Source of the DNA: Candidatus Anammoxibacter sp.
GTDB lineage: Bacteria > Planctomycetota > Brocadiia > Brocadiales > Anammoxibacteraceae
Reading direction: 5' to 3'
Assembly (NCBI GenBank): GCA_021777055.1
Contig: JAIQZO010000102.1
Span: 1 to 64,000, forward strand
Length of the DNA: 64,000 bases
Position 1 is the first letter of the stretch; each line of letters begins with the position of its first letter. This document shows, piece after piece, positions 1-64,000 of the stretch. The position numbers were made by a program, and so were the translations under genes. The notes under the pieces were generated by a model. That model was not told the origin of the DNA. It was given only the letters and a program-made list of their open reading frames with translations, and did not search any database.

Positions 1-235
1 TTATTGATAATTTTACAAGCAAACATATTAAGCGATAAACAATATATTTTATATTAAGCATTATTTGGATATCTATAATTATTAAAAATACTATTTCTGG
101 ATAGCTTTTTTCAGGTCTCTTATTGACAACGCTACCAATAAATTTGAACATATTCGTCACGTAAATACAATTCTTGGACTATATGTTCCCATTTTAACAA
201 CGCCTTTCGAATTACTTCACTGGGAGGAAATTTAA

Positions 236-427
236 ATGTTAATTAATAAAGCTATAGACGAAATCAGAAAAACACGTCATGATATTTCATCTAAATACCA
301 TCATAATACCAAAGAGTTGCTAGAGCATTACAAAAAACTAGAAAGTAAATACTCCGACAGAATTTACACCAAAACAAAGGCTAACAATCTAATGCAGCTG
401 ACATCAAAAAGCGGTGTACCTGATTAA
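236..427 (+). CDS. small hypothetical protein (63 aa)
   Basis: ORF with upstream GGAGG-like RBS (ctgggaggaaatttaa); sequence MLINKAIDEIRKTRHDISSKYHHNTKELLEHYKKLESKY resembles small helical antitoxin-like proteins. Confidence 0.5.
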   Translation: MLINKAIDEIRKTRHDISSKYHHNTKELLEHYKKLESKYSDRIYTKTKANNLMQLTSKSGVPD

Positions 428-755
428 TACATTATACACATAAATCTGATATATGAGTTCGCAAATTGAGTATCGAAAAAGCAACCTACTCACATCTGAA
501 TTTATATCCACAAACTTTGAGTAAAAATGAATACTGAACTATACCAATAGCGCTTTGTTATAGAGGGGGGTTATTCAGTGCCAAGTCCGTTTAGGGTAAT
601 CAGGGGACACTATACACAAATATCAAATATTTAGTTAGTTATTAATTTAGTTAGTTATTAATATAGTGGCCTCCATTAAACCTAATTTCTTATCATCTCA
701 TCTATACATTTCTTGATTAATTTAGTTGTACTTGAAATTAACGAATTGGAGAGCT

Positions 756-2690
756 ATGAAAGATTTTTTTGAGAAACTAAACAAAAAGAGTATACAACTA
801 CCTGATAATATAAGGGATATACTTTCTCAAAATAAGCAATGCAATTGCTTTAACTCAACCTCTGAATTATTAGAGGTAGCTACAGGAGGGACAAAAGATG
901 GTATTTTTGAAGTAGAGTATGATATTCCTGGAAAAGGTGCATATACTGAAGCTATCGTACACAAAGTGAAAAATGGAATTTCGGCTAATTATACCGAGGC
1001 CTATATGCGCAGACGGGATCCGGATACTATGTCAATAGCTGATGATAAACCCACCGACAAAATACACTTCCGGGATAAATACGACTTTGAGTTCTCTGAA
1101 CTACAACAAGAAACCTTCGACTGGTTAAAATCCCAGGAACTTGCTACCTTTTTCTATTTTGCAGGCCGAGCAAATATTGGGGGGTATGGAATTGCAATTG
1201 CACCTGCCAATGCAGCATTTTTTGCTATGGGACTTTCCATGCTTCAGCAAATTGTTTCAATTGACGATTTACCGGATAATATGGAGATATTATCTTCGCT
1301 TTTTGTTGCTCCCACCTTTCGTCATACGCATTTCAACGGTAAGCAAGTGGTTGTTCATTACCGAACAGAAAAGGTGCATGAATTGTACTCCTATAATCTT
1401 TATCCCGGGCCTAGTGCTAAAAAGGGTCTATACGGAGTTTTGCTTACCCAGGGTGAAGCAGAGGGCTGGATAACCGCTCATTGTTCTTCCGTACAATCCA
1501 TAAGTCCGTACGATAATATTACCACTTTTATGCACGAAGGGGCCAGCGGTGGTGGTAAAAGTGAACTTCACCAGAATATTGTCAGAGAGCCGGATGGAAC
1601 GGTATCGCTGGGCAAGAATTCAGTTACAGGAGAAGAGAGGTTTATTACAATTCCAAGGTTCTGTTTATTCAATCCGGTTGCAGATGATATGGCTTTTTGT
1701 CATCCTTCCCTGCAAAAAAACGATGGCAAACTTAGAATTACCGATGCGGAAAATGCATGGTTTGTTCGGGTAGATAGCGTAAAGAGATATGGGGATGACC
1801 CACATTTGGAAGAAATAACGATTCACCCTAAAAGTCCCTTGTTATTTCTTAATATTGAAACCAGGCCTGAATCAACTGCTTTAATCTGGGATCATATTGA
1901 GGATGAACCAGGTAAAACCTGTCCGAATCCCAGGGTAATATTGCCGCGAAGTGGTGTTAATAATATTGTTGATAAAGCGGTACCGGTTGATATTAGAAGT
2001 TTTGGTATACGTACACCTAAATGTAGTCAGGCTAATCCCTCTTATGGCATTGTTGGCTTATTTCATATGTTACCTCCGGCCATAGCCTGGTTATGGAGGC
2101 TTGTGGCTCCTCGTGGTCATAACAATCCGAGTATTGTTGGCTCAGGAAAAATGGAAAGTGAAGGTGTTGGTTCCTACTGGCCTTTTGCTACAGGTACCAG
2201 GATTAATCACGCCAATATGATTCTTAAACAAATTATTGAAACTCCAAGAACTACCTATACCCTGGTGCCTAACCAAAATATTGGAGTTTGGGAAGTAGGG
2301 TTCAAGCCACAGTTGTTGATGCGTGAATACCTTACCCGAAGGGGGATGGCCAAATTGCGTAGTGACCAGTATCAACCGGCAAGATACGCCATGCTTGGTT
2401 ACGAGCTTAACTACCTTACCCTGGAAGGTTCAAAAATACCATCCCGGTTTTTGAAAGTATATAATCAGCCGGAGGTAGGTTGTTTGGGGTATGATGATGG
2501 AGCAAAAATCCTTCAGGGATTTTTTGAACAAGAGCTTCAAAAGTACCTTAATGGAAATTTATTATCGACAGGAAAAAGGATAATTGAAGCTTGCTTATCT
2601 AACAGGAGTATTGAAGACTATAATAAAATTATTCCCATGAAGTATGGGTATACATTTAACAATATTGAAGATTATGAAGCGGAATCGTAG
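756..2690 (+). CDS. DUF4914-like protein with P-loop (HEGASGGGKSE), PEPCK-like nucleotide-binding fold suspected
   Basis: Long ORF; ATG at 756 (MKDFFEKLNKKS) with gag-rich RBS is a more likely start than TTG 726; P-loop GASGGGKS visible; family name from memory. Confidence 0.65.
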   Translation: MKDFFEKLNKKSIQLPDNIRDILSQNKQCNCFNSTSELLEVATGGTKDGIFEVEYDIPGKGAYTEAIVHKVKNGISANYTEAYMRRRDPDTMSIADDKPTDKIHFRDKYDFEFSELQQETFDWLKSQELATFFYFAGRANIGGYGIAIAPANAAFFAMGLSMLQQIVSIDDLPDNMEILSSLFVAPTFRHTHFNGKQVVVHYRTEKVHELYSYNLYPGPSAKKGLYGVLLTQGEAEGWITAHCSSVQSISPYDNITTFMHEGASGGGKSELHQNIVREPDGTVSLGKNSVTGEERFITIPRFCLFNPVADDMAFCHPSLQKNDGKLRITDAENAWFVRVDSVKRYGDDPHLEEITIHPKSPLLFLNIETRPESTALIWDHIEDEPGKTCPNPRVILPRSGVNNIVDKAVPVDIRSFGIRTPKCSQANPSYGIVGLFHMLPPAIAWLWRLVAPRGHNNPSIVGSGKMESEGVGSYWPFATGTRINHANMILKQIIETPRTTYTLVPNQNIGVWEVGFKPQLLMREYLTRRGMAKLRSDQYQPARYAMLGYELNYLTLEGSKIPSRFLKVYNQPEVGCLGYDDGAKILQGFFEQELQKYLNGNLLSTGKRIIEACLSNRSIEDYNKIIPMKYGYTFNNIEDYEAES

Positions 2691-3292
2691 GATTATTCAT
2701 GCTTCTATAATTTAAAATGTATTCACGCACTCTGCCGAACTATATTTGCTTTGGTTTTCCTGTCCCCATACAAGAAGGTCCTTGAGGACAGGTAAATAAT
2801 TATAATTACCACTATAACGTAAAAATTTTATAGCGAGGAAAACCTGCCGATTATAGAATTCATTGTTTAAAAAAAAGTAGTAGATATTTTCTTTAACCAA
2901 ATAGTACAGCGTCAACGTTCTAGTGACGGGTATGATTTCTTAAGTCTTGTCCGTTGTTAACTACTCAGGTGGATAGACTGAAGGCTGAAGACTGAAGGTG
3001 AAAGCATAAAGCATAAAGCATAAAGCATAAAGCATAAAACATAAAACATTTTAGGTTGCCAGGCTAAAGGCAAAAAGCAAAAGAAACAGTCTTTTTGCCT
3101 TTAAGCTTTACCTTCAGCCTTCAGCATATCCACCTAAGTAGTTGCTATCTGTTAACAAAAAGAGTTTAGATCACATGGTTATCGCCAATACAAAATAGAC
3201 GTTGTACTAGATTGTTTAAAAAAAACAGAAAAACTTAAAGAGTATAAAGCTACTCTTATCAACAGTGCGGTAACGGGAAAGATAAAGGTTGG

Positions 3293-4777
3293 GTGAATAT
3301 GCAAAAAATTAAGGTTTTTATATCCAGCGTTCAGAAAGAATTTGCCAAAGAGCGTGAATCTTTGTACCTGCATTTCTCGAAAAATCCTTTGTTAAGCAAT
3401 TTCTTTGAACCTGTCATCTTTGAAGAACTTCCAGCGGCATCAACACATCCAGGTAAGGTATATTTAGATGAAATAGAAAACGCTCAGCTTTACCTGGTAC
3501 TGCTTGGTACTGAGTATGGATATGAAGACACAAACGGAGTTTCTCCAACTGAGCTTGAGTTTAGGCATGCAAAAGCGCTGAATAAAGACAGTTTTGCTTT
3601 TATTAAAGGAGGCCGTTCATTAAAAAGAGATGAAAAAGAGAATGCTTTTATCAAAAAAATACAAAATACTTTATCATATAAAAGATTTGAAGTTATAGAA
3701 CAACTTATTATTGAAGTTGATAAAGCGTGCTTTTCTTTATTAAAACATAAAGGATTGGTTCAGCTTAAAAACTTTGATGAAACTATTCTTCCCAACACAA
3801 CAATGAGTGATATTAATCAGGAAAAGCTGGATACTTTTATTGGCATTGCACGCGCTAAAAGAGGTTTTCCCTTAAGGGTTGGCACACCCTTTAAGAAAGT
3901 ACTTACTCATCTGAATATGATAGAAAACGGTATGTTAACAAATAGTGCTTTATTAGCATTTGGGTTACACCCTCAAAAGTTTTTCACGTCTGCCATTGTG
4001 AAATGCGCTCATTTTCACACCTTGTATGTGGCAAAACCTATTCCCGATCATAAAGTAATATCAGGTGATGTCTTTGAACAGATAGATCAGGCTGTAGATT
4101 TTGTATTATCTAAAATAAGCATGTCTGTAGGACTTCGTGATACCAGTAATCAAGCTCCTTTGTATTATGAAATCCCAAGACCTGTAGTGGCTGAGGCTAT
4201 CGTCAACGCAGTGGCCCACCGTGATTATAATAGCAATGGAAGCGTACAGGTTATGTTATTTCCAGATCGACTGGAAATATCTAATCCCGGGTATTTGACA
4301 CCAGAATTAAATCTCGAAAAACTTAAAACAGACCATGCTTCCTACCCACCCAATCAATTATTGGCAGAGCCTTTGTATCAAGCTGGCTATATTGAGCGAT
4401 ATGGTACCGGAACAGGTGAGATATTTCGTTTAACCGCAGAAGCAGGATTAAAAGAACCTGTTTTCTCATTAGAAGAAGGTTTTAAATTAACTCTCTGGAG
4501 ATTAGGCATAGCCGGACAAGTTACCGGACAAGTGGAGGAAGGGGTAAAAAGAGTTGTCTGGGTTATTAATAATGAGATGAAACGATCTGCGATTCAGGAA
4601 CTATTGGGATTAAGACATAGAGAAACTTTTCTTGAAAATTATCTTAATCCATCTATTGAAAGTGGATTTGTTGAAATGACGCTACCGGACAAGCCTAGAA
4701 GCCCTAAGCAAAGATACAGGTTGACGAAAAAAGGAGAAACTTTCAGGAAAACTTTAGAAAGTATTAGTGAAAAGTAA
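3293..4777 (+). CDS. DUF4062 N-terminal domain fused to a putative ATP-binding (HATPase_c_4-type) transcriptional regulator domain
   Basis: N-terminus KIKVFISSVQKEFAKERESL typical of DUF4062; RPVVAEAIVNAVAHRDYNSNGSVQVMLFPDRLEISNPG typical of the AAA_4-associated ATP-binding regulator C-terminus. Confidence 0.8.
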   Translation: MNMQKIKVFISSVQKEFAKERESLYLHFSKNPLLSNFFEPVIFEELPAASTHPGKVYLDEIENAQLYLVLLGTEYGYEDTNGVSPTELEFRHAKALNKDSFAFIKGGRSLKRDEKENAFIKKIQNTLSYKRFEVIEQLIIEVDKACFSLLKHKGLVQLKNFDETILPNTTMSDINQEKLDTFIGIARAKRGFPLRVGTPFKKVLTHLNMIENGMLTNSALLAFGLHPQKFFTSAIVKCAHFHTLYVAKPIPDHKVISGDVFEQIDQAVDFVLSKISMSVGLRDTSNQAPLYYEIPRPVVAEAIVNAVAHRDYNSNGSVQVMLFPDRLEISNPGYLTPELNLEKLKTDHASYPPNQLLAEPLYQAGYIERYGTGTGEIFRLTAEAGLKEPVFSLEEGFKLTLWRLGIAGQVTGQVEEGVKRVVWVINNEMKRSAIQELLGLRHRETFLENYLNPSIESGFVEMTLPDKPRSPKQRYRLTKKGETFRKTLESISEK

Positions 4778-4845
4778 AACAGACGAAAATGCGCTTGAGG
4801 CAGTGATGAAGAAGGGTTTAACTACCACATGCGAGGAAGATCAAA

Positions 4846-5404
4846 ATGTACCCAGAGATGAAGTGGCTTAAGCCCCCGGTCTCTTATGAGAGAAATGGGT
4901 TTCAAAGTTATATTGATGGAGATAATAATAGAGGACGAAAGGGTTATAGGGAATATATTGAAGAGGGTATAGTTAGAGATATTGGCACCCCTTTTGACAA
5001 TGTTAAAGGACAAATAGTACTAGACGAATCTGGTTTTAAAGAGTGGTTATATGAGAAAGTAATGAATAAGAGTAAGGCAGATGAAATTGAGCAGAGAAAA
5101 TCAAATGAACTAGTAGACGAAATAAGCCAAAAAGTTATAATAGAGACGGTTTGTAAAATATTCGATGTTGAAGAAAACAAATATACTAAAACGACGATCA
5201 TTAAGTCGTGAGATAAGGATGGTATGTATAGATTTATGTTCTAAGTTTCGGGTGTATCACAAAAGTTTAATGGAAATAGGAAGAGGATTGAAAGGTTTGA
5301 CAGTGGGAGTTATAGGCCAGTCAAGAAGAAAGCGGAGGGGAAAGTTACAGGTTGATAAAGAATTAAAAAGTAAGTATGATCACTGTCTTGAATTGTTGAT
5401 CTAA
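4846..5404 (+). pseudogene. frameshifted C-terminal remnant of a REP-associated (RAYT-like) transposase with DnaA-type C-terminal helix-turn-helix
   Basis: ORFs 4846..5211 and 5165..5404 read as one protein after a frameshift near 5195 (VCKIFDVEENKYTK | RRSLSREIRMVCIDLCSKFRVYHKSLMEIGRGL); no N-terminal catalytic domain seen. Confidence 0.5.
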
Positions 5405-5501
5405 TAATTGAATATATTCTATATCCGCTTATGTCAAAAGAGCAGGTTTGACACTAAATTTACAAATTCAGCGTACACAAAAAACGCGATGCTGATTAAA
5501 T

Positions 5502-5530
5502 CGTTGGCTGTCGCCTCGCGCCAGCCAACG
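5502..5530. repeat. perfect 9-bp inverted repeat (cgttggctg / cagccaacg), GC-rich 11-nt loop
   Basis: Direct inspection: 5502-5510 and 5522-5530. Confidence 0.7.
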
Positions 5531-5697
5531 CCCGGTTGAATAGCGCGCAATTCTACGAAACATTTCTTCGATTTGCAATGTCCACCAACAATCGGTCTGA
5601 GACAGACGCGCTTAAGGCGTGGTCCTCAAGCAGACTTTAGTAATGGTGAACTTTATAAAACAACAAATAAATCCTAAAATATTATAGAGAGTATAAA

Positions 5698-6417
5698 TTG
5701 ATGCAAAATAAAATTATCAAAAGAAATCAAAAAGGTGGTGCAAGCATTACTATTATTGTTGTTTCTGTTTGTGCTGTTTTATTTGTTTGGGGATTTGCAG
5801 CATATAAGGCATCTCAATCATTAGAAGAATTGTTTTTAGAAAATAAACGACTTAAACAAGCAGTTACAAACCTTACTAAAGAAGAGCAAATATGGTATGC
5901 CAAAGTTGAAAAACAAGAAACAATAAATGGAAAATTAATAACAAGTCTTAAATTTGTTGAGACTGCAAGAGATGATAAAAATAATAAGATTTTGACTAAG
6001 AAGTTTACTATCGAAGGTGATATTATTCATTTTGATGCTTTAATTGTTAAATTTGATACCAGAATGGTAATGGATGGAAATAAAAAAGCCATGTATCTGT
6101 GGCGTAGAGTTTATGGTGAAAATATGTCACCAAGTGACGGTCTTGCAATAGAAGTTCCAGGAGAGGCACCTGCAAGATATAAAGATATTTTTGAAGATCA
6201 ATCATTGATAGACAAACTATTATTAAAAGATGATGAATCGATAGATTTCTGGAATGCAATATGGGATTTAGTAAATGACCCTGATAAGTTAAAGAAATAT
6301 GGTGTGCAAGCTGTGTATGGAAATGCTGTATACAGTAAATTAAGATCTGGATTAATTTATGTATTTAAAATAACAAATACTGGACATCTTTTTCCAGATA
6401 CAGTTCCAGAAATGTAA
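5698..6417 (+). CDS. hypothetical membrane-anchored protein (239 aa)
   Basis: Intact ORF with N-terminal TM segment (ASITIIVVSVCAVLFVWGFAAYK). Confidence 0.65.
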   Translation: MMQNKIIKRNQKGGASITIIVVSVCAVLFVWGFAAYKASQSLEELFLENKRLKQAVTNLTKEEQIWYAKVEKQETINGKLITSLKFVETARDDKNNKILTKKFTIEGDIIHFDALIVKFDTRMVMDGNKKAMYLWRRVYGENMSPSDGLAIEVPGEAPARYKDIFEDQSLIDKLLLKDDESIDFWNAIWDLVNDPDKLKKYGVQAVYGNAVYSKLRSGLIYVFKITNTGHLFPDTVPEM

Positions 6418-6506
6418 TATTAACAATGATCTAACGAGAGTGTAAATGATATATAAGATAACTCTTAATACATTAGGCGCGCCAAAATTTAAGAAAGGAT
6501 ATTCAT

Positions 6507-7055
6507 TTGAAGTATGTAATGCTATTAAGCCTAGTTATTAGCTCATTGGCAGTTGCAGGCGGACAAGATAGCGTGGTCGATTCTAATTTAAAAGAAAGAC
6601 ACCTTAAGTTTGCTAAAAAAACTAATGGCGAAACATGGAAACTCTTGCAGAAGGAAATACTCTCAAAGGAAGAAAAAGATTTAATACTTTATACTGTTTA
6701 TGCATCAGCATATCACTGGTCTAACGCAGGGACAGAGATTCATATGCAGAGGGCGGAGTGGATCATCTCAAGAGTGTATACGAAATTAAATAATCCAGAT
6801 TTAGCCTTGGTTCATGCAAAAAAATGTCTTTCGCTAACAAATGATGAAAACGAAGGGTTGAAGGATTTTGATTACGCGTATGCATATGAAGCCATGGCGA
6901 GGGCATATGCTTTGGCAAATGATTTTCAAAATGCAACCAAATATTACAAAAAAGCTATATATGCATCAGGTCGTATTGGAAATAATGAGGATAAAAAGCT
7001 ATTTATATCAGATCTGAAAGATGGTGATTGGAATGGGTTTTCGTTGGAGAAATAG
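6507..7055 (+). CDS. hypothetical secreted TPR-like protein (182 aa)
   Basis: Signal peptide MKYVMLLSLVISSLAVAGG and TPR-like AYAYEAMARAYALANDFQNATKYYKKAI. Confidence 0.65.
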   Translation: MKYVMLLSLVISSLAVAGGQDSVVDSNLKERHLKFAKKTNGETWKLLQKEILSKEEKDLILYTVYASAYHWSNAGTEIHMQRAEWIISRVYTKLNNPDLALVHAKKCLSLTNDENEGLKDFDYAYAYEAMARAYALANDFQNATKYYKKAIYASGRIGNNEDKKLFISDLKDGDWNGFSLEK

Positions 7056-7224
7056 CGCTAACAATGGCAATTGAGGGACTTGCCTTCCGCGGTGCTCGTT
7101 TTTTGGCTGAAGACCTCAAGCTTCACTCCGCTACGGCACGCCCCTCATTGCGGACATTATTTCTATCAACGCCTCCCCTATAGTACACTTGTATTTACAT
7201 CAGTTATTTTAATTGTTAAGAATT

Positions 7225-7350
7225 AAATGGGATTAAGTAGCGTCTTTACCTTTAACCATTACTAACTTTCCAGATCGAGCCATTTCGATAATACCATATT
7301 TCATAAGCTTAGCTTCTAAATCATACAATTCATAAGTAGCCCCCCCTTTG
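7225..7350 (-). pseudogene. partial duplicate of the ilvH 3' end
   Basis: 7240-7345 nearly identical to 22765-22877 (tctttacctttaaccattactaactttccagatcga-ccatttcgataataccatatttcataagcttagcttctaaatcat). Confidence 0.85.
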
Positions 7351-7426
7351 CGATGAGCTTTATACTTTACACATTATCAGTTAAACTCTTTCCTTGCCCT
7401 CCTTGTTAACTGCTACGTTTTTCTGA

Positions 7427-7463
7427 TGTACCTATTACGTACACAATGTACATATTATGTACA
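7427..7463. promoter_or_regulatory. paired TGTAC-N7-GTACA sites upstream of a sigma54 promoter
   Basis: TGTACCTATTACGTACA 7427-7443 and TGTACATATTATGTACA 7447-7463, 20-bp start-to-start; same arrangement at 8979-9015. Confidence 0.6.
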
Positions 7464-7769
7464 AACATTATGTATCACGTTCATATTTATAGCTTTACAT
7501 ATTAAATTCCGGATTGTCTGTACTTAAATTTCACAATTCACATATTAAACAGGTTACTGTAGCCAATGGGTTTTACAATTTATTTTTCTAATTTTTAATT
7601 TTATTTCATAGAGGGAGGAGGCCCTTTAATTCTAGATTCAATATTTTGCCAGGCGGAACGTTAAACATGCATATATACCCCAATAATTTAAGAATCAACG
7701 TTATCACAATTATACAATAAATTGCTTTTACCATTTTATCTACATTGGAAATCACCAACTACTGTCATT

Positions 7770-7786
7770 TGGTACTCCGTTTGCAA
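7770..7786 (+). promoter_or_regulatory. sigma54 -24/-12 promoter
   Basis: TTGGTACTCCGTTTGCAAT with GG(7771-7772)-N10-GC(7783-7784). Confidence 0.7.
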
Positions 7787-7961
7787 TTATACTTTAATAT
7801 TAATATTTTATATTTTTACTTAATATGTAGACATTTATTGCATTTGAAATGAAATGCTTTAAAATTTTGAAGCAATAAAGTTGGTTTGGTTCTTGCGAAG
7901 GCAATCCAGAGGACGTCTTTGTAACGTTAATAAAACATTTTTAAAAAAATCAATTTAAAGG

Positions 7962-8723
7962 GTGAAAATAATGAAAAAGCTACTATTTCTATTAGTTATC
8001 ATTAGTCTGTTAAGTATAAATCTTTGTTCATTTGCTCGTGAACATTATGATGGTTACCGGTTGAAAAGGGATGGTTCCAGGTATGCCAGGCAACCTATTA
8101 TAGATTTTCCTATCTTTGGTAATCCTGACAAGGACGACAAGGATGATCCTGATGATCCTGATGCAGACGGCCCTATTTTTGGCGGGGATGACGATTTTTT
8201 CGGTGAGTCTATTGTATTTATAGGAAGTTTCTTTCCCCCTGTAGTGGCTACAGATGGTGTCGCTTATTTAATTAAATACACCAATGAAAATTCTAAATCT
8301 CAGACAAAAATAGTATCGATCACGCCAACAGGGGAAGAAAAGTCTATCACATTGGATGAGGATATTTTCGAATTACAAATATCAGAAGACAATTCAATTT
8401 TAACTTTTGTATCATACCCCATAATACATTTTGATGATTTTGAGGATTTTGATGACTTCAATTTTAATGATTTCATTGTGAGTCCCAGTCTAAATATTAT
8501 AGAGTTGCCATTAAATGAAGCCACCAAACCAATAGTAATAAAATTTGACAATACTGACTTTGCATCACCAACAATTCATAACACCAGCAAAAAGATATAT
8601 TTATCCGCAACGGAATTTGGAAGTGGTGATATCTCCTTATCAGATCTGGCAACATTTGACCCAACTGAAATTCTATACTTGATAAACTTCGATGGTTCAA
8701 TTGACAAAAGAATTGAATATTGA
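7962..8723 (+). CDS. secreted acidic hypothetical protein
   Basis: Signal peptide (KKLLFLLVIISLLSINLCSFA); Asp-rich stretch PDKDDKDDPDDPDADGP; ATG 7971 is also a possible start. Confidence 0.7.
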   Translation: MKIMKKLLFLLVIISLLSINLCSFAREHYDGYRLKRDGSRYARQPIIDFPIFGNPDKDDKDDPDDPDADGPIFGGDDDFFGESIVFIGSFFPPVVATDGVAYLIKYTNENSKSQTKIVSITPTGEEKSITLDEDIFELQISEDNSILTFVSYPIIHFDDFEDFDDFNFNDFIVSPSLNIIELPLNEATKPIVIKFDNTDFASPTIHNTSKKIYLSATEFGSGDISLSDLATFDPTEILYLINFDGSIDKRIEY

Positions 8724-8737
8724 AAAGTATCAAGTTG

Positions 8738-8973
8738 AGACATTAGGGCGTTATCAGCAGATTACATTAACGAGGCATAAGAATCTTTTAGTTTATCATT
8801 AAAATGAAAAGCCCTGAGTAAACCTTCATTTCCATTCCTGTCTTTGTATTTAAAGAAACATTGTAATTAACAAAACATTTTTATAGTTTGTAATATTTTC
8901 CTGATGAGGGTTGCGAACTTCGCCGTTTTGATAAAGCAATTTTCTGCAGGACAGGATGGTTAATGGAGATATT
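8738..8973. repeat. copy 1 of a ~230-bp intergenic repeat (partner 10889-11120)
   Basis: Shared blocks tttatcattaa-atgaaaagc, ttcctgtctttgtattta, taacaaaacatttttatagtttgtaatattt-ctgatgagggtt-cgaactt, ggttaatggagatatt. Confidence 0.85.
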
Positions 8974-8978
8974 CCTGT

Positions 8979-9015
8979 TGTACTTATTACGCACACTATG
9001 TACATATTATGTACA
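8979..9015. promoter_or_regulatory. paired TGTAC-N7-GTACA-type sites (second locus)
   Basis: TGTACTTATTACGCACA 8979-8995 and TGTACATATTATGTACA 8999-9015. Confidence 0.6.
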
Positions 9016-9238
9016 GACTACATGTATCCCGTTAATAATAATCGCTTTACATATTAAATCCATTCCTGTATGTACTTAAATTGCACAATGCACCCATTGG
9101 GCTGGTTATTGGGACTCAAAGCCTTTTACAATCCATTTTACAAATTATCCACCTTAATCGATAGATGGATAATACCTTCCTATACAAGAAATTGTTTTGC
9201 CACATTATCTACATTGAAAATTAGCACTTACTGATCTT

Positions 9239-9255
9239 TGGCACTTCGTTTGCGA
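9239..9255 (+). promoter_or_regulatory. sigma54 -24/-12 promoter
   Basis: TTGGCACTTCGTTTGCGAA with GG(9240-9241)-N10-GC(9252-9253). Confidence 0.75.
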
Positions 9256-9530
9256 ATCTATATGTTCTTACTATTTTACAATACATCTTAAGCTTCAAAT
9301 AATAACTAAAATTGAGAGAACTGTTTCAAGTAAGAAAAATAAAGCTATATTAGATCAAAACCACTCTAATACAAGAGATTATGTGCGTAGGAATAGTAAC
9401 AAACTCTTCGATGCGATTATGACTATAATATATATTGCTCAACCAAGGCAACAGTTATCCTCGTAAAACTTTCGACAGATTACCCAGTCTCATATTTTAT
9501 TTTATACAATACTTTTTAAAGAGATCCAAA

Positions 9531-10616
9531 ATGAAAAAAGGAAAGAAAATTAGACAATTATTTTATGTTACTATAACGACATTTTTGTTATGTTCAGGTA
9601 TGCTTTTTTATAACAATGCCCTATGTGCAAAATGTAATGATATAGTTGAAACTACAAGTAACGTAGAAGTTGCCGGGGCTCAAACTGTTAAAGCTGTAAT
9701 AGATTTGACGGCAGGAGAATTAAACCTATCCGGAGGAGCGAATGCTTTAATGGAAGCAGAGTTTATTTCCAATCTTAATAACCCTGAACCTGAAGTTAAC
9801 TATGTTGTAAGTGGGACAGCAGGCGTGCTTACAGTTGAACAACCTATCACCAATAATCGTCGTCGTATACCTTTTCGTAAAAGATGTTTTAACCATGTTA
9901 ATGAATGGGATATAGGATTGAATAATAATATTCCTATAGATGTTGATCTAAAAACCGATTTCGGGAATTTAGATGTAAACCTTGATGGTAGTTCAATTTC
10001 TAATTTTATACTTGATATAAGCGCTGGAGATGCAGTACTTAATTTAACCAATACTCAATCTTTAGACAAAATTGACGTAAAACATGATTTCGGGAGTTTT
10101 GATGCAAATCTTACTGGTAGTTCAATTGCAGATTTCAAACTTGACCAAAGTTCCGGAGATATAATACTTAATTTAACCAATACGCAATCTCTGGACAAAG
10201 TTGACGTAAAACATGATTTTGGGAGTTTAGACGCAAACCTTAATAACAGTAACATTTCAGATTTACACCTCGACTCAAGTGCAGGGGATGCGATACTTGA
10301 TTTAAGCAATACGCAATCTCTTGATACTATTGATCTAAGGCATGATTTTGGGGACTTGAACATAAACCTAACTGGAGATAGGTCTACCGATCTCAACGCT
10401 AACATTGATTTATCCACAGGCGATATCTTTTTGAAGTTGCCGACAGACATAGGAGTTCAGGTTAAACTACCTGACAGTATAAGCGTTACAGTTATGCATG
10501 AAATGAATGAAAACAATGACAACACCATTACAAATAACGCATTTGGGTCATCGAATGTATCAATTTTTGTTGATATCGATCTTGATTTTGGAGAAGTTAC
10601 GTTAGACTTGGATTAA
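9531..10616 (+). CDS. secreted toast-rack-like (DUF2154-like) protein with ~43-aa tandem beta repeats
   Basis: ATG 9531 MKKGKKIRQLFYVTITTFLLCSGML signal peptide; repeats DVKHDFGSxDANLTGSSIADFxLDxSSGDxxLNLTNTQSLDK; ORF track start 9435 is probably too early. Confidence 0.7.
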   Translation: MKKGKKIRQLFYVTITTFLLCSGMLFYNNALCAKCNDIVETTSNVEVAGAQTVKAVIDLTAGELNLSGGANALMEAEFISNLNNPEPEVNYVVSGTAGVLTVEQPITNNRRRIPFRKRCFNHVNEWDIGLNNNIPIDVDLKTDFGNLDVNLDGSSISNFILDISAGDAVLNLTNTQSLDKIDVKHDFGSFDANLTGSSIADFKLDQSSGDIILNLTNTQSLDKVDVKHDFGSLDANLNNSNISDLHLDSSAGDAILDLSNTQSLDTIDLRHDFGDLNINLTGDRSTDLNANIDLSTGDIFLKLPTDIGVQVKLPDSISVTVMHEMNENNDNTITNNAFGSSNVSIFVDIDLDFGEVTLDLD

Positions 10617-10888
10617 TATGAATAGGTACTATCATCGCTTTGTTAAAAAACTTAACTACCATTTTGAGCTGAAGCAGTTTATATTACTCCGGCAAGTAAA
10701 TACGAGAATATGTTAAGAGCTTATCTTCTTATTGGAAAAGGCTTTACTCTCGGGCCAGCATAACCTAAATAGTTGCCGAATTAATAAGAGGGTTTGTGCT
10801 ACGACAGTATCAGACGATGATCATGAATTCTTTGCTGAATCAATCAATGGATAGTTGTCATTTGTTTTTATACGGATAGTAGATACAT

Positions 10889-11120
10889 TAAGGCACTATC
10901 TCCAAGATTACATCAACGATACATAATAATCCTTAAATTTATCATTAAGATGAAAAGCACTGAATAAAACTTCATTTACATTCCTGTCTTTGTATTTAAT
11001 GAAGACATTGTGTTTAACAAAACATTTTTATAGTTTGTAATATTTTTCTGATGAGGGTTACGAACTTCACAGTTTTGATAAAGCAACTTTCTACAAGACA
11101 GAATGGTTAATGGAGATATT
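10889..11120. repeat. copy 2 of the ~230-bp intergenic repeat (partner 8738-8973)
   Basis: Direct comparison with 8738-8973. Confidence 0.85.
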
Positions 11121-11164
11121 AATAATGCATTTGTTTCATTAGATAGGTAAATTCCTGTAGACGG

Positions 11165-11282
11165 CTTCAAATGTTTTTACTTAGGCAGTATAATTAAATA
11201 GCTGGTATATTTAACTACACTGTCTTAACTTGATAACCCATAACAGACATATACTTTAAGGCGTAAGCAGAAACATTTGAAG
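11165..11282 (+). promoter_or_regulatory. candidate structured leader upstream of the TonB receptor
   Basis: Perfect 12-bp outer stem CTTCAAATGTTT (11165-11176)/AAACATTTGAAG (11271-11282); nested gcagt/actgt and TTAAATA/TATTTAA stems. Confidence 0.4.
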
Positions 11283-11335
11283 TAAATCTGTATGATCGCA
11301 TGAGCGACAAATAAAAATAGATTATTCGTCCCTAG

Positions 11336-13576
11336 ATGGGTTATTATGTAAACATGAAAGCAGAAGTTGATGGGGAAAATATTCTATATCTTAATAAAAC
11401 GCAAACAAAGATTTTTATTGCCTGGTCGTATAGTGTGAAGTATTGGTCTCCGGTTTTATTCGCCATATTATTCATATTTACATTCGCAAAAGCTTATGGG
11501 GAATCAATGGTTAAGTTAGATCCGGTGACCCGTAAGCTTCTTGACATGGACCTAGCCGAGCTTCGCGATGTTCAAACATATACAGCTAGCCGAGGGTTAA
11601 CTTTTTTAGAGGAAGCCCCATCAGTAGTAACGGTGATCACGGCAGAGCAGATCGAACGGCAAGGATTGAAAAGCCTGTACGAGGTGCTAGCACGGGTTCC
11701 AGGTTTTTTTAACGCTACATCTTCTTTTTTAGAACCCATATCTAACAGAGGTTTTGTTCAAAACAGCAATACAAACTACCTGCTACTGGTAGACGGTCAT
11801 TCCCTTAACAATAATGCATCAGGTGCATTTCACAATCTCCACTTAATGCCAGGTCTTGACAGAGTAGCACGCATAGAAATCATTCGTGGCCCAGGTTCTA
11901 CTCTTTGGGGTAGTGACGCGGGCATGGGCATCATCCATATCTTTACCAGAGATGGTGCCGAGCTAGACCGGGGTAAGAACCCGTATGGCACAATAACCGG
12001 GAGTTATGACTATGAGGTTGACCACCAGCGCCATAACCTGCAGATTAACTATGGGAAACGCTTTAAGGATGGTGGACTTATGCTATCCGGCAACATCTTT
12101 AACAGTAGAGCTGAATGGACCAAGAGTTACATAGCCGGACAAAGGGATTTTGAGTTGCAGACCAGCCGTGTCATGAACATGTGGGACATGGAAGATAGTT
12201 ATGATCTTTATGCAAAGCTGAACTGGAAGGGTTGGGTACTGAAGGCCAGTGAGTTAGATTTTCGCACCTTCCACCCAGTAGACACCTCCATAGACGGGAT
12301 AAAAACAGGTTGGTGGACCAGCGAACGGCAGTGGATAGAGTTAAGTAATGAATGGAAATTTACACATAAATGGTCACTGCAGTGGCGCGTATACCATGAT
12401 GACTACAACGAAGAGAGGTCTTGGAAAATTAAAGACCAGTTTTTTTCTTCACAAAAAAAGCAACTAATGTCAAAAGGATTTGGAGGAGAGTCAATCTTTC
12501 ATTACCGCAGTGCAGATCATCATCTTCTATTTGGTGTTTCTGCGGACAGCAAGAAACTGGAAACCGAGACAGTTAGAATAGAAAGAAAAAGTGGTAATAA
12601 AAGTATACTAAATGAATGGCCTGACTTTACAGATCTAAACAGATCTATTTTTATTGAAGAGACTTACCGCGGCCTCAACAATTGGGTGTTTACACTTGGA
12701 TTGCGTTTCAACACTAACGAGCCAAGGGACCCAGACGATAAGTTTCTGCCACGTTTTGCGGTCTCCTATTTAATCAATGATGACTGGAGCATCAAATATG
12801 CCTTTAATACTGGCTATGTACCACCATCAGGGGAACAGAGACGAGGTGGCATACTACCATTTGGCACAGAGGTCCCACAAACTTTTCGTAAAGGGGCAGA
12901 TGAATCCCAGGAAAGCAATTCGCACGACCTGCAACTCTTTTACAACCACGAACGTAGTCGGGTCAATCTCACACTCTTTTACCAACGCTTCTTTGATCTG
13001 ATTCAATTTGCAGGATCAGGTCCGGTATCAGTAGGTGGTTTCAATAATGTTACTCTTATGGATACTAATATAGATGATATGATTTCCTGGGGATTTGAAC
13101 TAGAGGCGGAAACGGAGCTGTACGATGGTTTGCAATTGTATGGGAATTACTCCTTTGCCGAGGCCGAGTATCAGGAACGATTTGCAACATTTCAGGGCCA
13201 GGTGAGTTTGGATATCGTCGCCGGAGCAAGCATCGCCACCAAAGATCTCACCGTCACTGGCACACCGAAACACATCTGGAATTTGGGTTTGGACTGGGAA
13301 ATCAATGATCAGCTGGGGTTAAATATCCATTACCGAGGTTGGACTGATGCTTATGCCAAGAGCTCTGATCAGCCATCATTCAAACGCTTTGGAGCTGAAC
13401 ACTATGTGGACATGAATTTGCGATATAAGAACTTTCCAGCTAAAAACCTTACCATGTCCGCCTACATCAAAAATCTCTTTAACAATGAGGATAGCCTACC
13501 AAGCGGTGTTAACGAAGGTCAAATAGAGCCACAAAACGCAAGGCAGTTAGGTTTTAAATTCAGCTATAGGTTTTAG
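11336..13576 (+). CDS. TonB-dependent outer-membrane receptor
   Basis: Plug (APSVVTVITAEQIERQGLKSLYEVLARVPGF...IEIIRGPGSTLWGSDAGMGIIHIFTRDG) and C-terminal beta barrel ending LGFKFSYRF. Confidence 0.92.
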   Translation: MGYYVNMKAEVDGENILYLNKTQTKIFIAWSYSVKYWSPVLFAILFIFTFAKAYGESMVKLDPVTRKLLDMDLAELRDVQTYTASRGLTFLEEAPSVVTVITAEQIERQGLKSLYEVLARVPGFFNATSSFLEPISNRGFVQNSNTNYLLLVDGHSLNNNASGAFHNLHLMPGLDRVARIEIIRGPGSTLWGSDAGMGIIHIFTRDGAELDRGKNPYGTITGSYDYEVDHQRHNLQINYGKRFKDGGLMLSGNIFNSRAEWTKSYIAGQRDFELQTSRVMNMWDMEDSYDLYAKLNWKGWVLKASELDFRTFHPVDTSIDGIKTGWWTSERQWIELSNEWKFTHKWSLQWRVYHDDYNEERSWKIKDQFFSSQKKQLMSKGFGGESIFHYRSADHHLLFGVSADSKKLETETVRIERKSGNKSILNEWPDFTDLNRSIFIEETYRGLNNWVFTLGLRFNTNEPRDPDDKFLPRFAVSYLINDDWSIKYAFNTGYVPPSGEQRRGGILPFGTEVPQTFRKGADESQESNSHDLQLFYNHERSRVNLTLFYQRFFDLIQFAGSGPVSVGGFNNVTLMDTNIDDMISWGFELEAETELYDGLQLYGNYSFAEAEYQERFATFQGQVSLDIVAGASIATKDLTVTGTPKHIWNLGLDWEINDQLGLNIHYRGWTDAYAKSSDQPSFKRFGAEHYVDMNLRYKNFPAKNLTMSAYIKNLFNNEDSLPSGVNEGQIEPQNARQLGFKFSYRF

Positions 13577-13684
13577 ATGTTTTCAGCTAACGTGTAAGTT
13601 AGTCTAGGGATTAAAATCTTCAGTTTTTGTTTCGGAATTACACAATTATCAGAAAAATAAGCCTGCTAAGATAAGGATTACAAA

Positions 13685-14482
13685 ATGTCAAAAGATGTAG
13701 AACTGGCAAAGAAAAACAAATCGGTAAAAGACAGATCACATTTAAAAGTTCTGGTTGTTGATGATAACGCATTTAATTTACAATTACTAGATGATATGCT
13801 AACTAAAATTGGACATAATGTGTTTGTTGCAAGAGATGGGAAACGTGCAGTATCAATTTGTCAAAAAATGCGGTTGGATATTATCTTCATAGATATTTAT
13901 ATGCCGGAAATGGGTGGTTATGATGCGGTTAGATTAATACGTAAAATGGAATGTGACAGAGGAAAACGAACACCTATTGTTGCCGTAACTGCAGAAACCG
14001 TAAAAGGAACAGAAGAAGAGTGCTTAAAAGCAGGTATGGATGGTTATATTATTAAACCGGTAAAATTAAATGAACTTTTAAGAGTATTAGAGTTAGTTTC
14101 AAAAGAGCATTCTTCAGGAAAAGGTCTAAATATTAAAGAAGATGGCATAAAATCAATAACAAACAACAATATTATTAATCTTGAATCAACACCTATTTTA
14201 CGAGACGATCCCGTAAAATTAAAAGCCTATGTAAAATTGCTAATAGAAGATCTTAACAATATTATCTTAACGATGGAAAATGCAATTAGTAATATGAGTG
14301 CTGATGAACTAAAAAGGGCCGCCCATACAGCCAAGGGAATGGTAAAACACATTAAAAATGAACAGATGTTGACGATAATATGTGACCTGGAAAGTCTTGC
14401 TAACAATCGCAACATAAATGGAGCAAAGAAAAAATTGACCGGTTTTAAATTAGAGTTTAATAAGATTATGAATCTAGTATAA
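13685..14482 (+). CDS. response regulator with C-terminal Hpt-like domain
   Basis: VLVVDDNAFNLQLL..IIFIDIYMPEMGG..TAETVKG..GYIIKPV; C-terminal AHTAKGM resembles an Hpt phospho-accepting His. Confidence 0.82.
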   Translation: MSKDVELAKKNKSVKDRSHLKVLVVDDNAFNLQLLDDMLTKIGHNVFVARDGKRAVSICQKMRLDIIFIDIYMPEMGGYDAVRLIRKMECDRGKRTPIVAVTAETVKGTEEECLKAGMDGYIIKPVKLNELLRVLELVSKEHSSGKGLNIKEDGIKSITNNNIINLESTPILRDDPVKLKAYVKLLIEDLNNIILTMENAISNMSADELKRAAHTAKGMVKHIKNEQMLTIICDLESLANNRNINGAKKKLTGFKLEFNKIMNLV

Positions 14483-14509
14483 AACCTACCTCAAAGGAGT
14501 ACAATAATT

Positions 14510-15913
14510 TTGATAAGTGCAAAACAAACGCCTGCATTAAATATTCTTGCGGTTGACGATGTAAAGAGTGAGCTTTTCTTGATAGAGAACCAACTCAGAG
14601 AATGGAAATTCAATCCATTTACCGCACCTGATGGAACAAAAGCGCTTGAAATTTTGGGAAAAACCCATATAGACTTGATAATATCCGATCAAGTGATGAC
14701 GCAAATGGATGGGATAGAGTTATTAATTAATGTTAAGTCACTTTATCCTGATATTCCATTCATAATGTTGACCGCTTTTGGAACAATTGATAAAGGAGTC
14801 GAATCAATTAAAAAGGGAGCAGATGATTATATTCAAAAACCTTTTAATCCGGAAGAGTTGCTTGCTAAGATTAAAAAAGTAATGATTTTTTATGATTTGA
14901 ATAGATCAAACAAGAAACTTAAAAATCACCTTCTCGATCTTTACAGTTTTCAAAATATAGTTACAAGATCTTCTTCTATGAAGAAAGCCCTTAAATTAGC
15001 CGAAAAGGTTGTTCAAAGTACAAAAACAACCGTATGTATTATTGGGGAAAGCGGTACAGGAAAAGAGATAATGGCACGTGCGATTCATTTTGCAGGTTCA
15101 AAGATGGAAAATAGTTTTGTTGCTATAAATTGTGCTGGAATCCCGTCCGGACTTCTGGAGAGTGAGCTTTTTGGTAATATAAAAGGTGCATTTACAGGTG
15201 CAGATAAAGACCGTACAGGCAAATTTGGAACAGCCCGAGGTGGAACAATTTTATTGGATGAGATAGGAGACATGCCCCTTGATTTGCAACCCAAGATGCT
15301 ACGCGTCATTCAAGAGCGTGTTTACGAAAGAATAGGATCAAATGATTTGCTAAAAGCTGATTGCCGAATTATTACAGCAACACATAGGGACCTTGACAAG
15401 CTTGTAAAAGATGGTCTGTTTCGCGAGGATCTTTTTCACCGTATTAACTTGTTTCCAATAATACTCCCCCCACTGAGAGAACGAAAAGAAGATATACCAT
15501 TTCTGGCAAATCATTTCTTAGAAAAATTGAGGAAGGAATTGGGAAAGTCACTTCCGGGTATATCACAAAAAGCAATGGACCAGTTAGTAGATTATCATTG
15601 GCCCGGAAATGTTCGTGAACTTAAAAACTGCATTGAACGAGCCGCCATCCTTGCAGAAGATGAATTAATAAATCCGTCACACATGCATATATGCACGACG
15701 CCTTCCCAGATTGATAACAAAATAAACGATAAAATCAAAGGTATCATAAATATTTCAGTTAAACCAGAAGAATTCTCATTAGATAAAATTATTAACAAAA
15801 CATTAAAGATAGCGCTTAATAGATGCAACAATAATAAATCACAAGCAGCAGAACTTCTTAAGGTTGATAGAAGGATATTTTATAGAAAAAACATTAAGCT
15901 ACCAAAATACTAG
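14510..15913 (+). CDS. NtrC-family sigma54-dependent response regulator
   Basis: Receiver domain; AAA+ GESGTGKE and GAFTGA motif ([12 protein letters not shown]); Fis-type HTH at C-terminus. Confidence 0.95.
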
Positions 15914-15975
15914 ATGCTGGATGCTAGATGCTAGATGCTGGATTCTGGATTCTGGATTCTGGATCTTGAATTCTG
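15912..15975. repeat. 7-bp-period degenerate tandem array (TAGATGC/TGGATTC)
   Basis: tagatgc tggatgc tagatgc tagatgc tggattc tggattc tggattc tggatct tgaattc. Confidence 0.9.
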
Positions 15976-16069
15976 CCAAATAGTTCGATTTCTAATTTTT
16001 TGACAATATACCACATGTAAAAGAGATGAATTCAATTTTAGATATAACGTTTTAAGACTTTTGATTAAA

Positions 16070-16190
16070 TTATCAAGTAACAAGCAACAAGCATCAAGTA
16101 TCAAGCATCAAGTATCAAGCATCAAGCATCAAGTAACAAGCATCCATCATCTTGTCTCTTGCAATTTACTTAACAAGATTGAGAAACAAG
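16070..16190. repeat. 7-bp-period array (ATCAAGY) with inverted partner arm
   Basis: atcaagt aacaagc aacaagc atcaagt atcaagc atcaagt atcaagc atcaagc atcaagt aacaagc then inverted atcttgt ctcttgc. Confidence 0.85.
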
Positions 16191-16355
16191 ACACTACGAA
16201 TCCCAAATTATTTCAATCTGTTTATATTTATCTCATTTTAGGTTGCGACCCCTTGGACAGCCTGACGTTTTTCTAAGAATTCAACAACTTCTTCACATAG
16301 ATACTCATTAAGAAATGTTTGAATCTTGTCTATAATATACGTTACCACTATCCTA

Positions 16356-16591
16356 TATAGTATTACTCTATAAAAACTTCTTTTTTAAAAAGATTTTGTA
16401 GTTTTATGTAATACAGAATTCTGGAACCAGGAGCAAGGAGTCAGTAAATCAAAAAGTAAGGGTCGACAAACAGATATAATTTGTATCTATTTCCATTAAT
16501 TAACATAGTGAAATAACTACAAATCTATGCCTTATTCTGACTTCTGTCTCCTGACTCCTGTATTTCAAATTTGGTTGCGGCTTTGCCGCTT
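16356..16591. repeat. interspersed foldback element A
   Basis: TATAGTATTAC...taaaaacttcttttttaaaaagattttgtag...gaattctggaaccaggagcaaggagtcag / ctgacttctgtctcctgactcctgtattt...ggttgcggctttgccgc. Confidence 0.85.
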
Positions 16592-16864
16592 TATAGTATT
16601 ACACTGTAAAAACGTGTTTTTTTGAAAGAAAATTTTACCGTGCATTGTTAAATTATTTGAAACGGTATAGTTACTGGATGCTTGATCCTAGAAGCTAGAT
16701 AATTTATTGTGCTATCTTAAAATGTTATATCTTAGATTGAGTTTGGCTCTTTTTCATATTACATCTTGAAAAAAACTAGAAATCTAACTGATTGCCAGTA
16801 TCCAGTATCTAGAATTCAGTATCCGGCATCTAGTTTTTTGGTTGCGGCTTTGCCTCTTTATGAT
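16592..16864. repeat. interspersed foldback element B (subtype with TACTGGATRC arms), abutting A
   Basis: tatagtattac...gaaagaaaattttaccgtgcattgttaa...tactggatgcttgatcctagaagctagataattt / ccagtatccagtatctagaattcagtatccggcatctag...ggttgcggctttgcc. Confidence 0.85.
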
Positions 16865-16913
16865 ATTGTTTTTGCAATATAACATACATTGAAAATTACC
16901 ATTCACTTTTTTT

Positions 16914-16930
16914 TGGTACACCGCTTGCAA
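16914..16930 (+). promoter_or_regulatory. sigma54 -24/-12 promoter
   Basis: TTGGTACACCGCTTGCAAT with GG(16915-16916)-N10-GC(16927-16928). Confidence 0.75.
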
Positions 16931-16985
16931 TACATAAAATTGGGTTAGATTATTTTTTTATCTTATTTAGTAAAGGTAGAAATTT

Positions 16986-19166
16986 ATGAAGAATGGTTTT
17001 CTTTTAACAATTCTTATTTTACTTTCCAGTAGCATTGCATATGCTCAAATAATGGGAGATGAACAGGATATTCCTGAAAATTTTCATGCCCGTTATGATC
17101 AACATTTTAGAGACTCCTATAATATTCAAACTGCAATCTCAAAAAAATTAGATTCTCGTATCGATAAAAGATGGATAAAAGTGCATTTAGATATTGCAAC
17201 CTTGCGTCCTCGTTTGATATCTTTTCAAAGAGCTGGCGTGAAGTCAATGCTTCCATTAATAGATTTGCCCCGAGAAGACGGCATTCGCCTCATTAAAGAA
17301 CTTAAGGGTCTATGGGATTTGACTGACACAGATATAGAAAATATCAAAGTGAAATCAGTTAGCCGTAAAGGATTAAATGTAACCCGTTTGATTCAACGTA
17401 TTAATGGCGTAGATGTATTTGGTTCGGAAACTTCGATTGCTTTTAATAAAGACAGGCAGGTAGTTTCTTTATCCGGACAATTTTTTTGTGGGAGCGATTC
17501 TTTTTCCCATTTAAACCCAGTAGTAAACAATACTTTTACAGAAAAGGCGATAGTAAAATCTATATTTGACCTGACAAATATTTCTTTAAAAGAATCTGAT
17601 TTTCATTATGTCAAAACAGCTGGCCAGTATCGATTTTATAAATTCAAACCCCGTCTAAGAAAAAGAAATTTACAATTTCAACGTTTGATTAGGGTCAAAG
17701 ATGTGATATTCCCATTAGGTGGAGAGGTCTTCATTCCAGGATATTACATGGAGTTATGGATTGATAATTATCCCGCATTTAGCTATATCAGAGAATCAAA
17801 TGAAAAAGCCCAACTGTTATTTAGAAAAAATCTTACTGCTTCAGAAGCGTTCAAGTATAGAGTATACAACACAGGAAACGAAATATTTCGACCTGAGGAT
17901 GGCCCCGCACCTGGTTCACCTCACCCTACAGGGGAAGCAGATGGTTTTCAGGCGCCAACGATTCAAGAAAAACTTATAGAAATAGAAAGCCTTCTTCCGG
18001 GAGACCCTTGGCTTCCACCGGGTGCAGAAACTACCATAGGGAACAACTGCTTTGCCTTTGCTAATTTAAAAAGATTTGATAGATTTAATTTTTTTCGCGG
18101 TGATGTTATAGGTGAAATCAGTGAGCCTGGTACTTTTGACTATGTTTATGACCATAGTAAAAATTCCGATGATCCGGTAAATCTACAAAGTAGCGTCGTA
18201 GGGATGTTTTTTCATGTTAATTGGCTTCATGACAGATGGTATGAGGCGGGATTTGACGAAGCTTCAGGAAATGCACAAGAGGTTAATTATGGGCGTGGAG
18301 GATTAGGTGGAGACCCAATTATTGCCCGAGGAAATGATTTTAGAGGAACAAATAACGCTTTTATGTCCACAGGTGCAGATGGTGAAAGTCCTGCAATGCA
18401 TATGTTTGAATTTCGTAGCGAAGAGTTCCCAGATGTACCAAGCCGCACAAGCAACCATGAAGCCATTGTTACTTTTCATGAGATGGGACATTATATCACT
18501 AACCGCCTTGTGGGAGATGGATCTGGATTGATTAACAATCAATGGGCCGCAATGGGTGAGGGTTGGGGAGATTTTTTTGCCTTAAGTATGACATCTCAGA
18601 GTTCAGACGACTTTGAAAATGGAGTATACGCGGCGGGTGGCTGGCCTGATTTCCTATTATCTGAAGGATTTACAGATAATTACTATTTCTCAATCAGACG
18701 TTATCCTTACTCGGCAGATATGTCAAAAAACCCTCTTACTTTCAAGCATATAAGCAATGGTGTCGCCTTACCAAGTACAAGTGAAGTTCCTCGTAATCCA
18801 GGTGCTCCATCTGGCCCTCGTAGCAACAGCGAAGTTCACAATGCTGGTGAAATATGGTGCTCAGCGCTATGGGAAGTATTTGTTAATCTTGTTAAGAAAC
18901 ATGAACATTCCGAAGCGGAACGACGGATGCTCACATACGTTATTGGTGGGTTAAGAATTACACCTTCTAGCCCCACTTTTATTGAGGCACGGGACGCAAT
19001 CATCAGTGCTGCAACAGCTTTAAACCCTGAAGATCTTCCTGAAATATGGAAAGGTTTTGCCAAAAGAGGCATGGGTGTTGACGCAGTTGCTCCACCATCA
19101 AACTCTAGAAACTTAAGAAACGTAGTAGAAAGTTTCGAGATTCCTAGCGATATATTAGATAATTGA
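16986..19166 (+). CDS. secreted M36 fungalysin-type zinc metallopeptidase
   Basis: Signal peptide; HEMGHYITNRLVGDGSG (HExxH) followed by GEGWGDFFAL. Confidence 0.9.
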   Translation: MKNGFLLTILILLSSSIAYAQIMGDEQDIPENFHARYDQHFRDSYNIQTAISKKLDSRIDKRWIKVHLDIATLRPRLISFQRAGVKSMLPLIDLPREDGIRLIKELKGLWDLTDTDIENIKVKSVSRKGLNVTRLIQRINGVDVFGSETSIAFNKDRQVVSLSGQFFCGSDSFSHLNPVVNNTFTEKAIVKSIFDLTNISLKESDFHYVKTAGQYRFYKFKPRLRKRNLQFQRLIRVKDVIFPLGGEVFIPGYYMELWIDNYPAFSYIRESNEKAQLLFRKNLTASEAFKYRVYNTGNEIFRPEDGPAPGSPHPTGEADGFQAPTIQEKLIEIESLLPGDPWLPPGAETTIGNNCFAFANLKRFDRFNFFRGDVIGEISEPGTFDYVYDHSKNSDDPVNLQSSVVGMFFHVNWLHDRWYEAGFDEASGNAQEVNYGRGGLGGDPIIARGNDFRGTNNAFMSTGADGESPAMHMFEFRSEEFPDVPSRTSNHEAIVTFHEMGHYITNRLVGDGSGLINNQWAAMGEGWGDFFALSMTSQSSDDFENGVYAAGGWPDFLLSEGFTDNYYFSIRRYPYSADMSKNPLTFKHISNGVALPSTSEVPRNPGAPSGPRSNSEVHNAGEIWCSALWEVFVNLVKKHEHSEAERRMLTYVIGGLRITPSSPTFIEARDAIISAATALNPEDLPEIWKGFAKRGMGVDAVAPPSNSRNLRNVVESFEIPSDILDN

Positions 19167-19236
19167 AAACTGTCGTGAAGATCAAATATATATAGTACAA
19201 CTTTGTAACAGTTCAGCAAAACCCAGGCCCCCCCCT

Positions 19237-19262
19237 AAATCCCCTCTTTTTAGAGGGGATTT
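19237..19262. terminator. hairpin downstream of the M36 peptidase
   Basis: aaatcccctc ... gaggggattt perfect 10-bp stem. Confidence 0.6.
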
Positions 19263-20352
19263 ATAGGTTATTATGGTACCTCTGTCTTTATGGATTGAAT
19301 TTATAGCTTATAAAACAGATGCTGTTAATCCTCTCTAGAAATAGAGGTGGATGTGCAAGCAAGTAGAATGTGTAATACACGCTGAATAGATACACAATTT
19401 TTTGATTTAAATGTCACTAACTAGGCACGATCTTTTAACTCTTTATGTATTCTTATAGACGGCATGATTTACTTGTTGAAAATCACGGTTAAACACTCTT
19501 AAAAAGATTAAGGAACTTTCTATTTCCTTACGTGCGTATATACACTGGCAAGCAGTTTTGCTCCTGCATAAAATTAAACATTCAGGACTGTTATAGTGTC
19601 TGCTCCAACAAGAAAACATAATAGGTAGAGAAAAACGCTGGCTAAAGTCTGTCGGGACCTTGTGTTGTTAATATAAGCCACTAAATTTAGGTCTAAAATA
19701 GTGCATTTGGAGTACTTTTGGCTTTTAAAATCTTAATCATAATCTACTGACAAAGATTAAGATTAGCACTATAATAATTTTTTTGAACGTACACACCCTA
19801 CATTATCAATGAAATGAAAGTTACTATACTATTAAATTGAGATCTTATCAAAAAAGCATAGTACACCTATTAATCCCCCCCCTACCCTATACCTAACCTT
19901 CCTATTAAGGATAAGGGAAATGATAAATTCCAAGCCTTTAGTGAGAGACGTTAGTTGGGGGGGGGTACAAATAATTTATCGATAATTTCAGGAGCAACAG
20001 AGGCCGTTTGCAAAGTTATAGTCAAACAGCAGTTGTGTAATGCAGGAATGAAATCAAACGATAAATCATCGGTAAGTAAAGTCAACACTGTCTTAATTAT
20101 ACCAATGATAGATAAGAAACAGATTTGAAACAAGATAACCAATACGGTTTTACGGTAGTAGTATAGTTATCTTTACATAACCTTAATGCCATGCTCAACA
20201 TTTTTACCATATGGGGAGAGAAATATTATGCAAATCGTTTTGTTTGCACCCACATTTGTTTATGAATTAATTATATTCCGCTTGTAGTTGAAATATATCG
20301 TTGTGGTAAGTATAAAACATAGATGTAATTAACGGTAGTTAAATTGCCACAA

Positions 20353-21641
20353 TCAATAAACAGTGCCCTCACCTACTTCTGCAAGTGATTCCAGCATCTC
20401 CGCCGCCTTTACCGGGGCGTTGTATCTGGCAAAATCAATCTGTATTCGTTCTGCATTCTTACGGTAGGCCTGGTTGGAAAGTAACTCTTTTACAGCTTGT
20501 TTTATGCTTAACGGTGAAGGACTATGTTTCTTTAAATTTATGCCAGCCTTTGACCATGCCACTCGGGCGGCAACTTCCATTTTGTCATCGGTCTGGCCAG
20601 CTATCACGACAGGGATGCCGTGCGCAAATGCCATTTGGGTCCCTCCGTATCCACCATTTGTAACCATTATACTGACATAAGGAAGGAGGAGGTCAAAAGG
20701 GATGTATTTTTCCACTTTAACATTTCGGGGTAATTTAGTAAGATTGTCCCCGCAGGTGGAAACAACAATAATAAACAGATCTTCCCCCTTTAATCCTTCT
20801 ATTGCAGGAACAATTAAATCGTTAGGATTAACGGCCACCGTACCTTGGTTTATTAAGATTACCGGCTTACCGGATTGAAGTTCAGACCACCAATCAGGTA
20901 GAGAAAAAGAGGTGTCAGGTTCTAACCGTACAGGCCCGATATAGTGAAAATTTTTTGGCAGATCACTACGTGGATACTCAAATGCAGGGGTTGTCAGCTG
21001 CATTACCAGCGAGGGAGATTCAAACAAGACTCTTTTAAAAACGAAAGTTTTGAGGCCGGAAGCTTTAACCTTTTAAGCATTTCAGTAACAAGTTTATTTA
21101 CATCAATAAATAGAATATTATCGTTTAAATAGTGCAACAGCTTGTTTCTTATCCTCATAAAGATGTTTTTGCCAGGAATCAGACCAAATCCAAACGGAGC
21201 CGTGTCCCGACTAGGAATCGAAAGGGGAAGTAGAGATATCATTGCACTAGCCGGACCGTCCATTGCAGATCTCAAGTATGGACCTAACGTAATCGTATCG
21301 CCAATTAACACATCTGCCTTAAAACTTCTTAAGACATCATCAATTACTTCTAGTTGAGCATAACATGTACCAAGAAACAAATTCACAATATACCATTTAA
21401 TCTGTTTTATCCCCTTTAGTTTGGCAAGTTCAGGATAGAAATCGTAAACATTCTTGTCTCTGAAATCAATTTCCTCAGGCAGGGGATGAAACCTTGCACC
21501 TGCACTTTCAACCTTATCTCTCAATATACGACTGGTTATCCAAACTACCTCATGTCCACGTTCATAAAGTTTGCTACATATGGGTATGGTCGGGTTTATA
21601 TGCCCCGGAGCACAAGCTGTAAAGATTATAAACTTTGCCAT
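20353..21641 (-). CDS. MGT-type UDP-glycosyltransferase split over two ORFs by a -1 frame change (pseudogene, sequence error, or programmed frameshift)
   Basis: N-terminal ORF 21003..21641 (MAKFIIFTACAPGHINPTIPICSKLYERGHEVVWITS) and C-terminal ORF 20353..21027 (QLTTPAFEYPRSDLPKNFHYIGP...TNGGYGGTQMAFAHGIPVVIAGQTDDKMEVAARV); frames join at TTTAAAA. Confidence 0.8.
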
Positions 21642-22765
21642 ATTTTATTTTCTTCCTGTTTTATCCGGTAATATTTTGGATGCAATAATGTCACACTTAA
21701 TAAACATTAATTTACTTATCCACAGATTCACAATTTTATAGACCAATATATGAAACATATTAATATCAGTTTTAAAAATGAAACTATTCCTAATACCTGT
21801 GGTTGTACAATCAACCTTTACTGCTTACCAAAATTAATCATAGGGCAAAAGTTCACCTAAGAATGATTTTACATTTTATTGACTCATAAACGTTTATAAG
21901 CAAGAGCCATGCCAATAAACTAGAGATTTACAGTTCAGTTAGAATGACAACAGAAGATGAGAAAGAGGAAAAGATGTAGCTAACAAACAGGTTTTAGAGA
22001 AAAAAAATGGTGATACATCGCCAGACACATAACTTGTTCTTATTAACCTGGCAATTAACCAGATGATATTGCAATACAGGAAAAAAACATAAACCATTAT
22101 GTATCAATTAAACAGGCAGGAAACATGACACCTATTTAATTCTCAGCTTAATACAACACATTACTTTCATTTGAAAGACAGTTAATAGGAGAATTGGTAA
22201 TACAACTGTAAGGTGTTTAACTGTTGTCCAAATTTCAGGAAGGTAATCTAGAAATAGATAAAGGATATCTCACTGAAAATTAAGGGCCCCAGCTTGTACA
22301 GATTTGTCACTGTTTATCTGAAATCGTTTAGATAACTGTTAATGAATACAGGTCTAAAGACATTTAGTACATTTATTGAGCAACTTGCACATGGATGGTA
22401 CAACAATGAATGACGTAAGGCAATGAGGTAATGTCACAGGATAGAATTTAGGCCTATAAATTCTATCAGAAACCGTAACTCTTAAAAGGAAATGTTATGA
22501 GGATATATATAAGCTTTAAGGTTTCTTTTTTTCGATAGAATACCCGACTTCTAATAACGCTTGTTAAGCAATTAGCGTCATGCTTGATGTGAAAACCTTG
22601 GCACCGTTGTAGCCGTATAAAAAAAAGCTTAGCTCATATCTTAATCATTAGCTATTGATATTTAACAAAGAGCCTGGGATTTTGTTATATTTATCAACAT
22701 CAACTAAAGTACACAAGCATTTAAATTAGTTGTTTTAATTATGAATAAGAATAATTAGATGGGCA

Positions 22766-23257
22766 TTAAGTGGGATCTTTACCTTTAACCATTACTAACT
22801 TTCCAGATCGAACCATTTCGATAATACCATATTTCATAAGCTTAGCTTCTAAATCATCCAATTCATAAGTAGCGCCACCTTGACCAACAATCAAGGCAGA
22901 ACCTTCTTCATTAAGGATCGTAGCACGTCCTTTTATGAGTTTGATAATAGCAGGACGGGTTTGTGGTGTTGTTTTAATCTTAACCATGGCATATTCATGA
23001 TCTACAGAATCTTGACCTGTATGCTCCTGGCAATGAACAACATCAACTAATTTATGTGTTTGTTTAATTATCTGCTCTAATGCATCCTTATTACCCTGTA
23101 ACGTAATAGTCATACTAGAAAATTTTGGATTAACCGCAGGAGAAACAACAAGCGCATCAATGTTAAAACCACGCCGCGCAAATATCTGAGCACAACGGAC
23201 CAAAACACCCGGTTTATTGGATACTAAAACACTAATAGTATGTATGTCCTTTTTCAT
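22766..23257 (-). CDS. ilvH: acetolactate synthase small subunit
   Basis: MKKDIHTISVLVSNKPGVLVRCAQIFARRGFNIDALVVSP ACT domain. Confidence 0.93.
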   Translation of the reverse strand: MKKDIHTISVLVSNKPGVLVRCAQIFARRGFNIDALVVSPAVNPKFSSMTITLQGNKDALEQIIKQTHKLVDVVHCQEHTGQDSVDHEYAMVKIKTTPQTRPAIIKLIKGRATILNEEGSALIVGQGGATYELDDLEAKLMKYGIIEMVRSGKLVMVKGKDPT

Positions 23258-23341
23258 TAATTTACCTTTTTTTATTGATTATTGTTGGTTGTTAGAAATT
23301 ATTCCCACTACCAACCAACAACAATATTCTATTAATTTACC

Positions 23342-23596
23342 TATAGTATTAGCCTGTAAAAACTTATTTTTTTATAAAGAAATTTTACCGTGCATTCTCA
23401 AGTTATTTGTAACGTTATAGTTACTGGATACTAGATGCTAGATAATTTATTTTGTCGCATTAAAGTGTTATATCTTAAATTGCGCTCGCTTCTCTTTCAT
23501 CTGGTATCTTGATAAAAAAACTAGAAATCTAACTATTTGCCAGTATTCTGTATCCAGTATCCGGCATTTAATATTTTGGTTGCGGCTTCACCGCCC
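23342..23596. repeat. interspersed foldback element C (same subtype as B)
   Basis: tatagtattagcctgtaaaaactta...ttactggatactagatgctagataattt / ccagtattctgtatccagtatccggcattt...ggttgcggcttcaccgc. Confidence 0.85.
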
Positions 23597-23745
23597 TATA
23601 GTATTACTTTATAAAAACTTCTTTTTTAAAAAATTTTGTGGTTTTTATTGAATACAGAATACAGGAGACAGAAATCTATGCTTTATTCTGAATTCTGGCT
23701 TCTGACTCCTGTATTCTGTATATTGGTTGCGGCTTCACTGCCCTA
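23597..23745. repeat. interspersed foldback element D (same subtype as A), ends in the ilvB stop codon
   Basis: tatagtattactttataaaaacttcttttttaaaaaattttgtgg...gaatacagaatacaggagacagaaa / attctgaattctggcttctgactcctgtattctgtatattggttgcggcttcactgccctat. Confidence 0.85.
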
Positions 23746-25497
23746 TGTACTTCCTGTGGGCTTTTCAAGCTTAGTTTTTGGTTGCTCAACCAACATATCA
23801 TAGGCGGATTTACCCGCAGGAATCATAGGAAATACATTATCTTCCTTAATAACTTCTGCATGAATTAGAACAGGTCCTTTATATTTGATAGCTTCTTCTA
23901 AACGTTTTTTAGCATGCGTTGTTTTGTCAATATGAACACCTTTTATACCATACGCCCCGGCTAGTTTTACAAAATCAGGATTACCTTCTAAATCAACACC
24001 GCTATATCGATTATCAAAGAAAAGCTCCTGCCATTGGCGAACCATACCTAAAAATTTATTATCTAAAATAAGGATCTTAACTGGCAACTTATGAATAAAA
24101 GCCGTAGCCAATTCAAATGCCGTCATCTGAAAGCCACCATCACCACAAACCGCAATTACTAAGTCATTAGGACAACCAAACTGTGCTCCAATAGCAGCAG
24201 GGAAGCCAAACCCCATAGTTCCGGCACCACCAGAAGAGATCCATTTATTGCCCTTAAGTGTTTTATTAAACTGTGATGACCACATTTGATGTTGCCCTAC
24301 ATCGGTACTAATAATAGCTGTACCCTTTGTAATGTCCTGTAATAATTGCAACATGTATTGGGCGGTTAAACCTTTTGAATTATCGATCTTTAATGGATAT
24401 TCTTTCTTATAAAACTCACACTCTTCCAACCATTCTTTGGTATCACAAGGTTTTACATGTTTCACTAATTCTTCCACAACCAATCGTGCATCACCAATCA
24501 CATACGCATCTGATCTGACAATCTTACCAATTTCTGCTTCATCAATATCAATATGTAATTTCTTGGCGCCAACACAGAATTTATTAGGATCGCCATTAAT
24601 ACGATCATCATAGCGTGATCCAATGGACAAAATAAGATCACATCTTGTCAGCGCTTTATTAGCATAAGCAGTTCCATGCATACCTAACATACCTAAAGAA
24701 AGCTTATCCGTCTCAGGAAACTCACCTTTACCCAGTAAAGTATTAGTTACTGGAGCTTGCAGTTTGTTTACTAACTTACGAATAGCATCACCGGCCCGCG
24801 CAATAACAGCCCCATGTCCAACAAGGATAAGAGGACGATTCGCATCTTTAAAACATTGCGCCATTTTCTTAATATCTGATAATTTCCCCTTACCAGGTAC
24901 TGTGTAACCGGGAAGATCCATTTTTGGATCTAACGTTTTACCTGTAAAAGGCGCAGATGTAATATCTTTTGGCAAATCCACAAGAACTGGTCCAGGACGG
25001 CCTGTATTGGTAATATGAAATGCTTCCTTTATAATACGAGGAATGCTATTTGTTTCTTTCACTAAATAACTATGTTTAACCATTGGCATCGTTGCACCAA
25101 AAATATCCGCTTCTTGAAATGCATCTTTACCTAACATAGGCGTAATCGTCTGTCCTGTTAAAACAACCATGGGAACCGAATCCATTTGTGCCGTTAGAAG
25201 TCCTGTAACAGTATTTGTAGCGCCAGGGCCACTTGTCACCAAAACAACACCTGGTTTACCTGTTGCACGTGCATAACCATCTGCAATATGTACTGCACCT
25301 TGCTCATGCCTTACTAAAATGAGCTTAATCTTCGAGCCAACAAGGGCATCGAAAATGGGAATAGCAGCGCCCCCTGAATAACCAAAAATATATTCCACGC
25401 CAAAATCTTCTAAACACTTAATAAGCGCCTGCGCACCATTTAAACCTTTAAAAGATAGTTTCTTTGAAGCTGGTTTCTTTGTTTTTAACATAATCAT
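23743..25497 (-). CDS. ilvB: acetolactate synthase large subunit
   Basis: GYSGGAAIPIFDAL..RHEQGAVHIADGYARATGKPGVVLVTSGPGATNTVTGL..TPMLGKDAFQEADIFGATMPMVKHSYLV; TPP-enzyme motifs. Confidence 0.96.
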   Translation of the reverse strand: MIMLKTKKPASKKLSFKGLNGAQALIKCLEDFGVEYIFGYSGGAAIPIFDALVGSKIKLILVRHEQGAVHIADGYARATGKPGVVLVTSGPGATNTVTGLLTAQMDSVPMVVLTGQTITPMLGKDAFQEADIFGATMPMVKHSYLVKETNSIPRIIKEAFHITNTGRPGPVLVDLPKDITSAPFTGKTLDPKMDLPGYTVPGKGKLSDIKKMAQCFKDANRPLILVGHGAVIARAGDAIRKLVNKLQAPVTNTLLGKGEFPETDKLSLGMLGMHGTAYANKALTRCDLILSIGSRYDDRINGDPNKFCVGAKKLHIDIDEAEIGKIVRSDAYVIGDARLVVEELVKHVKPCDTKEWLEECEFYKKEYPLKIDNSKGLTAQYMLQLLQDITKGTAIISTDVGQHQMWSSQFNKTLKGNKWISSGGAGTMGFGFPAAIGAQFGCPNDLVIAVCGDGGFQMTAFELATAFIHKLPVKILILDNKFLGMVRQWQELFFDNRYSGVDLEGNPDFVKLAGAYGIKGVHIDKTTHAKKRLEEAIKYKGPVLIHAEVIKEDNVFPMIPAGKSAYDMLVEQPKTKLEKPTGST

Positions 25498-25568
25498 CTC
25501 ACTATTGATTAATAATTATTAATAAATCTGCCACAAGTATACCCACTGAAGCAATGAAACGCAATATA

Positions 25569-25613
25569 TAATAATGTGTCATACATTCTAGAGTAAGTAT
25601 GACACATATTATT
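25569..25613. promoter_or_regulatory. inverted repeat upstream of ilvB (operator or attenuator candidate)
   Basis: atgtgtcatac (25574-25584) / gtatgacacat (25597-25607), perfect 11-bp arms. Confidence 0.55.
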
Positions 25614-26293
25614 AACGTGTGATGGTCAGAGAAAGAAGTATAACGCAAATAAAGCTACTTACCATATTTGAAGAACGCTATGATTAAAGTGAATAAAGAT
25701 AAAAAACAATTTAAAACTGCAACTCTTCTATCTGTTAGATTAGACCACATCCCAGCCTCTAATGTTATTAAAGATTTCGCCGTTCGGGCACATGGAAAAA
25801 TTTAGGGGCACACCCTGCTAACACTTTGGTAAGCACCTAGTTTCAAAACTGAGACTACAAACCCTGGGTACCGTTGCCTCCATTTGACGAGAAATGAGCT
25901 TCTAAAATAGTAAACCTTAAGGAAACTTAGGAACACGCAGCACAACTTAAAGGGTACGTGACTGTATCTTTCCGCCCACAGTTGTGCTCTACATCTTCAC
26001 CCAACAGACGAGATTTTTTTCCTTTTTAGAATTTTTTTATCAGTTTATGCCTCTATTTTAATAAGACTGCTTTTGGCATAACATTTCCAGGAAATAGCTT
26101 GATTTTTGTTGTTTAGTGTTATACCCTAACTATGAGAGTGACCGTAAATTAAGTGCATTACTGTGTGCAGAAAACCAGGTTCGAATTATCACAACCTTCA
26201 ATCTTTAAATCGTCACAGCGGCGAAGGCAGCACTTCTGGTTCAACTCTACCTGGTTGATCACTTTGACTATTAACTCAAATTATTAATAAAGG

Positions 26294-26851
26294 ATGTTTA
26301 TGATACGTAAATTATTTGGCCTTATATTAATCTGTATAGTTATCGCAGGTGCCGCTTTATTTTTTGTCTCTAAAAAAGGATTAACGATTCCGCTCACTGA
26401 AACGTTTCTTAATCGCCAATTGGAGCAACAGTTTCCTATTGACGAATCTTATATGCTTATTTTTCACTTAGAGCTTGATAATCCAAAAGTTCATCTCGAT
26501 TCAGGATCAGATAAGCTTGGCCTAATGTTAGATGCCTTTTTTCGCATTGGAACGAAAGGGGCTGATCCTTATAAGGGAAATATTGACGTTGAATCAGACC
26601 TACGCTTTGACCAAAATGAAGGCAAGTTATATTTAGTTAATCCTGAAGTAAAAAATTTTGCCGTTGATGGTATCAAAGAAAAAGATACCAAAAAAGCAAT
26701 TCTTGCGGTCAATATGGCCTTAAGTGATTTGCTAAAGGACTTCCCAATCTACACTTTGGACGAAACCGATAGAGCTGAGAAGGCAGCAAAAATGCTTTTG
26801 AAAGACATTAAAATTGAACAAGGCCGTCTTAAGATTGTCTTTGGTTTATAG
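26294..26851 (+). CDS. DUF1439-like membrane-anchored protein
   Basis: N-terminal TM; LTIPLTETFLNRQLEQQFPID... pattern resembling DUF1439. Confidence 0.55.
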   Translation: MFMIRKLFGLILICIVIAGAALFFVSKKGLTIPLTETFLNRQLEQQFPIDESYMLIFHLELDNPKVHLDSGSDKLGLMLDAFFRIGTKGADPYKGNIDVESDLRFDQNEGKLYLVNPEVKNFAVDGIKEKDTKKAILAVNMALSDLLKDFPIYTLDETDRAEKAAKMLLKDIKIEQGRLKIVFGL

Positions 26852-26995
26852 AACAAAAAGTGGGTATCTGGAAATTTTCGAATTTTTTTAAAGGAACAAT
26901 GGTTTTTCCAAATATTTATCAGTTGTCCCGGAGATGATAAAAATCGTAATGGGGCAAACCTAGGGATGGATTCTAATTATTAACTAAGGATTAGT

Positions 26996-27745
26996 ATGAA
27001 AATTGTTTTTTTTATAATTATGACGTTTATACTGGGAATAGTAGTCATTGCTTTTCCTGTATTTCAAGGAATAGAGGCAGCTACAACCAAAAATAATCAG
27101 GATGAAATTGCAGATGGTATCCTATCCGGTAGGCGTTGTCCATGTCAATGCGGTAATTATTTACCTGGCAGTTCTAAAAAGCCTGCATGTTTTGGTTGTA
27201 GTGTTGGAAAGTCGGAGATCACGCATGTATTAGAAGGTCTTAATGCTGGAAAAGATGCTGATGATGTAGTCCTTGATCTCATGTCACCAATTCTCATTGA
27301 GGTATTTTCGGATTATACAAATAAAGATATTTCAAATGTATGGAATAAGGTCAAAAGGATATCGATGGAAACTCATCAGACTAGAGTTGTTTTACGGACA
27401 CCTGGACTAACAGAGGAAGCTCGTATGGCAGTTAAACTTACGGAGTGTGCCAGGGAAAATATGGAATTTAATATTGTTCAGGAGCGGTTGCTAAACCATA
27501 ATGGACAATGGGATAGGAATAATCTTATTAACCTTGCGGCACAATCCAGTCATGACGTGAAAGAGATAGATGCATGCCTTAATATTATTGATATTAAAGC
27601 ACAAATTGGCAAAGACAGACAACATGCCGCAGAACGCCAAATTCAATCGTATCCAACAATTACTGTAAACCGACAAATTATAGCAGACAGTGAGAATGAT
27701 ATTAGGAAAGCAATTGAAAAGGTTATTTTAAAAGAGAGTATCTAA
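26996..27745 (+). CDS. secreted protein with CcmH-like Cys-rich segment fused to DsbA-like (thioredoxin-fold) domain
   Basis: DGILSGRRCPCQCGNYLPGSSKKPACFGCSVGKSEI...; C-terminal AERQIQSYPTITVNRQII resembles DsbA 'V.gTPt..vng..'. Confidence 0.5.
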   Translation: MKIVFFIIMTFILGIVVIAFPVFQGIEAATTKNNQDEIADGILSGRRCPCQCGNYLPGSSKKPACFGCSVGKSEITHVLEGLNAGKDADDVVLDLMSPILIEVFSDYTNKDISNVWNKVKRISMETHQTRVVLRTPGLTEEARMAVKLTECARENMEFNIVQERLLNHNGQWDRNNLINLAAQSSHDVKEIDACLNIIDIKAQIGKDRQHAAERQIQSYPTITVNRQIIADSENDIRKAIEKVILKESI

Positions 27746-27882
27746 TTATAATATTTTGATATCATTTGATTCAGTTTTTTCAGAGGAGGTGATAGAAATA
27801 GAGAGTAAAGACAAACTCAATTAGAAGGATTTTCACATTATGAATTTTAGGTAATAATAAAATATAAAGGAGAAGTATAATA

Positions 27883-28383
27883 ATGAAGAACAAATTTTCT
27901 TATCTTGTAATTGGATTAGTTGCTAGCTTGTCATTATTTGTGTCTACAGAAAGTATGGCAAAGAGTGAGGATAAAGCGACTAGCAAGTATGCACTCTTAG
28001 TTAATGGTGCAGGAGAGGGATTTTGTACTGTTAAACAAGATGGTAAGAAAGTCTGGGCGCAAGTAAGCGTACTTAACTTCACTCCAACATCAGCAGGCAC
28101 AGCATGGATTAAGTTTGACGGGGTAATAGTTGGCCGCTTAGATGGAACTTTCTCCGATGACAGTGGGCAGGCGGTATTTAAAGGTCATTTCAAGCTTGAC
28201 AAACATACCACAGATTTTTCTTTTGATGTGCGTGACCACGTGAGAGATATAAGTGATATAGAGGATGATATCGATTTAACCACTGAACTAACACAATCTG
28301 GGAGTAACACTGATGGTACTAGTATCCTGATGGGAAGCTGTACATTTGTTAATGCCAAGGATAATAATAATGATGAGGATTAA
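27883..28383 (+). CDS. secreted hypothetical protein
   Basis: Signal peptide KFSYLVIGLVASLSLFVSTESMA; RBS aaaggagaag. Confidence 0.65.
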   Translation: MKNKFSYLVIGLVASLSLFVSTESMAKSEDKATSKYALLVNGAGEGFCTVKQDGKKVWAQVSVLNFTPTSAGTAWIKFDGVIVGRLDGTFSDDSGQAVFKGHFKLDKHTTDFSFDVRDHVRDISDIEDDIDLTTELTQSGSNTDGTSILMGSCTFVNAKDNNNDED

Positions 28384-28508
28384 TCGCTCAAATCTCCATT
28401 TCATAACAAAAATGTTCAGCGTTCACCTAAATGGCCATAAGATTTCAAGAATTTTCCTTGATGTGGACAAGGAGACAATTATGCTTAGTCATTAAGAGCA
28501 TTTAAGGC

Positions 28509-28578
28509 CAGACATTGAGAACAGAATTTGAAATATCCTATAACAGGAGTTTTTCTTATTTTCTGTTTTCAATGTCTG
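28509..28578. repeat. 18-bp near-perfect inverted repeat, 34-nt loop
   Basis: cagacattgagaacagaa (28509-28526) / ttctgttttcaatgtctg (28561-28578). Confidence 0.7.
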
Positions 28579-28841
28579 AGCATGGTCTTTCGCAACTCAC
28601 AATTTTCCACATCCAATCTCAACATTAATTAAATATTCTAATGTTTTCACCCCACACAGTTAATGAATTAGAAAATATTTTCTCATCCGATTATGGATGA
28701 ATGCGATAAAAAGAAAGTTAGGTAATATTGATTAACATATCTCATTCCCAATAACATTAGTCATAAAGCTTGTGGAACAGTGCCAAAAATCAAAACATAG
28801 AACCTTTTAGTTTATCTAATTTACGACCTAATCGTGAACGT

Positions 28842-29303
28842 CTAAGTCCGCTGCCCCCTCTCTGTAATCTTTGCTGAATTCTCTTTTTCAATATACATAT
28901 CTTTTAAGTTTTGCGGAATTTCTCTTGGCCTTCTCTCCTCATCAACTGCAACATAAACAACTGTTGCCTCTGTAACCTTAATACATCTATCCTCAAATCG
29001 GTTTCGCTGAACACACACCTCTACATGCACAGTAATAGATGTTCGCCCAATTTTTTCGATTTTACCATAACAACTGACAAGATCACCAACGAACACAGGC
29101 TGCTTAAATAGAAAGTTGGTGACTGCAATTGTAACAACTCTGCATCGTGCAACTTGTGATGCGACAATGGCCCCCGCTGTATCAACCTGGGTCATAATCC
29201 AACCGCCTGATATATCACCTGCAGAATTGGTATCCCTGGGCATGGTTAATAACTTTAAAGCTGGCTCATAATTCCCAAAAAAGTGAGATAACTCTTCTTC
29301 CAT
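28842..29303 (-). CDS. acyl-CoA thioesterase (hotdog, YciA-like)
   Basis: MPRDTNSAGDISGGWIMTQVDTAGAIVA...VFVGDLVSCYGKIEKIGRTSITVHVEV. Confidence 0.88.
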   Translation of the reverse strand: MEEELSHFFGNYEPALKLLTMPRDTNSAGDISGGWIMTQVDTAGAIVASQVARCRVVTIAVTNFLFKQPVFVGDLVSCYGKIEKIGRTSITVHVEVCVQRNRFEDRCIKVTEATVVYVAVDEERRPREIPQNLKDMYIEKENSAKITERGQRT

Positions 29304-29420
29304 CTATAATTCCCTTCACTATTTTATTAAACATAAGCATAATTGCTTTTCGGCTTATAGAGAACAAATAGTGACCATCCGGTATTCTTATAAATAAACA
29401 TATACCAAATATAATATTAT

Positions 29421-29499
29421 TTATAGGAGACCAGCAATGTCCACCTAAAATATTTTACCATATTTCCCTTTTAACCGGATAGGAATAACCAATCAAGAT
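29421..29499. repeat. ~79-bp dispersed repeat (partner 54602-54680)
   Basis: tataggagaccagcaatgtccacc...tattttaccatatttcccttttaaccggatag-aataaccaatcaagat. Confidence 0.75.
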
Positions 29500-29728
29500 G
29501 AAATTAATAATAAGATTAAAGTTTTTACGAGAAAAGAAAATAGATTTCAATAGATAAGATACTTTTTCTAGAAGTCTTTTAAATTTGAGCTTCAGGATAA
29601 CACTCTTCTTTATTAATATGACCTAACTACAACTCTTTTAGGAATTTCAGAACTATCTCTGACTCATTATTTATATTAAGATTAATAGTTTGGAGATCCA
29701 TTTTCAGCCATCTTGGTATATTTTAGAA

Positions 29729-30286
29729 CTATTGATTGTTGTTCGTCACAAATTCATCAGTAGAAACCACTTTTGCATAAGCAAAACCAAGTGACGCCAT
29801 GAAAGCAGCATGTACGTGACTTGAAGGGACGACAATACCATTAAACTCTAACCCCATAGTAGCACAAGCATCATGTGCAATAGTACAGTCATAACCAAGA
29901 TCATACGCCGCACGTGTAATAGCATCAATGCACATATGGCTCATGGCGCCACAAATTAATAGACTATCTACAGCCAATTCATCTAAGATTTCTTTAAGAT
30001 TAGTATCTCTAAAACTATTAATTTGATGTTTAAGCACTACTGGCTCACCTTCTAAATCATGTACTGATGAGTGTATTGCTGCACCATCTGAGTTCGGCAA
30101 AAAGAAAGGTGCATCGTCTGTTGGAAATTCATGACGGATATGTACTATTGGTAATTCCTTGGCCCTGAAATTATTTAGTAATGTTGCGGCTTTCGTGGCA
30201 GCAGCTTCAGTACCATCAAGTACCCATTTACCACCTTTAAAGTAATCATTTTGTAGGTCAACAATAATTAATGCTATTTTAGACAT
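29729..30286 (-). CDS. isochorismatase-family cysteine hydrolase
   Basis: ALIIVDLQNDYFKGGKW...LLICGAMSHMCIDAITRAAYDLGYDCTIAHDACAT. Confidence 0.9.
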   Translation of the reverse strand: MSKIALIIVDLQNDYFKGGKWVLDGTEAAATKAATLLNNFRAKELPIVHIRHEFPTDDAPFFLPNSDGAAIHSSVHDLEGEPVVLKHQINSFRDTNLKEILDELAVDSLLICGAMSHMCIDAITRAAYDLGYDCTIAHDACATMGLEFNGIVVPSSHVHAAFMASLGFAYAKVVSTDEFVTNNNQ

Positions 30287-30323
30287 AACATCCTTCTCTT
30301 TCTTTTTTATTAAATAATATTTA

Positions 30324-30768
30324 GTAACTATTCAGGGTAATAATGAATAAGAATTCAGGAGTCAGGAAACAGAATTCAGAATGAAAAAACCGGCACGTAC
30401 ATTTCAAGATTTAATAGTATGGCAAAAAGCTCACGAGTTCGTGCTTTTAGTTTACAAGTGTACAAAGTCATTTCCTAAAGAGGAAATTTATAATTTGACA
30501 TCTCAACTACGAAGATCATCAGTTTCAATCCCTGCAAATATAGGTGAAGTTTTTAAGAAAAAAGGTAAAGCAGACAAAGTTCGTTATCTAAACATCGCTC
30601 AAGATTCATTAGAAGAGTCTCGCTATTATCTTATTTTGTCCCATGATTTAAGGTATGGCAACTTTAAAGAGCAACAAGTAGATCTTGAAGAAATCAGTAA
30701 ATTCTTGGAAGCGTATTCATTTTCTATACTGAATTCTGGATTCTGATTACTGTATACCGAATAGTTAC
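30324..30768 (+). mobile_element. candidate S23-gene-bearing foldback element with 10-bp terminal inverted repeats
   Basis: GTAACTATTC 30324-30333 / GAATAGTTAC 30759-30768; 7-bp-period arms gaattcaggagtcaggaaacagaattcagaat and ctgaattctggattctgattactgtata around the ORF. Confidence 0.6.
30381..30746 (+). CDS. four-helix-bundle protein (23S rRNA intervening-sequence / S23 family)
   Basis: TFQDLIVWQKAHEFVLLVYKCTKSFPKEEIYNLTSQLRRSSVSIPANIGEVFKKKGKADKVRYLNIAQDSLEESRYYLILS. Confidence 0.93.
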   Translation: MKKPARTFQDLIVWQKAHEFVLLVYKCTKSFPKEEIYNLTSQLRRSSVSIPANIGEVFKKKGKADKVRYLNIAQDSLEESRYYLILSHDLRYGNFKEQQVDLEEISKFLEAYSFSILNSGF

Positions 30769-30944
30769 AATATTGAATCCGTTAATCTAATAATCTTACG
30801 TTACCATATTCCCTGATTTGTGTCTGACCAGAGAATTAACAATCAACGAAATATACAGCTTTGTAATTTCAAGGCATTTTATATTAGGACTCAGTGTTGT
30901 CCGGTTAGCTATTTGCTTCACACATATGCGTACTAACATTGAGA

Positions 30945-31080
30945 GCCTAAAATGCTAAATTGCTTAAAATGAGCTAAAATTATAGTATTTTATTTATTAT
31001 TACTTAAAAACAACACTATTAACTTTAGGCACTTTAGGCAATTTAGGCAATTTAGGCACTTTAGGCACTTTAGGCACTTT
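30945..31080. repeat. 9-bp-period array (TTTAGGCAC/A) with divergent inverted arm
   Basis: 31022-31080 tttaggcac tttaggcaa tttaggcaa tttaggcac x3; left arm gcctaaaatgctaaattgcttaaaatgagctaaaa. Confidence 0.85.
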
Positions 31081-31156
31081 CTTACTCGTCGGCTCATTTG
31101 CCATCAACATACAGTGAGCAGTACCAGCATACCCACCAGCATCATATTGCCATTTT

Positions 31157-32587
31157 TCACTGCTTCTTCGGAAGTGTTACTATAAACGTGCTTCCTTCCC
31201 CAATCTTAGACTTCACCTCTATCTTTCCGTGATGAAAATCTATAATATCTTTGCAGATACTCAGCCCTAGCCCTGCACCACCAGTCCACCTTGTTCTGGA
31301 AAGATCAACACGGAAGAAACGGTCAAATATACGATCCTTATACTTATCTGATATACCGGTACCATTATCCTCAACATATATGGCAACATTATCGTTTTTT
31401 TCCTCAAAATACAAGCAGACATTTCTTCCAGACGGGGTATATTTTATGGAATTATCTATTATATTTGAAAGGGAGCGTTTCAAGAGTGCACGGTCTCCAC
31501 ATATTTTAACAGGATTCGAACTCTTTACTGTGAAGTTTATATTTTTCAGCTCAGAAAGTAAACTAAAAGTTGCGTGTAACTCATTGAGCAGTCCATTTAA
31601 CAGAAACGTTGATGACTTTAGTTCTCCCAAGCTTGAATCCGACCGGGAAAGCAGGAACATATCATCTATCATCCTGGTTAACCCTTCAAATACTATCAGA
31701 TTATTTTCGTGCAGTTCTCTATACTCTTCAGCGCTTCTCCCCTTTGAAAGTATTACCTCTGTTCCCGCTTTAAGCCCTGTAATAGGCGTCCTTAATTCAT
31801 GTGATGCATCGGATGTAAACTGAACGTTCTTCTTAAACGATTTTTCGATCCTTTCTAGCATAAGGTTGATGGTTTTTGTCAGTTGTTCCAATTCATCCCC
31901 TGTATGGACAGGATTTAATCTTGCATCCAGATTCTCAGATGTTATTGATTTACTTGAATTAATAATGTGATTAATAGGAGCCAGGCTCTTTCTTGAGATA
32001 AACCATCCACCTATAATTGTTATTACAATCACCCCGGGTATTAAGATCAAAATCCTCTGCTTGAAATGATCAAGCGTCTTATATGTGTCCTCCAAATAGA
32101 TTGCTATCTGAAGAAAATACTTTAATGAACCATCATATTCTATTGGCTTTGTCAGTAACCTATAACAGTTATTGTTATTCTTTATACGGATAGTTTCAAT
32201 TATCTCATTCCCGTTTTGGGCGGCGGCAATGGATTTACTTGAGATGGTCAATGGAGGATCAAAGAAATTTGGAGAAGTTACAACAACCTTTTTTTCAGTA
32301 TCAATCAGTCTGGCAGAGATTTTATGGATTTTGCGATAAGAGGTCTCTCTCTTAATTGCTGTATTCAAGTCGTTCAAGTTCAATTTCTTTGTAGGATGGA
32401 GGATATCTTCCACCTGATCCTTCAGAAGGGTATTTACTTGCCTGTTCAATTTCAGGTCTAGGCTATAATATAGATATGAGCCCACAATACCGATTATTAT
32501 CAACACCGACAAGAGATACCATAATGTAATCTTAAACCCAATTTTTTTGAAGAATTTAATCTTGTTTTTCGAGTACATACCCCACAC
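31157..32587 (-). CDS. sensor histidine kinase (HAMP, HisKA, HATPase)
   Basis: FTSDASHELRTPITGLK..; DNGTGISDKYKDRIFDRFFRVD..GGAGLGLSICKDI. Confidence 0.95.
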   Translation of the reverse strand: MWGMYSKNKIKFFKKIGFKITLWYLLSVLIIIGIVGSYLYYSLDLKLNRQVNTLLKDQVEDILHPTKKLNLNDLNTAIKRETSYRKIHKISARLIDTEKKVVVTSPNFFDPPLTISSKSIAAAQNGNEIIETIRIKNNNNCYRLLTKPIEYDGSLKYFLQIAIYLEDTYKTLDHFKQRILILIPGVIVITIIGGWFISRKSLAPINHIINSSKSITSENLDARLNPVHTGDELEQLTKTINLMLERIEKSFKKNVQFTSDASHELRTPITGLKAGTEVILSKGRSAEEYRELHENNLIVFEGLTRMIDDMFLLSRSDSSLGELKSSTFLLNGLLNELHATFSLLSELKNINFTVKSSNPVKICGDRALLKRSLSNIIDNSIKYTPSGRNVCLYFEEKNDNVAIYVEDNGTGISDKYKDRIFDRFFRVDLSRTRWTGGAGLGLSICKDIIDFHHGKIEVKSKIGEGSTFIVTLPKKQ

Positions 32588-33230
32588 TCCTTACAGTACG
32601 GATCAATTTCTTTTCAAAGTTCTTATCAATCTTGTTTCTCAGTTTACTTATATGCACATCCACAACATTGCTGAAACTTTCAAAGTTTGTATCCCAAACA
32701 TGCTCGGATATCATAGTGCGTGTCAAAACCCTGCCAACATTCTGCATCATGTATTCAAGAATGGAAAATTCCACCGGAGTTAATTCTATTTTGCATCCCC
32801 CTCTCACAACCTTACGCTCCACAGGATCAATAGTTAAATCCATCACCTGCAGGACGGAAAATCCTTCGCCCTTCACCCTTCGTAAACAGGCCTGAATACG
32901 CGCCAGCAACTCGGAAAATGAAAACGGTTTAACCACATAGTCATCTGCGCCAATATTTAAACCTTTAACCCTATCAGAGATAGAATCCTTTGCCGTAAGA
33001 AAGATTACAGGTGTACGTATACCCCTTTCCCGCATCTTTTTCAGAATAGTTTCTCCGTCATAGCCTGGAAGCATGATATCCAACACAACAAGATCATATG
33101 TTTCGTCAACCGCAAAATGTAAGCCATCTATACCGTTACATACATGGTCCACCGCAAATGAGTTCTCTTCAAGTCCTTGTTTCAGATATTTCCCAGTCCT
33201 TTCGTCGTCCTCAACAATCAACAATTTCAT
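32556..33230 (-). CDS. OmpR-family response regulator
   Basis: LLIVEDDERTGKYLKQGL..LDIMLPGYDG..GADDYVVKPF; winged-helix C-terminus. Confidence 0.95.
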   Translation of the reverse strand: MKLLIVEDDERTGKYLKQGLEENSFAVDHVCNGIDGLHFAVDETYDLVVLDIMLPGYDGETILKKMRERGIRTPVIFLTAKDSISDRVKGLNIGADDYVVKPFSFSELLARIQACLRRVKGEGFSVLQVMDLTIDPVERKVVRGGCKIELTPVEFSILEYMMQNVGRVLTRTMISEHVWDTNFESFSNVVDVHISKLRNKIDKNFEKKLIRTVRSVGYVLEKQD

Positions 33231-33300
33231 AAATAACCCTTTGTAATTTAATTTTTAACGATTTATGCTATCGGTTGGGTATATAGTTTGAGGCAATGTT

Positions 33301-34371
33301 TCAATGGACTTTTTCTGTAGGTCGTGAAACGTTTTCAACTGTTTCCTTCTCCAGATCTTCCTCACCATCTTCTATGACCCCCTGCTCTCTACGATAAGCA
33401 ATAAAGCCGTAAATTACTATGGCAACAAATAGCAATCCTAAAACAAGATACATTAACTTTCTCATCTTATGCACAGATTTAAATATCTCTGCAACATCCA
33501 TTTCCGCAATGATTAACCAGTTAAGGCCCTCTATTCCCAATGGAGCATATGCACTAACCACCTCTTCGCCCCTGTAATCATAAATGGTCCGCACTCCTGA
33601 ATGACCGTTTAAGGCCTCTTTTATTGCTACTGTGTCTACACGTAATTGATCAACGGTTTCACCCTCCACAAACCGTGAATTTGACCTTAAAAGTTTGTCT
33701 TGGCCAACAATATATGTCTCTCCGGTCTTCCCCAATCCCGGCCTCTTGTTCATGATTGCGTTAATTGCTTCAAACGACTCCTGAAACATCAGTACACCCA
33801 TCACGTCACCTCTTTTATCTCTGACAGGAGATGCCCCAAATGCAGCAAGTCCCTTAAAGATATCAAACCATACGTAATCGGAAAACGCAACCTTACTTCT
33901 GCCCTGCATGAAAATATCCTGCATTACCGGATCTACAGAGTCCGACCCCATAAGATTAACACCTTCATGGGCAGCGTTAACCGCGGCAAAAAGAACATTA
34001 CCCTCTACATCAACAAGGAAGAGATCATTATACCCATAAGTATTGGTATAATATGTAAGACCAGTTCTATACTTCTCGTCAATCTGTCTTATTTCTTTTT
34101 CCCCGGATATTTTATTATTAAACTCTTCTACAAACTGAGGCAGTCCATCCAATACCAGCGGATCTCTTGCCATCACCATTAAATCTTCCCTGCGTTCAAG
34201 AAAATAGTCTTCAAGTTCAAGCTTTTTCATATCTCGTACCGTAATTAAATGATTCTGTGCCTCTTTCTCAATACTTTCAACTGCCTTACTATACAAACTT
34301 GGGCCAATAATTCCAAAAAAAACAAAATAACCCAAGACAACCGCTAAGAATATCTGTATTATTAGTTTCAT
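33301..34371 (-). CDS. stand-alone membrane sensor with periplasmic dCache-like domain, no output domain
   Basis: Two TM segments flanking a PDC-like region (YTNTYGYNDLFLVDVEGNVLFAA...GKTGETYIVGQDKLLRSNSRF...NWLIIAEMDVAEIF). Confidence 0.75.
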   Translation of the reverse strand: MKLIIQIFLAVVLGYFVFFGIIGPSLYSKAVESIEKEAQNHLITVRDMKKLELEDYFLERREDLMVMARDPLVLDGLPQFVEEFNNKISGEKEIRQIDEKYRTGLTYYTNTYGYNDLFLVDVEGNVLFAAVNAAHEGVNLMGSDSVDPVMQDIFMQGRSKVAFSDYVWFDIFKGLAAFGASPVRDKRGDVMGVLMFQESFEAINAIMNKRPGLGKTGETYIVGQDKLLRSNSRFVEGETVDQLRVDTVAIKEALNGHSGVRTIYDYRGEEVVSAYAPLGIEGLNWLIIAEMDVAEIFKSVHKMRKLMYLVLGLLFVAIVIYGFIAYRREQGVIEDGEEDLEKETVENVSRPTEKVH

Positions 34372-34598
34372 TTTATATCCTAAAAATTAAAAAGATGAAA
34401 ATTTTTATAAGATACTAAAGAAATACTGCATTAAATTAGCAATATGACAAATCAACATTCAGATATTATGGAGGAAATAGGGAAAGACTCTACCAGAATG
34501 TAATTACCAGAATGTAATTAATTGACTGACCGATACAGAAAAGGTATAGATCTTGCAAATTAATGGAATAATATACTTCACCTAGGCATTAGTGATGT

Positions 34599-34797
34599 GC
34601 ATGTAATAAATTGAGTATGAACTCTGAGATTTACGTTAGATTTGTCCAATCTGATTGAACCAAACCGAGAGCACAGTTGTAGTTGCGTTGAGGATTTGGA
34701 AATTAAAGCCCGAACCAAGATTAATGTGAATCTGGAGATTGAAGTCAGGACCATAATAATATAGCGAGGAGAGTTACATACTTAATTTATTACATGC
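34599..34797. mobile_element. MITE-like element, 21-bp TIRs (20/21)
   Basis: GCATGTAATAAATTGAGTATG 34599-34619 / CATACTTAATTTATTACATGC 34777-34797; related copy at 61886-62044. Confidence 0.7.
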
Positions 34798-35239
34798 CCA
34801 TTCCTTAATCAAGAATTTAGAGATTGCTTCGCCTAAAGCTCACAGTTCTAATCGGCGTAAATTAGTTTGCAAGGGAGAATTCCCGAAGCAATCTCTGTGG
34901 GTAGAACTATAAATACCGTTTAATTTAACTCTACTTAATGTGATCAAAACTTCAATATTTAGCAATCCATATTTCGGCTATCTTTAAGGTTATTCAATTA
35001 TGCTTTCCCCGATGCATCTAAGGCTACACCTTCAGTGGCACTCAATCATACCATACAAATCTAACCGAAACCTGAATCACTAAATGTTGAAGTCCTGATC
35101 ACTCTGGGTATCGAATGAAAAACGTTATTTACCGTAGCAAATACTAACGTAATTTACATATCATTTACTGAAGATCATTGGTATAAAACAATCTGCGTTC
35201 TATAAGGATGGAAACAAAGAATTAACAATGCACTTATAA

Positions 35240-35581
35240 CTAAGATAGCGCAGCATCACCTTCTTCTTTGGTCCGGATGCGATATGCGGTGCTTACGTCA
35301 CTAATAAAGATTTTACCATCACCAATGCCATCAGTTACAGCTTCAGACATTATGGTTTCAATTACCTCATCAACTTTATCATCTACAACAACTACTTCTA
35401 TCTTAAGTTTAGGCAACACATTAACTCTATACCTTCTTCCTCGCCACACCTCTTCTACACCTTTCTGTTTTCCTTGCCCTCGGACTTCCATTATTGTCAT
35501 CCCACCACAACCCATCTCTTCTAATGCAACCCTAATAACCTCTGATTTTGTAGGCCTTACAATGGCTTCAATCTTTTTCAT
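35240..35581 (-). CDS. P-II family nitrogen regulatory protein
   Basis: MKKIEAIVRPTKSEVIRVALEEMGCGGMTIMEVRGQGKQKGVEEVWRGRRYRVNVLPKLKIEVVV...IGDGKIFISDVSTAYRIRT. Confidence 0.95.
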   Translation of the reverse strand: MKKIEAIVRPTKSEVIRVALEEMGCGGMTIMEVRGQGKQKGVEEVWRGRRYRVNVLPKLKIEVVVVDDKVDEVIETIMSEAVTDGIGDGKIFISDVSTAYRIRTKEEGDAALS

Positions 35582-35636
35582 ATCACCACCCTTTGCTAAT
35601 AGTTGATAAAATTTTAATCAAATTATAAAAAAGAAA

Positions 35637-35702
35637 GATTAAGATAAGATTAAGATAAGGTGAAGAAAAGATTAAGATAAGATTAAGATAAGATTAAGAA
35701 TT
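35637..35702. repeat. six-unit 11-bp tandem repeat (GATTAAGATAA) upstream of the P-II gene
   Basis: Units at 35637, 35648, 35659, 35670, 35681, 35692. Confidence 0.95.
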
Positions 35703-36109
35703 GTTTATGCTTCTATGGATAGTGCCTATGATAGTTATATTGCATACAGGCATTGATGAAATATTTGTGGTTCTCTTCAGCGTGTACTGCACATGCTGTC
35801 TGCTTACGCAACCCCTTTTTTTTTCTAGAGAGGATTAAATTGCACATATTTTCTTAAAACTTAAAGATCCCCTATAATAAGTGGAAATTTAGGGGTATGT
35901 TTCAGGATTTATAGAGTAGTTACTATTTGTGAAAGATAGAAATAGCAAATTGTTTAGAAACGTTTTAGTTCAATCTGACTATTAAACCAGTATGAGTTAA
36001 AACGGAAACTCAGCCTTATGGAATACAACGGTATGTTTATTTTCATGCAGGTATAACTTTGTACTCTTTTTTCATCAAATATACTGATATAGCACATCCA
36101 TGTTTTACA

Positions 36110-37159
36110 CTATACTTGAGAAAGACGACGCAACTGTCCACATGAAGCATCTATTTTGTCGCCTTTACGTTTCCTAAACTGTACATTAATCCCCTCAGAT
36201 TCAAGGATCTGTCTAAACCGGCGAATAGTAACATTGTCTGGCGTCTGGTAAGGCAACCCATTAACAGGATTATAAGGAATAACATTGAGCAAAGAGTTTC
36301 TCTTTTTTAACAAACCCGAAAGCTGTTTTGCGTGTTCCGGTCTGTCATTTATCCCTGACAATAACACATATTCGTAAGTAACCCTTCTACCGGTAACGCT
36401 AAAGTAATAGTCCGCAGCATTTAATAATTTCTCAATGCCAATCTTTCTATTTGCAGGTACAATCCTGTTTCTTAATTCATCATTAGGTGCATGAAGAGAA
36501 ACGGCAAGATTATAACTAAGATTAAGTTCAGCCAGTTTAATAATACCATTTGGCAGGCCCACTGTTGATATGGTTATACGCCTGGCACTGATACCCAAAC
36601 CGGTTTCACTGGTTGCAAAGTTTAGAGCCAACAATACATTCTCCAGATTTGCCAAAGGTTCACCCATACCCATAACAACAATGTGACTTAAGCGCTCATC
36701 CTTCTTTAACAAAAGTTGTAAACGCAGCATCTGTTCTATAATTTCACCTTTGGTGAGGTTCCTCTCTACACCATCAATACCAGTTGCACAAAATGCGCAG
36801 CCCATGGCACACCCAATCTGGCTGCTTATGCAAATTGTTCTTCTGCTTCCTTCACGCAGCAAAACAGACTCAATCACATTATCATCTTTCAATCGTAAAA
36901 GCAGTTTCTCTGTTCCGTCTTCAGCTTTCTGGTAACGCTCAACCGTAGTGGACCATATTTCATATTCACTTTGCAAATCTAACCTCAACTGTTTCGGTAG
37001 ATTCGTCATCTCGGCAAAAAACTCTGCACGCTTACCGGTTATCCAGCCAAAAATTTGATTCGAGCGAAACGCCCGTTCCTTATGAATTGTTAGCCAGTTT
37101 TTGAATAACTCAGCATCTATTTCCAGGATATGAACACGACAGTTACTAGCCTCTAACAA
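36110..37159 (-). CDS. rlmN: 23S rRNA (adenine2503-C2)-methyltransferase
   Basis: ISSQIGCAMGCAFCATG; VVMGMGEPLANLENV; GRRVTYEYVLLSGIND. Confidence 0.95.
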   Translation of the reverse strand: MLEASNCRVHILEIDAELFKNWLTIHKERAFRSNQIFGWITGKRAEFFAEMTNLPKQLRLDLQSEYEIWSTTVERYQKAEDGTEKLLLRLKDDNVIESVLLREGSRRTICISSQIGCAMGCAFCATGIDGVERNLTKGEIIEQMLRLQLLLKKDERLSHIVVMGMGEPLANLENVLLALNFATSETGLGISARRITISTVGLPNGIIKLAELNLSYNLAVSLHAPNDELRNRIVPANRKIGIEKLLNAADYYFSVTGRRVTYEYVLLSGINDRPEHAKQLSGLLKKRNSLLNVIPYNPVNGLPYQTPDNVTIRRFRQILESEGINVQFRKRKGDKIDASCGQLRRLSQV

Positions 37160-37586
37160 GTTTATTTAACTCTCCATTCCTTGCTGCTTTTTTAAATTCT
37201 GCTAAATCTCTATAAATCACATTACTCAAAAACTTTACTGACCAGTTCTCAACAAGCGGACTTATAGTAATAACAATCTTACCGTTCCGGTAGGCCTCCC
37301 ACATCTCTATGGCCGTTCCCATTGAGGCCTTAGGCACGTATGCAATTAAGACGTCTACTTCGCCACACATACTGTTATGGTTCATAAAGACATCTCGACC
37401 TTCATTGTCTTTATAATTTAAGGACTCTTTATGATCCTCCCACGGATCATAAACCTCGCCTTGGACGAAACACGCTTGTAGCGCATCTTTAATTAATGTC
37501 CTGTAATCCTGATCATGCATTTCAGCAGTAATATGGGAGCCCTGCATGATACCTGCTATAAAAAAAGTCAGTTTACTTTTTTTCAT
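37146..37586 (-). CDS. nucleoside 2-deoxyribosyltransferase-like protein
   Basis: FFIAGIMQGSH...DVLIAYVPKASMGTAIEMWEAYRNGKIVITISP. Confidence 0.65.
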   Translation of the reverse strand: MKKSKLTFFIAGIMQGSHITAEMHDQDYRTLIKDALQACFVQGEVYDPWEDHKESLNYKDNEGRDVFMNHNSMCGEVDVLIAYVPKASMGTAIEMWEAYRNGKIVITISPLVENWSVKFLSNVIYRDLAEFKKAARNGELNKLVRG

Positions 37587-37811
37587 TATTAATAAAATTC
37601 TGTATCTTTATGAAAAGTAATTGTTGAAAAAGCAAATATACGTAACTCGTTTTATCAGTCTTATACCCAGTGAGAGTATCGGTAAAGAGACGGCTATATT
37701 CGCTTAAAAATGTGTAAGCTTGGTATTAAGCCAAGTGTAGAAGTTGGTTCAATCGTAGACGTTTGCGTCGGAATTCGGCCAGGAGCGGATGAAATTGTAG
37801 TTCAACTGTAT

Positions 37812-38105
37812 TTAAGGAAACAACTTGAGAATTGTAACGGCTATGCCAACAGTACCAACCACAATTCCGAATATTTTGACCAGAAGGTCTTTTGAGGAAG
37901 TTGCCATATCTGCTTTCAATCTTAACTCTGAGGCATTTATTTCTGCACGTAACTCCTTTATCTCGCTCCTGATAAACTCTTTTAAGCTTTCATTACCGCT
38001 TACTTGAGCCTGTTCAAGTGATTCTGCCAATGCTTCTGACTGATCATGGCTAAAACCCACTGCCTCAAATTTCTTAACGTTTTTTAACTCTTCTGTAATT
38101 GGCAT
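37812..38105 (-). CDS. DUF1640/CCDC90-like coiled-coil membrane protein
   Basis: FEAVGFSHDQSEALAESLEQAQ...SELRLKADMATSSKDLLVKIFGIVVGTVGIAVTILKLF. Confidence 0.75.
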   Translation of the reverse strand: MPITEELKNVKKFEAVGFSHDQSEALAESLEQAQVSGNESLKEFIRSEIKELRAEINASELRLKADMATSSKDLLVKIFGIVVGTVGIAVTILKLFP

Positions 38106-38106
38106 A

Positions 38107-38340
38107 AATAGTATTAGTTTATAAAGACTTCTTTTCTTAAAAGATTTTGTAGTTTTTATGGAATGCTGAATTCAGAAAACAGGAATTCGTAAAATAAAAG
38201 ACAAGATCCAGAAGGTCCACGCAACTCTTACAATTAATAAGAGGGAATATAGCAACAACTCTTCACACTCTTCTGAATTTGATCTCCCGACTCCAAAAAT
38301 ACACTATTTTAGTTGCAACTATCTTGTATTAAGTATTATA
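38107..38340. repeat. interspersed foldback element E (degenerate)
   Basis: atagtattagtttataaagacttcttttcttaaaagattttgtagtttttatggaatgctgaattcag ... cttctgaatttgatctcccgactcc. Confidence 0.7.
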
Positions 38341-38524
38341 CATTTGGAATTATTAAAGTCAATGCTCTATCAATTGGGAGAGAATCAGCACGAAGTTCAT
38401 ACTTTTCTTAAATACACATGGGAAAAACTATTTGGTATAATCATTAATATGTTTCAATTTCGTATAACAAAAATCAAATTTATTCTTTAGTATTTTCGTT
38501 ACATGGAGTGCAACCTACATAGCT

Positions 38525-38998
38525 ATGAATAACAAGATAGAGAGGATTATAAAACCCGCATTCAGCATCATTATTCTATTTATTGCATACGGATGCGCGG
38601 CAACAAGGCTTGAAAATATTAAAGAGTACCGATTAGATCTAAATCCGGATTCAACAGCCCAATTCCTTACCATTGTCATGACGTCAGGGGTTGATCTGGA
38701 TGAAGAGAAGAAGTACAAGATTTATCTTGCCAATTTAAGCCACTCAGAAGATACCTTATCAATTTTAAAGGATGGTGACAACTTTACAGCACTTCGAAAA
38801 TTAAAAGAGATCTCTAAAGTTAGGGATAATGAGATAAAGAATATATTATCTAAACAACAGTATAAAGTTTATCTCGCTCGCAGAAAAGTGTATGAAGAAA
38901 ACCTTAAAACGTTTATAAAATTAGTGAAAGAACGAAGAGAAGAGGAAGAGAGACTAGAACAGCTTTTTAAAGATCCTCAACTTGAAATATTTGAATAA
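38525..38998 (+). CDS. putative lipoprotein (lipobox IAYGC)
   Basis: Signal peptide ending FIAYGCAATRL; Lys/Glu-rich helical C-terminus. Confidence 0.6.
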   Translation: MNNKIERIIKPAFSIIILFIAYGCAATRLENIKEYRLDLNPDSTAQFLTIVMTSGVDLDEEKKYKIYLANLSHSEDTLSILKDGDNFTALRKLKEISKVRDNEIKNILSKQQYKVYLARRKVYEENLKTFIKLVKERREEEERLEQLFKDPQLEIFE

Positions 38999-39076
38999 TT
39001 AGAATAACCTCTATTTTCCGCAACTAGTGTCTTTATTATCAACTTTTCTATAAATGTTTGCCATACTTTAACGCAC

Positions 39077-39329
39077 GATAGTATTGCCCAGTAAAAACTT
39101 GTTTTTTGAAAGAAATTTTTGCCGTTCACTGTTAAGTTCTTTGCAACGGTATAGTTACTGGTTACTCGATACTAGATGCTTGATAATTTATTCTAACGTC
39201 TTAAAATGTCATGTCTTAAATTAAATTCGTCACTTTTTCATGTGGTATTTTACTAAAGAGACCAGAAATGAAACTATTTACCAGTATCCAGTGTCTGGCC
39301 TAGTTTTTTTGGTTGCTGCTTCGCCGCAT
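39077..39329. repeat. interspersed foldback element F
   Basis: atagtattgcccagtaaaaacttgttttttgaaagaaatttttgccg...ttactggttactcgatactagatgcttgataattt / ccagtatccagtgtctggcctag...ggttgctgcttcgccgc. Confidence 0.85.
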
Positions 39330-39690
39330 TATAGTATTACCCGGTAAAAACTTCTTTTTTAGAAAGAAATTTTTAACAGCTTTGGTTAGGTTAATCGGAG
39401 TGCAAAATTTATTTTGCTAGGGATTCTATTATAGAAATGAAAGATGCAAGATTCGAATTAACTGTTTCAATCAGATGTGATTCAATCATCTTCTAAAAAT
39501 ATATAGAGATATGAAAAGCAGGTAATAATTAATCTTGGAAGAAAACCTATTTTTAAGATTGTATTACTATCTGATTTCAGCAAGATAAATCTTGCACTCC
39601 GTATCTTCTTACAATATTATGCTTTATTCTGTATTCTATCACCTGCATTCTGTATTCCCCATTTGGTTACGAGTTCGCAACGCTATGATA
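39330..39690. repeat. interspersed foldback element G (divergent)
   Basis: tatagtattacccggtaaaaacttcttttttagaaag...ttattctgtattctatcacctgcattctgtattccccatttggttacgagttcgcaac. Confidence 0.65.
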
Positions 39691-39732
39691 TAAGATATCC
39701 GGCGTGGCCATTTATTATAAAATATATGTTCA

Positions 39733-41747
39733 CTACTTCACCTCAACAAACATTCCCCAGGCTAGTCCCGTATCATATGTCTTTTTGTTAAACTCAAACT
39801 GACCCCTGTCATTAGGCACTGCCCATGCTGCCCAGTCTCTACCTTTTCTGGCTGCCGTTATAGTGATTTCAAGTACTCCATTCTCGTCAGTTACACTTCT
39901 TGCCGGTTCAATCTTAATTGCAGACCAAAACCCTTTTCTTAGCAGTGATGATACTTCAATTCTTTTGCCGGGTTCATGATTAGTGAGTTTTAATGTACAA
40001 TTCTCACTATCGCCCAATTTCATATTTAGTTTCTCTAATTCAAGAAATGGACCACGTTTCATGCTATTCTCACAATTAAAGGTGAATGATTTACCTGATT
40101 GTGGTGTAATATTTATTAGATCATTTCTTGTAAGACTATCAGATCCAGGTGAATTTGAGACAGTTAATGTTACAGTAAACATCCCCTCTACCCGATAGGT
40201 ATGTGCTGCATTCTGCTCTATGCTAGCACTACCATCACCGAACTCCCATAACCATCCTGTGGGATCTCCTGTTGATAAATCAGTAAATTGCACATCCAGA
40301 GGCGGTGGTCCCAAGGTCTGGTCTGCAATAAAATTGGCAATTGGTACAGTTCCCACCGGAGGTAAGGTAGTTGTTATGAAACCATCTTTTCTTTCAGTGT
40401 TTGAATTGCCTTCAAAACTTACGGTTAATGACACATCAAAGCTTCCCTCGGCAAGATATGTATGAGTTGGGTTTTGTTCGCTACTGGTGCTACCATCGCC
40501 AAAATCCCATAACCATGTATCAATAGTCCCTATTGATTGATCGGTAAAATTTACAGTTAATGGCACTGTCCCTGTTTGCTTATCAGACGTAAAATCAGCG
40601 AAGAGTGTTACAAGATGAACCTTGCGAATACGGTCGTTAAAATTGTCAGCGATGAATATATTACCTGAACTATCCACAAAAACGCAACGCGGATCATTTA
40701 ATGCAGTAGCTGTAGCAGTCACACCATCACCGCTAAAACCGGTGGTATCATTCCCAGCAACAGTGCTTATCATCCCTGTTGCCCTATCTACCTTGCGAAT
40801 ACGATTGTTCTCAGCAAAAAATATATTACCTAAACTATCTACAAAGACTCCAGTCAGATCACCTAATGCCGCGGTAGTCGCAGGCACACCATCATCGCTA
40901 AAACCACCCGCCCCATTTCCAGCTACAGTGCTAATAATCCCTGTTATCCCATCCACCTTGCGAATGCGATTATTACCACTGTCTGAAATAAATATATTAC
41001 CTAAACTATCTACAAAGACTCCATATGGTTGATTTAAGGATGTTTCAGTCGCAGTCACACCATCGCCCCTAAATCCAACCGCCTCATTCCCAGCCACAGT
41101 GCTTATAACCCCTGTTATCCCATCCACCTTGCGAATACGGTTGTTATTTATATCCGCAATAAATATATTACCTGAACTATCTACAGATAAACAAGATGGG
41201 CGATTTAGTTGCGCTTCCGTTGCCTGACCACCATCACCGCTAAATCCAAACTTCCCATTCCCCGCCACAGTGTTTATAATTCCTGTTATCCCATCCACCT
41301 TGCGAATGCGACTATTACCAATATCAACAAAAAATATATTCCCTGGACTATCTACAATGACTCCAGTTGGAAAGTTTATGAATGCGTCAGTCGCAAGCCC
41401 ACTGTCTCCAATTGCACTCCCAGGGGCTGGAAGCGGCGATGAAACCGGAATCGGTAATCCATTCCCCACAACAGTACTTATGATCCCTGTTACCGTGTCC
41501 ACCTTGCGGATACGATGATTGTCAGTGTCCGCGCGATAAATATATTACCTGAACTATCTACAGATAAACAAGATGGGCGATTTAGTTGCGCTTCCGTTGC
41601 CTGACCACCATCACCACTAAATCCCCTTATTCCATTTCCTGCCAGGGTAGTAATGATTCCTTCAGCGTGAACAGGTAGAGCTATTACCGCATAAAATGTA
41701 ACAATAAATAAGATAAACAACAATGCGCGTTTTACAATAATCGTCAT
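39733..41747 (-). pseudogene. secreted NHL-repeat/PKD protein, frameshifted near the N-terminus
   Basis: ORFs 41490..41747 (signal peptide + first NHL) and 39733..41502 are one gene broken by an extra CG dinucleotide near 41530-41535. Confidence 0.8.
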
Positions 41748-41818
41748 AATGTATCCTTTTCTTGAGTATCTATATTATTTAATTTATGATAAATCAACAA
41801 TTATGTTTATAGACAGTA

Positions 41819-44800
41819 TTATTCCACTTGCACAAACATACCCCAGGCAAGCCCAGTATCATATGTCTTTTTGTTAAACTCAAACTGTCCTCTGTCAGTG
41901 GGCACTGCCCATGCAGCCCAGTCGCTACCTTTTCGGATTGCAGTTATCGTGATCTCTAGTTCTCCATTTTCGTCAGTTATGCTCCTTGCCGGTTCAATCA
42001 TAATTGCCGACCGAAACCCTTTTCTGAGCACTGATGATACTTCAACCCTCTTGCCGGGTTCATGATTAGTTAGTTTTAATGTACAATTTTCACTATCTCC
42101 CAATTTCATAGTTAGTTTCTCTAATTCAAGAAAGGGACCACGTTTCATACTATTCTCACAATTAAAGGTGAATGATTTACCTGATTGTGGCGTAATATTT
42201 ATTAGGTTATTGCTTGTAAGACTATCTGATCCTAATGCATTTGTAACAGTTAATGTTACAGTAAACATCCCTTCTACACGGTAGGTATGTGTTGGGTTTT
42301 GTTCTATACTCGCACTACCATCACCAAAATCCCATAACCATCCTGTGGGAGCTCCTGTTGATAAATCAGTAAATTGTACTTCTAGAGGCGGTGGACCCAG
42401 TGTCTGGTCCGCAATAAAATTGGCAATTGGTACAGTTCCTGGTGACGATAAAGCAGTAATGAACCTCTCTTTTATTTCAGTATCTGAATTACCGTCAAAA
42501 CTTACAGTTAAAGAGACGTCAAAGCTTCCCTCGTTAATATATGTATGAGTTGGATTTTGTTCAGCACTAGTGCTACCATCACCAAAATCCCATAACCATG
42601 TGTCAATAGTTCCTATAGATTGATCAGCAAAATTAACAGTTAATGGCACAGTTCCAGTTCCCTTGTCAGATCTAAATGCAGCTACTGGAGCTGGTATTGG
42701 ACCACTTGCTGTTATAAATTCCAATTTAGTCTCAGTATCTGACCCGCCCAAACCTGTCACAGTTAAGGACACCGTAAAAATTCCTAATGTATTGTAAGTA
42801 TGAGAAGGATTCTGCTCCGTACTTGTATTACCGTCTCCAAACTCCCATGACCATCCTGTTATATCTCCAGTTGACTTATCTGTGAAACTTACGGTTAATG
42901 GTACCGTTCCTGCCTGCTTGTCAGATGTAAATACCGCTACCGGTGCTGGTATTTGATCACTTACTATTATAAATTCCGATTTAGTCTCAGTATCTGAACC
43001 GCCCAAACCTGTCACAGTTAAGGACACCGTAAAACTTCCGGATGTATTGTAAGTGTGGGAAGGATTCTGCGCTGTACTTGTATTGCCGTCTCCAAAGTCC
43101 CAAAACCATTCTGTTATTTCTCCTATTGACTGGTCCATAAAGCTTACAGTTAATGGGACAGTTCCTGTTGTCTTGTCAGATGTAAATGCCGCCACTGGCG
43201 CTGGTATTGAATCACTTACTGTAATAAATGCTGTTTTAGTCTTTGTATCCGATCCGCCAAAACCTGTTACGGTCAAGGATACCGTAAAACTTCCTAATGT
43301 ATTATAAGTGTGAGAAGGATTCTGCTCTGTACTTGTATTGCCATCTCCAAAGTCCCATGACCATTCAGTAATATCTCCAGTTGACTTATCTGTGAAACTT
43401 ACGGTTAATGGCAATGTTCCTGTTGTTTTGTCGGATGTTAATGCGGCTAATGGTAGGGCTGAATGAACCTTGTAGACGAAAAGGTTCGTACCAATAAATA
43501 TATTATCCGAAATATCTACATAGACGCCGCGTGGATTATCTAACTCCGCATCAGTCGCAAGTACTCCACCACCACTTGAACTAACTGTAACACTCCCCCC
43601 CCCGGCCACTGTGCTTATTATGCCTGTCTCCACATCTACCTTGCGGATGCGGTTGTGGTTACGGTCAGCAATAAATATATTACCAGAGATATCCACAAAG
43701 ACTGCTAGCGGTTGAGATAATACTGCTTCAGTCGCAAGTATGCCATCACCAGTAGAAATATCCGTTCCGCCCCCTGCAACGGTGCTTATGATGCCGGTCT
43801 CTACATCTACCTTGCGAATGTTGTTGTTTGTTCTGTCCGCAATAAATATATTACCAGAGGTATCAACAGCAACACCGGACGGGCGGAGTAATTCCGAGTC
43901 AGTCGCGAGGCCTCCATCATCATTAGAATCCTTTGTCCCACCACCAGCGACTGTGCTTATGATGCCGGTCTCTACATCTACCTTGCGGATGCGGTCGAAT
44001 GTTGCAATAAATAAATTATCGGAACTATCCACAAAGATTGACCGTGGACCACTTATGGTCGCATCTGTAGCAAGTCCTCCATCTCCAGCAAAGCGCCCCT
44101 CCCCATTACCAGTCACAGTGCTGATGGTACAGGTCTCTACATCTACCGTACGAACGCGTGAGTTCCCAAAGTCCGCAATAAATATATTACCTGTGCTATC
44201 CATTGCGATTGACGTAGGATTGGATAATGACGCATCAGTTGCGAGTCCGCCATCTCCACGAAATCCGCCTATCCCATCCCCCGCCACAATGGAAATCATA
44301 TTAGTAGTTGCGTCGTTTACTGTAATAAAATCCGTTTTAGTCTCAGTATCTGACCCTCCCAAACCTGTTACTGTCAAGGAAACCGTAAAAATTCCTAATG
44401 TATTGTAAGTATGAGAAGGATTCTGCTCCGTACTTGTATTACCGTCTCCAAAGTCCCATAACCATGAAGTTATATCTCCTGTCGACTGATCTGTATAACT
44501 TACTGTTAATGGCACTTTCCCTGTTGTCTTGTCTGATATAAAGGTCGCAACTGGGACTGGTATTTGATCACTCGCTATAATAAATTCCGTTTTAGCCTCA
44601 GTATCTGACCCTTCCAAACCTGTTACTGTTAATGATACCGTAAAACTTCCTGATGTATTGTAAGTGTGAGAAGGATTCTGCTCTACACTTGTATTTCCGT
44701 CTCCAAAATCCCACGACCATTCACTAATGCCGCCAGTTGACTTATCTGCGAAATTTATGGTTAATGGCACAGTTCCAGTTGTCTTGTCAGATGTAAATGA

Positions 44801-45916
44801 GGCGAAAAGTGGTGTAGGCTGAACCTTGCGAATGCGGTGGTTACCTCTCCCAGCAATAAATATATTACCTATGCTATCAACAAAGACTCCTGTCGGCTGA
44901 TCTAATGCCGCAGAGGTAGCAGGCCCATCATCGCCACTAAAACCAATTGTCCCATTCCCCGCAACTGTGCTTATAATACCTGTTGTCCCATCCACTTTGC
45001 GTATACGGGTATTATCACTATCAGCAATAAATATATTACCTGTGATATCAACAAAAACATCTCGTGGATTATTTAATGCTGCAGCTGTCGCAGACACACC
45101 ATCACCGCTAAAACCAATTGTTCCGTTCCCCGCAACTGTGCTTATAATCCCAGTTGTTCCATCCACTTTGCGAATGCGGTGATTACCAGTGTCCGCAACA
45201 AATATATTGCCTGAAATATCTACAAAGATGCCAACCGGCTGCTTTAAAGTAGCGGCAGTAGCAGGACCATCATCGCTGCTAAAACCAATTGCACCATTCC
45301 CTGCCACAGTAATTATTATACCTGTCGTACCATTTACCTTGTGAATACGATGGCCAGATGAGAAGAAAATATTGCCAGAGTTATCAACAAATACGTCTTT
45401 TGGATTATCTATTGGTGCAGCAGTTGCAGACTCTCCATCATCGACAAAACGACTTTCCCCATTTCCCGCTACGGTGCTTATAATACCTGTTATTACGTCT
45501 ACCTTGCGAATGCGTCTGTTAGCGCTGTCAGCAATAAACATATTACCTGAGCTGTCAACAAAGACATCTCCCGGAGTATCTAATATTGCGTCAATCGCAA
45601 GGCCGCCATCTCCGCTAAAGCCACTTTCCTCCTTCCCCACAACTGTGCTTATGATCCCTGTCGTTCCATCTACTTTGCGGATGCGATGGTTGTCAGTGTC
45701 CGCGATAAATATATTACCTAAACTATCGACAAAGACATCTATTGGGCTATTTAATGACGTTTCAGTCGCAGGGACGCCATCACCACCGAATCCTGCTGTC
45801 TCATTACCAGCTACTGTTTTAATGATACCATCAGCACTAGTATTTAGAACGCCTATCTCATGAAATGCAACAACAAATAATATCAACAACAATGCAGGTT
45901 TTACAAGAATCTTCAT
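41819..45916 (-). CDS. large secreted NHL-repeat/multi-PKD protein (1365 aa)
   Basis: Signal peptide; NHL-like units (GDGVPATETSLNSPIDVFVDSLGNIFIADTDNHRIRKVDGTTGIISTVAGNG); multiple PKD units (WDFGDGNTSTEQNPSHTYNTLGSFTVSLTV). Confidence 0.93.
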   Translation of the reverse strand: MKILVKPALLLILFVVAFHEIGVLNTSADGIIKTVAGNETAGFGGDGVPATETSLNSPIDVFVDSLGNIFIADTDNHRIRKVDGTTGIISTVVGKEESGFSGDGGLAIDAILDTPGDVFVDSSGNMFIADSANRRIRKVDVITGIISTVAGNGESRFVDDGESATAAPIDNPKDVFVDNSGNIFFSSGHRIHKVNGTTGIIITVAGNGAIGFSSDDGPATAATLKQPVGIFVDISGNIFVADTGNHRIRKVDGTTGIISTVAGNGTIGFSGDGVSATAAALNNPRDVFVDITGNIFIADSDNTRIRKVDGTTGIISTVAGNGTIGFSGDDGPATSAALDQPTGVFVDSIGNIFIAGRGNHRIRKVQPTPLFASFTSDKTTGTVPLTINFADKSTGGISEWSWDFGDGNTSVEQNPSHTYNTSGSFTVSLTVTGLEGSDTEAKTEFIIASDQIPVPVATFISDKTTGKVPLTVSYTDQSTGDITSWLWDFGDGNTSTEQNPSHTYNTLGIFTVSLTVTGLGGSDTETKTDFITVNDATTNMISIVAGDGIGGFRGDGGLATDASLSNPTSIAMDSTGNIFIADFGNSRVRTVDVETCTISTVTGNGEGRFAGDGGLATDATISGPRSIFVDSSDNLFIATFDRIRKVDVETGIISTVAGGGTKDSNDDGGLATDSELLRPSGVAVDTSGNIFIADRTNNNIRKVDVETGIISTVAGGGTDISTGDGILATEAVLSQPLAVFVDISGNIFIADRNHNRIRKVDVETGIISTVAGGGSVTVSSSGGGVLATDAELDNPRGVYVDISDNIFIGTNLFVYKVHSALPLAALTSDKTTGTLPLTVSFTDKSTGDITEWSWDFGDGNTSTEQNPSHTYNTLGSFTVSLTVTGFGGSDTKTKTAFITVSDSIPAPVAAFTSDKTTGTVPLTVSFMDQSIGEITEWFWDFGDGNTSTAQNPSHTYNTSGSFTVSLTVTGLGGSDTETKSEFIIVSDQIPAPVAVFTSDKQAGTVPLTVSFTDKSTGDITGWSWEFGDGNTSTEQNPSHTYNTLGIFTVSLTVTGLGGSDTETKLEFITASGPIPAPVAAFRSDKGTGTVPLTVNFADQSIGTIDTWLWDFGDGSTSAEQNPTHTYINEGSFDVSLTVSFDGNSDTEIKERFITALSSPGTVPIANFIADQTLGPPPLEVQFTDLSTGAPTGWLWDFGDGSASIEQNPTHTYRVEGMFTVTLTVTNALGSDSLTSNNLINITPQSGKSFTFNCENSMKRGPFLELEKLTMKLGDSENCTLKLTNHEPGKRVEVSSVLRKGFRSAIMIEPARSITDENGELEITITAIRKGSDWAAWAVPTDRGQFEFNKKTYDTGLAWGMFVQVE

Positions 45917-46296
45917 AACGTCACTCCCTCACATGTAAAGAAAGATAGAGTTCTGTTGCAACTTATTATCTAAATCAACTATTGATTATGATATTGTTTA
46001 AGAAAAGAGCTTTCCTTTGTAATAGAAAGAAGACTTTTTGATATTGTGCATCTTTTTATAATTGTTATAAACGATAAGAAATCAGAGGATTCGCCTATGG
46101 TAATTTATCGGCAATCTAAATGGGTTAGTTATAACAAAAAGGATATGGTTTGTCTATTAGGGGTTTCCCTGTCTTCATTGTAAGGAAATCCCTTACAAGC
46201 CCATTTTATCTTTAAAGAATTCGAGATAAGAAACAGTTGGAACATTTGGGGAAGCGAATTTGTTGTTGATAGTTAGAAGCATCAACACAATTGTTT

Positions 46297-46465
46297 AAGG
46301 TTCAGAGGTTCAGGGTTAAACGGTTCAAAGGTTTATCGAAAATACATTTACTATGCAATGACCATGTTGAGCTGTTATTTAAGGTTCAGAGGTTCAGGGT
46401 TGAAGGGTTCAAAGGTATATTGAAAACACATTTACTATGCGATGACCATTTTGAGCTATTAATTG
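46297..46465. repeat. two-copy ~84-bp direct repeat containing an 8-bp-period GGTTCAGA array
   Basis: aaggttcagaggttcagggtt-aa-ggttcaaaggt-tat-gaaaa-acatttactatgc-atgaccat-ttgagct at 46297 and 46381. Confidence 0.9.
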
Positions 46466-46696
46466 ATAATTTCTAAAATGAAAGTATTTTCAGAATACTG
46501 AATACTGGGCGCTTTTGATGTAAAAGTGTTATTTCTTAACGCAAAGTAACATTTACGCTAAATAAAGATAAAATAACTGATACTATGATGTTAATCAGTT
46601 CTAGGTAGGGTTTTGGTACTGCATCTACTTAAAAAGAATTTGCATAAACATATTTGATAAAAGGCACTGAACCATAAAAATATATTTGTGAATATC

Positions 46697-46918
46697 TTAT
46701 TTCCTTCCAAATAGCCACAATATGAATGAAATAATGATACTGATAACAATACATGTTGTAATAGGAAAATAAAACCCGAAGTTTTTCTTTTGTATCGCAA
46801 TATCACCGGGAAGCCTTCCTACAAAGGGTATTTTACTACCAAACATAAACAACAATCCAATTAGTACGGTAATTATGCCAATGACTATAAGAATCTTCCC
46901 AAAAGAACCTAATTCCAC
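46697..46918 (-). CDS. DUF2905 membrane protein
   Basis: GKILIVIGIITVLIGLLFMFGSKIPFVGRLPGDIAIQKKNFGFYFPITTCI. Confidence 0.9.
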   Translation of the reverse strand: MELGSFGKILIVIGIITVLIGLLFMFGSKIPFVGRLPGDIAIQKKNFGFYFPITTCIVISIIISFILWLFGRK

Positions 46919-46954
46919 CTTTTAGATCTCCTTCCTCAAAAGAACAGGTTATTA

Positions 46955-48826
46955 TCACCTATCTGTAAACAGTCTACCTTCCGTCTTTAACCAGGAAACT
47001 TCATACGGTGCAAGAGAGAGAGAAAGCATCCCAGCAGAAATAAAAAAGGTATTCCCACCCAGAATATCAAACCAGGATTCTGCCTTTATTCTTATCATCT
47101 CTTGACCTATTTCTATATTCTGATAACGGTTTGTCACATTAGTTAAGGCTAAGATATGTTCCATTCCGTCAACCGAACTGCGGATCAATGCAAATATGGA
47201 ATCACTAACATTAATTACATTTTGGCCTGCATTGGGATGAAAAGCTTTCTCTTTTTTTCGTTTTACTAAGATTTCTCCAAACTTTTTTGCAACCTTATGG
47301 CTAGTACTATGAGAATTATTTAAGGCTTTTATCAATATATCTTCATCAAGAATCTTCCTATTGATGCTGCGAGTCTGATGCTCATCCAATACCGCATCTG
47401 CGTCATTCTTGGATCCGAGAAGGCTATTCAAATATATCCCAGGCACACCCCGCATCACTAAAGCTATAGCCCGTGAAGCCATAAATCGGTTAATCTGCAG
47501 ATCATCAGTTTCATCCGTATCATCGCGATTCATTGCACTAAACCATGTTATGTTAATTTCGTATGGAGTTACCGTTCCGTCTCCTTTATCGTTATATGAG
47601 ATAAACCCTCCATGCTCCAAGGCCCTAAGTGTCATAAGATCAATCTCTTCTTTACTTAAAATGTTCTTAACCGGCATTAATCCCACACCATCGTGTGAAT
47701 CAAGAAAATTAAAATATGTTGCGGTATCTGAAACATGTTCTAACGCCGAAGCCCATTTTGTTAGATGAGTTGTACTACCTGTTTGAAACGTATGCAGTAC
47801 AAGGGGAGGAAGTGCAAAGTTATATATCATTTGAGCCTCATTATTACCATTTCCAAAGTACTTTATATTATCTTCATGAGCAATATTAGCTTCTGCAATC
47901 AAGGCTACATGAGGAGCAACCGCATTAAGGATAATTCTAAATAGTTCAATAATGGCATGTGTCTCCTTCAGGGTAGCGCAACTGGTACCCAATTCCATCC
48001 ACAAATAGGTTATCGCATCAAGACGAACAATGTCTGCCCCCCTTCTCACATACGTTAACAGAACTTCTATTATTTTTAGCAATACTTTAGGGTTTTTGTA
48101 ATTGAGATCTACCTGGTCACTACTAAACGTGGACCAAACCCATTTTTTGCCATGCAGGGTATCAAATTCAGTCAAAAGTTCTGTGGTGCGTGGACGAACT
48201 ATTAATTTAAGATAATCTTCTGATATGGCATCTTTAGTTGAAAAGACATGGAAAAAGTCCTGATATTCAGGATTCCCATTCAGAAATTCCTGAAACCATC
48301 GGCTTTTTGATGAGACATGATTAAAGACACCGTCAAACATCAGTTTAAAATCAGACGTAAGACTTTCAATATCCTCCCATTTCCCAATCCTTGGTTCAAC
48401 CTCCTCGAAGTCAACGACAGCAAAACCACGATCAGAGGAGTTTGGAAAAAATGGCAGAATATGCAACGTATTGATTGCACCTTTAAGATGTCTTCTACAG
48501 AAACGGGAAAGAGTCTCAAGAGGCGAGCCGGTTTTACTTTGAATAAAGTCACCATATGTAATTAGAACTATGTCATTTTCCGTAAACCTTTGTGATGGGT
48601 CAAACCCTTTCTCCCACTCTATCATCTTAGGAGATTTATAAGCGTAATATACCTGCATAATTCGTTCAAATTCATCATAACTTTGCATTGCCTTTTCAAC
48701 CCCGTAAAGAAATGCTAATTTCTCATGTATCTTCTCCCTGCATTCATGTGTAAGTTCAAACACCTTCCGTTTAAAGTCCGGTTCAAGGAGATGGAACTTT
48801 GACATGTCAATATCTGTATTAGCCAT
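46955..48826 (-). CDS. GH13 sugar phosphorylase (sucrose/glucosylglycerate phosphorylase-like)
   Basis: ILPFFPNSSDRGFAVVDF; FDGVFNHVSSKSRWFQEFL; DIVRLDAITYLWMELGTSC; YFNFLDSHDGVGLMP. Confidence 0.9.
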   Translation of the reverse strand: MANTDIDMSKFHLLEPDFKRKVFELTHECREKIHEKLAFLYGVEKAMQSYDEFERIMQVYYAYKSPKMIEWEKGFDPSQRFTENDIVLITYGDFIQSKTGSPLETLSRFCRRHLKGAINTLHILPFFPNSSDRGFAVVDFEEVEPRIGKWEDIESLTSDFKLMFDGVFNHVSSKSRWFQEFLNGNPEYQDFFHVFSTKDAISEDYLKLIVRPRTTELLTEFDTLHGKKWVWSTFSSDQVDLNYKNPKVLLKIIEVLLTYVRRGADIVRLDAITYLWMELGTSCATLKETHAIIELFRIILNAVAPHVALIAEANIAHEDNIKYFGNGNNEAQMIYNFALPPLVLHTFQTGSTTHLTKWASALEHVSDTATYFNFLDSHDGVGLMPVKNILSKEEIDLMTLRALEHGGFISYNDKGDGTVTPYEINITWFSAMNRDDTDETDDLQINRFMASRAIALVMRGVPGIYLNSLLGSKNDADAVLDEHQTRSINRKILDEDILIKALNNSHSTSHKVAKKFGEILVKRKKEKAFHPNAGQNVINVSDSIFALIRSSVDGMEHILALTNVTNRYQNIEIGQEMIRIKAESWFDILGGNTFFISAGMLSLSLAPYEVSWLKTEGRLFTDR

Positions 48827-48945
48827 ATGATAATTTCAAACTGTTTTCAGATTAGGAATCTACAAGTAAAAATAATCCATTACTTCACCAGGGTAAAATA
48901 ATATAGAGTGAGAGCGGTGTATCATACTATTGACATGAGTTACAA

Positions 48946-49284
48946 TTAATAACTGTTAACTGCAGAAGAGACATCATCAAAAACCATTAAGACCTTATTC
49001 AAATGAGTAATCTCAAGAAGTTCCAAGACATATTTTTGCGGCGCAGCAACTCTTATATCTCCATTATTTAACTTAGTTATTGCAATACGTGAAACAAGTG
49101 CACCTAACCCGCTTGAATCCATAAACTTTGTCCTACTAAGGTCTATGACCAGTCTATATTTTTCTTGATCCACTAACTCACTTATCTTTGCCTTAAAATC
49201 GGAAGCCACAACTGCATCTAAACGTTCTGGAGATTCAATCACTGAAACCTTTCCATCTAATTCATCTTTTATTATAAATTCCAT
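48946..49284 (-). CDS. STAS-domain anti-sigma factor antagonist
   Basis: YRLVIDLSRTKFMDSSGLGALVSRI. Confidence 0.92.
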   Translation of the reverse strand: MEFIIKDELDGKVSVIESPERLDAVVASDFKAKISELVDQEKYRLVIDLSRTKFMDSSGLGALVSRIAITKLNNGDIRVAAPQKYVLELLEITHLNKVLMVFDDVSSAVNSY

Positions 49285-49298
49285 TTAATAGATGCTCC

Positions 49299-50474
49299 TT
49301 AATTAAACTTAATACCGATTATAGAGACATCGTCCTCAAATTCATCTTTTCCCCGGAATGTTTTAACATCCGCAATGAGTCTCGCAAATAAATCATCCAT
49401 TCCGAGGGATCGATTAGCAACTAGAAACTCCTGCGCTCGCCTCATACCATAGAGTATGTCAGCTTGTTCAGCAGAGAAACAGTCATTTATGCCATCGGAA
49501 AAAACTACAAATGAATCACCTTTATGAAGTTGAACGTGCTCTACCCCATCCCTGTTTATCGGAATACCAAGCCCTATGGGAGGCCCGCCACCCTTTAAAT
49601 AAAATGAATCGCCATTGGCCCGTATAATCAATGGGAAATTATGTCCAGCACGGTACATTGAAATCACACCGGATTCAATATTTAAGAACCCGTATAACAT
49701 GGTAAAAAAGCTTTCATGACTACGAATCACATTTTCTTCATTTAACAACGACGCAACTTCGTCAGGTGTATTTATCTTGTAACGGGGTCTACCGTTTAAA
49801 TTTACCTTAAGAAGTTCATAAGGGTATAAATCATTCCTCATCCGTTGATTAATGAGTAGGCTGAAAAAAGAGGAGAGTACACCGTGCCCCATAACATCCA
49901 CATGATAAAAACCTATATGTGAATCATCCAGCCAGAAAATATTATAAATATCTCCGGAGACATAAACACTTGGCAGGAAATATGACCCGAACTCAAGACC
50001 TGGAACAATTGGTAAATCGTTTAAAATAAGGCTTTTCTGCACTTCCCTTGCAGCTTCAAGATCCTTACGTATAACTTCGTTTTTCTTTAAAAGCGAGTGT
50101 TCCAGATTTAAAACCCTTATGCCAGAATCCACATGAGCTTTTAGCTCCTCTCTGTTAAAAGGTTTACTCAGATAATCATCAGCTCCGGCAGCTATTCCTT
50201 CAACAACATCTTCTTTTCTGTCACAGACAGTTAAAAGAATGATATAAACATACCCCCCTCGAATCTCTAACGATCTTATCTTACGGCAAAGAGTAATCCC
50301 GTCCATCTTTGGCATCATTCTATCGGTAACAATCAAATGAACGTCGTTTTTATATAAAATATCAAGTGCCTCCAAACCGTTACGGGCAATAAGCACCTCA
50401 TAGCCTTGATGCTCTAAACATACCTTTAAAAGGTGCAGAGATCTTTGGTCATCATCAACAGCAAGAACTTTCAT
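49299..50474 (-). CDS. receiver domain + PP2C/SpoIIE (RsbU-type) phosphatase
   Basis: VLAVDDDQRSLHLLKVCL..; GDIYNIFWLDDSHIGFYHVDVMGHGV; FVVFSDGINDCFSAE. Confidence 0.93.
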   Translation of the reverse strand: MKVLAVDDDQRSLHLLKVCLEHQGYEVLIARNGLEALDILYKNDVHLIVTDRMMPKMDGITLCRKIRSLEIRGGYVYIILLTVCDRKEDVVEGIAAGADDYLSKPFNREELKAHVDSGIRVLNLEHSLLKKNEVIRKDLEAAREVQKSLILNDLPIVPGLEFGSYFLPSVYVSGDIYNIFWLDDSHIGFYHVDVMGHGVLSSFFSLLINQRMRNDLYPYELLKVNLNGRPRYKINTPDEVASLLNEENVIRSHESFFTMLYGFLNIESGVISMYRAGHNFPLIIRANGDSFYLKGGGPPIGLGIPINRDGVEHVQLHKGDSFVVFSDGINDCFSAEQADILYGMRRAQEFLVANRSLGMDDLFARLIADVKTFRGKDEFEDDVSIIGIKFN

Positions 50475-50477
50475 AGT

Positions 50478-50912
50478 TTATTTCCCCTGCTCCTCATTTC
50501 CTAATTGAAAATACTTTGTCATTGAAAGAATATTCCAATTATTTTCTCTCTCATACTCAACCTTGTCCATCATCGCCTTTATTAAATAGATACCATAACC
50601 ACTCTCAGGATGTTTTTCAATTTCAGGGATCGGTACGTTATCTATATCATATCCAGGTCCTTGCTCTTTAAGATTGATAACCAACCTATCATCAAAAATA
50701 CAAAAAGAGATATTAACAGTTCTTGATGTGTAAGCATCACCAGAATGTTTAATAGCATTGACGCATGCTTCATTTACACAAAGTTCTACTGCATTTCTAA
50801 AATTACTATCTATTTTTATGTCCCCTATTGTTGCACAAGTTTCCCTGGCAAGACTAGTCACCATATGTAGATAGTCAATCCTTTTTGTAAATTTTAATGT
50901 GATTTCTTCCAT
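50478..50912 (-). CDS. RsbW-type serine-protein kinase/anti-sigma factor
   Basis: FRNAVELCVNEACVNAIKHSGD...KEQGPGYDIDNVP...GYGIYLIKAMMDKVEY. Confidence 0.9.
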   Translation of the reverse strand: MEEITLKFTKRIDYLHMVTSLARETCATIGDIKIDSNFRNAVELCVNEACVNAIKHSGDAYTSRTVNISFCIFDDRLVINLKEQGPGYDIDNVPIPEIEKHPESGYGIYLIKAMMDKVEYERENNWNILSMTKYFQLGNEEQGK

Positions 50913-51036
50913 TTTTTATCGGAAATATATCGTATCAATTCAGCGTATATTACACACCGCGTCAGCCCCCACCACCATCTTTCTATATGGGATTTAAGGG
51001 AATATTACTGAATTTCCCTGAAAAATTACAAAAATA

Positions 51037-52077
51037 TCAACTTAAATCTTTAAACCTAAAGTGATATTTAACATCTGAGTATGTTTCCCCATCTATCCGT
51101 ACATATGGATAGATGAAGTAGTTTAGAGGCATAATATTTGAGTTGTCTTCAATTTGAATATCACGTCCTATTGTAAACTGGACACGATTTGCATCCAGAC
51201 CACCAAAGAACATATCCCTCTTCTCAGCATATTTACATGCCTCCGAAGCATCTATAGGCACCCACCCCAAGCCATTGATATAAAATTCTGCCCAACAATG
51301 ATAACCATAGATTTCTCCCTGTTTTTTCTTATCTGGAATAGGAAATCCTATGACAAACCTTGATGGTATACCGCTAGCGCGAGCCATACCAATGAACAGA
51401 GAGTGAAAATCAGTACAGTTACCTTTTTTCACATTACATGCATACACCGCATCGCCTTTCCCCCAGCCTTCGCCAGATTTGTCATATGACATGTTAGACA
51501 CTACATGGTCATATAGAACTTTTGCCTTTTCGAGAGACGCCATATCCTTATTTAAGATCTTTTGAGCCTCCTCTGCAACTATACCGTCCACGGGCACGAA
51601 ACGATCAGGTGCCAAATAGTTTTCAAGGTTCTCATTATTCCCTTCAACGTTTGAAGTCACCAATTTGTCAGTAACCCGATAGCTTTTTCTTGTTACTAGA
51701 AAATCCATGGCAACAGAAAGATCCCCCGAGATCCCTTCGTTGCTCTTTATTGCAAGGATCAAATTATTATATTTAGGCTCCTTCTTAAATGTATACGGAT
51801 AATCACAGGAGATATTAAGGTTACTTACCTCTTGGTGTTCGGTCGTTTTTGGCACAGGGAGCCAGATTTCCAAGTGCTTGGAGTTCGCCGACACATTGTT
51901 TACCAAAATATTATATGAAAACTCTATTGTTCTCTTTGAACCGCCATCATGCAGATTCCCGCTTGCAAACAAAATTGCATCGGAACAACAAATCATAATC
52001 AAGATCATGAAAATGAGTTTTAAAGAGAAAAGAAAACTATAGTAATTACTATATTTATTGTAACATACTTTTTTCAT
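51037..52077 (-). CDS. transglutaminase-like secreted protein
   Basis: KGNCTDFHSLFIGMARASGIPSRFVIGFPIP...YHCWAEFYINGLGWVPIDASEA. Confidence 0.92.
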   Translation of the reverse strand: MKKVCYNKYSNYYSFLFSLKLIFMILIMICCSDAILFASGNLHDGGSKRTIEFSYNILVNNVSANSKHLEIWLPVPKTTEHQEVSNLNISCDYPYTFKKEPKYNNLILAIKSNEGISGDLSVAMDFLVTRKSYRVTDKLVTSNVEGNNENLENYLAPDRFVPVDGIVAEEAQKILNKDMASLEKAKVLYDHVVSNMSYDKSGEGWGKGDAVYACNVKKGNCTDFHSLFIGMARASGIPSRFVIGFPIPDKKKQGEIYGYHCWAEFYINGLGWVPIDASEACKYAEKRDMFFGGLDANRVQFTIGRDIQIEDNSNIMPLNYFIYPYVRIDGETYSDVKYHFRFKDLS

Positions 52078-52146
52078 TATTGATCTCCTTTATGTATAGT
52101 CTAATCGCTCTTACTCATAGATTTGTAAAACTAATGTTGTAGACGT

Positions 52147-53208
52147 TCAATTAAATACAAGATAATGACTATTCTGCATAAGAGTAACATTACCAATCAT
52201 TGCTGCACTATCCACGCCGCCACTATGCAACTTTGAAAGTAAATCAATGCCTTGTTTTTCAGGTAGCGATACTAGCAGCCCTCCGCTTGTTTGCGGATCT
52301 AAAAATATCTCTTCATGCCATGTTGGCACGGTTTTCCTAAATTCCATGTAGTTCTCTACCAGCGCTCTGTTGGATCTGTTTACACCGGTAGTGACACCCT
52401 TTTTATACATTTCCAGGGATTCCCTCATAAAAGGAACCTTGTCCATATTGATATTTAACGTAACATTGGACCCTTTAGCCATTTCAAGCCCATGCCCGGC
52501 AAGACCAAACCCCGTAATATCAGTAGCAGCATGAATATCAAAACCGCTCATAATTTCCGCAGCATCTTTGTTGAGAGTCGTAATAATTTTTATACACTCC
52601 TGCAATGCGTCCGCAGATACCTTCTGTTTTAGATTAGCATTAAAGATAACGCCGCTACCTATTGGTTTTGTCAATATTAAGGCATCACCAGGTACAGCAC
52701 CTATATTTCTCCAAATCTTCTTAGGGTGCACAATCCCTGTAACAGATAACCCAAACTTTGGTTCTTCGTCATCAGTTGTATGCCCGCCTGATAAAACAGC
52801 TCCGGATTCATTAATTTTGTTCAGCGCACCGGACACTATTCCATGTAATACTTCAGGTTCAAGTTTGTTAGATGGGAAACCTGCCAAATTTAGACATGTA
52901 ATAGGTTTTCCTCCCATAGCATAAACGTCACTTATAGAATTTGCTGCCGCTATCTGTCCAAAGATGTAAGGATCATCTACCGGTGGAGTAATAAAATCCG
53001 CAGTATTTATCAAAGCAACTTCATCGTTTAATAGATATACAGAAGCATCATCGTTTGTTTCAAAACCAACTAACAGCTTTGGGTCGTGATTTTTAGGTAA
53101 CGACGCCAATAGCTTACCAAGCCCGACCGGACTAATTTTCGCCGCTCACCCACATGTTTTTGCAAGGCTGGTAAGCGTATTTCTTTTTGATATTTTGTCA
53201 AACAACAT
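52147..53208 (-). CDS. selD: selenide, water dikinase; Sec-containing (in-frame UGA at 53148-53146)
   Basis: Reading through UGA gives MLFDKISKRNTLTSLAKTCG-U-AAKISPVGLGKLLASLPKNHDPKLLVGFETNDDASVYLL; ORF track starts at 53109 only because of the UGA. Confidence 0.93.
53120..53148 (-). promoter_or_regulatory. bacterial SECIS-like hairpin immediately 3' of the UGA
   Basis: TGA-N17-GGTC: stem AGTCC/GGGCT with loop GGTC, loop sequence as in E. coli-type SECIS. Confidence 0.6.
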
Positions 53209-53297
53209 TATGTTTATCCTTAAGAAAGGTTTTTAACGTGCAACATTACTGAGTTATATACCTCGTTCCCAGAGTAGCTTTATATTATACCTTACGT

Positions 53298-54302
53298 TTA
53301 ACCAAAGTTAAATTCCTTTAATAGTTTTTCCAATGACGATTTCTCAGCATCAGGTTTATGACGTTGGGCTAATGGTTGAATCCATTGTTTAAGCTCTTCT
53401 AGAAACAGAGGATCATCTTCTGCTCGTAATATTAGGTCTGCAAGACTTTTCGTATCCTCAATAGGAAAATACCCTGGATAATCTTTTCCTAACATCCCAA
53501 TAGAGCCAGAAATTTTAGACGCCAGTACGGGTACTCCTGTAATTATTGCTTCTGAAATAACGTTTGCGCCCCCTTCCATCAGAGAAGATAAAACGAGTAA
53601 CTGACAACTGGCAAGAATCCGCAAAGTTTTCCAATGGGGCCGTTCTCCCAGCCAGCAGTAGCGAGGATTTTGAATAGTCTCTTTGCGTGCTATTTCCTCA
53701 GCATTACTATCTAAAGAATCTCCTAAATGAAGAATACGTACTCTAGAGGAGGCAGGAAGTTGGCGGCTGGCCAAAGATGCACGAAATGGATCCTTTACGG
53801 ACCTGAGATGACCAATAACACACACGTCAAATGTTTTTTTCCGTTTAGGAATGTCTCCTTTTGGCCCTATAGCAGATTGGTAGACAACCCTTGCCTTGCT
53901 CCTAAACGTTTCCGGCAATTCCATTATACCCATCTGTTGAAGCAGAACCAAACGGTTTGCATATTCCAGAGACTTCTGACTATCCTGATCAACACGAATA
54001 TCCTTATACAAATCTGTGCCGGTCAGGACAACAATTATAGGTTTATCATTATAAAGTTTGCGAAATTTTTCAATTGCGGAAAAACTACGACGAGCATGAA
54101 GGGCTATCATAAGATCACATGATAAGCCGCTGTATTTCTGTTCAATAACCACCTTATGCCCCAACTCTTTCAAAAACCGAGCCCAGCGAGTTGCAGTCAT
54201 ACGATTGCCTTTTAGAGAATAACTTGGTGCAGGAGTAATCAGTACTATCTTCTTAACCTTATGCCGTTCATTTCCAGTTAGATTTGTACGTTTATTTCTC
54301 AT
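53298..54302 (-). CDS. senB: TIGR04348-family glycosyltransferase, selenosugar synthase-like
   Basis: DLMIALHARRSFSAIEKF; VVLTGTDLYKDIRVDQDSQKSLEYANRLVLLQ; EGGANVISEAIITGVPVLASKISGSIGMLGKDYPGYFP; adjacent to selD. Confidence 0.82.
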   Translation of the reverse strand: MRNKRTNLTGNERHKVKKIVLITPAPSYSLKGNRMTATRWARFLKELGHKVVIEQKYSGLSCDLMIALHARRSFSAIEKFRKLYNDKPIIVVLTGTDLYKDIRVDQDSQKSLEYANRLVLLQQMGIMELPETFRSKARVVYQSAIGPKGDIPKRKKTFDVCVIGHLRSVKDPFRASLASRQLPASSRVRILHLGDSLDSNAEEIARKETIQNPRYCWLGERPHWKTLRILASCQLLVLSSLMEGGANVISEAIITGVPVLASKISGSIGMLGKDYPGYFPIEDTKSLADLILRAEDDPLFLEELKQWIQPLAQRHKPDAEKSSLEKLLKEFNFG

Positions 54303-54353
54303 GTACGTTTTAGCCTAATTTATTATCAAATATTGAGTCGATATACTCTATCT

Positions 54354-54573
54354 CATAGTGCGGCAAAGCCGCAACCAGATACAGGAGTCAGGAGACAGAA
54401 TCCAGAATAAAGCATAGATTTCTATTTGTTTTACAGGAGAATTATTAATTGAAAATTTGTATTCAATTCCTGAATTATGTTTTCTATTTTTCTGAATTCA
54501 GACTCCTGTATTCTGTATTCAATAAAAACCACAAAATCTTAGAAAAAAGAAGTTTTTATAAAGTAATACTATA
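54354..54573. repeat. interspersed foldback element H (reverse orientation)
   Basis: atagtgcggcaaagccgcaaccagatacaggagtcaggagacagaatccagaataaag / ttctgaattcagactcctgtattctgtattcaataaaaaccacaaaatcttagaaaaaagaagtttttataaagtaatactata. Confidence 0.88.
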
Positions 54574-54601
54574 AAGATATAGAAAGTTCTTTATGATCTA
54601 T

Positions 54602-54680
54602 TTATAGGAGGCCAGTAATGTCAACGTTGTGTATTTTACCTTATTTCCATTTTAACCGGATACGAATTATCAAACAAGAT
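54602..54680. repeat. ~79-bp dispersed repeat (partner 29421-29499)
   Basis: ttataggaggccagtaatgtcaacg...tattttaccttatttccattttaaccggatacgaattatcaaacaagat. Confidence 0.75.
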
Positions 54681-54944
54681 ATCGTTTATAATCTATTGAT
54701 ATCCATGGTTACAATGGTATCTAGTCAAATACTAAACAATTACAAAACAACCTTCTTTTGTAGTGGCACAAGCCCCCATCGATATGCTAGATTGAGTTGA
54801 TTCAAAGAAGACTTGTTAACACAAATAGTTTTGCAGCGTTTAAGCAATGAGACATGGGTTTTCACTTTTTACGTATGATTACCATTTTAATAACATTGAC
54901 GGCCTTATTTCATATAAATAAAATCATTAAAATATAAGAAAATA

Positions 54945-55182
54945 ATGAAAGTCATAATAAATAGGGGGACTTGAAGATTCACTAGTTAAAGCTCTAAAAG
55001 AAAGAGCAAAACAAGAATGGACAAGTATAAACTTAACTTTATTGCATATTATCAAAGAAAGACTTGGGCTGAAGAAAAAACCAAAGAATGTAATTCATAA
55101 TGATCTTGACCATCTAGAGGAGATTTGGAATGATAGCGATCTATATGAGTTCGAGAAAGAAATTAACGACTTTGAAAAATAG
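54945..55182 (+). pseudogene. frameshifted antitoxin-like ORF (orphan)
   Basis: MKVIINRG (+1 nt in GGGGG) LEDSLVKALKERAKQEWTSINLTLLHIIKERLGLKKKPKNVIHNDLDHLEEIWNDSDLYEFEKEINDFEK*. Confidence 0.55.
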
Positions 55183-55235
55183 ATGAGGATCTGTGAAAAT
55201 AATAAGATAAAGGGTTCCTTTCTATTTTTATTATT

Positions 55236-56552
55236 CTATTTCGCACATGTACGAAATCCGGCAAAAATGTCCCTTCGATCTGGCAGGAAAAAATTACGGT
55301 AGCTATTACGGATCAAACGGGAGCTGGTGGCCCAACTACCACCACGCAATACCTTCCTGTATCCAAACCAGGGAGCAGAATACTCCTTATAAGGATGATC
55401 CACTATATATCCAGGGTAAGGATAAAAGGCTGAAGATGTCCATTCCCAAACATTTCCAATCATTTGTCTACATCCAAAAGCACTTTCTCCCAAAGGATAC
55501 GCACCAACATCCACGCTACCCATAGATGTAAAATCAATATTTGCAAATTCAGAGGAAACAGCTCCTTTCCATGGATAGATGCGGTTGTTTTCTTTAATAC
55601 CAAGACCACTTTCCAAAGGTTCCGCAGACGCAGCCAATTCCCATTCCGCTTCAGTGGGCAAACGCCGATTAGCCCAATTGGAATACGCCTCCGCTTCATA
55701 CCAGTTAACATGAATGATCGGAGCATATTCTTTAATAGGATAATAGGTATCAAAATATCTAACCAACCATTGATTTCCCTCCCGTTGCCAATAAACCGGA
55801 TGTTTGGCCTCTGAGTTAGAAAGCCAGACACGTCCACTATAACTCCAATAACCATCTTCTTCATAACCTCCAGCATCTACAAATTCTGCAAATTCACCAT
55901 TTGTTACCTGCCCACGGGCAATCTTGAATGAAGGCACCTCAACCATATGTCCCCATTTTTCATTATCAAAGACAAATCCAGCATCAGGAGTGGCCCCCAG
56001 TCTGAACATCTCTCCCGGTATTTCCACATCACCTGGCAATGGACCTGCATTGAAAGACACATTCTTGCCGTTATTCTCTAAACTCAATCTAGGTCTACTA
56101 TATTCAAGGGTTTGCCTCATATAAGTAAATGCTTCACAATGCATATCTTCATGGATGATGGAGAGAAGATATAAATATGTTTCACGTGCGTCCGGTTCAT
56201 GGGACTCCAACCTTTCTATTAACCGATTTTGCACTTTCTCCATGTAGTCAAGAGTCTCTTCCCTGTTTGGTAATTTCAATGACCATCTATCGTCGTGCAT
56301 CACCTGAAAAGAGTCGTACAATTCATCTGCATTTTCAATAATTGGTTCCGTTTTGTCTAACTGACACAGTGCAAATGCGTCATAGAAAAACGCTACATGC
56401 CCGATTTCCCACAGAAAGGGATTAACAATTTCAAGTAAATGAACAGTGAACTGTTCATCACTAAGATCATCAATTAACTCTAAAGTCCTCTTTCTAGTAT
56501 CTTTAAGATGGCTAACCAGCTCAGAACCTGTAAGTTTATAATTTACGTTCAT
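55236..56552 (-). CDS. senA: EgtB/SenA-like nonheme-iron enzyme (DinB_2 + FGE-sulfatase domains), candidate selenoneine synthase
   Basis: N-terminal DinB-like helices; IHEDMHCEAFTYMRQTLEY; FKIARGQVTNGEFAEFVDAGGY; NRRLPTEAEWELAA; VLRGGSWATSSRLIRNSYRNFFLPDRRDIFAGFRTC; close to senB-selD. Confidence 0.72.
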   Translation of the reverse strand: MNVNYKLTGSELVSHLKDTRKRTLELIDDLSDEQFTVHLLEIVNPFLWEIGHVAFFYDAFALCQLDKTEPIIENADELYDSFQVMHDDRWSLKLPNREETLDYMEKVQNRLIERLESHEPDARETYLYLLSIIHEDMHCEAFTYMRQTLEYSRPRLSLENNGKNVSFNAGPLPGDVEIPGEMFRLGATPDAGFVFDNEKWGHMVEVPSFKIARGQVTNGEFAEFVDAGGYEEDGYWSYSGRVWLSNSEAKHPVYWQREGNQWLVRYFDTYYPIKEYAPIIHVNWYEAEAYSNWANRRLPTEAEWELAASAEPLESGLGIKENNRIYPWKGAVSSEFANIDFTSMGSVDVGAYPLGESAFGCRQMIGNVWEWTSSAFYPYPGYIVDHPYKEYSAPWFGYRKVLRGGSWATSSRLIRNSYRNFFLPDRRDIFAGFRTCAK

Positions 56553-56566
56553 AGAAACTGCTCCGT

Positions 56567-57067
56567 TTAAATAGTACTTTCATTCTCTTTTGCCCAATTC
56601 CCAAGGGATTTACGAGTCCGAATGATCTGTCCTACATGATAAGCATTGTGGTCTGCAACAAGAAATACTTGTCGCAAGTAAGTATGGTCATTTCCATGAG
56701 GAATCTTTGCAAAAAGGTCAATATCCGGATCATGTACTAGGTTTACAACTTTGTCCAAATCTGCAAAAAAGGATGAAGTGGTAGTAACCCACATCTCTTC
56801 GGTTAGGGTATTTATATTTGAAGGCCAGTATTCCTCAGGCCAATCAGGAGATATCCATGAGGCATCAAGGGTATAACGTAAAATATCCTCCTGCGCTATC
56901 CTCATGTGTTCAATTAATTCCCACACTGAATGGAGACCGGTTCCGGGCCGCACATTACGTATCTCCGGTTTGAGTCCGAACAACGCACGTTCCACTTTAG
57001 CGTGTGCTTGCTCGCCCCGCAACAAATCTTTAAGGTGCTCACGCAAAATATTATCATTCAAAACCAT
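56567..57067 (-). CDS. DinB-family protein
   Basis: SVWELIEHMRIAQEDILRYTLD...FLVADHNAYHVGQIIRTRKSLGNW. Confidence 0.88.
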   Translation of the reverse strand: MVLNDNILREHLKDLLRGEQAHAKVERALFGLKPEIRNVRPGTGLHSVWELIEHMRIAQEDILRYTLDASWISPDWPEEYWPSNINTLTEEMWVTTTSSFFADLDKVVNLVHDPDIDLFAKIPHGNDHTYLRQVFLVADHNAYHVGQIIRTRKSLGNWAKENESTI

Positions 57068-57448
57068 TTACCCTTATACAAAATTAAATGTTGTAATTCT
57101 ATATAGTCGTACTAATAATCTCATTAATATATTATTCTAATGCACCTCTTTAATATATCAACATAAAACCTTTTTTATTAGTATGTTTCAGAAAAACAAA
57201 TGAACTTTGTTTCTCAGTTACTGAATTATTAAAAATCAGCTCAATGGCAATCAGAATCCAAGATATACATCTTATATAGTAAATTAATCCCGAAACAATG
57301 AATCATACGCAGACGAAAGACTTGTAAAAGAACATAAGAAAGACGAGAAAAGGAGAAGAGATGGCGACGAGTTGGAGAAAAAACTTAACTATCATGAAAA
57401 GATTATGAATTGACATATTACAACAAAAGATGCCACGATTACTCATGC

Positions 57449-57481
57449 TTTCCGGAGCAGTCTTTTAGACTGCTCCGGAAA
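57449..57481. terminator. 14-bp perfect hairpin 8 bp downstream of the nirK-like stop codon
   Basis: tttccggagcagtc ttt ta gactgctccggaaa. Confidence 0.75.
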
Positions 57482-57488
57482 CAATATT

Positions 57489-58589
57489 TTATTCTACAAC
57501 CATTATCCCTATAGAACCTTTCATGAAACACTTCATATCGTGATCAACTAAAATATGAATGCCGTTATCTTTACCTAAAGAATCGCTTTTGACATCCGTC
57601 TTAAATCCCACAGCTAGCGCTGATGCCGTTGGTACATCAACCGTTTGAATATTTTTTAATGGTCTGGACTTAAGGTCTCCCAATTGCCAAACATTATCAA
57701 ATATTTCTCCAATTATATGAAAGTGCGACACCATTCCCATATTTCCGTAATAGAGCATAACGTTATCATCTTTTGAACTGACAAGCGGATGATCAATAAG
57801 TGCATCCATACGCCCCTGATAAACGCAATAATCAGTTACCCCGCTCTTAATCAATTTTTCTGCGTCAAACGTTGCCGCCCCTTCGTTTGTGGTTGCTTCC
57901 TTGTCAACAAACATACTGTGCTTTAACACAAAGTACTCTTTATCCGCTTTATCCAGAGCCTTTCTAAAGTTACCTTTTTTAGGTTCAACCAACATCATAC
58001 CCATCATGCCATTATGAGGGTGGCGAGCAATATCCATGGGGGATCCATCACCAACACAATGGTAAATATATATACCTGGTACATCTGCGGTAAATGTAAA
58101 TTCCGCTGTTTCTCCCGACAGGGCTCTTAGTTCAGTTGCGCCACCCTGGAATCCTGTAACCGCATGAAAATCTATTGAATGTACAGTAGTTCCATTATTT
58201 ACTAGTTTTATTGTAACTTCGTTACCCTCTAGCACCCTAATAAACGGCCCCGGTACTTTTGTATCACTTTCATTCTCACCAAAAGTAAAATATTCGTAAA
58301 GAACATCATCTTCCGTACCCCATTTTCTATCCTCACCAGGACTTAAAGGTGCGACAGTTTCATTAGCGAAAATTTCAAATGTTCCGCCATCCGGCAATAC
58401 AGAAACGGCAGAAACATCAGGATCCCTTGTTATATCTGGATCAGGATCTCCTTCAGCTCCGGGATTACTAAAAAGTATTGGAGGATTAAACTCCGGCGGA
58501 AAAGACGAAGCCCACAAACTATTGCTTACAATAAAGCCAAAAACAAAGACCGAAAAAAACAGAAAAAACACCTTTAAATATCTTTGCAC
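57489..58589 (-). CDS. nirK: copper-containing nitrite reductase (NirK)-like multicopper protein
   Basis: Signal peptide; VHSIDFHAVTGFQGGA; YIYHCVGDGSPMDIARHPHNGMMGMMLVEP (type 1 Cu Cys/His/Met); HFHIIGEIFDNVW (type 2 Cu). Confidence 0.8.
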   Translation of the reverse strand: MQRYLKVFFLFFSVFVFGFIVSNSLWASSFPPEFNPPILFSNPGAEGDPDPDITRDPDVSAVSVLPDGGTFEIFANETVAPLSPGEDRKWGTEDDVLYEYFTFGENESDTKVPGPFIRVLEGNEVTIKLVNNGTTVHSIDFHAVTGFQGGATELRALSGETAEFTFTADVPGIYIYHCVGDGSPMDIARHPHNGMMGMMLVEPKKGNFRKALDKADKEYFVLKHSMFVDKEATTNEGAATFDAEKLIKSGVTDYCVYQGRMDALIDHPLVSSKDDNVMLYYGNMGMVSHFHIIGEIFDNVWQLGDLKSRPLKNIQTVDVPTASALAVGFKTDVKSDSLGKDNGIHILVDHDMKCFMKGSIGIMVVE

Positions 58590-58853
58590 CTTTTCTCTCC
58601 TTTTTTTAGAAACATAATTTATTAATTAACAGAAACAACCTTTTATAATTTAATGAACACTCCTCCTTTCCTTATTACTTTGGACACTATCACATTAGAG
58701 ATACAGTTCCAACCGAACACTATTTTATTTGTTGTTTCTGTACATCCTATCCATAATTTATTATCTTTCACAGAACAATTCATTGACTTAAATCAAGAAT
58801 GGATGGATCTGTAAAATAAAGAACTTATAGAAAAAGATATAAAGATTTCCTTA

Positions 58854-61562
58854 TCAGACAAAGTCACCTTTAATCACCTTTTGCAATAGTTCATTCATCT
58901 CTTGTATCTTAAATGGCTTTGTTATAACACCTTTAAATCCATACTCTTTATAATTTGACATAATCTTATCATTGGAATAACCACTATACACAATGGCTTT
59001 TGCTTTAGAATCTATCTCAAGAAGCGGTTTAATGGTTTTATTACCTCCCATTCCTCCCGGTATTGTTAAATCCATTATTACAGCATCAAAAGGTTTATTC
59101 ATATCTATAGCTTCCCGGTAAAATTTTAATGCTTCTTCTCCATCCTTTGCACTCTCAACGCTATATCCAATAAAACTCAGCATCTGTTTAAAAGCATTCC
59201 TGATACATTCTTCGTCATCCATTACTAATATTTTACAATTGTCTGCAAGAGGAACTATTACATCTGATTTATCTGTTGCAAAACTTTCTCTTAATGACGC
59301 TGGTAGATAGACAAAAAATGTTGTCCCAACGTTCACCTCCGATTCTACCTTAATTAGCCCTCCATGCTTATTAACAATTGCATATGATGAAGAAAGTCCA
59401 AGCCCACTTCCCATCTCTTTTGTTGTAAAATATGGATCAAATATTCTCTGTAAAATCTTTTCCGGTATTCCAACACCTTGATCTTTTATAGAAATCTTTA
59501 TATACCTTCCGGGACTTAAGAAATCTATTTCTTCCACCTTGTGTTTGGATATATTTTCAACGCTGATATAAACGTTACCACCATCAGGCATAGCTTGATT
59601 TGCATTTATAACAAGATTATTAATTACCTGGCTTATCTGCCCCTCGTCTATTTCTGCGGACCAGATATTATCAGGAATAAGAAGCTCGCATTTTACATTA
59701 GAACCTCTTAAGACAAAATCTGCCGACTCTTTTATTAATGAAGCAATAGATGTTTCTCTTTTAATAGGCATTCCACCTTTTGAAAAAGTGAGTAGTTGTG
59801 CGGTTAAATCCTTTGCTCTATGTGAAGCATTTTCAATGGTTGATAGAGCCTTGAAGACACCGTCATCTTTTCCAGATTCCATGTAAAGCTTTGCTAGACC
59901 TGAAGTACCCAAAATAACAGTTAGAATATTATTAAAATCATGTGCAATTCCTCCGGCAAGAACTCCAACAGATTCGAGTTTTTGTATCTTTAACATTTCT
60001 TCTTCCATTCTTTTTCGATCCGCAATGTTACGGACAAAAGCACAAATATATTCATGCCCATCATACTCATGAAAAGTGGCTTGTATTTCCACTGGAAACA
60101 ATTTTCCATCTTTAGTCTTATGGTTCGATTCAAAAATTAGCGTGCTTTCTTCCTTCATTTCTTTCCAATGATTCTGCCACACATCTTCAGGGAAGCCAGG
60201 ATCTATTTCTGGTACTCTAATGGACATTAGTTCGTTATAAGAATACCCCAACGTCTGATAGGCGGCTTTATTAGCATAGATAATCCTACCATCTGAATTT
60301 ATCCAATATGTTGCATCTGCGTTGTTATCTAATGCAAAATTAGCAAATCTGAGTTTTTCCTCTGTCTTCTTAAATTCTGTAATATCGTTTGCGACACATA
60401 TAACACCATACAAATTACTATTGTTGTCATACATTGCGGAAGAAGAAAAGAGAACCGGTATCTCTTTTCCACCTTTTGATAGATAAATCTTTTCTAAAAT
60501 ATTGCCAGAATTTGATTTTATTAAGTTGTTAAAATTCGTTTCTTTTAACAGCGATTCCTTTGCAAAGATAACGTCAATGTGTAGGTTTACAATTTCATTA
60601 TTTGTGTAACCTAAAAGATCAAGAGTGGATTTATTTACAGTTTTGATATTGCCGTCTGCCGCCACAACAATCAAACTCTCTACCATATTATTAATAATAC
60701 TATCTACATAGTCTTTGGAAACAGTTGTACTTCTGAGGTTTTCCGCCATCTTTCTGAAAGACTTCGCTAATTGTCCAATTTCGTCTTTTGTATTAATATC
60801 AATTTTGGTTTCCAGTTTACCTTTACCTACTTCAGCTACAGCATTTTTCAGTTCTATAATAGGGTTAGAGATTGAACGAGATATGTGAATACCTATATAT
60901 ATTGCAAAGAGGAAAACAACAATAGTTAAAATCAAGACTAATAGTGAACTAATTCTAATTAACTTTTGTGCACCTTTTGTTGCGAAATCTATTGTCTTGG
61001 TGGAACTCAACAGAACTTCATCATATTTGGCCCCTCTTCTGTGAACATAATTTCTAAGTCCTTGTTCGTAAACAAGCTTTTTGTCCTCATAAGCAGTGCT
61101 ATCCAGAATTTTAACAGCTTTTTCCCTTTGACCATTTTTTACAAATCCCATGGACTTATACTCCATTTCCACAAGAGCAATGTTTGCTTGATTAATACTA
61201 GAGAAGAATTTTTTGTCTTTTTCATCGCCTTTAAGAATAGCGTCCTTTATAATTTTTTTCAGTTTTGGTTCTACAGATAAATATCTTTCCGCCCATTTCT
61301 TTTCCTCTGTATAGGCGTAGTTTCTCGCAGATTGGGTCAAAATTTCATCATAATAACGTATAAGTTGAGATAGAGAATCTAAGGAGGACTTAGCTTCTAG
61401 CGCTTTTATACTTGCAGGTATATCTTTTTTCAAAGGTTCTGCTATTTTATTTAACTGGATAAAAGAAAAGTACCCTACAACTCCAACAGCAAGAGAAACT
61501 AATAAATATCCTAAAGTAAACTTTCGTACTATTCTCATTTTAAGCGCAACCTCGCAAAGCAA
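58854..61562 (-). CDS. hybrid sensor histidine kinase (sensor, HAMP, 2 PAS, HisKA, HATPase, REC)
   Basis: GGIAHDFNNILTVILG; KEMGSGLGLSSSYAIVNKHGG; C-terminal KILVMDDEECIRNAFKQML. Confidence 0.95.
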   Translation of the reverse strand: MLCEVALKMRIVRKFTLGYLLVSLAVGVVGYFSFIQLNKIAEPLKKDIPASIKALEAKSSLDSLSQLIRYYDEILTQSARNYAYTEEKKWAERYLSVEPKLKKIIKDAILKGDEKDKKFFSSINQANIALVEMEYKSMGFVKNGQREKAVKILDSTAYEDKKLVYEQGLRNYVHRRGAKYDEVLLSSTKTIDFATKGAQKLIRISSLLVLILTIVVFLFAIYIGIHISRSISNPIIELKNAVAEVGKGKLETKIDINTKDEIGQLAKSFRKMAENLRSTTVSKDYVDSIINNMVESLIVVAADGNIKTVNKSTLDLLGYTNNEIVNLHIDVIFAKESLLKETNFNNLIKSNSGNILEKIYLSKGGKEIPVLFSSSAMYDNNSNLYGVICVANDITEFKKTEEKLRFANFALDNNADATYWINSDGRIIYANKAAYQTLGYSYNELMSIRVPEIDPGFPEDVWQNHWKEMKEESTLIFESNHKTKDGKLFPVEIQATFHEYDGHEYICAFVRNIADRKRMEEEMLKIQKLESVGVLAGGIAHDFNNILTVILGTSGLAKLYMESGKDDGVFKALSTIENASHRAKDLTAQLLTFSKGGMPIKRETSIASLIKESADFVLRGSNVKCELLIPDNIWSAEIDEGQISQVINNLVINANQAMPDGGNVYISVENISKHKVEEIDFLSPGRYIKISIKDQGVGIPEKILQRIFDPYFTTKEMGSGLGLSSSYAIVNKHGGLIKVESEVNVGTTFFVYLPASLRESFATDKSDVIVPLADNCKILVMDDEECIRNAFKQMLSFIGYSVESAKDGEEALKFYREAIDMNKPFDAVIMDLTIPGGMGGNKTIKPLLEIDSKAKAIVYSGYSNDKIMSNYKEYGFKGVITKPFKIQEMNELLQKVIKGDFV

Positions 61563-61597
61563 TTTAAACCATTTAATTTAACAACGGTATCGTGCTA

Positions 61598-61826
61598 TAT
61601 AGTATTACTTTATAAAAGCTTCTTTTTTTAAAAGACTTTGTCGCTTTTATGGAATACAGAATCCAGGAGTCAGAGGCCAGAATAATTGAAAACATGATTA
61701 AGGAAATGCATACTAACCTTATGATTAAAAATATGGCAAAATGATTACAAACCTATAATTCATTCTGAATTCTGACTCCTGGTTTCTGTATTCCTAATTT
61801 GGGTTGCGGCTTCACCGCAACTATAA
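61598..61826. repeat. interspersed foldback element I
   Basis: tatagtattactttataaaagcttctttttttaaaagactttgtcgcttttatggaatacagaatccaggagtcagaggccagaat / attctgaattctgactcctggtttctgtattcc...ggttgcggcttcaccgc. Confidence 0.88.
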
Positions 61827-61885
61827 AAGCATTCATAAAAATCAACAGCCCATAATGTACAAACAATTTTTGCTAAGGAATGGGT

Positions 61886-62044
61886 ATGTAATAAATTGTG
61901 CATGTAACGTCCAAATTTCCATTAGATTTTTTCAAATTGATTGAACAAAAGCGGAAGCACGGCCGTATTAGCATTGAGGATTTGGAGATTGAAATTTGGA
62001 CAAATAGAATGTAAAATTTAGTATTAGATGCATAATTTATTATA
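61886..62044. mobile_element. MITE-like element, second copy
   Basis: tatgtaataaattgtgcatg ... atgcataatttattata; internal gattgaac-aa--cg--agcac...attgaggatttggaRatt shared with 34599-34797. Confidence 0.6.
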
Positions 62045-62074
62045 CTCACGCGCCTTAAGAACATGCATGTAATA

Positions 62075-63853
62075 TTACATCCTATCTGGAGGTCTCATTC
62101 CTATCATCAAAAGGCCATTCTTGATCACCTGTCTAACACAATCAATTAACACAATTCGTGAATCGGTCAACGATGAATCATCTGATATAATGCGGCACTG
62201 ATTATAGTAACTATTCAGCGAGCTACATATTTCAAGGAGATGGCCTACCAATATCGATGGTTCAAATACATCTGCCGCTCTTTTAATTGCCACAGGATAC
62301 TGTTCTAGTTTCTTTACCAGCAAGAACTCTTCGTCTTCACTTAACAACTCAGGATCTGCACCGATATCAGGGTTCTTCCCATATTTTCTAATTATGCTAC
62401 AAAGCCTTGCGTGGGTATACTGTACATAAGGCCCTGTTTCACCATCAAAATTAAGTATTTCATCCCAATCAAAGTTTACATCCTTTATCCTTTTATTCTT
62501 TAGGTCAGAGAAAATAATTGCCCCTATTCCAACAGCATCTGCAATCTCATCCCTTCCATCAAGATCTGGATTCTTCTCTTTAATAATCTCCCGTGCGCGA
62601 GATATTGATTCATTCAACAAATCTTCCAGCAGGACAACCTTACCTTTTCTCGTGGACATTTTTTCATCCTTAAACTTAACAAGGCCAAAATCCACGTGAT
62701 AACATTCATCCTGCCATTCATAGCCCATCAATTCCAACACCTTTTTAAATTGTTTGAAATGGAGTTTTTGCTCAGAACCAACAACATAAACCATCTTATC
62801 AAAGTCAAACTCCCTTTTCCTATACTCAGCTGCACATATATCCCTCGTAGCATACAAGCTGGCATCATCACTCTTTCGGATAAGACATGGAGGCATATTG
62901 TACTTATCCAAGTTAACCACCTGCGCATTATCGCTAAGTTCCAATAACCCAGATTCCTTTAATCTTTCAACCGTATCATCAAGCATACCATTATAAAAAC
63001 TTTCACCGGTATAATAGTCAAATGTTATCCCTAACATATCGTAAATTTTATCAAACTCTTTCATACTTATGTCTTTAAACAGTCTCCAGAGCTCACTAGA
63101 CTCATCATCTCCATTTTCCAGTTTTTTAAACCACTCTCTTGATTCATCTTCTAGAGAAGGATCATCTTCTGCCTCTTTATGAAACCTGACATAAAGCTTA
63201 TATAATGTTTCAATATCAGAAGGAGTCTCTTCGCCCCCCCACTTTTTGTAGGCAACTATAAGTTTGCCAAACTGTGTACCCCAGTCACCCAGGTGGTTTA
63301 TGCCACAGCACTTGTAACCTAATGCGACATATAGGTTGTAAATCGACCTGCCAATTAATGCGGACCGCATATGGTGCACCGCAAGGTGTTTGGCTATATT
63401 AGGTGACGAATAATCTACAACAACACACTTTCCTTCTCCCTCATCAGAAGTACCAAATCCATCTTTTTCACTATCAATACAATGCAACACATGGCGAATA
63501 AACATACCTCTATTCACAAAGAAATTGAGATACGGACCAGTTGTAACAACATTCTTGATATACTCATCCGCTTCAAACCCCACCCCAAGCTTTTCTGCGA
63601 TCATCTGCGGTGACCTCTTCACTTGCTTTGCCAGTATAAAACAAGGCAATGCATAATCACCCATTTTATAATCAGGCGGCACTTCAATTAATTTTTCTAT
63701 CTCACATTGAGCGAGTTCCACATCAAACGCGGATTGAACTGACTCAGTTACAAAACAAACTATTCTTTTTATAAAAGGATTCATAACACTCCTCGCCAAC
63801 TTATATTCTCCGCTTTGTTCAGAAAATGCATTTTCATTAATACGTTCCCCCAC
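62075..63853 (-). CDS. argS: arginyl-tRNA synthetase
   Basis: VVVDYSSPNIAKHLAVHHMRSALIGRSIYNLY; KMSTRKGKVVLLEDLL; C-terminal anticodon-binding domain ending GMRPPDRM. Confidence 0.96.
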   Translation of the reverse strand: MGERINENAFSEQSGEYKLARSVMNPFIKRIVCFVTESVQSAFDVELAQCEIEKLIEVPPDYKMGDYALPCFILAKQVKRSPQMIAEKLGVGFEADEYIKNVVTTGPYLNFFVNRGMFIRHVLHCIDSEKDGFGTSDEGEGKCVVVDYSSPNIAKHLAVHHMRSALIGRSIYNLYVALGYKCCGINHLGDWGTQFGKLIVAYKKWGGEETPSDIETLYKLYVRFHKEAEDDPSLEDESREWFKKLENGDDESSELWRLFKDISMKEFDKIYDMLGITFDYYTGESFYNGMLDDTVERLKESGLLELSDNAQVVNLDKYNMPPCLIRKSDDASLYATRDICAAEYRKREFDFDKMVYVVGSEQKLHFKQFKKVLELMGYEWQDECYHVDFGLVKFKDEKMSTRKGKVVLLEDLLNESISRAREIIKEKNPDLDGRDEIADAVGIGAIIFSDLKNKRIKDVNFDWDEILNFDGETGPYVQYTHARLCSIIRKYGKNPDIGADPELLSEDEEFLLVKKLEQYPVAIKRAADVFEPSILVGHLLEICSSLNSYYNQCRIISDDSSLTDSRIVLIDCVRQVIKNGLLMIGMRPPDRM

Positions 63854-64000
63854 TTAACCCCTTACCGTTATCCGCCACCTGAGTTTATGTGACAAATAAT
63901 CCGGTGAATATTTTCTAATTAAATTACGCCAACTATCACCATTCGTGCACCCCCTCATATACTCTTTAAAAAACCTGACCCTGTCAGACTTGCTAACTGG
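63854..64000 (-). CDS. C-terminus of a gene truncated by the window edge (possibly lipopolysaccharide kinase-like)
   Basis: Reverse-strand frame ...PVSKSDRVRFFKEYMRGCTNGDSWRNLIRKYSPDYLSHKLRWRITVRG*. Confidence 0.4.
   Translation of the reverse strand, partial: PVSKSDRVRFFKEYMRGCTNGDSWRNLIRKYSPDYLSHKLRWRITVRG

Follow-up and report, generated by a model that had tools for sequence, protein, structure and literature searches.

Among the closest described relatives of the locus analyzed here are the intervening sequences (IVSs) of rRNA genes. In Coxiella burnetii, a 428-nt IVS of the 23S rRNA carries three copies of GACAGAT and one GACAGAA directly before the ATG of its S23p gene, and the authors of that work recall an older proposal that IVSs are mobile (PMC4990558). 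A relative of the encoded protein from Xanthomonas forms a toroidal homopentamer (PMC4990558). Heptamer repeats (TAACTGA) of Beggiatoaceae and cyanobacteria have been described separately, almost only as direct repeats and with S23 unmentioned (PMC4679880). A literature search for S23 together with mobile or inverted elements returned only the Coxiella IVS paper, which is a weak absence, as preprints and most subscription papers were outside its scope. We analyzed a unit with an S23 gene in a 64,000-nucleotide stretch of a Candidatus Anammoxibacter sp. genome (contig JAIQZO010000102.1, positions 1 to 64,000; "the window"). The unit has the layout of an IVS, with an S23p ORF inside complementary ends and heptamers before the ATG, and it is intergenic instead of being located in an rRNA gene.

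Results

The S23 unit of the window

The 445-bp unit at 30324-30768 is bounded by the terminal inverted repeats (TIRs) GTAACTATTC (30324-30333) and GAATAGTTAC (30759-30768), which are perfect over 10 bp, as originally predicted from the letters, and extendable to 12 bp with one mismatch (Table 1). Heptamer arms enclose the S23/PF05635 gene; the ATG at 30381 follows directly on the 5' arm, and the last residues of the protein (LNSGF*) are indeed encoded by the 3' arm, again as predicted. The proposed assignment to the S23 family was confirmed by a score of 114.4 bits against PF05635 (curated cut-off 33.8) and of 107 against TIGR02436 (cut-off 24). S23 is the sole ORF of the unit, which contains neither a Y1 transposase nor any transposase of its own, and the copy is antisense to both neighboring genes. 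RNA folding gave closed stems for this element and for one element from Nostoc (z of -3.7 and -3.4). A lone perfect 10-bp inverted repeat is within chance; its genome-wide recurrence is beyond chance.

Table 1. Features of the S23 unit and of an ORF-less element in the window.
Feature	Sequence	Position	Strand	Remark
Target-site duplication, left	AATATTTA	30316..30323	.	7/8 identical to right copy (locus L004)
Terminal inverted repeat, left	GTAACTATTCAG	30324..30335	.	end common to family-A copies
5' arm		30350..30380	+	heptamers with TCAG/ACAG cores, directly before start codon
S23 / 23S_rRNA_IVP four-helix-bundle gene		30381..30746	+	121 aa
3' arm	CTGAATTCTGGATTCTGATTACTGTATA	30729..30756	+	start of arm codes for final protein residues
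Terminal inverted repeat, right	CCGAATAGTTAC	30757..30768	.	
Target-site duplication, right	AATATTGA	30769..30776	.	
ORF-less foldback element		2956..3145	.	ends and AGGCTGA-type arms as in S23 copies L003/L005 (by eye)

The ORF-less element is flanked by candidate duplications that match at six of eight positions (TGTCCGTT, 2948-2955; TATCTGTT, 3146-3153). Several other repeats were seen in the window. A 9-bp tandem array of ACTTTAGGC at 31022-31080 adjoins the S23 unit, and the same 9-mer also flanks the S23 copies L018 and L019. Noncoding heptamer elements at 16585, 16835, 23579, 23725, and 39665 have the common terminal motif GGTTGCGGCTT(T/C)... and make up a distinct family of repeats that also has heptamer arms. 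At 46290-46461, two 84-bp units stand in tandem, with AAGGTTCA-type repeats that correspond to the unit type of the S23 copies L007 and L017, and long tandem repeats of 171 bp and 255 bp at 40655-45756 apparently code for a large repetitive protein.

Element families in the same genome and a candidate transposase

The 5.9-Mb genome has 27 PF05635 matches, many of them truncated or with stops and a few being fragments of one copy or neighbors. Their flanks reveal several families of elements, recognizable by distinct units: TCAG (the window type), AGGCTGA, GGTTCAA, AGCTCAT, AGTGAAA, CTGGATG, and 9-mers of the ACTTTAGGC type. In the 250-bp flanks of these S23 matches, the period-7 score averaged 12.6, compared with 4.05 in distal controls, and a scan of periods 3-21 showed a clear rise at 7, 14, and 21 only.

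A DNA search of the genome with the ends of family A gave 83 matches, and the 12-mer of the unit ends had 149 near-copies, compared with 37 for the reversed control. A generic TIR/duplication scan over all S23 loci was uninformative, since the periodic arms produce false pairs. Perfect 8-bp direct repeats were found outside 13 TIR pairs, with and without S23 and in some cases nested in other elements. S23 is present in L001, L013, L015, L016, and L021; the 13 also include ORF-less copies of 176-329 bp, a 194-bp copy nested inside L013, and one pair (L140, 101 bp) that has poorer TIRs and does not resemble a heptamer element. The family carries IS66-type ends together with 8-bp duplications in this genome. 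An IS66-family transposase gene (C31:510090-510911; L102) lies between GTATCTATTCAGCG and TTAATTACGCTAAATAGTTAC, which are family-A termini, with about 20 of the 22 terminal bases agreeing at one end. As L102 has no clear target duplication, it may be old or rearranged; a second IS66 copy (L104), whose ends are of the GTAA type, is flanked by a perfect 8-bp duplication. The match of the family-A ends and the 8-bp duplications to an IS66-family insertion sequence suggests that family A is probably moved in trans by an IS66-family transposase.

Heptamer arms accompany S23 genes in many phyla

PF05635 is present in 36 of 40 relatives. With a single-protein query, 75 further S23 loci were collected from Firmicutes, Cyanobacteria, Acidobacteriota, Verrucomicrobiota, Bacteroidota, Ignavibacteria, Desulfobacterota, and others, and cyanobacterial plasmid loci were added. 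Period-7 arms recurred in every S23 set examined. Under a uniform rule, 77 of 121 S23 loci had an inverted arm pair, compared with 0.6% of the distal control pairs, and 105 of the 121 had some arm signal, while 6.8% of single control flanks exceeded the periodicity threshold. The original prediction, to which S23 genes lacking such arms would have been fatal, survived this comparison. Units are mostly 7 bp long and sometimes 8 or 9 bp. Arms belonging to a single element resemble one another much more closely than they resemble the arms of other elements. More similar S23 proteins also have more similar arms (Mantel r 0.41, 0 of 2000 permutations), a result that is descriptive only because related sequences are not independent. 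This relation holds only above about 55% identity and also holds across phyla. A search of phage records for S23 gave no match. At three loci (L070, L071, and L072), which lack heptamer arms, an S23-like domain shares one continuous reading frame with a Gln/Pro-rich protein; this is probably a domesticated, vertically kept form.

The unit consists of a 4-nt core and a 3-nt variable spacer, for example AGTG-gtt, TCAG-gaa, or GTAG-cta. Across 67 heptamer arrays, 450 of the 646 differences between neighboring units fell outside the best 4-nt core (391 +- 6.4 when permuted), and the differences tend to gather in three adjacent positions. Such sparing of the core is expected from recognition of a 4-nt core and not from plain slippage. 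The solved structures of relatives, 2gsc and 2rld, each contain five chains, and the ring protein TRAP reads triplets. By analogy, an S23 ring might read one core per subunit.

ORF-less arrays occur mainly where S23 is present

We also counted arrays in genome samples. In one family, the S23-less genomes had one period-7 array in 660 kb and the S23-bearing genomes 99 in 517 kb, with 0 arrays in 41 kb for one of the five S23-bearing genomes. A genome of another family (G005) had 13 S23 matches and 0 period-7 arrays in 200 kb. Among 120 genomes of the phylum, (TCAGNNN)x4 was present in 27 of 62 with S23 and in 5 of 58 without it (p=1.2e-5, phylogeny ignored). ORF-less hairpins are found mainly in S23-bearing genomes, and their link to S23 is statistical only. 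In G009, the units of four resident S23 arms correspond to common ORF-less families. Long arm-to-arm spans of the same genome, considered as cargo elements, turned out to be separate hairpins around ordinary genes and were rejected. At L276 and L281 of G009, heptamer hairpins extend into coding ends, for example close to the end of an lpxB-like gene and within one resembling miaA.

Empty sites and insertion context

The original prediction had proposed a search for empty sites, and clean ones were found with the joined flanks of four cyanobacterial plasmid elements. An element of about 430 bp (aaaaaGTAATTAACAAATAAATatg) in Trichormus is absent from plasmids of Nostoc linckia and Tolypothrix, whose flanks are about 96% identical, and GTAAT is repeated at the filled site. 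The Nostoc pNsp_a site is empty in two sister plasmids (90-91% identity) and has the duplication TTCTA. On a plasmid of Picosynechococcus PCC 7003 (L161), an S23 element separates cas10 from cmr3 in a type III-B CRISPR operon and is absent in PCC 7002 (L245). In Brasilonema, the Trichormus site is occupied by an independent ORF-less hairpin of 83 bp, and in a Nostoc copy from Peltigera, an ORF-less hairpin is nested in S23. For these cyanobacterial sites, duplication lengths come from inspection by eye, and the likeness between arms and target leaves them partly ambiguous. The empty sites and target duplications show that such elements are insertions, and they exist in forms with and without S23.

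Orientation was evaluated for 101 elements with callable neighbors (taken as plain open frames of 100 codons or more). Both neighbors were co-directional with S23 in 79 cases and both opposite in 6 (p=2.4e-17), the window copy being one of these 6. This sense bias may come from selection for expression rather than from an insertion preference.

In five relatives (L029, L030, L033, L034, and L057), the element lies inside a DNA methyltransferase gene and is absent there in six other relatives. In all five, the methyltransferase frame crosses the S23 gene without a stop, as its +2 frame, whereas the +2 frame is open in none of the 89 other intact S23 genes; in G036, the host frame reaches a stop in the 3' arm. 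As the nearest relatives of these five S23 proteins lie within the group (57-93% identity, compared with at most 52% to S23 proteins outside it), the cases are best read as one old insertion or transferred gene and not as five events. One of them, in G030, has the unit AGTTTTN in both arms instead of the AGTGNNN of the others, so both arms changed together. This overlapping-gene arrangement was seen only in these five among the 94 intact S23 genes tested.

Discussion

A mobile foldback element with a proposed arm-reading protein

We are moderately confident that the window unit is a copy of a compact mobile foldback element that consists of heptamer arms and S23 without a transposase, that an IS66 transposase moves it in trans, and that a ring of S23 reads its cores. 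In the own genome, the IS66-family enzyme would act on the family-A elements. S23, presumably a homopentameric ring as judged by its relatives, would recognize the 4-nt cores spaced 7 nt apart on element RNA or single-stranded DNA and thereby regulate, protect, or target the element. Since most insertions are in sense inside operons, S23 may be expressed by read-through from the host operon. In the RNA, the arms would pair to a stem like the rRNA IVS stem that is cut by RNase III; excision from mRNA by this enzyme is conceivable, the closing stem of the window unit being a predicted one.

More tentatively, and with less than even confidence, we suggest that S23 rings are the arm-readers of minimal foldback elements in many phyla, each subunit reading a 4-nt core, one per 7 nt and with lineage-specific cores, that they drive the spread or upkeep of ORF-less hairpins, and that rRNA IVSs are copies that landed in rRNA genes.

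Alternatively, S23 itself could mobilize or maintain all these elements with the help of host enzymes, somewhat like Avd, the partner of a reverse transcriptase in diversity-generating retroelements, and the IS66-type ends of family A could have been acquired later. This is close to the original hypothesis of a foldback system mobilized or maintained by S23, of which the existence of a real element system with S23-bearing and ORF-less forms, and with arms that belong to the element, stood up. S23 is the sole gene type that recurs inside such arms across phyla, the clean cyanobacterial insertions concern elements without IS66-type ends, and ORF-less arrays go with the presence of S23 and with resident units, all of which would fit a mover. 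We nevertheless consider this role rather unlikely, as we know of no nuclease, transposase, or other catalytic domain in S23, as the correlation with ORF-less arrays lacks a phylogenetic correction, and as, judged from its ends and duplications, the IS66 transposase is the better-supported mover for family A.

It is improbable that S23 is a mere passenger of ordinary MITEs, without any role for the element. The family-A ends would suit a transposase acting in trans, and the decay of many S23 copies could be read in the same way, but a passenger explains neither why one gene type alone recurs in arms across phyla, nor why unit types follow the S23 lineage, nor why S23-less genomes are mostly without arrays. 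We give similarly little credence to the arms being primarily a regulatory site, with S23 binding the heptamers of its own transcript and controlling translation or RNA stability. The position of the 5' arm next to the start codon, its usually purine-rich composition (34 of 49 arms), and the sense bias of the insertions would agree with such control, but inserts that have these very arms and no ORF are numerous and show signs of insertion. A regulatory role could, however, be compatible with the other readings. Chance or simple slippage near S23 genes is practically negligible as an explanation, for although short inverted repeats are common and slippage can make tandem heptamers, the matched-control comparisons and the empty sites contradict it.

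If S23 is indeed the arm-reader of a mobile foldback element, the widespread "four helix bundle protein" gains a concrete candidate target, its own heptamer arms, and the many protein-repeat pairs constitute a natural series for the study of how a short, regularly spaced core is recognized by a ring protein. The element system may also account for the more than 200 heptamer hairpins per megabase in some sampled genomes, and the old question of the nature of rRNA IVSs would be tied to a genome-wide element.

Comparison with known systems

Like IS66-family MITEs and mobile insertion cassettes, the family-A elements have IS66-type ends and 8-bp duplications and lack their own transposase. What sets them apart is the length of the heptamer arms and the presence of a conserved S23 gene that accompanies such arms across phyla, even where IS66-type ends are missing. 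REP/REPIN sequences with their RAYT (TnpA-REP) protein likewise combine scattered hairpins with one encoded protein that serves them in trans, but RAYT is a Y1 transposase and S23 is not. Avd of diversity-generating retroelements is a distant S23 relative and a pentameric accessory protein according to published structures. However, the window S23 stays below the cut-offs of the Avd models (bAvd 29.1 versus 40; DivGenRetAVD 35.1 versus 80), and there is no reverse transcriptase inside the element. The TAACTGA repeats of Beggiatoaceae and cyanobacteria resemble the arms as 7-bp tandem units that are intergenic and often near start codons. We take the STRR of cyanobacteria to be possible kin of the heptamer arrays.

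The rRNA IVSs share with the elements the S23 ORF in complementary ends, the heptamers before the ATG, and a similar length; this kinship, proposed in the original prediction, is borne out by the Coxiella IVS. The accompanying proposal to check the rRNA genes for an IVS gave a negative result: no IVS was seen in the assembled part of the 23S gene of the same genome (model positions 15-2044), which was matched in one piece by the LSU model, and the contig with this gene (C3) carries no S23 match. Whereas IVSs have been described in rRNA genes, the elements reported here lie at operon junctions, in intergenic DNA, and inside a protein gene, and they include ORF-less copies, target duplications, and empty sites. 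The layout of the Coxiella IVS is the same, which makes the rRNA IVSs appear as one special instance, the previously known one, of a general element. What is new is that elements of this build, known earlier only as inserts in rRNA genes, are scattered in ordinary genes of many phyla.
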